A model generated the notes under the pieces. It did not search any database and was not told where the DNA came from. It saw only the letters and a list, made by a program, of their open reading frames with translations. Below, piece after piece: positions 1-64,000 of a stretch of 64,000 bases of DNA. Both the position numbers and the translations under genes were made by a program. This DNA is from Patiria pectinifera (Eukaryota > Echinodermata > Asteroidea > Valvatida > Asterinidae), in NCBI GenBank assembly GCA_029964075.1, contig CM057142.1:32552392-32616391 (forward strand), written 5' to 3'. The first letter of the stretch is position 1. The number at the start of each line of letters is the position of its first letter.

Positions 1-240
1 CACATAAGTGGTTTTAAACCGCTGGTAAAACACCGCTGCGTTCTGCGCCACTTGCACAGTACACGCCGTACGCGCCAATTTCCATATACCGGTACATCTA
101 AGGAGATTTTTAGCACTGCACGCGAGGCACATACCATCGACATGGCCAAAGGGGTGTTGAATAAAACATGACATATAATTTTGTGAATTTTTGAGTTGTT
201 TCGACTTTTTGAACAGAAGGTATTTATTGTGAATTAATAA

Positions 241-375
241 GTGCTTGGCCGGTATTAAACAAGCATGTTTGAAACCGGCTCGGGGCCTGGATGCGGATAA
301 TGCCTGAGCCTTCCGCGTCCAGGCCCCTAGCTGGCTTATAAACATAGGCCTACTTGTTTAATACTGGCCAAGCAC
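241..375. repeat. Foldback element of 135 bp
   Basis: GTGCTTGGCCGGTATTAAAC at 241 and GTTTAATACTGGCCAAGCAC ending at 375 are inverted complements. The inner parts GGGGCCTGGA and TCCAGGCCCC also pair, so the whole unit is a hairpin with small bulges. It is flanked by AT-rich DNA. Confidence 0.85.
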
Positions 376-1098
376 ATATTTATTCCCTTCTTTGGATGTT
401 TGCTTGACAACAACAAACGAGTATAGGTTTACTCTAACTGTGGTGGATACATACAATGTACACCTTCCATCTGCTTGCTGCTAAGCAACACGATGCTTCT
501 TCCTATCATCCATTCTTCTCCACCCTCCCTTTCCCCCTCCCACTTTACTCCCCAGGGGTGTGTAGACTACTCAGGACCCCATCTGGTTGTCATCTCCACA
601 AGTAACAATTTACCTCAATCCCAATCAGGCAACAGTTTCTTACATCCTTAAGGAGAAAGTGCTGAAAGGATGGATTAACTTCCTACCTCATCAAAGATGA
701 ATTTGTTTACGTCTCCTGCAACATGAGCAGCAAACACTCACAAAACACGAGTACAATTTTCGGCCCCTGAACTGTCTTTCCAGGAGATGTGACTTTCACC
801 ATCACCAGGTGTAAACATTGCCACTGATCTTTTTTTTCCCCTTTTCTTTCTCCACTTTTTAATAAATAATGTCTTTCACAAAGAACTGAGAGACCAATCC
901 AGGGGCCAGGTGACGTTAGTGGTCCCCTGCCTATCTTCTTACATTGTACATGCACCTGGCTTTCACTTTCAGCCGGACATTTCAGAAAGTATGTAGCCCG
1001 AGACCATTCAATGTTCAAAGACAAAAGTTTGGAGCTCATAGCGATTAGATTGACAAGTTCAACTCTGAAGTACAACGACGAACTGCGAACACTGTAAC

Positions 1099-1418
1099 GT
1101 ACGGCCAGCGATCATTCTCATATACAGCTCCCGAACTCTGAAACCGGCTTCCAACTCATTTCAGAAATGCCAAATCACTGGAACTGTTCAAGACTCTACT
1201 CAAAACCCATCTGCTTATCCTTTGACTTTGAACATTTCTCCGGCCAACCATTCTCGTCAATTTGTGTTGGTTTTTGTTTACATATGCCGTGTTTTTGTGT
1301 ATTACTTGTAATTTTAAAGATTTACTCAGATTATTGTACATGTTATTATGCCTGTACAGCGCATTGGGGTCTTATTGACGGAATGCGCTTAACAAGAATG
1401 GTTTATTATTATTATTAA
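1099..1418 (+). mobile_element. 5'-truncated non-LTR retrotransposon (LINE) 3' end
   Basis: One frame reads RSFSYTAPEL, a stop where a Trp codon (TGG changed to TGA) is expected, then NRLPTHFRNAKSLELFKTLL and KTHL. This is the usual C-terminal end of CR1/L2/RTE-like reverse transcriptase proteins. It is followed by TGTACAGCGCATTGGGG, GGAATGCGCTT and an (ATT)n tail. Only this terminal piece remains. Confidence 0.75.
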
Positions 1419-2366
1419 GTACAAACACCATGTTCTTAGTAAAATTCATTAGAGAACCAGTTAAAAGCTGTAGACAACCTGCGACATTCAACTTGGTAAC
1501 CTGTCTTTGCTCAGCAAATAATTTCTTGCTATTCAACAGATATTCCGTAATTAGCACCTCCGTGTAACTGGGTCCCAGATCTGAAGGTCGGGTGCCTGAA
1601 AATCTCTTTTCCACTTGTGACTGACTTTCAAAGATTGCATCCCAAGCGCAAGACTTTTCCAGAGAAATGTACACATGGCACATGTACTTGTGTCGTTGAT
1701 GTACGAAATGTATACACGTATAATGTGTTGAATCAGATCACTGGCACGCCAGGACCCATGGGGTTCAATTGAGCTCAAAAGTGCTGCCATGCGAGGAAGA
1801 AGAAGCATCGGCGATAACCACAGAGGGGGGATCATCCCATAGATGACAGGGATCCCTGTTGCCCCGGCAATGGTAACCATGACAGCAGCTCGCCGGTCCG
1901 GTGCCGGGTGACCCTGATTGCTGGCGTCACGCGGGGCCGGGACAGCGGTGCAAACCCTGACCTACATTGTGCTTGTTCGTGCTGGACTGACATAATGCAT
2001 ATTCATAATGACAGGACAGGACAAGAAATGGAAAATTGATTTCCAAAACTTGTGAAAAAAAAAAAATTGGTCATTCAGCCCAAAACTTCTAAAACAGATT
2101 TGAATGTAACTGTTTCCTTTCACCTTGCAATTTTCCTGTTAACTAGTAATTTTATTCTAAAGTTCTCTTTGGAAAAAATGTTGCAAAATGACGCCACTTT
2201 TTTTCCTCATACATGTATATCATCTCAATAAAGGTCAGTCATTGCAAAAATGTTGAAAAGACATGAATCTGGGACTGAGAAACATTTCCAATCTAGTTAA
2301 GAAATACTTAGAATTGTCTTGACTCTCCATAGACTTTGTACACAAGAGCTTCTACCCCTTAAGACC

Positions 2367-2470
2367 CACTAGCCCCAACCTCGTCCCCAGTGCTTACTTT
2401 ATTTCCAACCGCGTTTCCAATAGTAAACCCTGGATAGGAAACTTTCTTCCTGTATCCTGATTGGATACCA
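2367..2470. repeat. CCTCGTCCCCAGTGCTTACT repeat (three copies)
   Basis: CCTCGTCCCCAGTGCTTACT, TTATTTCCAACC and ATAGGAAACTTTCTTCCT recur at 62401-62505 in the same orientation and at 50137-50233 inverted. The copies are too similar to be chance. Confidence 0.75.
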
Positions 2471-3752
2471 ATTAATTGGCTAATAATTTTTTTATCGTGT
2501 ACTTGGTGCTATTATATATTCACAACGCCGTACGTGTTTTCGCACGCACATTCGCACGCCTAATCGAAAAAATAATTTTTTCCAATTAATATGAAATATG
2601 ATATATGATGTTGTCTTGATAAGATCGTAAAAGATCGTAACAGTTTGATTTCAAAATCGTGATTTCGGTGCTCGCGCTCGTGCTCGCGTGCTTCTGATTG
2701 ACTCTGTTTTTTCCCAGACACTGCATACAAAAAAATGTGCTAAAATGTAACGATATCCAGGCACCAGATGTTCCTCATTTTGCATACGTCTGCAAAAATC
2801 TTGCACATGCAAATGATCCAATACCAGGTGAGAGAGGGTGGTGGGGGGGCAGGTTGCTCGACTGTGGGGGGGACGAGGTTGCCACTAGCCCCAACTCCTT
2901 AAGTGCAGTCTAAATTATAAAACTTTTCTTAAATTTGGTCTCACATGTATATGGTCTTTATTAAAAGCGCTGTAAAATGTCTACATTATCTCAAGATGCA
3001 CAATTACATGTAATTTACACAAGAGTTGTGCACCGAGAGAAAGCTGCATTTTACACCGAGTTTACGTAAGATGATCAAATTTTGTGATGGAAAGTCTATT
3101 CCGAGCACACTAATGAAATCATCTGGTGAACATACCTAAAGGCCAAGGTCTTTCTTTGGAAAGATGCATCACTTAGAGTAAGATGAAAAGAAGGAAAAAA
3201 CAAACTCTGTACACAAAGAGCAAGGTTCATGAGACATGCACAGCCAAGTTCAAGCAAGGATGAATCTGGCAACAGCTAGAACCGCTCTCTTCATACTGCG
3301 TTTTCAATTGCAAACCAACGATTATACACGTACGGTTTGTTTTGATCACGACATTCCTTTAGATGTTTTATATGTTCTCAGGGGGTGTTTGTGTACATGT
3401 ATTCAGAGTGCGTCACATTGATCGCCATCTTTATTTTCGTGTTGTCGTCTTCACCGTCATTTTACCCCCAAACTTTAGCTCAAAAAAATCCAAACCCTGC
3501 CCTCTATCTACAAAACTCCTGTTGGTTATACATGTAAATGTGGCTAACTAGTTTTGTGAGTCCAATAAACTAAAAGTGGATTTCTGTTCTCCTATAGCAA
3601 CGGGGCCCGTTACTTTACAATCGCCCACATTCCTTACCCTATGGATGTTTTGCTCGTTCCCGGAGGGACACATTCTAATCTGCATTTCCTCGGCATTTCT
3701 GGAATTAATTTCACCAACGTAAAACAATGGTCATCTCAATTAGTTCACTTAC

Positions 3753-3812
3753 CTTGGGTGCAATGCCTTTGCGGACGTCATTGATTTGAGAAAGCTCCAA
3801 CCCTTGGCCTTC
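3753..3812 (-). CDS. PLCB4: PLC beta 4-like, coding exon 3 (residues 56-75, PH domain)
   Basis: This 60-nt exon (20 codons, phase 0 at both ends) lies on the minus strand between a CTTATAG acceptor and a GTAAGT donor. It encodes EGQGLELSQINDVRKGIAPK. The PLCB4 family motif at this place, as I recall it, is E-G-(Q/K)-x-L-E-x-x-x-I-N-x-I-R-x-G-x-x-P-K, also 20 residues, which continues the PH domain directly after the WKSEG segment of exon 2. I found no convincing exon 4 (the segment leading to the SGxDLVNI motif of the family) between here and base 1, so the EF-hand, X/Y catalytic, C2 and C-terminal coiled-coil parts should lie further left, outside the window. Confidence 0.9.
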
Positions 3813-4400
3813 CTATAAGAAGGAAAAAATAGATACACGTAATTTTAACAACTCTGGAAAAACGTGTTCGTTATTATTTTCGGCAGCCTAAAGTAAATTT
3901 AGAGAAGTAATAGTGCACCAGTGTGAAGTGACCAACTCTTCAAGATTAGCGGTTGCAAGAAGAACCAACAGTGTCAACTTGACATTCCAATGACTGTCAC
4001 AGTGTGCTCTGAGTCTGACAATCATGAGAATACCTAAATTCAAGGGAGGTACATGTACATGTAACAGTCGCAAAGAAATGTGTGATTGTACAACAGTCCA
4101 TCAACATCAGATCCAGAACCACATTGTTAAAGGGGGGGGGGGAGGCGGGGAGGGGGGAGTTTAGGAGCATGAAGACGGTGGTGCACCAACTAGGATTTGT
4201 CATTAGAGGCTTAGACTTGCCGGCCATTGTCAAGAGGAAAAGGATGGGGGGACCTGTAATTTGATGCTAGGGGCCTCTCTTTTCCCGTTTATTCTATTCG
4301 TTATTTCAATTAAATTTTCAGAAATCCCCGGAGAGAAAGGGAAGAGTTGACAACCGTTCTGATGTTAAGAAGTTGTTTTCACTACTTTTCTAGTAAATAA

Positions 4401-4761
4401 GGCCCAAAAAAAAGTCTCCGGTTTCTGGTATGGAGCTTGCCACAGAAGTGGTGCGGCGACGCGTTTGTTTTTTTGTTTTTTTACTTCCTTCAAATGGCGG
4501 CTGATGCCTGCAAATGGTGCCCGACTAAGTTTAGTGCAAAATGTATGGGAGCCCAGAGAGGCCACATAAAGCTTACACCCGATCGTAACCCCATCTAAAA
4601 ACTCGTTAAAATTGCGTAGCAGCAGGATTCCAGTCAAACCAGTGAGTTTGGCGGTTTTGAGACATCATCTTACATTGAAAAAAAACTTTTTAATTTTGCC
4701 GACGCGCATGGCTACGGCGACGCGCCCGCATACCAGAAACCGGAGACTTTTTTTTGTGGCC
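4401..4761. mobile_element. PIF/Harbinger-like MITE, subfamily 1, copy A
   Basis: The ends are GGCCCAAAAAAAAGTCTCCG and its complement, CGGAGACTTTTTTTTGTGGCC, flanked by TAA on each side (4398-4400, 4762-4764). A three-base TWA duplication with GGCC ends is the signature of PIF/Harbinger elements. Its interior matches copy B at 7407-7777 in the opposite orientation. There is no transposase. Confidence 0.85.
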
Positions 4762-7390
4762 TAATAAAAACAAAAATCAATTTTGGCCCAGCCACCCCCC
4801 CCCCCCAAGATCCACCAGTGGAACAGTCAGATCTTGTGCTCTGACAATTATGACAATAATCTAATTAATAATCTAACCGCAATTCTTCCAAGAGATCATC
4901 ATTACATACCAAATACTACCCTATCTTTAATATCACAAGAAAAGTTCGCACGGGCTCTTAAACTCTTTCCCACCATTTAATCTAACCTATAAATTCAATG
5001 ATTTATAGGAGTCTCTCACACCAGCAAAAGCAAATCTCTCCCTTAAAAAAATTCCAACCGACACATTTTTTTATCTGATTGATGAGAATTCTGTGGTGCA
5101 TAAACAACAAAATTGTATACAGGCAAAGTATGCAGGGCTAGCATCTCGCAGGGGTAAATATTTCTGTGTGATGTATTGAGGTGGGATTAGGTGGGAAGAC
5201 TTCAACACATCCATCAAGGTTTGACAGTTTCATTTGGAGTTTCAAGAATTCACAACACATTACTACTCCCAGCCTTAGGGCTGTCCCGAAAATACCCAAC
5301 ATTCGATCATCAATTGGTTCTTACCGGTTCAAATTTTCGAATGAAAAAAAAAACAGGTACGTCCCGTCTGTATGTTATTTTGTCCGTACAGTTGCAACAG
5401 TTTATTGTCAGAAGTAACTTTTTGTTGATGACGGTTCATTGTTCTCATCCTTTTAACAGGCAGCCCATAACATCGATTGTTGCATGCAAATGTTATCCGA
5501 CGCACTTTGCATACAACTTAGTTGCAGCTGGCATGGCACTTGATTGGCAAGATTTGGTTTTTTTGTTTTTGTTTCGAATAATCCAATACTAAATTTTTCG
5601 AAAATGGCCGGCTCCACCCAGGCCAGCCTGACTGTACTCAGTAGTATCCATTTCTAAAATTTCACTGAAGCAGTTGCTGATAAAAACATCACTGGTAAGC
5701 TCCGTTTTGTTGATAAAGTCTCCTCATCTTGTTGGGGAAAAAAAGGAATTGTAGCTTCTTCTAGACTGAGCAGAACTGTTACCACAGAGATATACATGTA
5801 ATTAAAGCGGCTTATGACACGAACACTTCTCCTCAACTTTTCAGGGACTATTTTCAAGACGACTCCTTAAAACTTGATAAGAGTGAGTGATGTTCCATGC
5901 CAAGTACTGCAGAAGATATCTCATTTTGTCAAGACTGTATTTTGCTTTGTGACTGTTTTTTTTTTTATCTGTGTGCTGTCTGTTTAAAGTCATCCTCTTT
6001 AATTTGGTGCTGTCTTTGATTTGGGTAATCAACATCACAACATTCCAAATTTCTCATGTTTGTCTTTCGCTGGAATGTACATGTACATCGTGAATAATGC
6101 AGTACACAGGATCATATAGAACTAAAGTGCATGTTACACATATCCCATCAAGGATGTTTGAGATTAGTTTGAGAATATAGGAAAGGGTAGATTTGCATCA
6201 GGATTCAAGTAAATATTCATTTGCACATGGAAAACATGTGGTCATTTGCATTGTGCAATGCATCAATTGTTGGGTGTTACAATTCAGCACTCCAAATTTC
6301 AATAAACGTTCAGTGTGACAGAATAATAAAACTACCATCTTGATAAGGCAATGTTGTACACTGAACATGTTAGTAGTTCTTGGATGTCTGTGCCTGACTT
6401 TAAGGCAAGTATACACATACATGTACATGTAGATATCTCTGAGTATTCTGACCAAAAGCAGCAAATGTTCACCCCTCCCTCTTTCCTTAACCCCCCTTGC
6501 CCCCTCCCCAAATCCATTTACACCCACCCACAAATTGGATCCAATCTATGCCATTGGAAAAAAATTCAACTGGCAGCACAGTTTGTCGAATAGAACAGAC
6601 TTCTAATTAATTCTTAATTTTTTAATAGGAAAACAAGTTATTGATATAGTATGCATATCATAATAATTTACATTCTAAGTGCGCTGTTCCATGACCAGCT
6701 CCATGATCATTTGCATAATTGAGTACCTGCAGAAATGGTGACCTTACAACAGTTCAAGTTAACTCAGGATATGAGTATTGATAAAAATGAGAGAGATGGA
6801 ATATTGCTAATTTTTTTTATGAGTTGATTAATTTGACTAAGACAAAAATACCTCTTTTTGCTAATCGTATAGGCCTATCATGCATGTACCGCATGAGAAC
6901 AAAATAATACTTGTTTTTTTAAGAACCTGCATGTTTTAATTTGTTCCATACTTTCCCAGTGTTTTGAAATTCAGATTTAATTTGTTTCCGCTCCGCCGTG
7001 CGATTGAATTTGATGATAGCCTAATACATCAGTATGATAAACTGCGATATCTTATCTGAGTGAACTCTCCATTGTTCTTCCCAGGATGTGATCACTACCG
7101 GTAGCTGCAGTGCATGAACAATGACATTTAACGACTTCTGATATAAGCCACCCCCTACCCCTCCCCAAACCCCTCCCTTCCCCCCAAAAACCAATATACA
7201 CGTTGGCAAACCACTGCAGCATTCAGGCTTGACAGCCAAATTGGTAAACCAACAGTTTTTGGCACATCTTCCCCTAAAAAGCTACATTTTCTCTGTCCCA
7301 TTTTCTAGTCAGTAGACGTGTGGCAAAGATGCATGCATTCTGAAAAATGATGTTGATTGCAATTTCTGATAAATTTCCAAAAGAGAGACA

Positions 7391-7955
7391 GGCAATTCCA
7401 GCATTAGGCCAAAAAAAAAAGTCTCCGGTTTCTGGTATGCACGCGCGTCACCGTAGCCATGCACGTCGTCAAAATGAAAAAGTTTTTTTTTTCAATGTAA
7501 GATGATGTCTCAAAACTGCCAAACTCACTGGTTTGACTGGAATCCTGCTGCTGCACAATTTTAACGTGTTTTTAGATGGAGTTACGATCGAGTATAAGCT
7601 TTAATGTGGCCTCTCTGGACTCCCATATATTTTGCACTAAATTTAGTCTGGCACCATTTGCAGTCATCAGCCGACATTTGAAGATAAAAAAAGTAAAAAA
7701 CCAAAAAAAAAAGCCGCGTTGCCGCACCACTTTTGGGGGCAAGCTCCATACCAGAAACCGGAGACTTTTTTTTGGCCTTATGTAATAAACATGAAAATGT
7801 ATTTCTCATATATCTTATACATCCAACATCTAATAATATTCGAGGAGATTACGGACTAGGAGTTCTGGATCAATTCTCGGAATCATCAATTACATATCAT
7901 GGTTAATTGGCTTATTCATGGGCATTACACATCCTTTCATAATGCTGGAATTGCC
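7391..7955. mobile_element. GGCAATTCCAGCATTA inverted-repeat element, copy 1 (split by Harbinger copy B)
   Basis: The outer ends read GGCAATTCCAGCATTA and ATAATGCTGGAATTGCC. With the nested insert removed it is about 190 bp and matches 15960-16172 (shared ATTACxGACT, CATCCAACATCTA-type words and the CCTTTCATAATGCTGG end). Confidence 0.8.
7407..7777. mobile_element. PIF/Harbinger-like MITE, subfamily 1, copy B, nested in another repeat
   Basis: The ends are GGCCAAAAAAAAAAGTCTCC and GGAGACTTTTTTTTGGCC, with TTA on both sides (7404-7406, 7778-7780). It has inserted at the TTA of the CAGCATTATG terminus of a second element whose uninterrupted copy is at 15960-16172. This gives the order of insertion directly. 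Confidence 0.88.
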
Positions 7956-8427
7956 CAGATATACACAATGTAAAGACTCACAAAAAAAACCTCTTTTTTT
8001 CCCTCACTATTTTCTTTTTCTTTATATATTCACTCTTTTTTCCCTTTTTTCCCCCTCATCATGACAGTGTTCCCAGTAATTCAAAAACATGAAAGCTCAC
8101 ACAGGTTAATGTGATGAGCTACTGTATATGACCTTTTCTCTGTGTGGAAACAGGGCAACGAAAAAAATCAATGGAGAATGAATCGCATTATGGAGTCCAG
8201 TCGACCGGGCTATGCGCATACATGTAATAATCTGCCAGCTTAGGACAGAGCGAGGATTGAGATCAGTGGGAATACAATGGTCTCATCTTGGTTGACTTTC
8301 ATGAAAAATAAGAGACAGAACTAGGCAGAGGTCAAAATGAGGATTAGAGGGTATTAGGAAAGAGAATCAAATGGAAAAGTAAGGCAGCACTTTAAACGAC
8401 TAACTTGAGTGGAAATGTGCATAAAAA

Positions 8428-8494
8428 TAAGCTTTCGTAGCTACAACTACCGGTACTTCATCAGATGAAGTAGTAGTAGCTCTACGAAAGCTTA
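8428..8494. repeat. Hairpin with AAGCTTTCGTAG arms
   Basis: TAAGCTTTCGTAGCTACAAC and its near-complement ending CTACGAAAGCTTA form a stem interrupted by small mismatches, closing around CTTCATCAGATGAAG. Confidence 0.8.
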
Positions 8495-8499
8495 TGTGG

Positions 8500-8935
8500 T
8501 AAATTGGGGGCAGAATTTGAAGAAAAAAATCAGTTTAAAAAAAAATCAGTTTAAAAAAAATTACACTTTTCTCAAAAATATATATACTTTTCTCGAAAAT
8601 ATATTCCTTTTCTCGAAAATATAATGACTGGATGCTGTTTTAAAATTGTCCTATGTCAATGGGTTTTTTTTGTCTATTTATGTATATGTGAGTATATTTG
8701 TTTACTGTTTGTATTTTATCTGTTGTCTGGAGATCCCTTTAAATAGTGATTTGTTTCGCTTTTGGGAAATCCTCGGGCCTGTTTGTTTTTAATATTTTTA
8801 TCTTGTTTGCCCGATAATAAATAAATAAATAAATAAATAGACACCACACAGACTATAATTACAGTCAAGTTAGGTATTTCATGATAATTTGGTATGTCTG
8901 CAAATGTTGTATCTTACCTTAACACGTGTACATTT
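8500..8935. repeat. Diverged TTAAAGGG-family remnant with an ACTTTTCTCGAAAATATA triplication
   Basis: TGCAAATGTTGTATCTTACCTTAA near 8900-8930 matches the end of the TTAAAGGG element. Upstream, ACTTTTCTC(A/G)AAAATATA occurs three times in a row (8565-8625), where the intact copies have a single CTTTTCTTGAAAAT. An (AAAT)n run follows at 8817-8839. Confidence 0.55.
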
Positions 8936-9184
8936 AAGCTTTACACACGCCATTACAATTATGCCACACTAAACATTATGCATATCCTGTTCGTTAAATA
9001 ACCTCCACTGGTACGAACATATGTGTATTCATGCATGTAATTTTACATACATTCAAATACACTCAATATGCACCTGTTGAGTAATCAGAAGTAGCCTTAG
9101 GCTACATGTTTTAAAATGTTTTTTTGTCTCCAGTTCATCAGACCCCTACTTTACATACATGTACAATCATCACATATGCAGTAG

Positions 9185-9442
9185 ACTGTAGTGGATCTAG
9201 AGGCCCCCCCCCCCAAGTTCAGCCGCTGACTAATGTCATACTATAAAATGGGGCCAAAAATAATAAACGGAATTCTTAAGTTCCTACATTTATTCAGTAA
9301 TTGTCTCGGAATGCAGGAGAAAGCAACATAGATTTCAAAAATTTCCAGGGGCATGCATACGGACCGAGGCACCACTAGCCTTAGACTCACCCCCCCCCTT
9401 ATATCAACTCTCTGTTTCCTGAAAGCTAGCTCCACCCCTGAT
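9185..9442. repeat. Probable small transposon with GTGGATCTAGAGGCC end
   Basis: GTAGTGGATCTAGAGGCCCC begins it and AGCTAGCTCCACCCCTGATT ends it, an imperfect inverted pair of a type common at transposon ends. C runs are at 9206-9214 and 9391-9398. Nothing coding is seen. Confidence 0.35.
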
Positions 9443-9535
9443 TTCTGTTACAACGTAACAGAATTATCCTATCAAACATACATCTTACCTTGAAGTTGAA
9501 CTCTGTGCAAATTAGAAGAATTCCAGTTACATGCA

Positions 9536-9604
9536 TTTAATCATACTGTCAATGGTTGATGAAGCGTACGTTTAATCATACAGTCTATGGTTGATGAAGC
9601 GTAC
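9536..9604. repeat. Two-copy 35-bp tandem repeat
   Basis: The unit begins TTTAATCATAC and ends GGTTGATGAAGCGTAC. It occurs at 9536 and 9571 with two substitutions. Confidence 0.85.
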
Positions 9605-10087
9605 AAAATGCGCATTCACAGAGATTGTTTGCAACTAACACCCCAACATTAATTTGCACAATGCATTTTTGATTATACACTGGGCCCAATTTCGTGAGAG
9701 AAAAAAAATGCCCATGAAGTAAATGTGGCATAAAAAAATGTTGTTAATTTAACATTTTGAGAACACGGTTCAATAACTTGACGTCAGGACATGTGCAAGA
9801 CATCGGCCACAAAAACACACTCAGGCATGGAAGCACCCAGTAGGCATGGACAAAAAAATTAGCATATGTGGGCAGACTACAACTTCACGCCTCATTGAAG
9901 ATTGAGGAGGAAACATACAATTGGAAGAAAACAAATTACCCTTTCATATTCTAAGAGTGCCAACAACCTTCGTTTAATTAAAACCCTCTTTCAACATTTT
10001 TTTTAACAAAATCTGATTTATTTCACTAGTTTTTTTTACAAAAAACTGATAAGTTTTCACATGAACCACATCGGGAAACTGACATTT

Positions 10088-10457
10088 GGCACACAAAAAA
10101 AAAATATTCGGTCTCTGGTCAGACCACAGTTCCGGAATTGATGCGGCGACAAGTTTTTTTTTTTTTTTGACTTTTTTTTTTTTCAAGCTTGGATTGTACA
10201 GACAAGGTGGATACTATTTTGCTTTTGTTGTGTCCTCATATATACATTGGTGTCCTCCATCATTTGCCTTGGTGCCCTCCATCATTTGCCTTGGTGCAAT
10301 TTCCCCATTCCTTGATACAAAAATTTGAGGAGGTGCGGCAATAGAGGGCGCTGCTGTAGCTATACCGCGGACAATTTGAAGGAAAAAAAAGGTTGACGCG
10401 CATGATTAAAATCGACGCGCGCGCTGACCAGAGACCGACTAAATTTTTTTTCTGGCC
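10088..10457. mobile_element. PIF/Harbinger-like MITE, subfamily 2, copy C
   Basis: The ends carry TCGGTCTCTGGTCAG and CTGACCAGAGACCGA near GGCC, with TTA after the right end. The left terminus is eroded (GGCACACAAAA). The interior has CGCGCATGATTAAAATCGAC, AGAGGGCGCTGCTG and a 24-bp tandem of the type TCCATCATTTGCCTTGGTGC (10246-10295). Confidence 0.8.
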
Positions 10458-12129
10458 TTATAACAATTTTTTTTTTTTTAAAGTTGAACAAAGAAATTGA
10501 CCGGAGCAGGGTTTTAAAATACTGATATAGTCAGACTGTGTCCAAAGACTTTCATCAAGTTTTGTCTGCAAAAAAACAAACAAACATGCCACAAATGTCC
10601 GGGAAAACCAAATTTCATGGTTCCCCCTGCGTACCAGGTGCACAACATTAGCTTGTTCATCGACCGATAATTCCAATGATAAATTGCGGCCACTTCGAGT
10701 CCAAAGGCCGAGTATAGATGGGTTCAATGTATTCAGGAACATTCAGGCCGGTATTATTTTCCAGCAACATGCGCTGATTAATTGCAGCTGAGATTTGGTG
10801 TAAGTGAAAGACTGAGTACATAACGTGAATGCGTGTACACAGACATGCACGGACACTGTGAAATGTGCGGATGAGGAGTGGGCGTGGATTAGTGGTATGC
10901 ATAATTTACGGGCGGTACGGGAGCCGGGTACCCTACTGACGTAAAACACGGGTACCCGGGTACCCGTAAAAGAAAACAACCCCAAAACTCAAATCCTGGA
11001 AGTTGTCTGAAGGGGTTTAATTAAAGCTTTACGGTGTAATCGGCAACTTTTGGTATATGTCGTGCCTTTAAAAAAACACATATGTGAAATCTGTGTTGGT
11101 TTTATGTACATTATTTTAGTACACAAATACTCAATGTAATGCATTGCTATTTTTGACAATTTTGAGAAAGTTAAAATGTGTGTAAAATAAGACAATGACC
11201 TTTTTTTAAGAGTATAAGTTGCTTGGTTGTACACGTAGTTTCATATAGGGTCTTTCATGGGTTCCATGCACAAATATTTCCAAAATATATTCTGAAATCT
11301 GTTTCCCTACAGGGGTTTTTGTTTTCCTTTTTGTTTATAGGTGGTTGTTTGGTTTTGATTTCATTTATGGGCTCATAATTTGTTCTCCAGGCATATGTTG
11401 TCAAAAACAAATTATTTTGAAAAACAAGGAAACCTTTGAAATGAAATAACGAAAATTGTTTTGGTTTTTGGTTTGTTATTGTTTTAGGGGTTGGTGGGTT
11501 TTTTTAGAAAGAAATATTTCAACAACAACAAAAAGGAATCCTTTTTCCCTTGGGATAGTTTCCAGTACGTGGCTCATCGTATACAATGTACATAATGTGA
11601 AACAATGACAGCTAATTCACGTATTCTTCAACACTGGTTTAAAAAGGTCTCAACATTCCATCTCACCAACTCTTTTCGCATTTCTTACGTCAAACGACTT
11701 TTGAAACACCTTTGATTTTTTAATAGGCTTTTTTTTATACATCTCAAATTGAAACCAGTGACACTTGGACTCTGTCATCGTACGCAAGCTTTATTATCGT
11801 TTCCTCTCTGGAACAAACAGCTAGATTTAGTTCTGTGCCAACAGCTGATAACAAAATCTCTCCAAATATTGACTGTTCACAACTGTTGCCATTTCATTTG
11901 TCAATCACGTCCCACAGATTTTGTAATTACTGCATTGCTGTGGATCATTATGCATGTACTTGTGCACAAAAACAACGGCGTTATGACCTTGGAAAGAGCT
12001 GATCATAGCGATGCAAAGTGAACATGGATATCCAAGGCTATTTTTGATAGCTGTTATTTTTTCTAATGCCATGATGCAAGGGGCGGGTTTGCAATCAGCA
12101 TCTTTCAGGGTCCAGACCATTAAATACAT

Positions 12130-12540
12130 GTAGGCCCCGAATTGCCTACGCCAGCCAAATCATGATTTGCATGTCCTCAAATTCTTCGGTATGAGAGCAT
12201 TTCGTGGGTCATGAACTTGAGGGTTTGTAAAAAAAGAAGGGTGGAAGCCCTGCACAGGACTGTGAGCTTGTATTTCTATGAAATTTGGATGAAATTTGGC
12301 CTTAAAAACGCTGTATTTTGCAATGGAGTGTATGCAAAGTTTTTCAAAATGGCGATGGGCTTCAGGACTATTTTAAGGGTGACCATCTTCGGATGGAAAT
12401 TTCTCCCGAAAGTCATTGGATTAACCCACAAAAATTGAACAGAAACTGAAAGATGATGAAATAAGCTTTAATTTGATGCGTGTCTTGAATGCCTCAGAGA
12501 GTTGTGAGTGTTTTTTAAAATAATTTTGGTAAGTGCGCGT
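12130..12540. repeat. Dispersed repeat, copy 1 (inverse partner at 28340-28745)
   Basis: Shared words, reversed at 28.4-28.7 kb, include GAATTGCCTACGCC, TGAACTTGAGGGTTTGTAAA, AAATTGAACAG, AAAGATGATGAAAT and the CACAACTCTC/GAGAGTTGTGAG pair. The open frame at 12211-12438 lies inside this repeat and is not a gene. Confidence 0.7.
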
Positions 12541-15468
12541 AATTACCACTAAGGTCTATGGCAGTCTATTTACTGGTCTGTCGATCCCTCATTTCTAATG
12601 CGTAGGTGAGGGGTGCATTTTCTAATTTCTAATGCGTAGTTGGTGATGCATGTGTGGACAGCTTGGGACAGACAGCGTCGTGAGCGGTTGTCAGCACCTG
12701 TACAACAAGTGATGAGTACGCGGGGGTTAAAAGCTAGAGCATACATGCAAGGCATAGATCCCCCTTAGTTGTGCCGTAGCTGGCAGTTTCATCTCTTTTG
12801 CCTCATCTTCATCTTCATGGCACCAAGACCTAATTGCATGGCGCTACTTAAGTGTCGGGGGGAAAAATGAACTTCCTTATTTTAAAGTAGCAAATTTCAA
12901 GTTGTAAACACTCGTAACCATTCTACAACGCAATGCCCTTTGCAGAAGATTACGGTCAAATTGACTTGTATCATGTCTTCGAACCTTTTTTTATGACGAT
13001 CTGGCCAACATGTGCATGGTCAAATTTTGTAGACTTTACATTGTGAATTTAGGCATAATAAGTTAGTGGAGGAATCAGAAATTCTGTTTGTTTCATCTCA
13101 AATTGATTTCAATTGTTCACTGCACCTTGTGTGATATGTTTTAAAATTCTGAGCTGATAACGGATCCCGTACCCGCACCATTTCATTATTCAATGGTCCC
13201 TATTACTAATTAAATACTCTCCACGCACTTTGCTTTTTATTACCTCAAATCGGCCCTCCATGCCATAAATTTTCAAGATCGTTTAGGGTCACTGATTCCC
13301 TTAAAATGTTAATGCCAAACTGCCCGCATGATTGACCCATTACAGTTTGATATTCAACCACCCAGCTTGGTTTACATACATGATGCATGTGTACATTTGG
13401 CCGGTTCCACACATCGCTAATTACCCAAAACACTGTTGGGACAAGAGCCGGTACCCAGGTGGTCTTGCATTACATGACATCACAACATGCAGTGCTCGGT
13501 GTAGGTAAAGGAGGATGCGTGTACATTACATAGACTTGCCCAATTTGGGTACCTGGAAAGGAAATTTGACACGCGCCAATCTGAGCACATTTGGTCACAG
13601 AATACATGTACATGTACGTGTTGTAATTTGTCCTGTGGTTTTGATTATTTTAATTTCTTTGGTACAGTTACCTCATTAGTCTCGTGTTTGCTTTCGTTAT
13701 ATGCCTTTTAATCTAAAATCTATTGTTCACTGCTGAAAAAAATTAATGAGTCTTATTTCTAGCCAAGCCAGCTTGAATTATAAAGTGGAACACACCTCTA
13801 GGCTGCCTTCAACATGGCTTGAAAATATAAAAGTACTTTAAACTTGAAAACAAAAATTAAAAAGGACTCTAAATATATTAAGAAACGTAAGTTTGATAAG
13901 AGGTTTCACAGAGGAACACTGTGCTACGTGTACATTGTACATGTAGACGTAGGATCAAACCTCTTACGTACATGTACCGGTACACGTCCTCCTAAAGATC
14001 AGTCACTTTAATGTGGCAGATATGGACTAATTTTGAAGATCAATATTTCAATCAATCCACAATGTATGGAAAACTAAATATGGGGAGTCTAAATTTCAGC
14101 CATACAAAAAAATTTTGAAGTTAGAAAGCTGCTCTGCACCCTCTGCTAGAAGCTAGAAGCAAAACAAGAGCCGTCGGGAGCATATCTGCTACAAGCCCAT
14201 TTTGATGACGTCAAGGTACGGCTCTACAAGCAAATAACTGTTTTGTGCCATACCCGTGAATGTATGCATGAAGTGCATACACAATACAGCCTTCCATTTT
14301 ATGATTCACTTGTGAATTGAGACAATTTAGGCTTATTGTCTGACAAGCGCATCTGATTTTAAAGACTTAACAAAGGAAGACAGAGGCGCAGTTTTTTACC
14401 AAAAATGTTCATAAAGAATTAATGAAATGTTGGAAAGCTTGAGAATTACCAGTAGATAACTAATTTAAGGTTGCATCAACGCATCGTGTACGGTACATGT
14501 ATATTCAATGCTATGGACAGCCAATACAGGCCAAGCTTTGATGTTTGCGTGGGCACGAAAGCCGTTGCATGACATACAGGTACCAGTACATGTAAGCAAA
14601 TGGGCTATTTCTGTTTGCTAACCTCAAGGACGCAATTTTTCATTCTGAGTATTCCCGTGCTAGTCTTGTGTCACCAAATGTCATTTGTTTTTCATCAATG
14701 TGGGAGTGAGGTACCCTTTTCTTAATAACTGGTAACGGACAAGCCCCAGACGAAAACCGCATTTTTATGGTACTTAATTAAGGCAAAGTGGCTGCGCAAA
14801 CTACGTGTATGCATCTTGTACATTATGTACTTATTTTCATTTGCACTTAAAACAACAATGAGCATGGAATAATCTTGTAATACATGTACATGTACCGGTA
14901 TGTATAATGTCAGCTTGCCATTTACAAAATATTTGCATCCTCTGAAAGCTAAGAAACAGATTGTAACCTTCCACCAAAAACCTTTCTTTTACAGCGTGCT
15001 TCAAAATAGTGCAAATCCCCCAAAAGGCAAACAACACACTGGGGCACTCCAAAAAAGTGACCTGATTTGAATGACCCGATCTTTGCCTATCCTTCATAAT
15101 AATCCCACTGGTGTCGTAGCTAAGGTGTTAAAAAAACCTCCCCCTTCCGTCCGCTCCATTAACAGTCTCTCACACCATCGCATGATTGCTAAGAACAGGT
15201 ACAGATCCGGTCGTCACATTTTTTTATTCCCCAAACTATAGCACGGTGTCTAAACTAAACCTCCGACAAAACTGTCAAATCTGGCAGCCTCGCGTCTAGT
15301 CAGACAATTCACACTTAACCGATATATAAAGCTCACACCGGTGGTGAGAATCCTGAGATGCTTGCCAGTGCATCTTGGGTAAAGGTTTGACGTCTGTTTG
15401 TAAACACTGCTTAGACAGTATGTGGTACTTTGTATGTACATGTACCAAGTGGCTTGCTCAGGATGTTA

Positions 15469-15950
15469 AAGAGGTTGTGGAATGCTCGAAGACATTTCCG
15501 TCATTTTTCGGGTATATGTAGCCTAAGGTGTGATGAAATAAAAACAACTATTGTGTCTGTCATGAAATGAGTACAAAAGGTACTTTTGAGAGCTGTTTTT
15601 CAGGTCCCGTTTCGACCCGAATGTGCAATTTGTGTAAAAGTCGTCGTTGGGGGCAGCAAACAAAACGTAGTAAATCGTGACGTAATAAACAGGACTCGTT
15701 TACACTACGCTGCATCGGGAGTCCTGTTTATTACGTCACGATTTACTACGTTTTGTTTGCTGCCCCCAACGACGACTTTTACACAAATTGCACATTCGGG
15801 TCAAAACAGGACCTGAAAAACAGCTCTCAAAAGTACCTTTTGTACTCATTTCATGACAGACACAATAATAGTCGTTTTTATTTCATCACACCTTAGGCTA
15901 CATATACCCGAAAAATGACGGAAATGTCTTCGAGCATTCCACAACCTCTT
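15469..15950. repeat. Large near-perfect inverted repeat
   Basis: The left arm 15469-15697 and right arm 15719-15950 are inverted complements with only a handful of mismatches and small indels. The 21-bp spacer is GTTTACACTACGCTGCATCG plus one base. The arms carry GTGACGTAATAAAC and CAACGACGACTTTTACAC. A transcript across it, such as the PLCB4-like pre-mRNA (it is in intron 2), would fold into a duplex of about 230 bp. The open frames in it simply read through both arms. Confidence 0.93.
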
Positions 15951-15959
15951 GAACATAGG

Positions 15960-16172
15960 GGCAATTCCAGCATTATGTTGCATCCGTGACGGAGCTTGTA
16001 AGAACTCCGTGAGTAAACCTGAAAGTGTATTTTTCAAATCTAATACAGCGTCCATCATCTAGTAATGGTGGAGGAGATTACAGACTGAGTGTTTTTGATC
16101 ATATCTCTGAATCCTTAACTCAATATCGTGGTTAAATGACATCACTCTGCCTTTCATAATGCTGGAACTGCC
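15960..16172. mobile_element. GGCAATTCCAGCATTA inverted-repeat element, copy 2
   Basis: It is uninterrupted, 213 bp, with ends GGCAATTCCAGCATTATG and CATAATGCTGGAACTGCC. It lies 10 bp beyond the right arm of the large inverted repeat at 15469-15950. Confidence 0.8.
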
Positions 16173-16421
16173 AATTAAAGCCATTCAGAGGAGAAGTCAG
16201 CTTCCAAGTGTTTTGGAGATTTTCTTGGTGGAAAATGATGATTTTTATTCTTGGGAGCTTCCAAATGCTCTTTAGACACTGCAAATTATCCAAAGAAAAA
16301 AACCTTAAGGTACACATACCTATTAAAGGTTAAAGTGATGGCCAAAATTTGGGGGAGATAATAACCCTTTGAAGAGAACATTTTAAGAATTCCCATGCGG
16401 ATAAATCAAAGTTGTTCTTAC

Positions 16422-16502
16422 CCTTCCTTCGCTCTTCCAAATGATGAAAAATGCGTATTCATCCACTCGAAAGAAGCAGTTCTGCTCAACACTGCCTGAA
16501 TC
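16422..16502 (-). CDS. PLCB4: PLC beta 4-like, coding exon 2 (residues 29-55, PH domain)
   Basis: This 81-nt exon (27 codons, phase 0 at both ends) is flanked on the minus strand by a CATGCAG acceptor and a GTAAGA donor. It reads DSGSVEQNCFFRVDEYAFF followed by IIWKSEGR. The corresponding segment of vertebrate PLCB4, as I recall it, has the same length and shares the pattern E-x-N-C-x-F-x-V-D-E-(Y/F)-x-F-F-x-x-W-(K/R)-S-E-G. This is the core beta-strand region of the N-terminal PH domain, which in PLC beta enzymes contributes to membrane and G-protein contacts. About 30 bp upstream of its acceptor (about 16535 onward) begins a dispersed repeat that has a second copy at 26.8 kb, so repeat DNA approaches the splice site closely. 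The introns on both sides are very long (24.0 and 12.6 kb). Confidence 0.93.
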
Positions 16503-16534
16503 CTGCATGAAAAAAAAATACACCACATTGTAGA

Positions 16535-16900
16535 TTCCTTTTCTAAATTGCTTTTTTTTTTTTGCTAGCAATACAAAAGTTATTCACATTTGAGTGGGAC
16601 ATCAACCAAAAAAGAATCGGCTAATGTTTAGTTATTTAATAATCACTTTACAATTTTGAATTATTGGTTGCCAGACATTCCATTCTTGTGGCTGGTTCCT
16701 GCCCCACAACAATCAGTATCGATAATGTACTGGCCGGGAGCCAGTCTGTTTGCAAAGCAGATCTGTTTGTGCCCAAAACAGAAAACTTTTTTTTTTCAGA
16801 GGGTTGCAGACGTCCAAAAATTGGGGGGGGGGGAGGTTTGGGGTTGAAATAAAACATACAAGTGGAAATCTATTAAGAGAAAAAAAGATGCAACTTTAAG
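16535..16900. repeat. Dispersed repeat, copy 1 (direct partner at 26770-27156)
   Basis: CAAAAGTTATTCAC, TTTACAATTTTG, TTATTGGTTGCCAGA, CGGGAGCCAGTCTG, GAGGGTTGCAGACGTCC and GTGCAACTTTAAG-type words are shared in order with the second copy. It starts about 30 bp from PLCB4-like exon 2. A G run is at 16823-16833. Confidence 0.75.
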
Positions 16901-18348
16901 AGGGAGAGGAGCATGAAGTTGAAGGTGACAGGTTAAGAAAATATTATTACAACAGAAGGGGTAATAGGAATGCATCTTCTGTATGCACTCAAACTCTTTG
17001 ACTAGTTTTGTACTAGTAGAAGAAACTTGCATGTACAATGTATGCCGACAGATTTGTAATACCCCATTAGAGCAGCCAAAATTTCTATCCAATTTCGAAT
17101 TGAATGTACCCGGTACCTCGTCAATCCCAACAACAACAAAAATTTCACTTTCAAACATGTTAAAACTAGAAACAAGACTAAAGGAATTGGGGTAATAAAA
17201 ACACAAACACAAAGATACTACAAGCAATCCACTCAAAAACCAGTCCCTTCCTTTCTTCGCATTTCATACAAGAGTTGCAATCTACAAACATTTGTATTTC
17301 AATGATTATAAGATGCATGGCAGATCAGTTTTTATAACACTCCTAAAATTGCCTATATTGCATAAGTTCTGGTTTATATTTTCTGTTTCTTTGTTTTTTT
17401 TGTAGGACGGCTATCTCCAGTTATCTAAACCGATCGTGCCGGGGCCGATAATTTACGACTGGAATTCTAGGGGGCCCCTGCGGACAGACGAGGATTTCTT
17501 CCTGTAGCCCATTAGGATGACTGCCCCGTGCATGGTGCAGCATCAGGAATGCCAGGGTATTTTTTTTCTTTCTTTCTTTGACATAAACTGGAATGACGCG
17601 GCCTTTGGCATTTTCGCATCATTCCCATCATCCTGGCTGTTGGGTTTTGTCCGTACAGCATTGCATGGCGCTGCGAGGGAAAGGAATCACTGATATATGC
17701 CGCTGGCTGGCCCCGCATCAATTCGTCATGTTATTTCCGATGTGTTTCTCGGCCTTTTCATGGTGGAATGCAAACAGGGATGGCGGAGGTGGAGAAAAGT
17801 AGACAATGGAGGAGGAGACGAGGAGGCAGGAAGGACATGGGAAGGTCTGACTGAAGGTCTTCACATAGCTCCTAGGAAATTTCACCAAAACAACTTGTTT
17901 TTATTATTGGGATTTTTTCTCTTTTAATTAATTTTATCGGCATCTTCGTTAATGTACATAAACATACAGTGTACATGTATATACACATACATGTATATAC
18001 CGGTACTGGAATTTGTATCCTTGTGGAGTCATTTCTTTGTTCTCGTGTACTAAAGTTTTTGAGTTTGAAAGTGTAGTCAAATGATCCCATTTTAACCAGA
18101 ATTAATTTCCTGGGCTGAAATTCGGACTTAATATTCCTAACATAAAATACTTCAATTTGCGACAAATCAACACACCTTGGAAATTCTTAGTTTTTGAGTA
18201 AAACCCATGTATATCATTTCGTGATAACCTTATGGAGTATTCATCTATAGAAATTGCCATGTGGAGACGTATTCAATCTTTTGTTCCCTATTATACGCAT
18301 GTCTCTACAGGGTACCGTGTAACAGATCACATGTACATGTGGGTGCGT

Positions 18349-18522
18349 GTTTATGGTGTAAATCGAGGACACACACGTGCAACATCATCGATGAATTGAG
18401 GACAGGAACCAAATCGAGGATGACCCCGATTAGAAAATGTATACAAAAGCAATGAGAGCTGTTGCACAAACAAAGGAAAAGGGAAGAGGAGCAATAGAAA
18501 ATCCTCGATTTACAACATAAAC
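18349..18522. mobile_element. GTTTATGGTGTAAATCGAGG MITE, copy 1
   Basis: The ends GTTTATGGTGTAAATCGAGG and CCTCGATTTACAACATAAAC are inverted repeats. The interior shares GACAGGAACCAAATCGAGGA and AAAGGAAAAGGGAAGAGGA with copies at 19248 (inverted) and 37175 (direct). Confidence 0.85.
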
Positions 18523-19247
18523 AAACGTGTGGGTACGGTTCATGCATTCATTGAAAGTGCAATAAATAGGCAATGAATGTATTGTATTTCTTAAATTTAT
18601 GCAGAATACGGTATGTGTACAATGTATGTTTGATTGACCTACCGGTAACAAGGAACCACTGGTTTAAATAATTAACTGCTTGATACAAAATGAGTTGACA
18701 GAAATGTTAGAATCTGGAACAAAAACTGCCTGAGGGGGAAAGTTTTTTTATTTATCTGTGAGTCAAACACACAGAATCCATTTCTGGCTTTATAACTATT
18801 TCTGAATTGTCTCGGTGCATTTCATACAACTGCAGAAATAGATATAAAAGATGACTGGCAAGCTTTAACTCAAGTCACCTCAACAATAGCAACTATTAAA
18901 AAACTCTTCCATCAATTTTTTTTTTCCTCCGAAAACGTTGAGCCAGCGCCGCAATAAATCTTTATTTGATTAACGCTGTCATTTTATCCAACCCTCTACA
19001 CATAAATAACCTTGTGTGTGAAAGAAAACCCACCTGTCCGGAAAAAAAAAATGTAATTTAATTTTGTCCCTGGTATTCCAGAATGTCAGAAATATTGGTT
19101 TCTCTGGCATCGATACTGTGTGGGACAGATGCAGTGTTTTGCTCGATACTTCACCTGGCTGACATTCAGATCACAAAGTGACTAAAGAAGCAGCATGTAC
19201 ATGTACATGTACGTTACATGTACTCGTACATATGTACTAGTACATTT

Positions 19248-19412
19248 GTTTTTGGTGTAAATCAAGGATTTTCTTTTGTTCCTCTTCCCTCTTCCTTTGT
19301 TTGTACTCATTGGTTTTGTACACGTTTTCCAACCGAGGAGTCCTCGATTCGTTTTCTGACCTCGATTCACCAATGATGTTGCACGTGTGTGTCCTCGATT
19401 TACACCATAAAC
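19248..19412. mobile_element. GTTTATGGTGTAAATCGAGG MITE, copy 2 (inverted)
   Basis: The ends are GTTTTTGGTGTAAATCAAGG and CCTCGATTTACACCATAAAC. The interior is the reverse complement of copy 1, which lies only 0.7 kb away. Confidence 0.85.
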
Positions 19413-19714
19413 AAATGCTAGTAATACACGTACATAATACACAAATACCAGTCCAACGTCTGATTTACTGGTATCTAAGCATGCAAATTTATGCGACACT
19501 GTGCGTCAGCCAATCGGAGTTGACATGACGTCATTTCATTCCAAAATGTGGACTAAGCTGTTGATTGGTCAATTACAAGCATTATTTAAAATATGATGCG
19601 ATGATCTTTCGGAGCCACAGGACGTTGCGCATCACATAACATATCCTTACAGGCCGTGTGACGCAGCCAAATTTTGCTCAATTCACAACGTAAAAGTATT
19701 TAGATGTTATGCCT

Positions 19715-19866
19715 AGTAAATAAAAGATACCTTTTTAGGGACTTGAGTTACAGAGCTCGTATCAGGAGCTTGCGACACCATCACGGTGTCTTTATCAACT
19801 GGCGTTGTTGAGGCCCCTCATACGAGCTCTGTAACTCAAGCCCCAAAAAGGTATCTTTTATTTACT
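19715..19866. repeat. Foldback element of 152 bp
   Basis: AGTAAATAAAAGATACCTTT and its complement AAAGGTATCTTTTATTTACT bound the unit. The inner arms GAGTTACAGAGCTCGTA and TACGAGCTCTGTAACTC also pair. The stem is about 48 bp. Confidence 0.88.
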
Positions 19867-20903
19867 TGATATAATAATGGGACTGGAAACGAACTTTAAT
19901 GCTCGATGTCATGTGTAGGTTTCATTTATAGATGTCCATGACAATGGGTAACCGAAAACCCGACATAGAAGGCGCCCACTGAATGGTCAGAATCTCGATG
20001 TCAAGACGCAGTCTTGTTTTGCATAATTAATCGCCGAATCTGCTCGTATATATCATAGACCCTTCCTGTTGTCAAAGGGAAATTTCATAGACTAGCCTGC
20101 AACAACAGATTATTATTCAACAGAAATTATTCAAAATTATATTAATTTTGACTTTTTAAAAGTATTTAGGCACCCTGACTGCCTGATACCATTAGTGATG
20201 CAACATATTCTTCAACTTGATACCATGTTGTTGAGGTCCATTTAAGAACACCGAGGTTTGTTTACAAATTTGCAATATTGGATGATAATGAATCATAAAA
20301 TGGCACTATCAAATTATCGAAGTTTTCTCCCTGCCAATAAAGCAATAATTTTTTCATTTTTTCTTCCTTTGGTTGTTGTTTGTTTTCTTCATTTTGGGAT
20401 TAGTTTTCTTTGTTTGTTTAGGTATTTATGGAGGGGGTGTTGGAGGGGGTTTGGCATTTTTTGGTTTTGTTTTTAAATTTATTTATTTATTTGGTCTTTT
20501 TAATTTCCCACATCCAAAATACAACATTGGGAGACTTGTACATTTTAAATGAAACCATGGGCAATAATGACCAATGCTTAATCAAGAACAGCCAATGCAG
20601 CAGGAGTCTACGGTAGCAACCCAGCCGACAAGCGCATCCACCAGATCGATATCCGGCTTGTTACTGACTAACGACCCTTGCTGCAGGTGCACCCAGCCCT
20701 ACTGACGATTCATCAATGCGGAAATACCGGTACGTTTGACATTGTCTGACTATGCTTTTTAAACCATACTACTGTCCTCTGCACTGTCACCAAATGGATC
20801 CAAGAGTACTACATTATATTTATACACTGTATATTATATATTGTGTTCCTGCACATACGGTACACTTTTAAAAGGCATTAACACTGTGTGATCATTTGCT
20901 TTA

Positions 20904-21263
20904 GGCCAAAAAAAGAAATGTCGGTCTCTGGTAAGCGCGCGCGTCGATTTTAATCATGCGCGTCAGTCTTCTTTTTTTTCCAAAATGTTCCGCGGTAGCT
21001 CCAACAGCGCCCTCTATTGCCGCACCTCCTCAATTTTTTTTACCAAAGAGCACCAAACCAAGGCAAATTATCGAAAGGCAAGTGAAAGCACCAAGGGAAA
21101 TTAATGAGAGGACACCAATGTACATGAGGACACAAAAAAAAAAAAAGTGTCCCATCAATCCAAGCTAGAAGAAAAGAGAAAAGAAAAAGAAAAAAAAAAA
21201 AAAAAAAAAAAGCGCCATCAATTCCGAACTCTGGAACTTTACCCTGACCAGAGAAATTGGGCC
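20904..21263. mobile_element. PIF/Harbinger-like MITE, subfamily 2, copy D
   Basis: It begins GGCCAAAAAAAGAAATGTCG and ends near CCAGAGAAATTGGGCC, with TTA on both sides (20901-20903, 21264-21266). It shares the internal words TTTTAATCATGCGCGTCA and CAGCGCCCTCTATTGCCGC with copy C, in the opposite orientation. It has a long A tract at 21190-21212. Confidence 0.85.
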
Positions 21264-21524
21264 TTACATGCATTTTTTGTGTCCAATATTAAATAACACC
21301 ATTCAAAATCCACAGAAGAATATTCAAAACCCAACCTGTTGAAGTTTCAGCTCAGTGTTATTTGTATTTTGTGTTAAATTACACTTTTTTTGAGAAAACA
21401 GTGAAAAACCATTCAAAACCTTTCGATCAAGAAACACGATTTCGTCAACAGCACTCTTTATTACCAAAAATCAGTCAATTGACTGATCATTGGAAATCAC
21501 CTACATGTACATTTCTTGTTTTCT

Positions 21525-21665
21525 TCTGACAGCAAGCCAGACAGAATAATTTCACGTGGTGTTTAGCACCAGTACGACCTGCATTAGCTTTTTCGATACT
21601 AATTCGCTAGGTTACTGGTACTTTTTGGGATAAATTTTAACAAATGATCCTATGCCTATAAAATA
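21525..21665. repeat. Repeat shared with 42070-42200
   Basis: AGCA(A/T)GCCAGA...GGAATAATTTCAC, TTTTTGG(G/A)ATA and CAAATGATCC occur in the same order at both places. It may be a terminal fragment of a larger element. Confidence 0.5.
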
Positions 21666-22230
21666 AACCTCCATCCTCTGCATTAACACAATCCTTCCTC
21701 AGAAACAGAAGTGCTTTTAAAACATAAATGCCCTGCTAACCATTGATTAATGAAACCCGATAACAATTGAAGCCCCTTGCAGATTTTAAAATGAAGAGCG
21801 TTCATTTTGAGCGTGTCTTTGTACACATAATGTTGCATGCATCATGTACTTCATATTAATTTTCAGTTGATGTCTCCGAATAACACTGTCAAACAAGTTG
21901 CCTATGATTGTTGTGCCTTTGTATCCTGGCTACCAAACCCCACGCCAGGTCTGACCCCCTGACACCAAGAACCAGGTTTGTCTTGTTTTATAGGACTCCA
22001 GGAGGCCTCTTCTGACTACTGGCGTGATGTTCATAAATTATCCTCGGGATTGTGCTTACTGCAGGCAAAATTTGAGCGTGTGCTTGCGATCTGGAAAAGA
22101 GTTGTGCATATAAGCCTTGATGTGGTCTGAAGTCAAATTCACATGAGGAGCAGATGTTACGTACATGTACATGGAACCAGTGACAATTGGTGTGCGCACC
22201 ATGTGGAATTTTTAGTTTGTCACTTTATCT

Positions 22231-22362
22231 TTTGCAAAGCAAATTTTTATATGCTTACCAAATGCAAAAATTGTAATGCAAAAAATGCAAATGCATTTTG
22301 CAAAGCAAATTTGTATATGCTTACCGAATGCAAAAATTGTAGGACTCAAATTCAGTGAACAT
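22231..22362. repeat. Two-copy 66-bp tandem repeat
   Basis: TTTGCAAAGCAAATTT, TATATGCTTACC and AATGCAAAAATTGTA occur twice with period 66 (22231 and 22297). The open frame across it is repeat-derived. Confidence 0.8.
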
Positions 22363-22564
22363 GTCTTAGATTTGCCTCCTCCCAGATGCAGAATATTTTT
22401 TTCTCATGCCTAATTTATACAGTGCATACGTGCAGGCATTTTTGAGGAAAACAGTTGAAGTCCAAATGTCAAATTATTTACTCCTCCAAGATATGCTAAA
22501 TAGAATTGTCAAATGTAAGGTTTGGGAAGGAATGCACATTTGCCACAAAAAGTGCCATTGGTTT

Positions 22565-23035
22565 GCAGAACAGTGGAGGACTTTAGAGGGTTTTGGAGGA
22601 TTGAGGCAGGAGCCTTAGGAAAATAATTAGAAAATTAGGGGTAACCCTAACCCCCCTCAGGCCTCTAAAATCAATCAAGCACTTTTGGAGGATTTTTGGG
22701 ATTGATTTTTGGTCTAAGGCTGTACCTTGTATTGTTTATGTTCAGTCCTGCATAATTGACCTACATTAGACTCGATATATGCATACACTGCCTCCACCAT
22801 CCTCACTGCTCACTGCTCACTCCAACGTCTTAAAAATTAGTCAGAGGATTTTGAAGGATTGAGGCAGTGGTCACCCTCCACTATAAAGAAATTCAAGGAA
22901 TAACAGGATGATTATAGAGGATTGAGGTCCATCCAATTTTGTTTCATGGATGCAGTTAATTTGGTGGATTTTGCAGGATTGAGGATGCATCCAGGATGCA
23001 GGATTGAGGATGCAGAAGGGTCTAGGGGTTTAGGT
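22565..23035. repeat. Degenerate GGATTGAGG repeat block
   Basis: Words of the form GAGGATTGAGGCA, GAGGATTTTGAAGGATTGAG and GCAGGATTGAGGATGCA recur irregularly. This is a decayed minisatellite-like array. Confidence 0.55.
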
Positions 23036-26000
23036 TAAGATTACCAAGCAGTAAGGCCATCCATCTTAATTGTACAAATGCAGACTTACAGTAATATGCG
23101 AAGCAAAGGTGGTTATTAGATCCACCCACTCACATATACATGTATAATGAAATGTTGACTCCCTGCGGTCTTTGAAGCATAATTTTACTGTTCTGATTTG
23201 TCTACATAAAACTGTTCAACGCGCATTTAATAGGAAAAAAACAATCAATTTTCTTGATGCATGATGCAGACACTTTCACTATACACAACATGATATCTAT
23301 AAGTTTGCATTACATGTACATCTGTCGCAGCAATAGCTATACAAAAGTACAAATTTTCATTTACAAGTACAGGTACATAATAAAAAAAAAGATGCATGTT
23401 CAGTAGCAGTATAAAAATGGACTCTTGGGGTTTTTTTTTTGGCTTTTCCAAACAACTTCTGGAAAGTCCCTTTTTACTTAAAATGTTGCCTGGCACGGAG
23501 TACAGCTTGGAAAAGTTCTGCAGATACACGCGAAGTTGAAGAACCAGAATTTTGTTCACCGTTTTGTTCAGCATGTGCTGACCATTAGAAAAATGCCAAG
23601 TTGCATGAAATATATCTGGTTCTTACGTGTATTTGCAGATGTATCAAGAACCTCTTTAGGAGTTATACACTTCCCTTTGGGGGGGGGGCATGAATTCATG
23701 AGATGGAAAGATAAAGGAATGTTGTTTGAATACAGTTTGTGTGTGAGGCTTGATTTTGTGGCATGCACCTCATCGAAATGCTCTTATTTTTCACATCAAG
23801 CCCGTGGGAACGAGGGGTGCTGTGGGTGCTGCAGCACCCCCAACTTTTTGGATTGGGGTGCTGAAATATGCTTCAGCACCCCCTACTCCTGGGCAAAAAA
23901 AGTGTTCCAGCCAGCAGTGTTCAACGACGATGAAATTGCGCCGTTACGCTATACATTATGCTTGCTCTACAAATATCTCCTTTCTAGTTTTGCCGCAGCT
24001 ATAGCGCGGTGCTTCGAACGTCTAGCAAAAACACTGTAAAATATCAGGAGGAGGTATTTTCTAAATCTTCAGGCAGTGCAGAATCGATATGTCTCTCAAG
24101 GTATCTAAAATCATGACATTTCTATGATATTTCCGCCATGATGGAAGCTTTGACCGAAGCAATAACTTCGGCCATGACAATAGTGGCAAAGTTGATTATG
24201 CTTGCCAGGATTTTTTTTCATTCGATCTTTCAATAGGGGGAAATGTTCATACCTTTCCCCTGAAGGTTTTTCTTTTCATTTAAAAGTTCATTGACGTTGC
24301 TAGCATTCTGTACTCAACATTAACAAATAGCAAGGTGAACACACATCCCGAACCTAATAGGAGTGGGACGGGCTTTCATTGAAACTAGTCATGATTTACG
24401 CCAATTCCAGTGAAGTTTCGTTTTAATAAAAAAAGCTACTCATGTTTTACCCTTTGCAAGTTTTTCCTCTTAAAGACTCCGTAGACCGATAAATTCTTGC
24501 CTATAGCCCCAAACTTGCCATCTACCGATCACAAACATAAAGATGCATTTGGTCTTTTAGTCTTTTATATTTGCCATTCCCTGTAACAAACAAATAACAC
24601 TGCAAAATTAATTTTCCGGGGCCTTACAGCGGGCCCCTGGCATACATTGTACACGAAGGAATTTACTAAATGTAAGAAAGCAGCCTTGCAACAATAATAT
24701 TTAAATACGATACCATGCATAATGATACAATTCTTTTTCCAAAATTAAATGGAACCAAAAATGGAGATAAAACTACAGGGTTTTCCACTTTTCAGTACAG
24801 TTAAACGTTTTAAGAGCAACAGTATATTCTAAACAAAATAATGAAATAAATTGTCTTGATATTCTCAAAAAACTTTTACTAAAAAAGTCACATGAAAGTG
24901 GCCAGGAATCGCCTCAGATTGCACCACAGAGCATCCATATTCCAAATTAAGCCACGACGTACGCGTGTATAAAGGGCTTTCGCATTAATTTTGTCCGTCC
25001 TTTAGAAATTCCAGCACCCCCTGGCAAAAGTTTGTTCCAGCGGCAGTGAAGTAGGCAGCCTATTACCTCCACGATTCATGCGTATATGTACCGGTAGATC
25101 ATTGGTACAATTTGATATTTTCCAAAGGTCTTTGAATTGGGAGGTTGCAATGTTGCAAACATATGTTGCCAACCGCTCATCTTAATGTATACAGTCTAAA
25201 AATGGAAAGGTTATTCACGGATCTACTTTCAATGAAATTTCAATAAAAACATTCTAAATATGTATGCAAAATGTAGTCAAATTAGTTACATGTGCACGTA
25301 CCGGTACATGTACAGTGTATGGTACAAACTTTTCATATTGCAGCTTTACAAATGTACATTCACCAGAGCACATTATAATTTATAAGCAGACACCCAAATG
25401 TAAAGTCCATATATCCATGTACGGTACATGTCCATGCTCATCCTAGATCAATATTCTGTCTCATATTTCCCAATCGAATAAACACACCCAATGCCCCTTC
25501 AACAAAACACGTAGAGACGAGCCTAGAATATAAATGTACATGTAGTTCCCGAGAAACCCAGACAAATACAAACGCAGCGAAATTTGCTAAATGCTGTAAA
25601 ATGTCAACCACTATGAATGCCACTACGAGGGGGGGGTGGGGGTTGGAAAAAAAGAAACCCTATTCAAGGGAAGATTGCAGGCTCTAAAAATAGACGAGCC
25701 GCGGAGCCCGTTTTGGCCGATGGCCACTGACGTCAGATGGAGGAAGCTGCACCATTCCCTGTGTCTTCAAGTCTTATCCTTCCCTCCGTGCCCGGCTGTT
25801 TAATATCTTCAGGTCTCCCCTTAATGGATTCGGCCGCGGCTGGGAAATAAGGATTTGCAATTATCTCGCTTGTGGATCACCAACCGAGAAGGAGAAAGGG
25901 GGGGGGAGAGAGAGGGAGAGGGAGAAAAATGACGACGCAACACTGATGCAGTGAAATGACATCTTAAGATCCAGGATCTTCCCCGTGGATTTTTTTTGAG

Positions 26001-26524
26001 AACTCGTTCAGTCACAGATCCATATTTGGACATGTAGCTTCGTACTTTCGGCTCAAATTTGGAGAAATTGTTGAAAAGGACTGATACGTCATTTTCCAGA
26101 ATTCTAATAATTTTAACCTATTTATAAAGACTTGGTAAGATGAACTGCTGTGACTTAGAGGGTGTACAGGTACATGTACATGTATATCACACAGTATGTT
26201 GACATCAACCTATACATGTAGATGACACTGTTCAACATAATGACTGAAGTCACAGCCAGCACAGTACAGTGTACTAAAACCAGATGGAAAGAAGATAGAG
26301 CACACACGGATAACAGAATTCAATTTAGCCAACCTTCCCATATGAGTATTTCTTCGACTTTTTGTTCTTTTAGAGCGTAGCCAATCAATTGATTTCATTA
26401 TCAGCTCGGGTGTTTTTGTAGCAGCATGGATGCGTGAAATACACAATGGATGCTGTACGAACTGTGAAGAGTCTCTCTTCAAACCAAACTGAATTGATAT
26501 TGATTGCGCTACTCCTGAAGGGTT

Positions 26525-26701
26525 ATAGACCATTATCATGTTGTGGCCATTTGGATTTTTCCCATTCAAATCAACGTAACCAAAGCGAGGCTGGAAGGAA
26601 AAATAGTCTGGTTCCTTTTTTGAACAAAAACATTATCATTCAGTACTGTTATTGGTTACAAGGAACATGACTGAAATGGTGGCAGCATGATAAAGGTCTA
26701 T
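26525..26701. mobile_element. ATAGACCATTATCATG MITE, copy 1
   Basis: The ends ATAGACCATTATCATG and CATGATAAAGGTCTAT are inverted repeats, 177 bp apart overall. The interior matches 28919-29097 in the opposite orientation (AAGCGAGGCTG, AATAGTCTGGTTCCTTTTT). Confidence 0.82.
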
Positions 26702-26769
26702 TGCTGCAATAAGACACTTTCTCCTGACTGTTTTCCTGTGCTATTTTCGACTTTCGTCCATAAAAATAC

Positions 26770-27156
26770 GCTTCTTTTCTGAACTGCTTTTTTTTCTCGC
26801 AACACAAAAGTTATTCACTTTTGAATGAGATATTGCCCAAAAAAATCGGCCGATGTTTACTTATTGAATTATAACTTTACAATTTTGGTTATTGGTTGCC
26901 AGAGAATAATTACGCACTCGCAGGGTAGGCTGGTTCCCACCCCACAATCAGTATTAATAATGTATGGACCGGGAGCCAGTCTGCTCGCAAAGAGGATCTG
27001 TTTGCGCACAAAACAACACTTTCTTTCAGAGGGTTGCAGACGTCCAAAAAAAGGAGAAAAGGAGGTTTTTTGGCTGGAATAAAACAGTCAAGTTGAAAAT
27101 GTATTAACAGAAACAAACATTTAAATGTGTTGATGAGCACGGGGAGTGCAACTTTA
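26770..27156. repeat. Dispersed repeat, copy 2 (direct partner at 16535-16900)
   Basis: This copy matches the element next to PLCB4-like exon 2, in the same orientation, with an extra GAACAAACATTT-like stretch near 27110-27145. Confidence 0.75.
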
Positions 27157-27754
27157 AGCAAGTTTTCAACTTTCAAGGACCTTTTAAATATCTCTTCATT
27201 TGCTTCAATATTGTGATTAACTGACGTACGCATACATGCTGTTATTGAAAATGCTGTTATTGAAAATTTATCAAGAATATCACTGCAGAAAATTGTGCTT
27301 AAGAACTACCGGTAGGTTGGTTAGTTGGTGAGTTTGTGTCAACAAACAAATGTCATATTGAACAATGATAATCCTGTACACATCGAGAAAATATCTGACC
27401 CACACTGTTGCTAAAACTTACCAATACCTCAATAATTTATAAAAACAATTATTAATTAAACTTCAAAAGAAGTACTTAGATTGGTTTTCCTTCTCTAAGA
27501 TCCTCTTTAATTTGTTACTATTATTTTGGGGTTTATTTTTATTTGCTTTGGGGGAAAAAATGACACCATACTCCAATTGTTTTTGCTGATCGCAGTATAA
27601 TATTTGTTCTGACATTCTTATGTTGGTTTTCCTTCTCTATTCTCTTTGATTTGTTATTATTAATATTTTTTTCACCAAGTCATTAACGGGTGACATTTAC
27701 AACAACAAAAAAATTGGTTACACCACCACCCTTAAGTGGATTTTTATTATTTCT

Positions 27755-27783
27755 GTGAAAGACTTATACAAGTCTTTCACAGT
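27755..27783. repeat. Short perfect hairpin
   Basis: CTGTGAAAGACTT, a 3-base loop (ATA), and its complement CAAGTCTTTCACAG form a stem of about 12 bp. Confidence 0.75.
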
Positions 27784-28339
27784 CCTGGGATTTGTTTTTT
27801 AACTGCCCAATTTTCAAAGTAGCCTGACAACTCATTACTATTCATTCCTTGAGACCCCCATTGGTACTTTTCCCCATAAAGTCATGGAGTTGTATAAATA
27901 AACATCCATTCCCTAGCCCTACCTGTATATATGCTCAATACTCCTACGCATGCACGCTCCAAAATTATCCGATTTTCTGTCTGGCCATAATGAAGCATCA
28001 ATCAGCATGATATGACAATGTTTCTTCTATCCACGTTTCCTAGATGACCATGCCAAAATGTCAAGCATGGAAAGTCTCCACTAAACGTAGCATCCATTTT
28101 TTTTTTTCAGTGCATACAAAATGTGTAATTTATAGATTTGCAGTTTAAACACTCGGACAACAAATTCATTTCATCTACATTACTGTGGGCAAATCAATGC
28201 AGCTCAGTCAATGCATAACATGCTTTGAGCTTCTGGTGTACAAAAATGTACATGTACACAATACATTTAAACTTTACCATTGCAGACCAGTCTTCCGTAG
28301 ACGTCCATGATCATTACATGTACGTGCACTTCTAAAAAA

Positions 28340-28745
28340 AATATTTAAAATACTCACAACTCTCCAAGGTACATGTATTTGAGACACACATCAAATTAAA
28401 GCGTATTTCATCATCTTTCAAATTCTGTTCAATTTTTTGGGGGGTTAACCAATGACTTTGGGAGGAAATTCCCTCCAAAGATGATCATCACTAATAAAAA
28501 GTAGTTCTGAAGCCCATCGCCATTTTGAAAAAGAATGCCTACTCTCCATGGCAAAATAGAGCAATTTTAGGGCCCAATTTCATCCCAATTTTGCAGAAAT
28601 TTGAGCTCGCAGTCCTCTGCATGGCTTCCACCTATCTTTTTTTACAAATCCTCAAGTTCATGGCCCTCAAAATGCTCTAATATCGGAGAACTTGAGGGCA
28701 TGCAAATCGTCATTTGGCCGGCGTAGGCAATTTCGGGCCTATTTG
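28340..28745. repeat. Dispersed repeat, copy 2 (inverted relative to 12130-12540)
   Basis: This reverse-complement partner of 12130-12540 covers about 400 bp with moderate divergence. It lies in PLCB4-like intron 1, whereas its partner is in intron 2. Confidence 0.7.
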
Positions 28746-28918
28746 CTGCCCTTACATGAGGGCAATTCCACACTAATGGGCCCAAAAGTGTGACATTTGA
28801 GAAGACCTTCAAGTTTTGATGATAAAACTATGATCTTGGTCTCTCAATTTTTGCCGTACACATTGCAAACTTCGAACAAACATCCTCACCTGCAACTGGT
28901 TTTTAGAAAATATAGTGG

Positions 28919-29097
28919 ATAGACCTTTATCATGCTGCCACCATTTAAGTCATATTCCCTGTATCCAATAACAGTACTGAGTGATAATGTTTTTTGTGCA
29001 AAAAGGAACCAGACTATTTTTCCTCACAGCCTCGCTTTGGTTACATGTAGGTTGATTGAATGGGAAAATCCAAATGGCCGCAACATGATAATGGCCT
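28919..29097. mobile_element. ATAGACCATTATCATG MITE, copy 2 (inverted)
   Basis: It starts ATAGACCTTTATCATG and ends CATGATAATGGCC. It is the reverse complement of copy 1, with the right end somewhat eroded. Confidence 0.8.
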
Positions 29098-29946
29098 GGG
29101 CAACAACACATGCGTCTCTATTTCTCCCATGCAACACCGCATGTACCGCCGTGTGCGCCATATAGCCTACGCAAGCATGTCAGACTGTTTTGCATGCATG
29201 TCGGATATATGTAAATCACAGAGTATGACTGGTCAAAACACAAAGTTGCTGGGCATTTATGGATGGGTCTAGTATCACTGCAGCTCCACTGCATAACTGA
29301 TTCACCTGATGTACTTTTTAAGCAGAATTCCCGCTCAGCCGGGGATTCTTAGCAAAAGCTTGACTCCCCAGTTGAGAGATCTCTCGCTTGATTATCTTCA
29401 ATCAAGGTGCATTACCTGTAACCACGGCAATGTCATGAATCATTGTATTTCTCATACTTCACGGTGAAGCCTAGCGCTGCAGGAACAGATTTTCACAGCC
29501 ACGGAGCTTGGGAGATTCTGGTTAATCTCAGATTTTGAAATACAGTACAAGCCAAGTACGGTATGAGAACAATTACTAATATGTACCAGTAGCCTACCGG
29601 GGCCCGGTATACAAGGGGAAATCAGAGATGCCGAATTAAAAATCATGTAGGCATATTGGGAATCAATTTTGATTCCGTTCAGAAGTCACGATTCTGTTCA
29701 GAATCAATTTCAAATTTACCTGGGAACAAACGATGAGGAAAAACTAAGTGAACCACAAATGTGAAGTAATTAAAGGTGTATAGGCTGGTTCATATACTGT
29801 CACTCATACGGTATGGTCTTCACAATGGGCCAGGTTTAGCCCATTCATTAACCATCCAATTCAATGTATACATTCTGTGCCAAGTAGTCCTTTCAGTCAA
29901 AATCAATCAAGTGACTATTTTCAACAGCTAAGAATTCCCAGCCCAC

Positions 29947-30075
29947 ATAATAATAATAATAATAAGTTAAAATTTATATACCGGTAGCGCCCGTCTATGA
30001 AAAATCATGCTCCTAGGCGCTTTCCATATATGTAAAAAAAAAGTTAAGACACAGAATAAAAATACAATGAAGTGT
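29947..30075 (-). mobile_element. LINE/SINE-type 3' tail, minus strand
   Basis: On the minus strand it reads AAGCGCCTAGGAGCATG, then GGGCGCTACCGGTATATAAA, then an (ATT)n run. This is the same kind of tail as at 1340-1418. I see no coding part attached. Confidence 0.5.
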
Positions 30076-30804
30076 ATACTTAAAAAGATTTAAACCCGGT
30101 TCATAACCCACACAGATAAAAATACAATATCATAAAGCAAGATTGACTAACCGTGACTGTTCATATACTTCAATACAGCTTTTGATAAGCCAGCCGTGCC
30201 CACAATTAACTTGCCTGCTTTAGTCTGTTCATGGTCTGTTGACTGAGTGTGACTAGTCACAGTGCTTGCTGGGCATATGATCTGACTGCTGGTGACTAGC
30301 CTTTGGTAAAAGTATAACAGGGAAAGTGGATGGAAATTTCGACCGTCTGTAACTGTTTAAATAGCAGGAGGGTTAATTGGCATTAAAGGAATTCCTATAT
30401 GACAGCACTGCCCGGTTCAAGTGACAGTCAGCGATCGAGTCAGTCAGTAGACCAGCAAACATGTACAGTCATGATTCCGAGTCCAAGCTGAAGTTTTTTT
30501 CTTGCATTTAGAGTTGCCTACATGTAGGGCCTACACCTACGTGTAATGTGCACAAATCCATCTTGCGGGAGGGGAATACTTAATGCGCATTACTGCATGA
30601 TGGAAATGGCAACACTTAGTGTCTGTCAACAATTGTTATGTTTTGCATTTTGACAGCTCCTTGTATTTTTATGCACAGTGTCCTTTACTTACATGTGACA
30701 CATGCACATTATTCGCAGCCAAGGTTGTTTGAGTCTACATGTGATTAATTTCATAGCACATCACATCGCGTTCACGTTCTAATGAGTGCCAAAAAAAAAT
30801 AATA

Positions 30805-31039
30805 GTTCTGCTTCCGGTTACCCTACCTATGTACCCTATTTTGACAGCCCCTACCATAATTTTTTTGGGGAAAAACGAGGGAAAAAACCTGAAAACCATC
30901 AGTTAGTATCTTTTACCCTTTAATACACGCAGACACCTCCATAAGATCGTACACAACAAAAATTGCCAAAAAACTAATTCCCTACATACCTACACTGTAC
31001 CCTATTTTCAAAAGCATATATGTTATCGGAAGCAGAACT
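30805..31039. mobile_element. GTTCTGCTTCCGGTTA MITE, copy 1
   Basis: The ends GTTCTGCTTCCGGTTA and TTATCGGAAGCAGAAC are inverted. The interior carries ACCCTATTTTGACAGCCCCT and CACGCAGACACCTCCAT, shared with 47204-47429. Confidence 0.82.
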
Positions 31040-31284
31040 CAAAGTGCTAAGGTCTGTCACGCAGTGACGCTCATGGCACTATACAACAAAAAACACAAAA
31101 CTTAGGCCAACAAATGCTTAGGCCTATTTAAATCAAACACATATAATTTGAAAATTAACATTAGATACAAGCCGAAGGGGAGATTGGAGTGGGAATATTG
31201 TTGAAAAGCTTACTTGGCATGACTCGGCATTGAATCGAAATCAAGATCCTGGAATATCGTTTCCTTGGAATATACATTGTACCG

Positions 31285-31380
31285 GAAGTGTTAAGCACCC
31301 TTCTTTAGATTTTGAGAATTTTTGTTGCTTCAAACGAAAAAAATGCACAAATGACAAATGATGTACCCTACCTTTAAAAT
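31285..31380. repeat. About 100-bp repeat, inverse partner at 41624-41735
   Basis: The reverse complement reads TTTAAAGGTAGGGTACATC, then CGTTTGAAGCAACAAA, then TCTAAAGAAGG. It matches 41624-41735 (TTTAAAGGTAGAATGGACC, CGTTTGAAACAACAAAGG, CTCTAAAGAAGGATGC). Confidence 0.65.
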
Positions 31381-34055
31381 TTACACCCCCTGGGTAAAAA
31401 AGCTAAATTTCCATCAACTAAGGCTTTATCTCCTTGTTACAAGATTAAATTTAAAAAAACTCAGAAAATTTCTCTTCCTAGGTTCACGACTCAATAAAGT
31501 TTACATCCTCATATCCTTGGCACTTCTCTTTCCATTCCACTGTCAACCTTGGCAATATCTAGAGTCCAAAAAGTCCTCTAGAGTTCCAGCTCTTACTCCG
31601 GTTTCCCCCCATCGGATTTCACTCTCCGGTAAAACGACCCAACCCTTCAGAAGCATTCCCAGGGGAAGGCAACGCCATTGTTGTGAGTTGCGTCCATGAT
31701 CCCTTCGCAGTCAATGAATGGAGTGAAAATGCGTAATGCCATCCCCCCGCCCGGTGCCCCGCACACAAAAGGGGTTTTTACTTGTACGTGTGTACACATA
31801 CACGCATACGGGAATCAACGCAATAATATTGCCTGCAGATGAAGCGTGAGGGATCGGCTTTTTTTTTTGTGTCTGGATGGATCACCGTATAAATATAAGG
31901 TGACAATGAGAAGTCTGTAATAATTAGAAGTAATTCAATTCTCCAACTTGGGCATCTGGCATGAAAACATCTGATACGTTACATGTATACATCGTGTACA
32001 GTAGTGTTGTAGACCTTTTTGTGGGTATGTCTTTTCATGAAATTAAATTTTGTCAGGTTATCCTTGGATCCAGGGGAAAATGTAAGTCAAAAAAGATACC
32101 CGTACATGTACAAGTGTATACATGTGTACATGTACTTAAACCACCTTCATGTACATTTATTCTAATTAGCTAACTAGCTAATTAGCTACTAAAGAACCGT
32201 TACTTTTAACTACGGTATTTACAATCTGTAGGTAAAAATGTATTCAGTTGGCCTCATGTGCATAAAACCTGAATATATTGTAGTGCACATATGTAAGTTG
32301 GACTGAAGTTTTCCACAAGCACAATAGAATCCCCCAAACAAACAAACATCATAACAAAACAAAACAAAATTAATGAGCAGCAGATGTAACAAAAAACTTA
32401 TTGCCAAACCAATAGGAGTTCATTTTGCTCACCCTTTTTTGTTGCAGTTTAGTCACTTAATTTCAAGGGATATTCTGTGAGAAAAAAAACACCCAAAATG
32501 ACTTTATAGAATAACAACACAGAGTTGACAGAAGACCTCTTTCAAATTTATGTACAGTACATTTTATGTACATGAGTTACCGTGGAATTGCACAATTACA
32601 TGTACACAGTACATTTGTGCATGAGTACATGTACATGTACCGGTATGTATCTCCTAGTCCCATATTTTCCCCGAATTTTAACCAATTCGCACCGGAATTA
32701 TTTTTGCCGAAAAATTCGATTTCAAAAAAAGGCAACATTTTCCAGCCAACTTTTGACATGTACATCATGTACAGCCACGTGCCACAAATACTGATTCGCA
32801 AGAGTCATTTCAACAGTATTTGTACGATATTTCTTGCCAAAACCTTGACGGCCGTGCACAGCTGGGTCTTTCTATTAATTTGGGGTCCACTTTTGTTCCT
32901 GTCCCTGTTACATCTGACATCTATGATTTAATGATTCTGATGCACTCCTGAATGCAGTCGTCCTCCAAGAGTGATAATGAACAGCAAACTACCTACCCAA
33001 TAAATAAAACATCATTTGAAGTCATTTTTAATGATACTTGAATGGCAAATCACAAAGTACCAAGGTAACAGGGACAGGAAAAATGTCACGCTTTGGACCC
33101 TAAATTTATAGAACGACCCAGCTGCCAATTCAAGATCAACACACGGTCCGCCTCCACAGACTTCACAGACTGTGTGTGTGTGTACAAAAGACATGAGGGA
33201 TTAGCGTCTTAAGACGTCATCGGGAGGCGAGTCGAGGCAATCTTGATGTTTTAACCTGTCAGCTGTGCCTGTGTATAAAAACAGCCAGTGCGTGTTATCG
33301 CGTCTTCCGACACGAACTGGTTAAGAGGGAACGATTAAATACGTTGATTAATTTTCAGCTCAACTGTACGTGTGTAGCATGTACATGTACCACAAGGCAG
33401 AAGTCAGCGAACCAGCCTGCCTATCCCTGGAGAATACACGGGTATCATAATAACAGGCCTCGCTGCAAGGCTTTCAGATAAACAGTCGGGAAATTAAATC
33501 TGATTGAATGGCTTTCATATTACCCAATGAACAGGCCCAACTTTCGACTTGAAAATATACATGTAGACCCTAATTCTTCTGAATGATTCCATCTAGTGTG
33601 TTTTTGCTTTTTGAAGGACAATAAGTGTTAGACTTGATCCAGTCATTTGGGGTGGAGTGGTTAACATGGTTAATGACTTGTGTGTGAGAGTTTGTTTCTG
33701 CATTCGATAAGCATGATTGGGGACGTTGAACAATAGAGGACGAATAGGGTCCCCAATTCCCGAGAGGTCCCCAATTTGGATTCGTGTACAAAACATATGG
33801 GAGATCTTCCTAAAAAGCTGAAGTACAAACAAAAGAGGGACAATAGGGGTCCCCGATTGCAGGCAAATACACGCTTGGGTGTGTGTGTGTTGGGGGGGGG
33901 GGGAGTGCATCGACCGAGTACAATATTATCCCAATTTAGATAATAATTTGCAAATTTATGATAATAAGTTGTAAAATCGAGACAGTGTCTAATATACACA
34001 ATCAATCAAGTGCGTGTATATCAACACAATATTTGATGGTCCAACAGAGTAGAAG

Positions 34056-34092
34056 TATGTACAATGTACACGTACATGTATGTACATTGTAC
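34056..34092. repeat. Palindrome built from GTACATGTAC words
   Basis: GTACAATGTACACGTACATG and GTATGTACATTGTAC form an imperfect palindrome. It is one of the clearer cases of the ACATGT/GTAC words that are scattered through the window. Confidence 0.7.
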
Positions 34093-34511
34093 AACTTTTT
34101 GTCTTTTCCCATATTATATAAACAGGGGAAAAATCATTCATGTACACTGTAATTTTTCAATAAGGCAGGGATACACTAACTTTAATTGTTAAATTATACC
34201 AGGGCCCAATTTCATGGCTTTGTTTACAATTAGCGAAAAAGCCAAGCTTACTCAGACAATTGTGCTTAGTTTGCATTTTGGCTGCTGCGCATGCGTACGG
34301 TACATCCCGTAACTAAGGATTCCGTGCTTACAGGGTCAGCACAGAATTTTTCTGCTAGCACAGTAAGCACAAAATTAGTGATTGTAAGCATGGAATTCTG
34401 TGGTTAGCAATTGTAATTTCATTGGTCTAGTACGGCCATGTGTCAAGTCAATATAAATAAATTACCCCATAGCATATATTGTACACTGCATTGCTAACAT
34501 ACCTGTATGTG

Positions 34512-34737
34512 TGATGCGATCAAGCTAAATGAGTCGTTTGTCGACCCTGGTCAAAAAAATTTATTACAGGTTTGAAAAGAGCACAATCTCAGCATTACTG
34601 CTGTCAAAACCGCATGCCTGTACCATCTCTAGTTCAAAATTATGGAAATCTGAACACCAAGAGATGTGATGAAGTGATTGGCCTGTATCTCCAAATAAAA
34701 ATTCCCGACAAACGACTCATTTAGCTTGATCGCATCA
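34512..34737. mobile_element. 226-bp MITE with 32-bp perfect inverted ends
   Basis: TGATGCGATCAAGCTAAATG (continuing AGTCGTTTGTCG) is the exact inverse of the last 32 bases, which end CTTGATCGCATCA. There is no second copy in the window. Perfect ends imply recent insertion. Confidence 0.9.
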
Positions 34738-37174
34738 TGTTGATCTCGTGTACATCGCGTTGCATCTGGCAGGAAAACTCATTGTAATCAAAAGGTTACA
34801 CTGCAGTGATTTAATTCCGGTAAATCTTGAATGAGTTAAAACCTTTATCTTTTTTGACTTATTGGCACAATGATAACAAAACTATTATTGACTGCTGCAA
34901 TGTGGGATATTGTTTTTAGCCTCCTCGGGGCGCAAATACATGTATACATGTACATGCACCCTCGGCTGGCATGTAGTTTGGTGTGCACAAGAAATAATTG
35001 CATACATTTTCTGTTTGTTTGTGTTTACATTTCCTCCGTATGGGACATGGGTCATCTCTGATGATCATTATTCAGTGCACACCGCCTCCTCAATATGTGC
35101 TCTCCCAGAAATTGGATCAGTAAGTGATATTGAAACCCCTTATTTACTCGGAGGTGTGGGTGTTCATGAAGACAGGAAGTGATGTGTGAGAGGATTTCCA
35201 ATTTCTGAAACTCCATCCATTTGTCCCTAAAACTAAGCAATTAACCACACAGGCTGATTTCCAAGTTTTTTATTCAATTTTTTTTTACTAACTGTTATAA
35301 AAAGGTAATGGACACCATTTGTAAAAAAAGAAGAAGTGTTTTTGCCAATTCAAGGAACAGCTAAAAATAAATTAAGCCTGAAGCAGCTTACTAAATCGAA
35401 ATTTCAACTACATGTAAGTACAGATATCCTACCTTTTGAGAAAACCATGAAAATGCATCTTCATTTTTCCCAGCCCGAAAGCGTTTGCATTGAAATCGAG
35501 ATGGTGGTGCTACGCATCATGAGGAAATGATGGAAATTCCTCTTTTCAAAAAAATGACAGTATATTACCCGTAAGCGTAATGATTTCACAGGATGCTCGA
35601 TCCTATAAGGCCAAACAAAGTTAGGGTCACCTGACCGACCCTATTGAAAACAATCAAATGCAACCCCACAGAATTTTATTGGTTATTTGGGAACAAATAT
35701 TACCATACCGACTTCCGATCAAAATTGGTCAAAATCACAGACCGCCAGAACAATTTTATAGGCATTTATCGGCAAGTGATTTTTTTCTTTCTGTTATTAT
35801 CCCAAAGAAAACATCGTGGTCTAACATCAGTTTGCGTGTACACTGTACTTTAAAAATACGTACATGTACGATGTACCAAGACCGCTTATGTCCTTCATAA
35901 TGTAATCGCCATTGCAACGCCGTCCAAAGCACGTCTTTTGTGGCTTCCGTTTGGGTTCTCATGCACGTGCACGAAAGACTGCAATTTGCTCTAGACATCG
36001 GAGAATGAGACATTTTCCAAAAACAAAAAGGAAATTTCTGCAAGTGAAATCTCAAAATGACATTCAGGGAATTCTTTGTGAAAAACCATGGGAAACTATT
36101 TTTCAATTGATCATCCCAAAACACTTTGATTGGGGAACACTTAAAAAAAATTAGCCTTGTCTGCATTTTATGTCCAAAAAAGCATAATTACACCGTAGAT
36201 AACGTTTCTTGTTTTAGTAATGCACCTGCAGTTAAAACTTAACGCTGTAATAGTTTCATGGTATACATTTCCTCGTGATTATTATTTTTTCTTCCCCGGC
36301 GAGAAATATGATTCAACAGTCTTGGCCCAGCCATTTGTAAAAAAATTTTTTTATTGACATGGACCCAATGGAATTCCCATTAGACGAACCCACCAGAGAG
36401 AGATAGCCATGGTACTTTTAAAACCTTCGCGTAGCACTCAGGCATTTCTCAACATGCTTATTCTAGCGAGCAACGGGAGATACAAAAAAACATTCCACCG
36501 ACCTGGCTAGAAACGTGTTCTGAATACATTCCGATAATTCCAAACACGTGAGGACTGACAGACTGTTCTTACAAAAGAAACACATTTGTTTGTCTGCACT
36601 CTCTTCTGCGCAATGCATCCTATCCGTCACTTAATGGATTAAGACGGAATTGATTGAACAAAATGTACAATTTCTAATTCAATGTAGATTATTTTCTCAT
36701 TACATTCAGTGAACATGCCCATATAACTCCTCATGTAAATGTGCATCCAAATCTGCAGGGAAGCATTATACATGTAGGCGTAGGCCCTATACAATGTATA
36801 GCATGTCTATGTAAATGTACATCAATGTACATGTGCTCCTTTCTCCTTTCTCGATATTAGAAACGGTGTGTGTACGGGATACGTACATGTACATGTACAC
36901 GCTAACCATTTTGCATGGTTACATTACATCTGGCACACTATTTGCAATGTTCATTTCACATCAAAGTGTTAAGATGTATGGATGTACATGTATATAGGTG
37001 GCTTTGGTGAAATAATTTTACCGCACAAAATAGTGATACAACTAGCTATTTTTTCTGAGCCGCATAACGTTATGTATGTCCTGCACTAATGGTTTTTATG
37101 GTAAGACGTGCATGGACATGAAAAGATACCTAGTAAGATATTTTTTGTACGTACATGTATGTATCCATGCGTTT

Positions 37175-37335
37175 GTTTATGGTGTAACATTATCGATAAA
37201 TTGAGGACAGGAACCAAATCGAGGACTCCTCGGTTAGAAAACGTGTACAAAACCAATGAGAGCTGCTGCAAAAAAGTTTAGAGTATAAACAAAGGAAAAG
37301 GGAAGAGGAACAAATCCTCGATTTATACCATAAAC
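37175..37335. mobile_element. GTTTATGGTGTAAATCGAGG MITE, copy 3
   Basis: The ends GTTTATGGTGTAA and TTATACCATAAAC flank an interior in the same orientation as copy 1 (GAGGACAGGAACCAAATCGA, AAAGGAAAAGGGAAGAGGAA). Confidence 0.85.
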
Positions 37336-38063
37336 AAACGTGTGTGTACATGTACACGTGCATGTTCAAATGTATATTCCTGTAAAGCAATTGCTCAACA
37401 TACGGTACATTGTAATTTGTACACATGTACAAATGTATATGTATGGGTAGTGTGTTGAGTGGCTTAAAAACATCATGTGTACAAAAAAGATTAAAACCCT
37501 GATTTGGGATTTTGAGGGAATTGACCATCCCACTTCAAACAGTCATTTCCAAAGAGATAGTGTAGCAATGGGATTTCAGTAAACAGATTTTGACACACTT
37601 AAGCATTCATAATCTGCTGATGGCCATACCAAACAAATGTACAGAGCACGATTGTTACTCCAGGGTTGATCTTGACCACACCCCTTCTAAAAAAAAAAGG
37701 GGGTATAGATCTATGTACCGGTACATATGTATGAATGCAGGTACCCCCCCCCCCCCACCCTGGTATGTGGTACGTGTGTGAACGTTTGAGTTGCAATGGT
37801 GATCTGCAAGATAATTATATCAACCCAAATGTGACAAAGAACTAAACGCCTCCTCTTGTCAATTATCTTGTAATGTTAGATAAATTGCACAGGGTAAACA
37901 AAAGCTACAATATTGAAATAGTGCACATATGGTATTGGTACCGGTACCAGTACATTGTACATAATATAGCTACAGCAAAACACCATAACATGCACTGTAA
38001 CCCGAAACCTACTAAATTCACGAAAATGATTTTTCCATGATCAATGTGAATATGTCAGTCAAT

Positions 38064-38107
38064 CAAGGGGGGGGGGGGGGGGAAGCCACCCCAACCGCCC
38101 CCCCCTT
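38064..38107. repeat. G18 run followed by C run
   Basis: About 18 consecutive G followed within 15 bases by CCACCCCAACCGCCCCCCCC could fold as a hairpin or quadruplex, and is a likely site of length polymorphism or assembly error. Confidence 0.75.
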
Positions 38108-38933
38108 TGGATACACTTACATTATAAGGGATGGAAATATAGACAGCTAGGGTTTAATGGTAAGCTGAAACAAAGGGTTGATACAGTATGTGAAGTATTT
38201 GTACATATTACCACACCTCTCAATCAGTGGCAGAATTAGACCATTTGTATAATCCACCAGGATTTTAATATTGAGGTACATGTACACAGTACCACTGTTT
38301 GCCATGGCATAGTCACGGTTCACGCGCTGGCTGTTTAATTATAACCCAGCCAGCCACTCCATGCAATCTATACATCTCACCTAGTTTGGTTCATATTTAA
38401 TGCGCAATGCAGGTGACTGTGTTCATGCGTCGGTAATAGCGCTTCTCACCGCAACGGTCAGTTGACTTAACAGCAAATGTCAACGTCATACGAAGACGGC
38501 AATATTATCTGTGATATTTACATGCTTTGAGCCGGCGATAGCCTGATATACATGTACAGATTGTGTGTGCAAAAACTGCACTGTTCAATTTTCCATATAA
38601 TAATAATTGTGTTTCATTATGAATTCTCATTTACATATATGTAAAATACATGGATATGTGGGAATAATGCAAAAAAAATACCACGTCGTGCGATGTACTT
38701 GGTTGTCACGCACTCAAAACCTTTAACATTACCCAAATGTCTCAATTATGGAGAAACATGTATGTGGCGTTGATCTGCTTCAGGGCACGGAATATCCTGA
38801 TTGAAACTGGTATATGACCAAACAGCACGATACGTGTACATACATGTATGTGACACTGCACTATAGGGTACAGATAAATGAAGATTTTATACCCTTCAGC
38901 GCACCACGACGATGATGTTTTGTGGTTTTTTTC

Positions 38934-39457
38934 TTAAAGGGAATATATACATCATTTGCTTTTGCTGTAATTTTCAGAAATGGATGGAATTGGGGGGGTT
39001 GGAAATATATAGCAAATATAGTTACACTGACTTTTTTGAGGTTTTGGGTTCGAAAATGCTATAAAAACCAAGAAAAACAATCATTTTCCTGTAGTCTGGT
39101 TCCCTGACTCCATTTAAGAAGAAACAGAGCAGTTTACATACATTGGGGAATTGTAAGGTCAGGGAACCAGTCTAGCCAGCTTGTACCCGTTCATAGGTGT
39201 GTAATCGATTGCAAACAAGTGCGATGGTCAACTGGGGCCAGTATTTGAAAAAAAGCCAGTTTTTCCAACGCTGGTCGGCCGATCAGCGTTGGAAATTGAT
39301 ACAAAAATACCACTTTTCTTGAAAATGACAGTATACCAGGTGCCATGATTTTACAGGATGCTTTACACTGTCATTCACTAACAGTCCAGCAAGGTATTTC
39401 AAAATGATTTGGTAGTTTTATTTTTTGATGTTTGCAAATGTTGTATTTTCCCTTTAA
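38934..39457. mobile_element. 524-bp TTAAAGGG inverted-repeat element, copy 1
   Basis: This copy has the same organisation as 60418-60942: TTAAAGGGAATATATACATC at one end, GCAAATGTTGTATTTTCCC with TTTAA at the other, and the palindrome CCAACGCTGGTCGGCCGATC in the middle. It lies in intron 1 of the PLCB4-like gene. It is a non-autonomous element with possible TTAA target preference. Confidence 0.85.
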
Positions 39458-40129
39458 GCTGCAGCCATTTTTGAAGTGTGGGCCTTTTGTTCTACAGGGA
39501 TACACTTTAAACACATCAGTAGACCATTGTGCATCCATTGATTCTGCATTAAAGGGCCATTGAAGTGAATGTTTCTTGGGAACAAATTTTGTGCAACTTT
39601 ATAATCCTCTTACGTGTATGAAAACTATTTGACATCCTTTTTTGGTTAATTTTATTGAAAAGTGTGCTTCTTTAAACATTCAGAAGTTTCCATGGTTTTC
39701 CGGGCAACTGAGGGCTCTGTTGCTGTGATGTCATTTCAGGAAGACACTGTTCAGTTTACGGGTTATCTGTTCACATTTTGAACCCAAACATTTTTTCACT
39801 GAAAACGTTTATGAGAAAAGTTTGCTCATTTTTTTGGCTTACTGCCATGTACTGACACAACAACAAATCACTAAAGAAAAGAACATTTACGACAGCGAAA
39901 TATTCAAAATTCTGGCAGCTTTTAGTGCTGAAACTAGTTGTAAGAAGTCCATTATATTAGCCACATTTGTGGGGCTAGGATTAAAACAGAACCGAAAAGG
40001 GACAATTTCGAATTTTTATATACAACGCATGATTTGTTATTTAAAACAAATACTGCAAGTTGAACTTGCGCTATCCCCCTGGCAGTATTTATACAGTCAG
40101 TTAGTAAGCACACTTTTCAATTGACTCAT

Positions 40130-40440
40130 CCAAAATCAATAATTTGACCCCTAGATGACCTTTGACCTCAAATGCCTCAAGTCATCTTAAGTCTCCCTAC
40201 CCATCTTATTGTAAACAACAATGACCTCATTTGAACCCTAGATGACATTTGACCTCAAATGTCTCAAGTTATCTTAAGTCCCCCTACCCAAAGATTATTG
40301 TCACCAAGTTTGGTTGAGATTGAAGTCTGACTTTTCATATGACAGCACGAAACAGTTTTTTTAACCTAACCAAAATAGAAAACACACATGCACACGGACA
40401 CACAAAAGGAATACACTATCGCAATATCCCCCTTTCTTGG
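40130..40440. repeat. Repeat with 87-bp internal duplication next to PLCB4-like exon 1
   Basis: CTAGATGAC(C/A)TTTGACCT followed by CAAATG and CTCAAGT occurs at 40151 and 40238. GATTATTGTCACCAAGTTTG and an ACACACATGCACACGGACAC tail follow, ending about 50 bp from the exon's donor. This resembles a dispersed element. TGACCTTTGACCT (40156-40168) is a perfect direct-repeat-1 nuclear-receptor half-site pair on the minus strand. Confidence 0.55.
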
Positions 40441-40491
40441 CTTAAAAGCCAAGGGGGGTAGAAATTTGAAAGGGTGTTCTTTGTTACCTAC

Positions 40492-40575
40492 CTCATCATA
40501 GCGTTCAAATGTCGCTCCGTGCAGCAGACCGTCCGGTACAGTAATCTGCCACTGGAAGTCATAAAGCTTGGCCAT
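40492..40575 (-). CDS. PLCB4: PLC beta 4-like, coding exon 1 (start codon, residues 1-28)
   Basis: This exon encodes the N-terminus of a phosphoinositide-specific phospholipase C beta of the PLCB4/norpA class. That enzyme is activated by Gq at the plasma membrane and cleaves PIP2 to IP3 and diacylglycerol; norpA is the fly phototransduction PLC. Read on the minus strand, it starts MAKLYDFQWQ and ends GATFERYDE. I recall vertebrate PLCB4 as starting MAKPYEFNWQ and ending GAVFDRYEE, with the same 28-residue length. The ATG (40575-40573) has A at -3 and G at +4. The exon ends GAG followed by a GTAGGT donor, phase 0. An in-frame upstream ATG exists, but a pyrimidine tract ending in TAG lies between it and this ATG, so this Met is the better start. 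The exon forms the first strand of the PH domain together with exons 2 and 3. Confidence 0.9.
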
Positions 40576-40613
40576 GATGGCAGAGAATGGGTTAGGCAAG
40601 GCTCCAGCCCAAA
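40576..40613 (-). other. PLCB4: Probable 5' UTR part of PLCB4-like exon 1
   Basis: Upstream of the PLCB4-like ATG on the minus strand, a run of about ten T ends in TAG, immediately followed by TTTGGGCTGG. This has the form of a 3' splice site, so the 38 nt before the ATG may be the end of a spliced 5' UTR whose first exon lies at higher coordinates (a candidate is at about 48532). The acceptor is read directly from the sequence. Its use is inferred, and transcription could instead start nearby. Confidence 0.45.
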
Positions 40614-43600
40614 CTAAAAAAAAAGTCTCTAACACATCAGTTCCGGATTACTCCTGCGCCGCTCAATTTTTGTTTTTGTTTCAGCGCTGAGGTCGTCAAG
40701 ACCACTTCGCCTTATCTGCGTCCAAGAGACCCACAATGCAACAAGCTCAGTTCAGTCTATTGTGTTACAAATTTCCAACACACCGAGTTGACGCGATCCG
40801 AAATTTATAGACTATGAATAGCAGATTGCGCCGATTTCAGGTGGAAATCGGAAGAGGTGTCACCCCCACACATTTATTTATCTCCCTCTTGGCAAGCTGC
40901 CCTTAAAATAGCCCACGCAGCGAAGGCGGCCTCGGTGGAGTGGATGTCAACTACGGCGAAACCTCAGCAACAGCTTGCGATCTTGTCCATCCCAACGACC
41001 TTTAAAACGATCTTGGCCCACAAGAATTTCACTCGTATTCCGGGCCTCCCCCCTAAGCCTGACGCATTGATGGGTGTTTATCTGGTCATGGGCTGCCTTG
41101 TTGCCTGCTTATGGGTGGGTGGGAGGGGGAGAAAGGAAAGGAAGACGCCAGCTTTCCCTGATGTGAGTCCCGTCTCGTCCTATAGTCCTCCCCGGCGTGA
41201 GTTTACTTCTTATTTTTCCTCGCCCCTTCCTGTCCGTCGGGGTTCTTCCCTTCGAGCGACAACAGTTTACCGGAAGTCACCTGCCGAAGAAAAAACAAAA
41301 CATCTATTTTTAAAAGTTTTCTGTGAAATGAGGAAAATGTACATGCCACATCAATCTCTTGAGAGTTTATTTTTACAGTGCAGATGTTCTGTTATTACCG
41401 GTAGGTTTTGTTATTTATGGGAAACAAGGCTGGAAATGTTAATGGGGTTTAATATGCCCTACCATCAGCTTTGAATTTAAAGGCATCCATATTTATGGGC
41501 TTCAGCCATTAACTTGACTCCAGAAAGTCTGGATCTGTCTTGAAATCAGTTCTGTTCCTGACCTTCAAAGATTACAATGATATTTATTTAATTTTTAAAT
41601 GTTGATACGGACATCATGATTGTTTAAAGGTAGAATGGACCATTTGTCAGTTGTGATTTTTGTTTTCGTTTGAAACAACAAAGGTGCTCAAACTCTAAAG
41701 AAGGATGCCGAACAACTAACCCAATGACATTTTAGCTCTGTGAATGCTGTATAATTTAAGAAAGCACAATATCGATTTCAGTTCAAAAACTGCCGTGTCA
41801 TATTTTCAATTGCGCCCTCTTGTGACACAATCTCGAAATCAGCATTCGGGACATGATTCTCATTCAGCCGATTGTACATGTGGGTACGTGATGTCACACA
41901 CTGAACCCAAGAATAATAGCAGCCACGCGTGCATGTGCATCGTGTCAACGCTTACACCCATTCACGGATTCACCCAATTGCAAACCAACTACAAACGGAA
42001 ATTTCCAAAAATGTGTCACTTGACACATCTTTGGAATGGACATTCTTTTATTGTTTTCTTCAAAATAACAGCATGCCAGAAGGAATAATTTCACAGAGAT
42101 TTTAGTGCCATTACTATCTTTAAACCAAGTAAGAGTTTAACAATAACTTGGTTGGTTACTTTTTTGGATAGCTGCAAATGATCCACTCTGCCTTCAACTT
42201 TTACTTTTGTAAAAAATAAATGCAAGAATCTTAATTTTATTCAAAGACATTCTTGTTAATGTTATATCAATTTCAAGTCGGAGTATATACAAATTTGCTC
42301 GACACAAATATCATACACCTTTACACCTTGCTTGTGGGGGGAAAAAACTCTCAAAAGGTTCACAGTTGTAAATGTCGTCTTCAAGACATTCCCTCCGGTG
42401 AGCATAGATTGAATTGTTCTCCGTGAATACACATTCTCAAAACCACAAGGAGAGACTGCATAATGTGCTGCATATGCCATTACCATGGACCTGATTGACA
42501 CTTCAACCGTAAGAAGCCTTTTTTTATTTTCCTTTTTTTAAATCACTATCTATTAGTTTTTCATGTTCCCAAAATAACACATTGATGTGTCAAATTAAAA
42601 ATGATTGCAGTAGATGAATTTATATTTTTGCTTCTCGGCTGAACATTTTTAGTATCAACATACCATCTTTGGTACAATGTATCTGACACTAAAAGCAGGT
42701 AAAAAGACACAGTTTCAAAATCAAAAGTACACAATTTTCTGAAGTGGTTATAAATAATTGACGGAAAAAATAACACAGACGCTGATGAAATGCAAATCAA
42801 ATATTAACATTAAAGATTACCACAATCTATCCTTGATACCTGGTATCAAAAAAATACATGTAAACTCAACAGATGTAAATATGCCTAGATTTAGTAACAG
42901 ACTTTGTGTAGAAACTCTTTCAGTTTCATTTCTACAGACTGTGCTCTTTAATGTACTACATATTTGCAATTTGGCCATGTACGTTGTATGTTTATATTGA
43001 GCCCTAACTTGTCAAACTAGATTGTAATGTACATGAAATAATAGATTCAATACAATTTTTAAAAATAATTTTGACATTAGGCCTATGTACTTGACCTTTT
43101 TAAAGCCAATATTCTACATTTGACAAAAGCTTTGATAAAAAAAAACAGAATCGTTTTATAGTCAATGTTCATGTTTTAATCAAAGATTTTTCGTTATCAA
43201 CATCGTTGATTATTCAATCACAAGCCTAATCTTTGCCAGACATGTACAAATACATGTACATTCCAAGCAGCCGTATCATAACGCATGAAACCAACATACG
43301 TATGCACACGTACATGTATGTATGCTGCGCAATCGAAGCCGTTAGCCTGAACAATATAAATACCTGCTTAATATAATGCATTGACTCGGTATTTGGGTAA
43401 TATATTCCAGGTAGGCTGCTGACGTCATATAGCTGGCATGCTGGGCTGCATGCGTTACCGTCTGTACATGTACATTTAGGTAAGCGGAGCACAAAATTCA
43501 TGCACAAGAGATAGGAGGGGCAGCATGAGTTGAAGATTGTACAATACGATTTCTTTTTCCCACGGCGGTATGAAACATGCCGTGGGCTTGAGCTGCTTAT

Positions 43601-44417
43601 GTTCATTGGTTGTTGGGTTGGTGGGTTGGTTGGTGGACAATTTACTCAGGGTGTATTATACTGTTCCATGCCACGCGTGTATTGCAGCTTTGCAAGTGAG
43701 TTTCTATGGAATACGGTACCTGCAGTTTTGTGACATCGATGCGCGCATGCGTCTAATTTGCATATTAGATCACGCCCTATTGCCTGGCAAAATTAGCGGT
43801 TGAACGGTTCGTGGAACCGTCGTGGGTTGTACCACTTGGTAATTGTTGATCTTGTTTCTGTGAACAATTACGTAAGTAAGTAAAACAGTTGTATTGAGGA
43901 AAGCTGCTCCAATCTCAAGTTTGTCCGCTTCAGGGTTTTGGGTTCACAGACAATGATTTTGTTTTTCTTGAGGGGGCTTTATTGGTTACCTCTGGGTAAA
44001 TTTGTCCTGTAATTTGATAACTGTAATGCAATCGTAGTAATAAATATCTTTATTAAAAAAAACACAGGATGTGTTTCAGTGTATCTGTTTCAACACATGA
44101 AAAAAAAAATGATGAATTGCGTTAGGCCAAGGGACTCAAAAGAACAAAAAAAAGGAACATTCAGTAAATGTACATTTTTAACAAATTACAGAAACTTACC
44201 ATTACCGTATCATTATTATCCTGTGAAGTTGGGTTGACACAAAATAACTTGGGGTCATGGAAAATAATCGGTGAAGAAAAGCCGTATTTTTTCTTTGACT
44301 TTAACTTTCGGAATTGAACGATGTGTATTTGTATTTTTTATAATCTGAATTTATGAATGAATTAATATTTGACGATGCAATGTCACATGTTTACATACTG
44401 GACATGAACATCTGTTA

Positions 44418-44763
44418 GGCCAAAAAAAAATAATAGTCGGTCTCTGGTCAGCGCACGTCGATTTTAATCATGCGCGTCAATCCTTTTTTCCCCCAAAATT
44501 GTCCATTAGAAGCTCTATTGCCACACCTCTATTCCTCAACCTTTTTTTTTTAACTTAGGGAGCACCAAAGGAGCAAGAAATTGCACATGCAACTCAAGAC
44601 ACCAAGGCAAGGCACCAAGGCAAATTATGGAGGACAGCATGTATGTGTATGAATGCAAAAAAAAAAAAAATAGTACCTGTACCATCCAAATAATCCAAGT
44701 GTGAAAAAAAAAAAAAATGCCGGCCGCTTGGAACTTCCAGAGACCACCGAGTTTTTTTTTTTT
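44418..44763. mobile_element. PIF/Harbinger-like MITE, subfamily 2, copy E (right end damaged)
   Basis: TTA is followed by GGCCAAAAAAAAATAATAGT and then CGGTCTCTGGTCAGCGC. The interior TTTTAATCATGCGCGTCAA and ACCAAGGCAAATTATGGAGG match copies C and D. The right terminus reads CCAGAGACCACCGAG plus a T run without a clear GGCC. Confidence 0.8.
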
Positions 44764-45494
44764 CATTCAAAAACAACATAAGGGGGTACATATAAGAAAA
44801 TCAAACGAGGAATCCCCTTTATATAAGCACGTAAGGCCAGAAAGAAAATGTGTGTTTATGGTAACACCCTAAAAATTATCCAGGTAGTTGGGCAGAACAA
44901 TAACTTCCTTCGGACTTTTGTTATGTTTTCTCTGGGTCTTTCAATGTACTTTGTTTACTTTAAAAGCTGTGTTGTGTTTAATTAACCTGGTTAATTGTTT
45001 TCTTAACTAATAAACACACACACACAAATTGGGAAGACTTTTTTAATTTTCAAAGTCTACTGAAAATTTTTGGCCAAATGTGGCAATACAAAATTTCAAG
45101 TCCGATCCCCATATATTCAAGCAAAATTTCAGGTCGGCAATTTGGCTGCAAAAGAAAATCCAAGTAGATGTAGTCGGCTTACAGTTCAAAATTTCAAATT
45201 TCTCACTTATTTTGATGTACATACCGGTACTGTGCATTTTTGTGTATGTATGTACAGTACGTGTACATGTACATGCATAGTGTAATATGTGGGTGCATGA
45301 ACACACATTTTCCAAATGAAATTACTGCCTAACATGTGTGCATACATCTACCGCATTTGTCTAAACAAAAACTGCGCTCAGTCACATTTTGAGTACATGT
45401 AAGTGCATTCTAGTTCAGCAGAAGAAACTGACACTCTGCACATGACCGCTCAACAATTCATGTGCTCAATCATTTTGTCTGAGCAGTGTTTGTG

Positions 45495-46025
45495 TTAAAG
45501 GGGCACTAGGTCCTGAAATCCCCGAAAATGTTATGTTTTGGATTGTTACTTCGCCTATTTCCAACATCCAGTTGAAAGGAAACCAACCTAATGTCTTACC
45601 GTTCCCGAGAAAAGACGAAAAAAAAACGGTTGTTTACATCGGACATGACTGAGCACGAATACGTTTTTTGTGTCGTTCTCAGTACGATGTACACATTGTG
45701 TGTCTGGGGAACAGCGGTGACCAATCACCAATGCAAAAAAAGTGGTTTCTTCACCTGTTCACCGTCCTCAAAAGGTGAACACTTTACGAATGAAAATCAC
45801 AACTAGCATCCAAACAGCCCGAATTAATGGGGTCACAAAAGTGGACCCCAAAAATTTTTCTCGCATGCATAATACAGGAATAACACAAAAACGCCCAATT
45901 TTGAAAGGATAGTTGTGTGGATGTTTATATCCTACTTTTAAATGTTATAATCCGATTAACATCATCTCGTTCAAAGCGCGTTTTGTAGCCCAATTGGGCT
46001 GTTCCAGGACCTAGTGTCCCTTTAA
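45495..46025. mobile_element. 531-bp inverted-repeat element with TTAA ends
   Basis: It begins TTAAAGGGGCACTAGGTCCT and ends with AGGACCTAGTGTCCC followed by TTTAA, an inverted repeat of about 21 bp. It sits in the 5' region upstream of the PLCB4-like coding start. An open stretch at 45591-45806 shows no family features. This is probably a TTAA-inserting MITE. Confidence 0.8.
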
Positions 46026-46554
46026 GTTTCACCTACTGATCACAGTAACAACTGCTAATGTATGTACTTTATGCCATACAAGTACAGTGAATAGTCGTTG
46101 TCCACGTACTACACATGTGATTCCTTTAAGAGTCAAGTACACGAAAGCCATGAATGAATCAGTGTTATTTGTTTAACACAGTTTCTGCTTTTGATACCTT
46201 ATCAGAGGCTTTTGTCCCAATAAACAATTGTGCATGACGCGTGGGAAACAGTCCAAACACGTTTAAAGTACACACATGCACATGTTTAAGGATTCTGAAC
46301 TTCCCAATATTTTGTAATACACATCACTTTGAGTTTCTTTTTTGTGGGGGGGGGAGGGAGAGGGGATTTCCAATTAGTGTACATAATTGAGTACATGTAT
46401 GTGTTTCAATGTGGTTAAATGGAATCAATCTATGATCACTCAAAGATTCCAATCCAATCAATGATCAATAACAGAAAACATCTACATTGTACTCCACAAA
46501 ATCTGCCACCTTTTCTATCAGTGGAATAACTATGGGAAGAGGAGACACAGGGCA

Positions 46555-46620
46555 CAGCCTCCCCCCCCCACCCTACCAGTCACCCCTCCCACCCACCCCT
46601 CCCCCCACCCACCCCCACAA
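46555..46620. repeat. C-rich tract (G-quadruplex potential on the minus strand)
   Basis: Repeated runs of three to ten C (CCTCCCCCCCCCCACCC, CCCACCCACCCCTCCCC) give more than four G runs on the minus strand. Confidence 0.7.
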
Positions 46621-47203
46621 AAGAGCCTTTTTTTAATTAAAATACTTTTTTAATCAAATTGTTCATTTAGAACACATGGAAACATGTTCATTACATGATG
46701 TGGTTGCATGCTAGTACATTTGCAGGTACTTAAAATATTGTACAGGGTCTGAAATTCTGAGCAAATATTACTCGGATATGGAGTGAGCGTGAGCAACCCA
46801 ATCAAATTTAAACCAATACATGTACAGACACGCAATACATGTGTTCTGTACCATTTATATCCTGGTCGCCACATGTTTAATTCAGCATTATTCTGATATA
46901 ATGAAAACTGGATGCAAATAATGCAGAAATGTAACAAATCCACAGTAAACAGCTGAGGAAATATTACATTTGTGGACAATAGCACACAAAACAAACAATT
47001 GTATTTGGTTTTTATACTTTGCAATTTTCAGACAAATTTGTAGCTTTCCAAGACTTTTAAGTTTTTACCACCCAAAAAAACCCCCAGTCAACCAATTTTT
47101 CATTTTCTTATTTTGTGAATCATTGTATGGATTCACAAAATAGATAGAAATCCCTATTTTTCATTTAATAGAGACATTTCCTGGTAAAATAACAGGGAAA
47201 ATA

Positions 47204-47429
47204 GTTATGCTTCCGGTTTCCCTACCTACCCTATTCTGACAACCCCTACCCTAATTTTTAATGGCAAAAATGAGAAAAAAACACCCAAAACCATCAAATT
47301 CTACCTTTTACCCTTGACTACACGCAGACGCCTCCATATGATTGTACACAAAATAAATTGGCCAAACAAAAACACAAATTCACTACCTACCAACCCTATT
47401 TTCGAATGCCATGTAATCGGAAGCAGAAT
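47204..47429. mobile_element. GTTCTGCTTCCGGTTA MITE, copy 2
   Basis: This is a direct-orientation copy with ends GTTATGCTTCCGGTTT and TAATCGGAAGCAGAA. It shares ACACGCAGACGCCTCCATA with copy 1. Confidence 0.8.
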
Positions 47430-48531
47430 CAATTTTTTGGGGCCTAAGTAAATAAGTTGCTTCACTCCTTGATGCATGACATTCGCTTTTTATAAATGGG
47501 ACTTTTTTTTTTCTTTTCGGTAATTTTGCTGCTGCAACACTTATTAGGAAAAAAAGGCATTACTTTTTCATAAGAGAATGAAAACTCACTCTCATGTTTT
47601 GAACTCACCTAAAACAGCTGATGTGGACCAGATTTAATTTCTATTTCTGATTCATGGCTCTGAAGGATTTTTTTAAGTATTAAAGTCCGAGTATTCAGAA
47701 ACTGAATATTCATTCACTCATAAAAAAAAAAACATTTAAAACAAAAATTAGAAATGTAACTTCATTTTAAAATAAGCTTCAATAATGATCTCATCAATGC
47801 ATGCACTGAGTGACATCATCCTGATAAGCTTGAACATGTGACCCACACAAAAATGTCTACGTAACAAAAACACGCACACAAAAATGTCAGTGAACTAAAT
47901 TTAAATCTGGAGATGATCTGCACGGTAGGCAGTGATATTATCTGCATATATACCGTTAGGCATTACAATTCAGTTATTATTTTTTATTTTTTTTACATTT
48001 TCCTAAAATCAAATGAACAAGTCAGATCATTATAATTTGAAGTTTATAAAACATGATGTTTGCCAGTAAATATGGAATTAAGTCATGTTATGTAACTTTG
48101 CAATTTTATAGAAAAATTCAACAAATTCCAAAACACGTACCATTCCTCTCCTTGTTGTAGAGTGTAGGCACTACATGTACTTCAAGTTCAACAAACATGA
48201 ACAATAACATACATTTACCTTCCTACGTTTCCTGTTGCTGTACCGGTAGGCCTAATCCATTTTCTGTTAAGTACGACTCAAGTTCCAATTCGCAAATTTC
48301 CGATCTCAGCGTCCGAGAAAATGTTCGAGTTCAGTAGGAAAACAAAATTCCAGAGAGCGGCCCAAATTTTACCCAGACTGAGCCAGGCAGAGCAACCTGG
48401 GGCGGCAAGGATCGGAGGGGATACGCAGCCTGCGTAAGCAGACGTGAGCAACAATCTTTCTACCCGTCTAGCCTGGGTCAAAGATAATTTTGTTTTATCT
48501 CTGAAATGGCAGCATCACCATATCACTCACC

Positions 48532-48800
48532 GGTGGAGGGAGAATGGGAAAAATCTGGACGATGATGACGCTAGCATCGGCAAACGCCTCCTCTTTTTCG
48601 CTCCCTCTATCTCTGGTTAATTTGTCGATTCAGCTTAGCCCAGCGTCCACAGAAACCGGTGTACTACCTGGACTTCTTTTATCTCCCACATGTCGACTAT
48701 CTATTAGAGTCTGGGGATGTTTTGGTCAGGGGTACCAGACGGGGGCTCATCGATTTTGTTCGTCGGGGGAAAAAAGAGGTGTGCGCTGAAAGCCGGCAGC
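48532..48800 (-). promoter_or_regulatory. Candidate non-coding first exon and promoter of the PLCB4-like gene
   Basis: This block is visibly richer in G, C and CpG than its surroundings. On the minus strand it ends in CCACCG followed by a GTGAGT donor (GT at 48531-48530), with no long open frame before it. A first exon here could splice to the acceptor at 40613/40614. There is no cDNA support. The block could also belong to an unrecognised gene. Confidence 0.3.
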
Positions 48801-49079
48801 GATAGCGCCACCTTGCGTTGAAAAGCTGCAACACGAAAGAGACGAACACGATTTTCGCTCGTACCCCCGCCCCTTTGTGAAAGTTGTGTTCATATCATCC
48901 ATCTTTTGTGGCGTCAATAATTATATTTCATCAGGCCTACGTATCTCGTTTCTGGGCGAGAATTGCACGTTGTCGACAGTTTACCCAATAAAACAGACAC
49001 GCAATATGGTGATGATTTTTTCCCCGAGCCACATGCGTCTCCTCATACCGCATCATTGTTCTCACCCGGTACCCATAAT

Positions 49080-49440
49080 ACATGTGATTTCAGGGGCGGA
49101 TCCAAGAAGTTTTGCAAGGGGGGGGGTCATCAGCAAATAAATGCTGAAATTGTGGGGGAGGGGGGGGGGCTCGTACCATACTTTCAATGGGAGCGCTGTT
49201 GAAATCCGACGATGACCACTATAATTACAGATTGGTGTGCCAATGCGTACCCCCGTACCACACGTAGCTGACTCAGTCCAAATGTTGTGCACATGTGGAC
49301 ATTTTACCATTGTTATAATCTTTTTGGGTGTCAGAGCAGAGGGGGGGGGTCACTTTATTTCCAATATTTCTGTGAAAAAAATTGAGTCAGATTGGGGGGG
49401 GGGTATTTCGACCCCAGATCCGTGTCTGAATCTAATGCGA
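49080..49440. repeat. G-run-rich repeat shared with 61300-61530
   Basis: Both places read TACCATA(C)TTTCAAT, GGGAGCGCTGTT or GGGGCGCTGTT, ATTACAGA, TTTTTGGG(T)GTGTCA and then long G runs. It starts GGGGCGGATCCAAG, a frequent transposon-end word. Confidence 0.6.
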
Positions 49441-50136
49441 TACTTGGTGGAGGGGAAGCTGAAAATAATGGCATTATGTAATAATATCGATTATTAGTTT
49501 TAATCAAATTTTATACCGGCAGAATAAAATTACATTTAAAATTGATATTTGGTTGCGTACGCATCCAACAGGTGTCCCATCAAAGGCTGATCACTGTAAA
49601 TAGATTCAACTTGAAAGAGTCAGTTCGAAATCCCTTTTCTTGAGAAATTTATAATATGTGTCAATCGGGAAAAACAAGGTTTTCGTACAAAATAAACAGA
49701 AAAGGTTACAAAATAAAAAGGCCTTTTATGTTAAACCCACTAGCGCTAAAAGCACGGTAATTTATAAGACTTTGATTTTCTCCGGTGGCCAATTTTCCAT
49801 TGGTGGCGTCGGGGGGCCGGGGGGGGGCGCTGCCAGTTCGTGCGTTACATTTAGCGTTTGTTTTTGTATGCGGTGTCTGGGGTTAAAAACAGAGTCGATT
49901 CGTAGCAGCGCGAGCTACGAAAGTGAGTTACGAAAACACGATTTGTATTCCATTAAACTGTTAAGATCTTAACGAAACAATATGCAGTATCACATTTTAT
50001 ATTAATATTAACAAATTGGAAAGGAAATTAATATTTTCGAGAAGGCGTGGACGAATGATCGCGAAAACACGTACTGCACGTTGTGAATAACAACACAAGT
50101 ACACGATAAAAACCCATTACTAGCCAATTGCGGTAT

Positions 50137-50345
50137 CGAATCAGGGTACAGGAAGAAAGTTTCCTATCCAGGGTTTACTATTGGAAACCGTGTTGGAAAT
50201 AAAGTAAGCACTGGGGACGAGGTTGGGGCTGGTGAGCTTCACAGAATCTTGTGAAGGACAGATTGACCTTCGCATGATGGGCACCAGAAGCTAGTTTGTT
50301 TGACGCGTTGTACGTCACAGGTCACGCAAATCTATCCAATGAGAG
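50137..50345. repeat. Compound repeat shared with 62.4 kb and 61.5 kb
   Basis: 50137-50233 is the inverted copy of the CCTCGTCCCC repeat. 50234-50345 (GAGCTTCACAGAATCTTGTG, GACGCGTTGTACGTCACAGG, CTATCCAATGAGAGCTCAAA) matches 61543-61685. Confidence 0.75.
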
Positions 50346-53019
50346 CTCAAATGACGTCAGCCCTGACTAAACGAACGCACACAAAGTGTAAAGAAAAACA
50401 CGAGTGTTGCGAGGGCGCTCTACACCAATCACTATCGATGTTCTACAACAATAGTCTTGGGCAAAGACAAGGTAGCCTAATTCTTAACTAAACAGAAATA
50501 GTTTTGTGTAACCAACGTTGAAGTAATTCAGCTAAGGGAATTAATTGCATCGACAGGAAGTTTATATTTTTGATGTGAATTTGAATTTTGTATTTTTGTA
50601 TGTATTTTTACCTTAAGGGGAAAAGTTATTATGTGGTGTTTTACCCTCTACTTGAACGCTTGGAAATATGAATTTTGTGTGATTGATTTTATGGATTATG
50701 TTTTTGATAATTACTGTTTACTTTTGGAAGTTTCGTACAGTTTGGAATTTTGGGTTTATGTTAGTAATAGCTTATGGTTTCTAATTTTGTTCATTTGTGA
50801 TCTTTGTATAACTGAAGTAATTTTTTTCACGAAAAAGTATAAACACTTTACATAAAAAAATCGTCATTTTGACAACCAAGAATATTCATTTTTTACATAA
50901 AAATATTTATTTTAACCAAGGGTAAACACGAAGTTCATTTTACGACCTTTCAAATCCGACTTTGTCGGTCCTAAGTCTTCTGGTTCGTGCACGTTTGTTA
51001 AATTTCATATCGCGCACTTCCATGCGCTTCCATCTTATTGTGAGCTTTAGCTCAGCACTAGACTGGTACCCGGTTTCTCCATTGTCCTTAGGAATTCGAA
51101 TGAAGGGACCGCCGTAGCGGGCCATAGATTAAGAATACTTCAGGAGGATTCCTCCTAATGTATGCAAATTATATGCAGGACTAATAAGATATACCATAAT
51201 GCAACTAGGCCCGGTTCCTGGCCCCCTAATAAAAAACTATTGAAACCACAACGATAGTGTAAGCGCGGAACCAGCCTATTGCAAAATTGTAACAAGGCCA
51301 CCTTTTTTTATAATGGTCATTCGAAAGTGGGCATTGCTTTTCAGTATTTGAAACCTATATGCAGTTGAAATGCTGGAAAATTGCCTTCGTGCATACATGC
51401 AGACACTGTGGCAATTTTGCCTTCTGGTTATGGTAAGAGTTCGTGTTTTGATAGCCATGACGTTCAACTGTCATTCGGGCGCAAAGCTGTAATATCATTT
51501 TCAAAAACTACAACATCATACTGTACACGCACTCAGGTGACCCAATTTATGACTTTAAATGGAACTAGGTCCCCATATTATGGAGCGGGAACCATGCAGT
51601 CTAGGCATCCCAAGTGACATATGATATTATTGTGCTAATTAACTGAGTTGTTCGTTTATACCATTGTCGCCGGTATAATTCTGTCAATGAGCCGTATCAT
51701 GGCTTCTTCAGATGTACTTAATTTGTTCATCAAATGGCGCCGTCCATTTTGGCAAAGAAGAGGCATAATGACTTCCAATTATTGAGTATTTTGAAGTTAT
51801 AGATTACAAATATTGAAAACAGATGACGGGGAAAACATGAACGAAAACCGCATTAAGGTTGAAGCACATCGACATACTTTTTTTTTATTATTGATATACA
51901 TTTTGTAACTGTAAACTAAACCCGTAAAAACACTGTCCCATTTCCCGTAATTTTTACAGTTTATTTCCGTTATTGCTCGAACCGTCACAAGAAAGAACGT
52001 GCTACGTGAATTTCCCGTAAAAATCGGTGCTCTGACGCAGACTGGGATTCACAATGCTTTTATATTCGTAACCTTTCAAAATCCCTCCCCTCTCAAACGG
52101 TCACACTGTCTAAGCTGTGATTCGTATACACACCTAGGCCTAGGTTCGCTATTGTTTGATACATGATTATTGTGCTGTCAAAGCCGTAATGCTTTGATAT
52201 TACAGAATTTGGAGAGCCAAGCAGCTAATCCAGCGGGGTTGACCAGCAATATAGATCGACCCCTCTCTGTGGAAAGTTGTAAATAAAAAGTACATAATAA
52301 CTTACAGATACAAGTTATGTTACAACTTAAAAATAATTTCACCCAGCCCCGACACCACCCCATTTTGTATTCCATTACTTTACGGCAAATTACCGTTACA
52401 TTTACGGGAAATCGTGTTGAAATTGCGGTCACCGTCATTTTAGGAAACCCGTAACTGACCGTAATTTTACGTTTTTTTGTTGGCAACCCGCTTTTACCGT
52501 AAATATACAGGCATTTTTTTTCTCAGTGTAGGCCTATAGTCCACACGCTTTAACTAATGTTTGCTGTTTTGAAGATGTGTGAAATTGGGCCTCGCAGTGG
52601 GGCTGAATTGAAATGAAATGACATATACTTGCCCATGTGCCCTATTCATCATTATCAGCGCAAAATTTAGATCCCAAACGCGGTCTAGAAAGCAGGGTGA
52701 AAACTTGTCTTGGCTCAAGACGTCCGTGATCGATAGTGATTTTAAAAAGTCTTGCACGCCCTCGCAAAACTGTTGTACGCATAGACAGGAACGCCCTCGC
52801 ACAACTGTTTTTTGTGTGTTTTTTTTGCTTTCTCTCACTAAGTACAAGTAGGCGTGTTGGTCTAATTATTGTGCCGTTAGAGGACCACTATGCACGATCA
52901 AACTCGGACATAACATCTGTTCAGTTTGAGTACAGTACACGCACACACTCAAGTTCTATTGGGTGTTGTGCGCCCTGACGAAGGCATCTTCCTGTAGTCT
53001 CGTCTTGTTACCGACATAA
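50346..53019. other. Non-coding stretch before the metallopeptidase pseudogene
   Basis: It is AT-rich at 50500-50900, then has no clear gene. A TTACCGT-rich repeat lies at 51880-52530. A short minus-strand frame at 50940-51125 has no recognisable domain. Confidence 0.5.
51880..52530. repeat. Repeat rich in TTACCGT/ACGGTAA words
   Basis: CCCGTAA, TTACCGT and ACCGTAAAT words cluster at 51925-52010 and 52380-52505, ending in CTCAGTGTA. Clustered subterminal repeats of this kind and the CAGTG end suggest a hAT-type non-autonomous element. Its left end is not clear. Confidence 0.4.
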
Positions 53020-53443
53020 CCGATTTATCGACGAAACCGAAAGTGGTATTATTTGTCATTTTGAAGAGCACAACTAAAATTATACTAGTGTATTGGCAAA
53101 ATTTCAAGCAACGGACTGACTAAGCTCTCCGGATATTCCATTCCCCATCATCGGTTAAAGTGTTCTGCTGGTGATGAGAAACCCAAAACCTCTGATGTAT
53201 ATTCCCGATTACATAAAATAAGTTATTTATTGTATATAATAAATAAAAATGAAAGGGTTGGTGTATCAATGAAAAGTCATGATGACATGATTTAGTTAAA
53301 CATACATGTAAAAGGCGTAGCGTTGCTGCATCAGCTTCGGGCAGTTTTAACGTGGTTTTTGGACAGCGCGCAACATCAAACGTCTCAACCACGAAATCAG
53401 TTCGTGTCGTTACTGCCTGTGTCTTTTTGGTGACTGCTATATA

Positions 53444-54036
53444 CAGGGTGTCCCCCAAAAAATGCTCCACTCTCCTTTTTTTTTTTTACAAATTCAAGCA
53501 AACCTGAATGCATAAATTTTCTTATTATGCATGGTAAGAATGCTATGTGTCTTGGTTGTTATCTACCCAAAAACTTTGGACTTTGACTAAAAATACCTAT
53601 TTGTAAATCAACCACACGTAACATGGCTGATTGTTCACAATTGTTACGTGTGGTGGATTTACAAATAGGTATTTTTAGTCAAAGTCCAGGAAATGGACAA
53701 TGCCATGGTTGGTTGGTTTTCTCTTGTTTGCTTGACAACAACTGATGACTGGTCTTTCATAATAGACACCAAGTAGAATTTTTGAAAAGCACACTTGACA
53801 AAAATCGACATTTTAAAATTGGTGATTTGAGTCCCCAGCGCAGTTGGCAAATGGAGGCGAGTTCATATTTAAGCATTTCTGTCCCTAGTGGATTGATAGT
53901 ATGATCCAATTTTTTTGGTAAATAACAACCAAGATACATAGCATTCTTACCATGCATAATAAGAAAATTTATGCATTCAGGTTTGCTTGAATTTGTAAGA
54001 AAAGGAGAGTGGAGCATTTTTTTGGGGGACACCCTG
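53444..54036. mobile_element. MITE-like element with TA target duplication, inside the pseudogene exon
   Basis: The left end reads CAGGGTGTCCCCCAAAAAA and the right end is its inverted complement, ending GGGGGACACCCTG. TA lies on both sides (53442-53443, 54037-54038). The terminal inverted repeats extend about 130 bp. The CAGGGTGTCCC end and TA duplication suggest a non-autonomous Tc1/mariner (IS630-type) element. No transposase is present. Its centre contains a second, independent 45-bp-arm palindrome (53578-53687). Confidence 0.85.
53578..53687. repeat. Nested palindrome within the TA element
   Basis: The arms 53578-53622 and 53643-53687 are near-perfect inverted complements (left arm begins GGACTTTGACTAAAAATACC), with a 20-base spacer. 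They are not part of the terminal repeats of the host element. Confidence 0.9.
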
Positions 54037-54421
54037 TACAGGCGGATCTGTTCAGTAAGTTTCCAAGTCTTGAAAGTATGTATTCTTTTATAATATCACA
54101 CCGTATGTCGGTTGCTTCTAATTCTCTTGGCTTGTTCTACGGATATTGTTTTGGTACATGTAGATGCTCCTCCTGTGTAAATTACGGGGGATAAAAGCTT
54201 GCAGTCTCCTCACACGCACCACACTCTATAGCAATCCCAGGTGTAAATCTAAGAATTATGCAAGTAATTTTTTTGTGGTATTTTTGTGGAACTCATGAAC
54301 GAACCAACGTATGCGAGTAGCAAAGGGCTTTTTTGAAATATCCCACTGAGGGTAGAGAACTTTGTATTGGAAAGCCTGCAGATCCGTATGGACTGTGACG
54401 ATAAAGCAATCGGAAGGAAAT

Positions 54422-54639
54422 ACTCTCTAAATTTCAAAGAGTGAAATTAGGGACTAGACGTTTTAGAGTGCAAATCACTCTCATTTTCGATTGAAATAGA
54501 CCGGAAAAAAAGAGCCACTTCAGTCGAAGCTCGAGTGAAAACTCGATCTTTACAATTGAAGGAATTTCACTCTAAAACGTCTAGTCCCTATAGTTTCCGA
54601 CTGTGAGAGTGAATCTTCACACTTTGGAATTTAGAGAGT
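54422..54639. mobile_element. 218-bp foldback element in the pseudogene 3' flank
   Basis: The ends read ACTCTCTAAATTTC and GAATTTAGAGAGT. A second inverted pair, GGGACTAGACGTTTTAGAGT (from 54450) against its complement (54568-54588), lies inside. Flanking TA on both sides suggests another TA-inserting MITE. The surrounding DNA matches the 3' flank of the intact gene, where this element is absent. Confidence 0.8.
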
Positions 54640-54645
54640 AATTAC

Positions 54646-55420
54646 AAAATATATAATATAATATTCAGAATGGTTAGTTCTTTCGTGTAATCATTCATTC
54701 CACTTTTGGATTTAAGGGTTGATCGCAAAGAAAAACTTGTTTTCTCCAATTGCATGTCTATAGAATTACGGGTTATTTTTTTTCGGCAGTGGTGAATTTT
54801 TGGGCAATTGGAATTCTTCATTGGTATAGTGAAAAATAATTTTTAAAGAGGATCTTCCAGAGTTTGTCATGTTTTATCGTCTTCTTTTTAACTTGAATTG
54901 ACAACTAGGCCTACAACAATTATGTTTTCATGTTGCAATCAATTTATGAATTTATTGGTTTCTTTGTCACCATGCATAAAAAGTAAATTATCGGTGTTGG
55001 TGAAACTATGGTTTAATGTCGCAAATTTGTTTTCCCAAGTAATATCGACAACTAATTTTGGTTTTCAATATTTGGGTTTTGTCCTGCACCGATGGATTTT
55101 TTTTTATAAACTCTGTAACTCAATGGTGCCCCAGTGAGACAAAAAGTCACAAGCTTACTCGGGTGCGACTCAAGCCCATGACCTCCTACTTGTAGACGTC
55201 GAGTGCAGAGTGCAGATGTTGCTAGATGTAAACCAATGAATTGTGTATCGGGAAAAAATATGCTAAATGGATCACATCGGCAGGCTAGTTATGACACTCA
55301 AAGCAGCATTTTACTTGACAAAGTGTACCAGCAACATAACATGTAAATCAAGCGTCATATAATTCATGGAAATGTCACTAGAAGCATGTCGTACCACTTC
55401 TGTACAACCCTCATTTTGAA
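54646..55420. repeat. 3' part of the upstream duplicated unit
   Basis: Blocks here recur in the 3' flank of the intact gene: GGGTTATTTT...CGGCAGTGGT (54770s) against 60400-60418, and CACAAGCTTACTCG...GACACTCAAAGCAGCATTTTAC...CGTCATAT (55152-55360) against 61947-62124. These match in order and orientation, so the duplicated unit extends well beyond the gene. No gene is seen in 55420-55750. Confidence 0.65.
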
Positions 55421-56017
55421 TAAGCTGAGCGGAGGCTTGTTCCTAATGAATAGCTATAAACAGATTTAAAAAAAAAAGACTATAACCTAAGTATTTTTAT
55501 TCTGAAAGCATAATCTCCGAAAAAAAGTGATAAATTTAAATATGCATTTTCCATTGGTCTTATAAATAAATACATCCGGTAATCAATTCAATTAACGAGC
55601 ATCCGGACACACAAAGTAGGTAGTATATTTCTTTGCCTTCATTAATTTTTATAAAGTCTGTAACAGGTCTCGGCTGAGAAAACTCCCACCTTGCTATAAG
55701 TGTCATTTGAGACATGTTTTTAGACATAAATTTGGAGACAGATGTTGACCAGTTGACCGTTTATCGATGCAACCGGTAATAGGTGCATGGTCTAATTAAT
55801 TTGGTTTTTTTTAAATGTTTTTATTGAAGATCAAAATTACTGTGTATTGATAGAGTTTCAAGCAACGGACTTATATATCTCTACGGATATTTCAGTCACC
55901 CATAACAGTCCAGTGTCCGGTGATGAGAAACATAAAACCACTGTATATTATCTAAAAATATTACGATAGAGGGTTGGTGTATCACTTGATATAATTGTCT
56001 TGAGGAAATGGGTCAAT

Positions 56018-56048
56018 TATAAAAGGCCCAGCGTTGCTGCATCGGTCA
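56018..56048 (+). promoter_or_regulatory. TATA box and initiator of the secreted metallopeptidase gene
   Basis: TATAAAA lies at 56018-56024. A TCAGTTT initiator-like word has its A at 56048, exactly 30 bases downstream of the first T. This predicts a 5' UTR of about 63 nt before the ATG at 56111. In the decayed upstream copy the aligned sequence has GTAAAA instead of TATAAAA while the following GCGTTGCTGCATC block is kept, so the TATA box was lost there. Confidence 0.65.
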
Positions 56049-56110
56049 GTTTGAACGTGGCTTCTGAACGGCACACAACATCATATTCTGAAAATCCAAA
56101 CTTATTAGCC

Positions 56111-56177
56111 ATGAAAGCATTTAGTGTCGTCACTGCCTGTGTCTTTTTGGTGACTGCTATACATGCACATCTGTTGG
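56111..56177 (+). CDS. Secreted zinc metallopeptidase, exon 1 (signal peptide)
   Basis: This exon encodes the signal peptide of the secreted metallopeptidase: MKAFSVVTACVFLVTAIHA, with predicted cleavage after Ala19, then HLL. It ends in TTGG before a GTAAGT donor at 56178, leaving one base of a split codon (phase 1). Joined to exon 2 (which starts AT at 57779), the split codon becomes GAT, Asp23, and the frame runs on without a stop. The ATG is the first after the predicted start site and the only one giving a signal peptide. A degenerate copy of this exon is at 53391-53443, where the ATG is ACG and a transposon-like element interrupts the coding sequence. The pairing with exon 2 is my inference from phase and from the presence of a signal peptide. 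Confidence 0.78.
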
Positions 56178-57778
56178 GTAAGTCTGTAAATAGTGCACAA
56201 ATGAGCACTATAAATATGCATTTATATAATCAACTGTTTTACATTTGCGATTGGCCGCCACCCGCGCCCTTTGCAAACGTAACACTAACACAGTTCTTAA
56301 GATGAATTATTATTGTAACATTCCAAAAACACTGAAAATATTTGTACAAAATACGATTCCTATTACTCCGATTGTGATCTTAGCCATCATGGCTTCATAA
56401 TGTAATTTCGTCGTGTTATCTTTGCGATACGCACGACGAGGAGATACATGCGAAACCAGAGATAAAACCTGGGACAAATGCTCTTGAAATTTCCTATATC
56501 CCCCGGGCGATCGAGCTACTTGAATTGATTTCAAAAGAACCAAGGTCTCCTACAATGATGTATCTCGCAGCACTCATAACGCCAATGGGTAAAACAAATA
56601 CCAAAGATATACATGTATTGCAAAAAAACAAGTCGTGTGGTGTGGCGTCTGCGAATGTCACCAGCAATATTCCAACGCCTTTTATAGAACCACACCCTGC
56701 CTAAAAAAGCACGATATGTGACAGAGGGAACCCCCCTCATTTTGTGTTGGTCATTGTGTTACCAGAATCTCATGAGATATCTAGGGGTGATGTGTTAGGT
56801 AAGAAAGTCTAGGGTGTGCATAGGGTATAGGGAGATGGACCCCTTTGTCACATATCGTGCTGACTATAACACCCTGCTTTACATGTCTAGTGCAATAGTT
56901 GCACTTGACATGTAAAAAAAAAAATTACATGTCAAGTGCAATAGTTTAGTCTTACACTTACAAACAGTGGCGTAGCACGGTCGTTTTTTTTTATTCGGGG
57001 TACACTTGCACATGCGTGCTGAAATGTAGACACATTTTGTTTCTCCGGACACTTGGCCTCCATAAAATCAAATAGTGCGGGGGGGGGGTGCTTTTCAGGG
57101 CGATACAGGCACGAAATTAAAAAAAAAAGGCACCCGGAACGGCCGATGAGACACAAAAGGGCACGAATTATGTTTTAAAAAGGGCACTTGTTCAGAAAAA
57201 AAGGGGCACTTGTGAAAAAAGGGCACTTTTTACAAAATATTGGGGGGGGGGGGAAGTGGCGGTGAAAAAAAGGGCATTTGAATGGAAAAGGGCAGTCTTT
57301 TCAAAATATGGGGTAAATACCCCCTGGCTACGCCTATGCAATGAGATAGTGATTCTCTTTTTATGTACATGCCAAAGAAAGTGTGTACATGTACTTCTTC
57401 AAAGCGACAGTATGCAATAAATGAATTTCTGGCAGTGTGGGACACAGACGGCCAAAATAATTCTTAACCTTACGTTTATTTTTTGAATAATAATGGTTTT
57501 ACAGTTTTCTAACTGTGTTTGTACAGTTCAGGTGAACTACTTTGCCCCCCAAAAGCAGTACCGGTTTAATGATTTAATAAATTATGACTGTTGTTTGTGC
57601 GATATTTAAACCTGAAAATACACGTACAGACTTTTCCTTTTTACAATATGTTTTGAGCATGGAACATTAAAAAACTTGTAGACATAAAAGGTAACCTCAC
57701 CAAAATTAGATGTTCGTAAGTTACCAAAAATGCGAGTTTGATATAAATGGGAGCTTGTGAACACATTTCCAATAACAG
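56178..57778 (+). other. Intron 1 of the metallopeptidase gene
   Basis: This is a phase 1 intron of 1601 bp. It carries a small inverted-repeat element (56708-56861), a hairpin with arms around TGCACTTGACATGT (56881-56946), and a repeat-rich block (about 56966-57339) in which AAAAAGGGCAC-like words recur and whose ends read GTGGCGTAG and CTACGCC. Nothing coding is apparent. Confidence 0.7.
56708..56861. mobile_element. 154-bp MITE in metallopeptidase intron 1
   Basis: The ends AGCACGATATGTGACAGAGG and CCTTTGTCACATATCGTGCT are inverted repeats. There is no coding capacity. Confidence 0.82.
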
Positions 57779-58741
57779 ATGAATCATTCTACAGTCCTGG
57801 ACGTTTTGGCGAGGTTATTCACCACGGTTATATACTTGAAAATTTCAAAATCATCAACCCAACACTAAACAATATGAAATACATCAATCGTTTTAAACGA
57901 AATTTCCCACCAGATTTCGACTGGCAGCTGGACCAAACTCCAGACGAAACCTCTCAACGAAACTTGGATCCTCTAGAAGAGAGGAAGACCGGCCGGGGCA
58001 CAGCCTGGGCCACGAGCGACTGCCAAAACGTCACTTCCGTCCCTGACGACATACGGGCCGAGTTTCCCTTGGACAACTTCTACCAGAAGTACACCCATGC
58101 GTACGGCATCCCTATCATCTCCTCGGCAGCGCCGGATGACGATGCGTTGATCCGGGCGTGTTACGTCGTGCGCTTCCTGCTGGCCGACCGCAAGGACTTG
58201 CGCGATGCTATGTACGACGCGTACGGACGGGTCGGTGTCATCGGCTTCAGTGAGAATACCAACGACATCCCTGAGCACAGTCATCTGAGCGATACCTGGA
58301 ACGACCGGGCTAGGGGTCTCGGAGGGACTTTAAGAAATCCAATCTCAACGGATGGAGAGGAGAACCTACTCTGCTACGGCTTCATGCGTGACAGATGGTA
58401 CGAGGAGGACGTCCTGGTGCACGAGTTTTCTCACGCTATCCATTTGGTCTCCTTGAAACTAGTCGATAGCGGCTTCAACTCGAGGCTCCGGCAAACCTTC
58501 GATGAAGCTAAACTTAATGGGCTGTGGAGCTACACCTATGCTGGCTGGAATTACCGCGAGTACTTCGCGGAAGGGGTGCAGTCCTTCTTCAACGTGGAGG
58601 CACACCGCACATTCCGGGACAACATCCACAACGACATCAGCACCCGGGCGTCGCTCAAGGACTACGACCGGCCGCTGTACGACCTGCTCGTAGAAGTGTT
58701 TCCTTGCATGAATCTCATCGTTGATAAGTGCGACAACCAAG
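57779..58741 (+). CDS. Secreted zinc metallopeptidase, exon 2 (pro-region and catalytic domain)
   Basis: This 963-nt exon encodes residues 23-343 of a predicted 358-residue protein. It opens after an AATAACAG acceptor. A furin-type RFKR site is at residues 60-63, suggesting a propeptide. The catalytic part begins near GIPIISS. Conserved-looking blocks are DIPEHS, WNDRARGLGGT, GEENLLCYG, VLVHEFSHAIH (His237, Glu238 and His241 as zinc ligands and base) and NYREYFAEGVQSFF (Glu283 or Glu287 as third ligand). This HExxH...ExxxE layout marks a gluzincin-type metallopeptidase. I recall similar proteins, annotated as hypothetical or lethal-factor-like peptidases, in bacteria, fungi and some marine animals. 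Five cysteines here plus one in exon 3 give an even number, and NVT is a potential N-glycosylation site. From about 57960 the exon is clearly GC-richer than the surrounding DNA. The substrate is unknown. Confidence 0.88.
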
Positions 58742-59210
58742 GTGAGTTGACTCAAGAAATACATGAAAAGTCCTCTTGGGAACACGGAAATAAATATTAT
58801 GGACCATTAGACCCAGTAACTGGGGTGCTAGCTACAATCCTGGCCAAATCTCGCTGGGCCTCCAACCTCCCGGTCCCCGTTCAATTTTGTATCTCATTGC
58901 GCGGTGTGTGCTCCATCAGCTGGAGAAAACAACATTGACAGGGGGAGCGGGGGAGTGGGTGACCGTGGCAGACTCAGGAAGTGTCCCAACCATTTTGGCC
59001 AGGATTGTAGAACTCATGATCATTTTTTTGGAAATTTCATTCTCTTCATTCAGAACTTGTTCAGAAGCAGTCAGTAACAGTATGTTTTGTTGTTGTTTTT
59101 TTTTTTTATCTTACGGTGGGCTTAGAAAAAACCCTGACCATCTTAATTCAGACGCACGCTTTTGATCACTAATCCCCTCTTCCTTAATCTCTCCAATTGA
59201 ATCCACTCAG
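58742..59210 (+). other. Intron 2 of the metallopeptidase gene
   Basis: This is a phase 1 intron of 469 bp between GTGAGT and CCACTCAG. The frame of exon 2 stays open for 65 codons into it, to 58938, but the encoded residues show no relation to the catalytic domain. A T-rich run is at 59095-59107. Confidence 0.6.
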
Positions 59211-59257
59211 ATCTTGCAGCCAATCAACAACTCCGCATGGACTGTACGTCAACCTAG
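59211..59257 (+). CDS. Secreted zinc metallopeptidase, exon 3 (C-terminus)
   Basis: Exon 2 ends in CAAG before a GTGAGT donor (58742). A pyrimidine-rich stretch ending CCACTCAG precedes 59211. Joining the two completes the split codon G+AT (Asp344) and adds LAANQQLRMDCTST before a TAG at 59255-59257. The added Cys pairs with the otherwise odd fifth cysteine of the mature protein, which supports the splice. Without splicing, the frame would run through to 58938 with a low-complexity tail unlike the catalytic domain, which I consider an intron read-through. Intron 2 would be 469 bp and phase 1, like intron 1. Confidence 0.68.
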
Positions 59258-59394
59258 TTTCCGAGGATTTGGACTCTTCCTGCATGTATCATTTTCACAA
59301 CCGTAGGTCGGCTGCTTCCTTTAGCTTGTTCTACAAATATTTTTATGGCACATTCTTAAGGAGTTTGAGTTTAAGGAGTTTGAGCGAGAGACTA

Positions 59395-60030
59395 AAATCT
59401 TGCAGGTGTAAAACTAAGATTTATGCCAGTATTTATCTATTTTTTGGTGGCATTTTTTTGTGGAACTCGTGAACCAACGTTTACTTGTAACGAGAAAGTT
59501 TTTTTTCCCCGAGATATCACATACGTAGATAACATTGTAATGGAAACTATAGGCCTACAGACTAGACATGGACAATGACGATAAAACAATCGGATAAGGA
59601 AATAGGCCCCTAATTACAAACTTGAGATTCGCGTTTGTCGAGTCAAAAAAACGCAGAGTGATCGGGAAGACAACTATTTCACTAGACATTGCCCAGTTGA
59701 GTAGTAAATATTTTTGTCTGAACAGAATAAGGATCACGAAAGTTTCCAGTACAACCATTTGTTTTGTTTTGTTTCGAAGAAAAACAGCGTGCACTCTCCT
59801 GACACGCAATACACTCTATCAATCCCAGGTGTAAACTGAGAATTATGCAAGTAGCATTTTGGGGTTGCATTTTTGTGGAACTCACCAACCAGCGTTTACG
59901 TGTAGCGGTAAAGGGCTTTTTAGAGATACATGTATTTCATTTCAAAGGCAGAGAACTTTGTGATCGAAACGAGGCCAGTCGAGTTATGGACAATAGACAT
60001 TCTAACGAGGAAGCCCTTTTCGATCATGTT
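59395..60030 (+). repeat. Local duplication in the 3' flank of the metallopeptidase gene
   Basis: The sequence around CAGGTGTAAA, AAGATTTATGC and TTTTTGTGGAACTC at 59402-59475 recurs at 59825-59885. The pseudogene unit has a single version (54240-54300). One extra copy has therefore arisen in or beside the 3' UTR of the intact gene. I see no coding capacity. Confidence 0.6.
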
Positions 60031-60417
60031 CCCTGAATCTATTTTATAAATTGTAAACTGTTGAATGGGATGGTGTCAGACTATTTAAAATATATTATTA
60101 GAGTGCATTCCAAGCCTCACTTTCAATTTTCATTTTTAAATTATTCATCTGAGCAGACTGGTATTAATTTGTAATGAACTTTTATTTCATTGCTTTTATT
60201 TCTACTGGCAAGTTCCAAACAAAATTAAGAGTTTACCTCGCTTTCAATTCAATATGGCTGACTCGTGAAACAAAAAAGGCTATAACGATAAAGCAATCGA
60301 TTAGTGGAATATTACAAAAAATATTAAGAATAGTTTGTTGTTTGGTATTTTTTCGTTTTGATTTAAGGATTTACGCATTAGCGTGTCTACAATTACAGGT
60401 TATTTTATCGGCAGTGG

Positions 60418-60942
60418 TTAAAGGGAATGGACAACATTTGCTTTTGCTGCAATTTTCAGAAATAAGTGGATTTGGAGGATTAGTAATAAAAGCTAATATG
60501 GTTAAAATGACAATTTTTCACGTTTTGGGCTTGTAGATGCTGGAAAAACCAAGAAAACCAATCATGTTCTTGCGTTCTGGTTCCCTTACCCCCACTTAAG
60601 ATGAAACGGAGCAATTTATAGACTTTGGGGAACTGTAAGGTCAAAGAATCAGTCTAGCAGACTTGTACCTCTTCACAGGTGTGTAATCAATTGCAACGAA
60701 ATGCGGAATAACTAATTATGAAAATCTCGGAGCAGTTTTTGAAAAATAGTCAGTTTTCTCCAACGCTGGTCGGCCGACCAGCGTTGGAAAAATACAATTT
60801 TTCTTGAAAATGTCAGCACACCAGGAGCCACGATTTTATAGGATGCTCTAGACAGTCATTCCCTAACAATCCAGTAAGGTATTTCGTGATAATTTGATCA
60901 TTTCGTTTTGTGATGTTTGCAAATGTTGCATCTTCCCTTTAA
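60418..60942. mobile_element. 525-bp TTAAAGGG inverted-repeat element, copy 2
   Basis: It starts TTAAAGGGAATGGACAACAT and ends with an inverted match GCAAATGTTGCATCTTCCC plus TTTAA. It matches 38934-39457 along its whole length, including the internal palindrome CCAACGCTGGTCGGCCGACC. It interrupts sequence shared with the pseudogene flank (CGGCAGTGGT at 54787), so it inserted after the locus was duplicated. There is no transposase frame. Confidence 0.85.
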
Positions 60943-61215
60943 ATATAATTATATTGTTACTATACACAAATTTCCAAATTGTTATTTAACCAATAAAAGC
61001 TGCCTTGAACGTTCTCGGATGTAACAAAGAAATCAAACAACAAACATGTATTTAATTATGAAACTCTGAAATCAATTGAAAGGTACATTGGAGATCTCAA
61101 CTAGGAAACTTCAAAAAATATTAAAAGGCCTGCACATCTTATAAAACTAATTGATAATGAAGCGGATCATACCCATGTCAATTACGGGGGAAGGAATGAG
61201 GAACGGTCCTCTAGT

Positions 61216-61303
61216 AAAAGGGAAGATACAACATTTGCAAACATCAAAAAACGAAATGATAAAATTATCACAAAATATTTACTTGATTGTTAGGGAATGA
61301 CTG
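61216..61303. mobile_element. Partial inverted copy of the TTAAAGGG element
   Basis: These 88 bases are close to the reverse complement of 60853-60942 (shared words include AACATTTGCAAACATCA and GATTGTTAGGGAATGACTG). Only the terminal part is present. Confidence 0.75.
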
Positions 61304-61690
61304 GTACCATATTTCAATAGGGGCGCTGTTCAAATTCGATGATTATTAACACTAGATTACAGAATGGTGTACCGTATTTTGAACAGGCAAACATTATACC
61401 AGTATAACTTTTTTTGGGGTGTCACACAGCAGGGGGGGGGGGGTTTCCGACTTGGAATTTGTATGATTTTTTTTTATCTTGACAGAGCTGGGGGGGGGGG
61501 AGGGTTTGACCCCCAAAACCCCCCTCTAGTAAGGGCTGATGAGCTTCACAGAATCTTGTGAAGGAAGTACAGATTGACGTTTGCATTCAGCTAGCGCGCT
61601 ACGCATAATGGGCACCGAAAGCTAGTTAGTGTGACGCGTTCTACGTCACAGGTCACGCAAAATCTATCCAATGAGAGCTCAAATGGCGGC
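61300..61690. repeat. G-run-rich repeat and GAGCTTCACAGAATC repeat
   Basis: This is the partner of 49080-49440 followed directly by the partner of 50234-50345, so the two segments belong to one composite element that is split in the other locus. Confidence 0.65.
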
Positions 61691-61929
61691 CAGCCCTTAC
61701 CAGCGTCCTGTTTGCAGGGCGGGGTTACGAGCGAAGCGCTACGAGAGTCAGGCGCTCGGAATTAATACTGGATATTCATGTACTCGTTGATGGACGTAGT
61801 TACCGTACATGGAACATGTCTTGAGGCAGGTATTATGAAGCTCCATGGAAGGTGGGTAGCTGCATGAATACCACGGAACAATGATGTCAGGATAGCACAC
61901 ACTGTAGCTCACTACTAGTGTCCCAGAGA

Positions 61930-62130
61930 CTGTGCGAAACAAATCCACAAGCTTACTCGAGTGGGACTCGAACCACAACCCTGCTTACATGTTGTTAAGT
62001 GCAGACGTCAAAAACCAAATATATAGAAGTGTTCCGGGAAGCCAGATTTAGTATGACACTCAAAGCAGCATTTTACATTTTACCAGCAATATTACAGAAA
62101 TTGGTATGTAGATCAAACGTCATATGATTC
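61930..62130. repeat. Duplicated flank with a tRNA B-box-like word
   Basis: This is the partner of 55152-55360 in the upstream unit. On the minus strand it contains GGTTCGAGTCCCACTCG, a perfect polymerase III B box, but no cloverleaf or clear A box could be found. It may be the remnant of a tRNA-derived SINE. The upstream copy has a degraded version. Confidence 0.45.
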
Positions 62131-62538
62131 ATGTAAATATTACTAAACGTGGACAGCCGTTTTAACCCAAAGCTTCAAATGACAACTGTCTAGAACCAAG
62201 ACTTACATTACGCACCATATGCGGCAATACAGTGTTTAAAGAAGAAAAAACGCCACAGAAAACTGCAGTCCTAAGTCGCCCCTACAATTAAAAGTAATTA
62301 GAAATAAGTAGTATAAAATATTCACGTAGTCGTGAATAAATTCACGAACACGCAAAAAATATTCACGATCGGTTATGTCCCTTTGCAGCATGCACCGATT
62401 CAACCTCGTCCCCAGTGCTTACTTTATTTCCAACCTCGTTTCCAATAGTAAGCCCTATATAGGAAACTTTCTTCCTAGCCTGCATCCTGATTTGATACCG
62501 CAATTTGGATATTTGTTTAGGGGGGGGGGGGGATATTA

Positions 62539-63171
62539 AGAGGGCGCTGTTTCACTTTCTCTGTCTCTTTTTCGCTTTAAACGTCACAGATAAAATAGAG
62601 GGCGCCATTTCACTTTAACGGTCCCATTTTAAACTTTACAGAAATATAGAGGGCGCTATTTTACTTTAGCGGTCTCTGAGCGTTTTCGAAACGACTGGTT
62701 TTGGCTTCGTCTTTTAAGGCGACATTTTAGGCCCCGACTTCGGGGATTCCAGCTACATTTTGGTGCCTGTTATGCTTCAGGAACATTCAATTGGTTGATA
62801 TGAGGACAAAATTTGGAATAATTTCGTTTAATTTGCCTCTCAGTGATTCAGAAGTCGGAGGCGAAGCCGAAGCCGAAGCCGAAGCAAAGGTTCCGAAAAA
62901 CCCCTTTCTCACGCTTCACCTTAAAAAAAAAGTTAGATAAAATAGAGGGCGCCATTTCACTTTAATGGTCCCATTCAAACTTTACCTAAAAATAGAGGGC
63001 GCTATTTTACTTTAACGGTCTCTCTCAGCCTGCTCTCAGCTCATGCCCCGCGCCCGCTTCAAAAGGTACCGATAAATAGAGGGCGCCATTTCACTTGAAC
63101 GGTCTGAGCCACCGCCAGCTCTTCGTACTTCTGCAGATTATACAGAGGGTACCATAGCACATTAACTGGTG
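62539..63171. repeat. Array of seven AGAGGGCGC-centred motifs
   Basis: A 27-base motif of the form AGAGGGCGC(C/T)ATTT followed by (C/T)ACTTTAACGGTC starts at 62539, 62597, 62648, 62944, 62994 and 63078. A diverged seventh (AGAGGGTACCATAGCAC) is at 63144. All are in the same orientation but at uneven spacing (about 50-300 bp), so this is not a simple tandem array. AGAGGGCGC fits the core of the CTCF consensus. GCCGAA hexamers lie between motifs 3 and 4. Confidence 0.8.
62851..62886. repeat. GCCGAA hexamer repeat
   Basis: GAAGCCGAAGCCGAAGCC and related hexamers repeat about five times within the AGAGGGCGC region. Confidence 0.75.
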
Positions 63172-64000
63172 ATAGGGGTGAAGGATACGGAAAGTCGTTC
63201 TGTTCTTAAAATTCTGTTATTTTTTTTTATATTTTTTTTTAATATTGACGATTAGCATTTCCGCTCTATATTTTTAGTAGGTTTGTTATTGATATTTCTT
63301 TTCATTCCTATGTACAAGAGAATTTACCGTACCGTGAGTTGGTTGTTTTTTTCCCTTTGAAATTGGACATATCGAATCCATTTTTTAAAGGTCTAATAGT
63401 GATTTATTCGACAAGCATGCAGGCAACATTCGATCAAGTTAATTTGGTAGTTATTAAACTCCATAATCTCTATTGAACAGGACTTTAATGTAGACTTCAA
63501 TTCGGCAAGTATTTCTCAAATTTCTAGTGTTTTAGTTGCTTTCACCTTCAGCTTTGACATTTTCACGTCCACCTAGACCTACTGCAAATTAAATGTGCCT
63601 TATTGACAGACTCTGCTTTCGTTTAAAGTTTAGTTAGTCACTCAAATTACATTGTTACCATTGGCGTGCTACATGGAAATGCATTTACTAGTGTGTCCCA
63701 CGTATGTGCGTCGGGGCATGGTGTCGGGGATTGTCGCTTAAAATTTTGCCCGAGGGGTGGGGATTTTGTCACTTCAAAAGTGACAATCCCCACGTCTTTG
63801 GTGGGGCAGCCCGGGTGGGGGGAAGGGGCGGGGAAAACAATTGATTGGCGCATAATAGCCATTAGTCATAGCATAGTGCAGAAGAGAGCGACTGTATCAA
63901 CAAAATGGCGAAAAAACACCAAAAACTGTGACTAGCGCGAGTGCTGCTTTTAATGCATAGATTTCCATAACATGTTGACCATTTTCTCACTTTAGTCGCC
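63172..64000. other. Terminal stretch without a recognised gene
   Basis: It is AT-rich at 63200-63650, then a more GC-rich portion around the hairpin at 63758. Two overlapping short frames on opposite strands (63647-63935) have no family features. Confidence 0.5.
63758..63794. repeat. Hairpin GTGGGGATTTTGTCACTT
   Basis: GTGGGGATTTTGTCACTT, a CAAA loop and AGTGACAATCCCCAC form an almost perfect stem. The open frames crossing it have no recognisable product. Confidence 0.75.

Follow-up and report, generated by a model that had tools for sequence, protein, structure and literature searches.

A putative secreted zinc endopeptidase of a large bacterial family in the genome of Patiria pectinifera

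The window is a stretch of 64,000 nucleotides of the Patiria pectinifera genome, and positions below are counted from its first letter, on the + strand. A gene rebuilt from the sequence encodes a protein of 358 residues in three exons, 56111-56177, 57779-58741 and 59211-59257. Both introns are in phase 1 and have GT..AG ends, with the donors GTAAGT and GTGAGT; splicing was read from the site consensus and from matching exon borders in the paralogs. Exon 1 has an ATG start codon, a hydrophobic stretch and the phase-1 GTAAGT donor. Its first 19 or so residues read as a probable signal peptide (MKAFSVVTACVFLVTAIHA...), and the protein is apparently secreted. Exon 2 holds a pro-region and the entire catalytic domain, by gene model, homology and predicted structure. 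Exon 3 adds DLAANQQLRMDCTST and the stop; it comes from the gene model and has a like exon in two paralogs, L002 and L004. Exon 2 lies inside a 398-codon open frame and its product matches bacterial proteins, so the gene is not a chance frame.

Upstream of exon 1 lies a TATA-box-like TATAAAAGG (56018..56026), found by reading the sequence. Some 20 bases downstream of it stands an initiator-like TCAGTTT. Both are named for their likeness to the known consensus. The promoter region and exon 1 recur in decayed form at 53076..53441, matching parts of 55833-56161 at 73-74%, with ACG where the intact exon has ATG. The 3' flank at 59783-59928 also has a copy, at 54193..54340 (80%). In a genome search this flanking element occurred in three places, all inside the window. 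The rest of the 64 kb was surveyed for open frames of at least 110 codons.

A preliminary description of this DNA had listed a set of motifs, and these stand where it put them in the 358-residue protein: DIPEHS at 185, WNDRARGLGGT at 196, GEENLLCY at 215, HEFSH at 237 and EYFAE at 283. It had also called the family better known from microbes, and searches of plasmid records, of Myxococcota and by pattern all returned bacterial relatives. The catalytic domain falls within a large family of bacterial proteins, found mainly in Planctomycetota, Bacteroidota and Verrucomicrobiota. The fit to this unnamed family runs along the entire domain, through the blocks PE, RxRGxGG, EEN, HEFxH, Y-7-EYxAE and YDP. 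Among the matches listed, the exon 2 product is 39-50% identical to bacterial proteins, with E values as low as 5e-61 inside the candidate set. The bacterial pattern search confirmed at least 347 of 592 stretches, of which 80 were kept. Members also occur in 53 plasmid records, including Rhizobium plasmids, and in 25 of 377 Myxococcota genomes.

Neither Pfam nor NCBIfam gave a family model at cut-off for the window protein or for ten scanned relatives. A literature search over titles and the start of abstracts found no paper among the matches listed that names the family or an echinoderm ATLF-type protease.

One family member adjoins nodA on a Rhizobium plasmid. With the nod box consensus and up to 3 mismatches allowed, no nod box was found before the rhizobial gene: the sole match in L009 lies directly before nodD2, and L007 has none.

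Four short stretches of exon 2 stand out. The WNDRARGLGGT block (58297..58329) contains RxRGxGG, which is near-invariant among bacterial relatives. HEFSH (residues 237-241, 58420..58434) is predicted to supply two zinc ligands and the catalytic Glu. Tyr276 (58537..58539), seven residues before Glu283, is by alignment the equivalent of the oxyanion Tyr of the Pro-Pro endopeptidases (PPEPs). In EYFAE (283-287, 58558..58572), Glu283 is the predicted third zinc ligand and Glu287 probably belongs to the second shell.

The bacterial rows follow the same pattern. The equivalent of Tyr276 is kept in 89/89 of them, that of Glu283 in 88/89 and that of Glu287 in 87/89, while HEF[SA]H is conserved there partly by construction, because the motif stood in one of the two search patterns. 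A further 26 Myxococcota rows came from a protein search and not from the HEF[SA]H pattern; in these, the equivalents of His, Glu, His, Tyr276 and Glu283 are each present in 25, and that of Glu287 in 18. The preliminary description had left open whether Glu283 or Glu287 is the ligand, and the alignment favours Glu283 for the predicted zinc site. In PPEP-1, Glu184 and Glu185 form a pair that includes the zinc ligand of that enzyme; Glu283 aligns with the second of the two, and Tyr276 with the oxyanion Tyr of PPEP-1; Glu287 is therefore more likely second shell. As judged from alignment, His237, Glu238, His241, Tyr276 and Glu283 form the full predicted catalytic set.

Structure prediction, which had been proposed as a check, gave a confident model of the catalytic domain (pLDDT 92.6, pTM 0.91). 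The best 19 solved matches in Foldseek are all Pro-Pro endopeptidases or anthrax lethal factor, as the earlier suggestion of a lethal-factor-like domain implied. They have 10-16% identity and E values from 2.4e-4 to 2.3e-2, five of them at 0.001 or better. The next solved match is leukotriene A4 hydrolase, at E 0.1 and probability 0.13. PPEP-3, PPEP-2 and PPEP-1 match best, with the same ATLF fold at probability 0.99-1.00 and moderate TM scores (target-normalised 0.50-0.66 for Pro-Pro endopeptidases). The anthrax lethal factor catalytic domain itself (ATLF, PF07737) matches at E 3.0e-3, probability 1.00. The predicted model thus has the ATLF fold as a remote match (best E 2.4e-4, probability 1.00), and the motifs of ATLF and MEROPS M34 are present: HExxH, a distant Glu in an ExxxE helix, and a Tyr seven residues before that Glu.

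Kinship to M34 is nonetheless remote. The window protein scores 12.9 bits against an ATLF gathering score of 27.4, with paralog L003 at 25.8. An NCBIfam scan of the window protein gave no match, a single-sequence search of solved structures had none at E 10, and a profile search reached only E 0.013. Together with the moderate TM scores, this is what sets the distance.

The PPEPs and the window protein share HExxH, a third-ligand Glu about 40 residues on, a Tyr seven before this Glu, and secretion, which is apparent for the window protein. The spacing of seven between Tyr276 and Glu283 is also that of Tyr190 and Glu197 in PPEP-3 (PMC12828418). Unlike the PPEPs, the window protein has a larger domain that includes the RxRGxGG and EEN blocks, a pro-region, added cysteines and introns. 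In lethal factor, the zinc ligands are His686, His690 and Glu735 (PMC5668564), to which the HExxH and distant Glu of the window protein are equivalent. However, the latter is a single, apparently secreted domain without the other domains of the toxin, and it misses the PF07737 cut-off.

Fusions in bacteria give a hint about substrates. Among 39 scanned bacterial proteins, 11 are fused to a cyclophilin, 2 to DPP-IV/S9 and 2 to VHL-beta, rates that are inflated because part of the set was selected for an open frame extending beyond the domain. The same 39 also include fusions to sulfatase (4), amidase (1) and PKD (1), which hold no pointer to proline. The cyclophilin, DPP-IV/S9 and VHL-beta partners hint at proline-rich substrates.

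It would be possible to go further and call the protein a true member of M34, or a strict Pro-Pro endopeptidase that cuts Pro-Pro bonds. The structural ranking, the Tyr-7-Glu spacing of PPEP-3 and the cyclophilin, DPP-IV/S9 and VHL-beta fusions speak for this. It is doubtful, given that the 19 top matches, PPEPs and lethal factor, share 10-16% identity with the window protein, that the Pfam ATLF cut-off was missed, that the fusion rates are inflated and that some partners do not point to proline.

Other zinc peptidases fit less well. Astacins, ADAMs and MMPs are secreted zinc zymogens of animals, and the metzincin motif is HExxHxxGxxH. The window protein reads HEFSHAIHLVS and, unlike astacin, ADAM and MMP, has no such motif, which speaks against a metzincin and bears out an earlier remark that it differs from these proteases. 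MtfA (M90, PF06167) is cytosolic. M90 was set aside by score, as the window protein has no PF06167 hit at E 10. Bacterial relatives score weakly against it (L039 has E 3.2e-5 and 24.1 bits, with a cut-off of 26.2), and three two-domain relatives (L030, L037, L041) pass both ATLF and M90 as whole proteins. A close relationship between the active sites of MtfA and lethal factor has been described (PMC5668564). Svx and M60 gluzincins are secreted, as the window protein apparently is, but the HExxH-to-Glu spacing is 41 in the window protein versus 22 in Svx (PMC9266454), and this speaks against an M60/Svx assignment.

The N-terminal half of the zymogen claim needs some revision. RFKR, proposed as the pro-site, is indeed present at residues 60-63 (57889..57900) and is of furin type, but it was seen in the window copy only, with no aligned counterpart in the paralogs. 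A site like RFKR may stand elsewhere in the pro-regions of the paralogs. Basic residues immediately preceding [TS]GRG are shared by 4 of 5 copies: RK in the window copy (Arg91-Lys92, 57982..57987, before TGRG), RRK in L002, and RR in L003 and L004; L005 has none. With the hydrophobic N-terminus, this would fit a furin-type zymogen, and Arg91-Lys92 would be the likelier start of the mature enzyme.

The assembly matches bindin, an echinoderm marker, at E 1e-33 and collagen IV C4 eight times, as suits an echinoderm host, and gave no COX1 match. It holds five copies of the gene, and window, paralog and bacterial queries all found the same five. They are spread over three contigs, of which two measure 54.9 and 29.8 Mb. 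The window copy is on the 54.9-Mb contig and the four paralogs are on two other contigs; the catalytic frame stays open in every copy. A phase-1 donor follows the catalytic domain at the same place in 5/5 copies. A like C-terminal exon is present in the three copies where one was found, followed in L002 and L004 by a Thr-rich tail. A search for first exons gave a strongly hydrophobic candidate before the L002 catalytic exon (contig C423) and a weak one before that of L005; within narrow limits on exon length and donor it gave none for L003 or L004.

It could be argued that the locus derives from contaminating bacterial DNA, or that it was inserted recently and has no function, given that the relatives outside this genome are bacterial and that the entire catalytic domain sits in exon 2. 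The introns, the 54.9-Mb contig, the paralogs on two other contigs with all catalytic frames open, and the shared donor and 3' exon refute contamination and leave this explanation with next to no probability.

Among the four intact copies dN is 0.19-0.35, with dS saturated in those pairs, and all the catalytic residues that were looked at are retained in the window copy and L002-L004. L005 lacks the equivalents of the catalytic Glu, the second His, the Tyr and Glu287, and its frame is open and constrained (dN 0.54, dS 1.64 against the window copy). It is likely a pseudoenzyme. One might extend this to the whole set, and regard the animal proteins as secreted binding proteins that are no longer enzymes; as the other four copies retain their catalytic residues, that is quite improbable.

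In an unrooted tree the five animal genes form one clade with support 100/99. Their branch is long, and the tree resolves no sister to them. The remaining rows come from Planctomycetota, Bacteroidota, Verrucomicrobiota, Gemmatimonadota, Myxococcota, Armatimonadota and Poribacteria. Non-animal sampling came from bacterial collections and this genome is the sole eukaryote, so with an unrooted tree the direction and number of transfers can only be inferred. The tree giving 100/99 left out 61 of 120 rows. Trees were made without L006, L011 and duplicate entries of the same genes, and in later alignments and trees domains covering at most 150 profile positions were dropped. Alignments A4-A6 are without L041, A5 and A6 also without four plasmid-record rows, and A6 is a shortened set from which 46 of the 84 rows of A5 were dropped.

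The gene is integrated and intron-bearing, and its nearest relatives in the collections covered are bacterial, which suggests that an ancestor acquired it by transfer from bacteria and that it was then adapted. A family of old eukaryotic or opisthokont origin, lost by most animals and shared with bacteria by ancient descent or reverse transfer, is compatible with the rootless tree, the long branch and the lack of a resolved sister. It is an unlikely reading, as the sampled relatives are bacterial, from seven groups, and the five animal genes cluster on a single branch. A viral route was rejected: there was no phage-record match at E 1, none of the 24 stretches that the pattern picked out in viral contigs was confirmed, and no viral structure matched at E 0.001.

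The best explanation, to which we give a probability of about 0.78, is a secreted gluzincin-type zinc endopeptidase zymogen, from an old bacterial acquisition that was duplicated and remade. After a single ancient acquisition from a bacterium, the gene would have gained introns, an exon for the signal peptide and a pro-region, and would have been duplicated. The enzyme would enter the secretory pathway, where a proprotein convertase may cut at the basic residues that precede TGRG, or else at RFKR. The released domain would cut extracellular proteins, with Glu238 as the base and Tyr276 stabilising the oxyanion. At a guess, its substrates might be proline-rich or collagen-like proteins of the matrix, of mucus or of microbial surfaces, and L005 might serve as a binder or decoy.

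A bolder version is rather speculative. Here an echinoderm ancestor would have taken over an exported bacterial protease specialised in proteins rich in proline or hydroxyproline. The enzyme would today reshape the animal's own collagenous or mucous matrix, or be directed at the surface proteins of microbes, its dead sister serving as regulator or decoy. The nodA-adjoining Rhizobium member would likewise act on hydroxyproline-rich plant wall proteins.

What emerges is a broad bacterial zinc peptidase family for which the scanned Pfam and NCBIfam copies have no dedicated model, and an animal genome with a diversified set of these peptidases. The cyclophilin, DPP-IV and VHL-beta partners, taken with the Pro-Pro endopeptidase fold, offer a substrate hint for bacteria, rhizobia and echinoderms alike. 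L005 may provide a natural case of a protease becoming a pseudoenzyme after a likely transfer.

The gene at 56111-59257 was rebuilt as the preliminary description had it, with three exons (56111-56177, 57779-58741 and 59211-59257, forward strand), two phase-1 introns and a product of 358 residues. Exon 1 encodes a probable signal peptide, exon 2 the pro-region and the catalytic domain, and exon 3 a short tail. About 90 bases 5' of the ATG is a TATA-like TATAAAAGG. The window is part of a 54.9-Mb contig in a 613.5-Mb assembly. This assembly also contains a bindin stretch (E 1e-33) and eight matches to collagen IV C4; as bindin is a marker of echinoderms, these indicate an animal host, very probably an echinoderm. 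RFKR is a possible maturation site of this protein, by prediction; the candidate site shared with three of the four paralogs is the basic stretch before TGRG, not RFKR.

The catalytic domain was modeled from 38 aligned sequences, with a pLDDT of 92.6 and a pTM of 0.91; a longer model resolves the pro-region poorly. The best 19 matches among solved structures are all of the Pro-Pro endopeptidases PPEP-3, PPEP-2 and PPEP-1 or of lethal factor, at E 2.4e-4 to 2.3e-2 and 10-16% identity, with five at E 0.001 or better. Leukotriene A4 hydrolase comes next, at E 0.1 and a probability of 0.13. Searching solved structures by sequence, the single protein gave no match at E 10, and a profile reached a best E of 0.013. 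In the profile alignment to PPEP-1, the two HExxH motifs coincide, Tyr276 pairs with a Tyr, and Glu283 with the second residue of a Glu-Glu pair. PPEP-3 is described as using Tyr190 and Glu197 (PMC12828418), and this spacing of seven equals that of Tyr276 and Glu283. For lethal factor, the zinc ligands are given as His686, His690 and Glu735 (PMC5668564).

In Pfam, the window protein matches only ATLF, the lethal factor catalytic domain (PF07737, MEROPS M34), at 12.9 bits versus a cut-off of 27.4; NCBIfam yields no match. Of the 80 bacterial relatives retained (see below), 39 distinct proteins were scanned, in sets of 10 and 30 that share one member (L012). For the catalytic domain, none of the ten reached a cut-off in Pfam or NCBIfam, and 26 of the 29 others stayed below that of Pfam. 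The remaining three (L030, L037 and L041) exceed the cut-offs of both ATLF and M90 (PF06167, MtfA) when scored as whole proteins, which sums over the protein, and each has a second HExxH stretch. Taken as single stretches, E 0.001 is reached solely by the M90 stretch of L030, around the second site HELAH. Given these scores, the family lies between M34 and M90, and has no model of its own in the Pfam and NCBIfam copies scanned. The earlier view that this is not a usual animal protease is supported: the data favor a protein of a bacterial family, here carried by an animal, with a lethal-factor-type fold.

Genome searches with the window exon, a paralog and a bacterial protein each returned the same five loci: one in the window, two on contig C423 (25 kb) and two on C1. 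The four paralogs (L002 to L005) are 65, 62, 63 and 48% identical to the window copy. In all five copies the catalytic domain is followed, at a common position, by a phase-1 donor, which reads CAA G|GTGAGT in the window copy and L004, CAA G|GTAAGT in L002, CAG A|GTAAGA in L003 and AAA A|GTAAGT in L005. The next exon is alike in the window copy, L002 and L004 ([DE][LQ]AANQ.L[RK]M[DN]C); none like it was found in L003 or L005. In L004 this last exon (L103:5801-6427) continues into a repeated tail, where Ser or Thr make up 53% of the 117 residues counted, a mucin-like composition. That of L002 continues into a shorter Thr-rich stretch. Among the five copies dS is saturated in 8 of 10 pairs; pairwise dN is 0.19-0.35 among the four intact ones.

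L005 (G000:C1:22398175-22398900, minus strand) is altered at the active site. Where the other copies have HExxH it reads HVMAQ, and Tyr276 and Glu287 are replaced by Arg and Tyr, respectively; it retains the equivalents of His237 and Glu283, and has an open frame of 309 codons. Because dN is 0.54 and dS 1.64 against the window copy (dN/dS about 0.33), it looks constrained and not decaying. Judging from sequence, L005 is likely a secreted pseudoenzyme.

Near the window gene there are what look like the remains of a tandem duplicate. The promoter region and exon 1 recur at 53076-53190 and 53309-53441 (73-74% identity, ATG lost), and the 3' flank at 54193-54340 (80%). No match to the catalytic exon was found between these parts. 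Searched against the genome, the 3' element turns up at three places, all inside the window.

The wider family is bacterial. Across species genomes of bacteria and archaea, at least 347 relatives were confirmed, out of 592 pattern stretches among the matches listed. The best 80 of these, at 39-50% identity, were retained: 35 Planctomycetota, 29 Bacteroidota, 10 Verrucomicrobiota, 2 Gemmatimonadota, one each of Myxococcota, Poribacteria and Armatimonadota, and one without a phylum name. A separate protein search found the family in 25 of 377 genomes of Myxococcota, the phylum of the Sorangium match. Read by eye, many bacterial N-termini appear signal- or lipoprotein-like. On some Gemmatimonadota and Bacteroidales contigs (L014, L019, L024, L025, L049) a second, more distant copy adjoins the first. 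Phage records gave no match, and none of 24 pattern stretches in viral contigs was confirmed.

On plasmid records, tblastn found 53 with homologues at 29-39% identity: 51 Rhizobium, one Gemmatirosa and one Paraburkholderia. The Rhizobium homologues carry the annotation hypothetical protein or glycoside hydrolase; plasmid loci of the family include L009:5830-6744, L011:5127-5693 and L010:3755-4711. In two of the four Rhizobium regions inspected nod genes are nearby: nodA adjoins the family gene on R. etli p42d, and a NodA-family gene is two genes away in R. tropici. No nod box was found upstream of the family gene in the L009 and L007 regions. On Paraburkholderia pSYM the neighbor is a short S9-peptidase-like gene. 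Some Rhizobium plasmids, including L006, have the gene annotated as two pieces, and in one case the annotation at the match includes a transposase.

In a careful tree, built from 59 of the 120 collected rows and with the five animal genes as its eukaryotic rows, a branch supported at 100/99 separates these five from the rest; the tree is unrooted and leaves their sister placement open. The animal clade also appears, with support 99, when all 120 rows are put into a fast tree. Taken together with the introns, the paralogs and the exon borders that they share, the best reading of this clade is a single old acquisition from bacteria and subsequent duplication.

Among the 39 scanned proteins the in-frame partners are cyclophilin (11), sulfatase (4), DPP-IV with prolyl oligopeptidase (2), the VHL beta domain (PF01847; 2, L069:2761-4056 and L076:4824-6119), an AmiA-like amidase (1) and a PKD domain (1), rates that are not representative because the set of 30 was picked for open frames exceeding the domain. 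Three of the partner types handle peptides with proline or hydroxyproline. Sulfatase and amidase as partners suggest, more broadly, the degradation of matrix or wall. Together with the nearest folds, those of Pro-Pro endopeptidases, the proline-handling partners may serve as a pointer, and just that, toward proline-rich substrates for this family.
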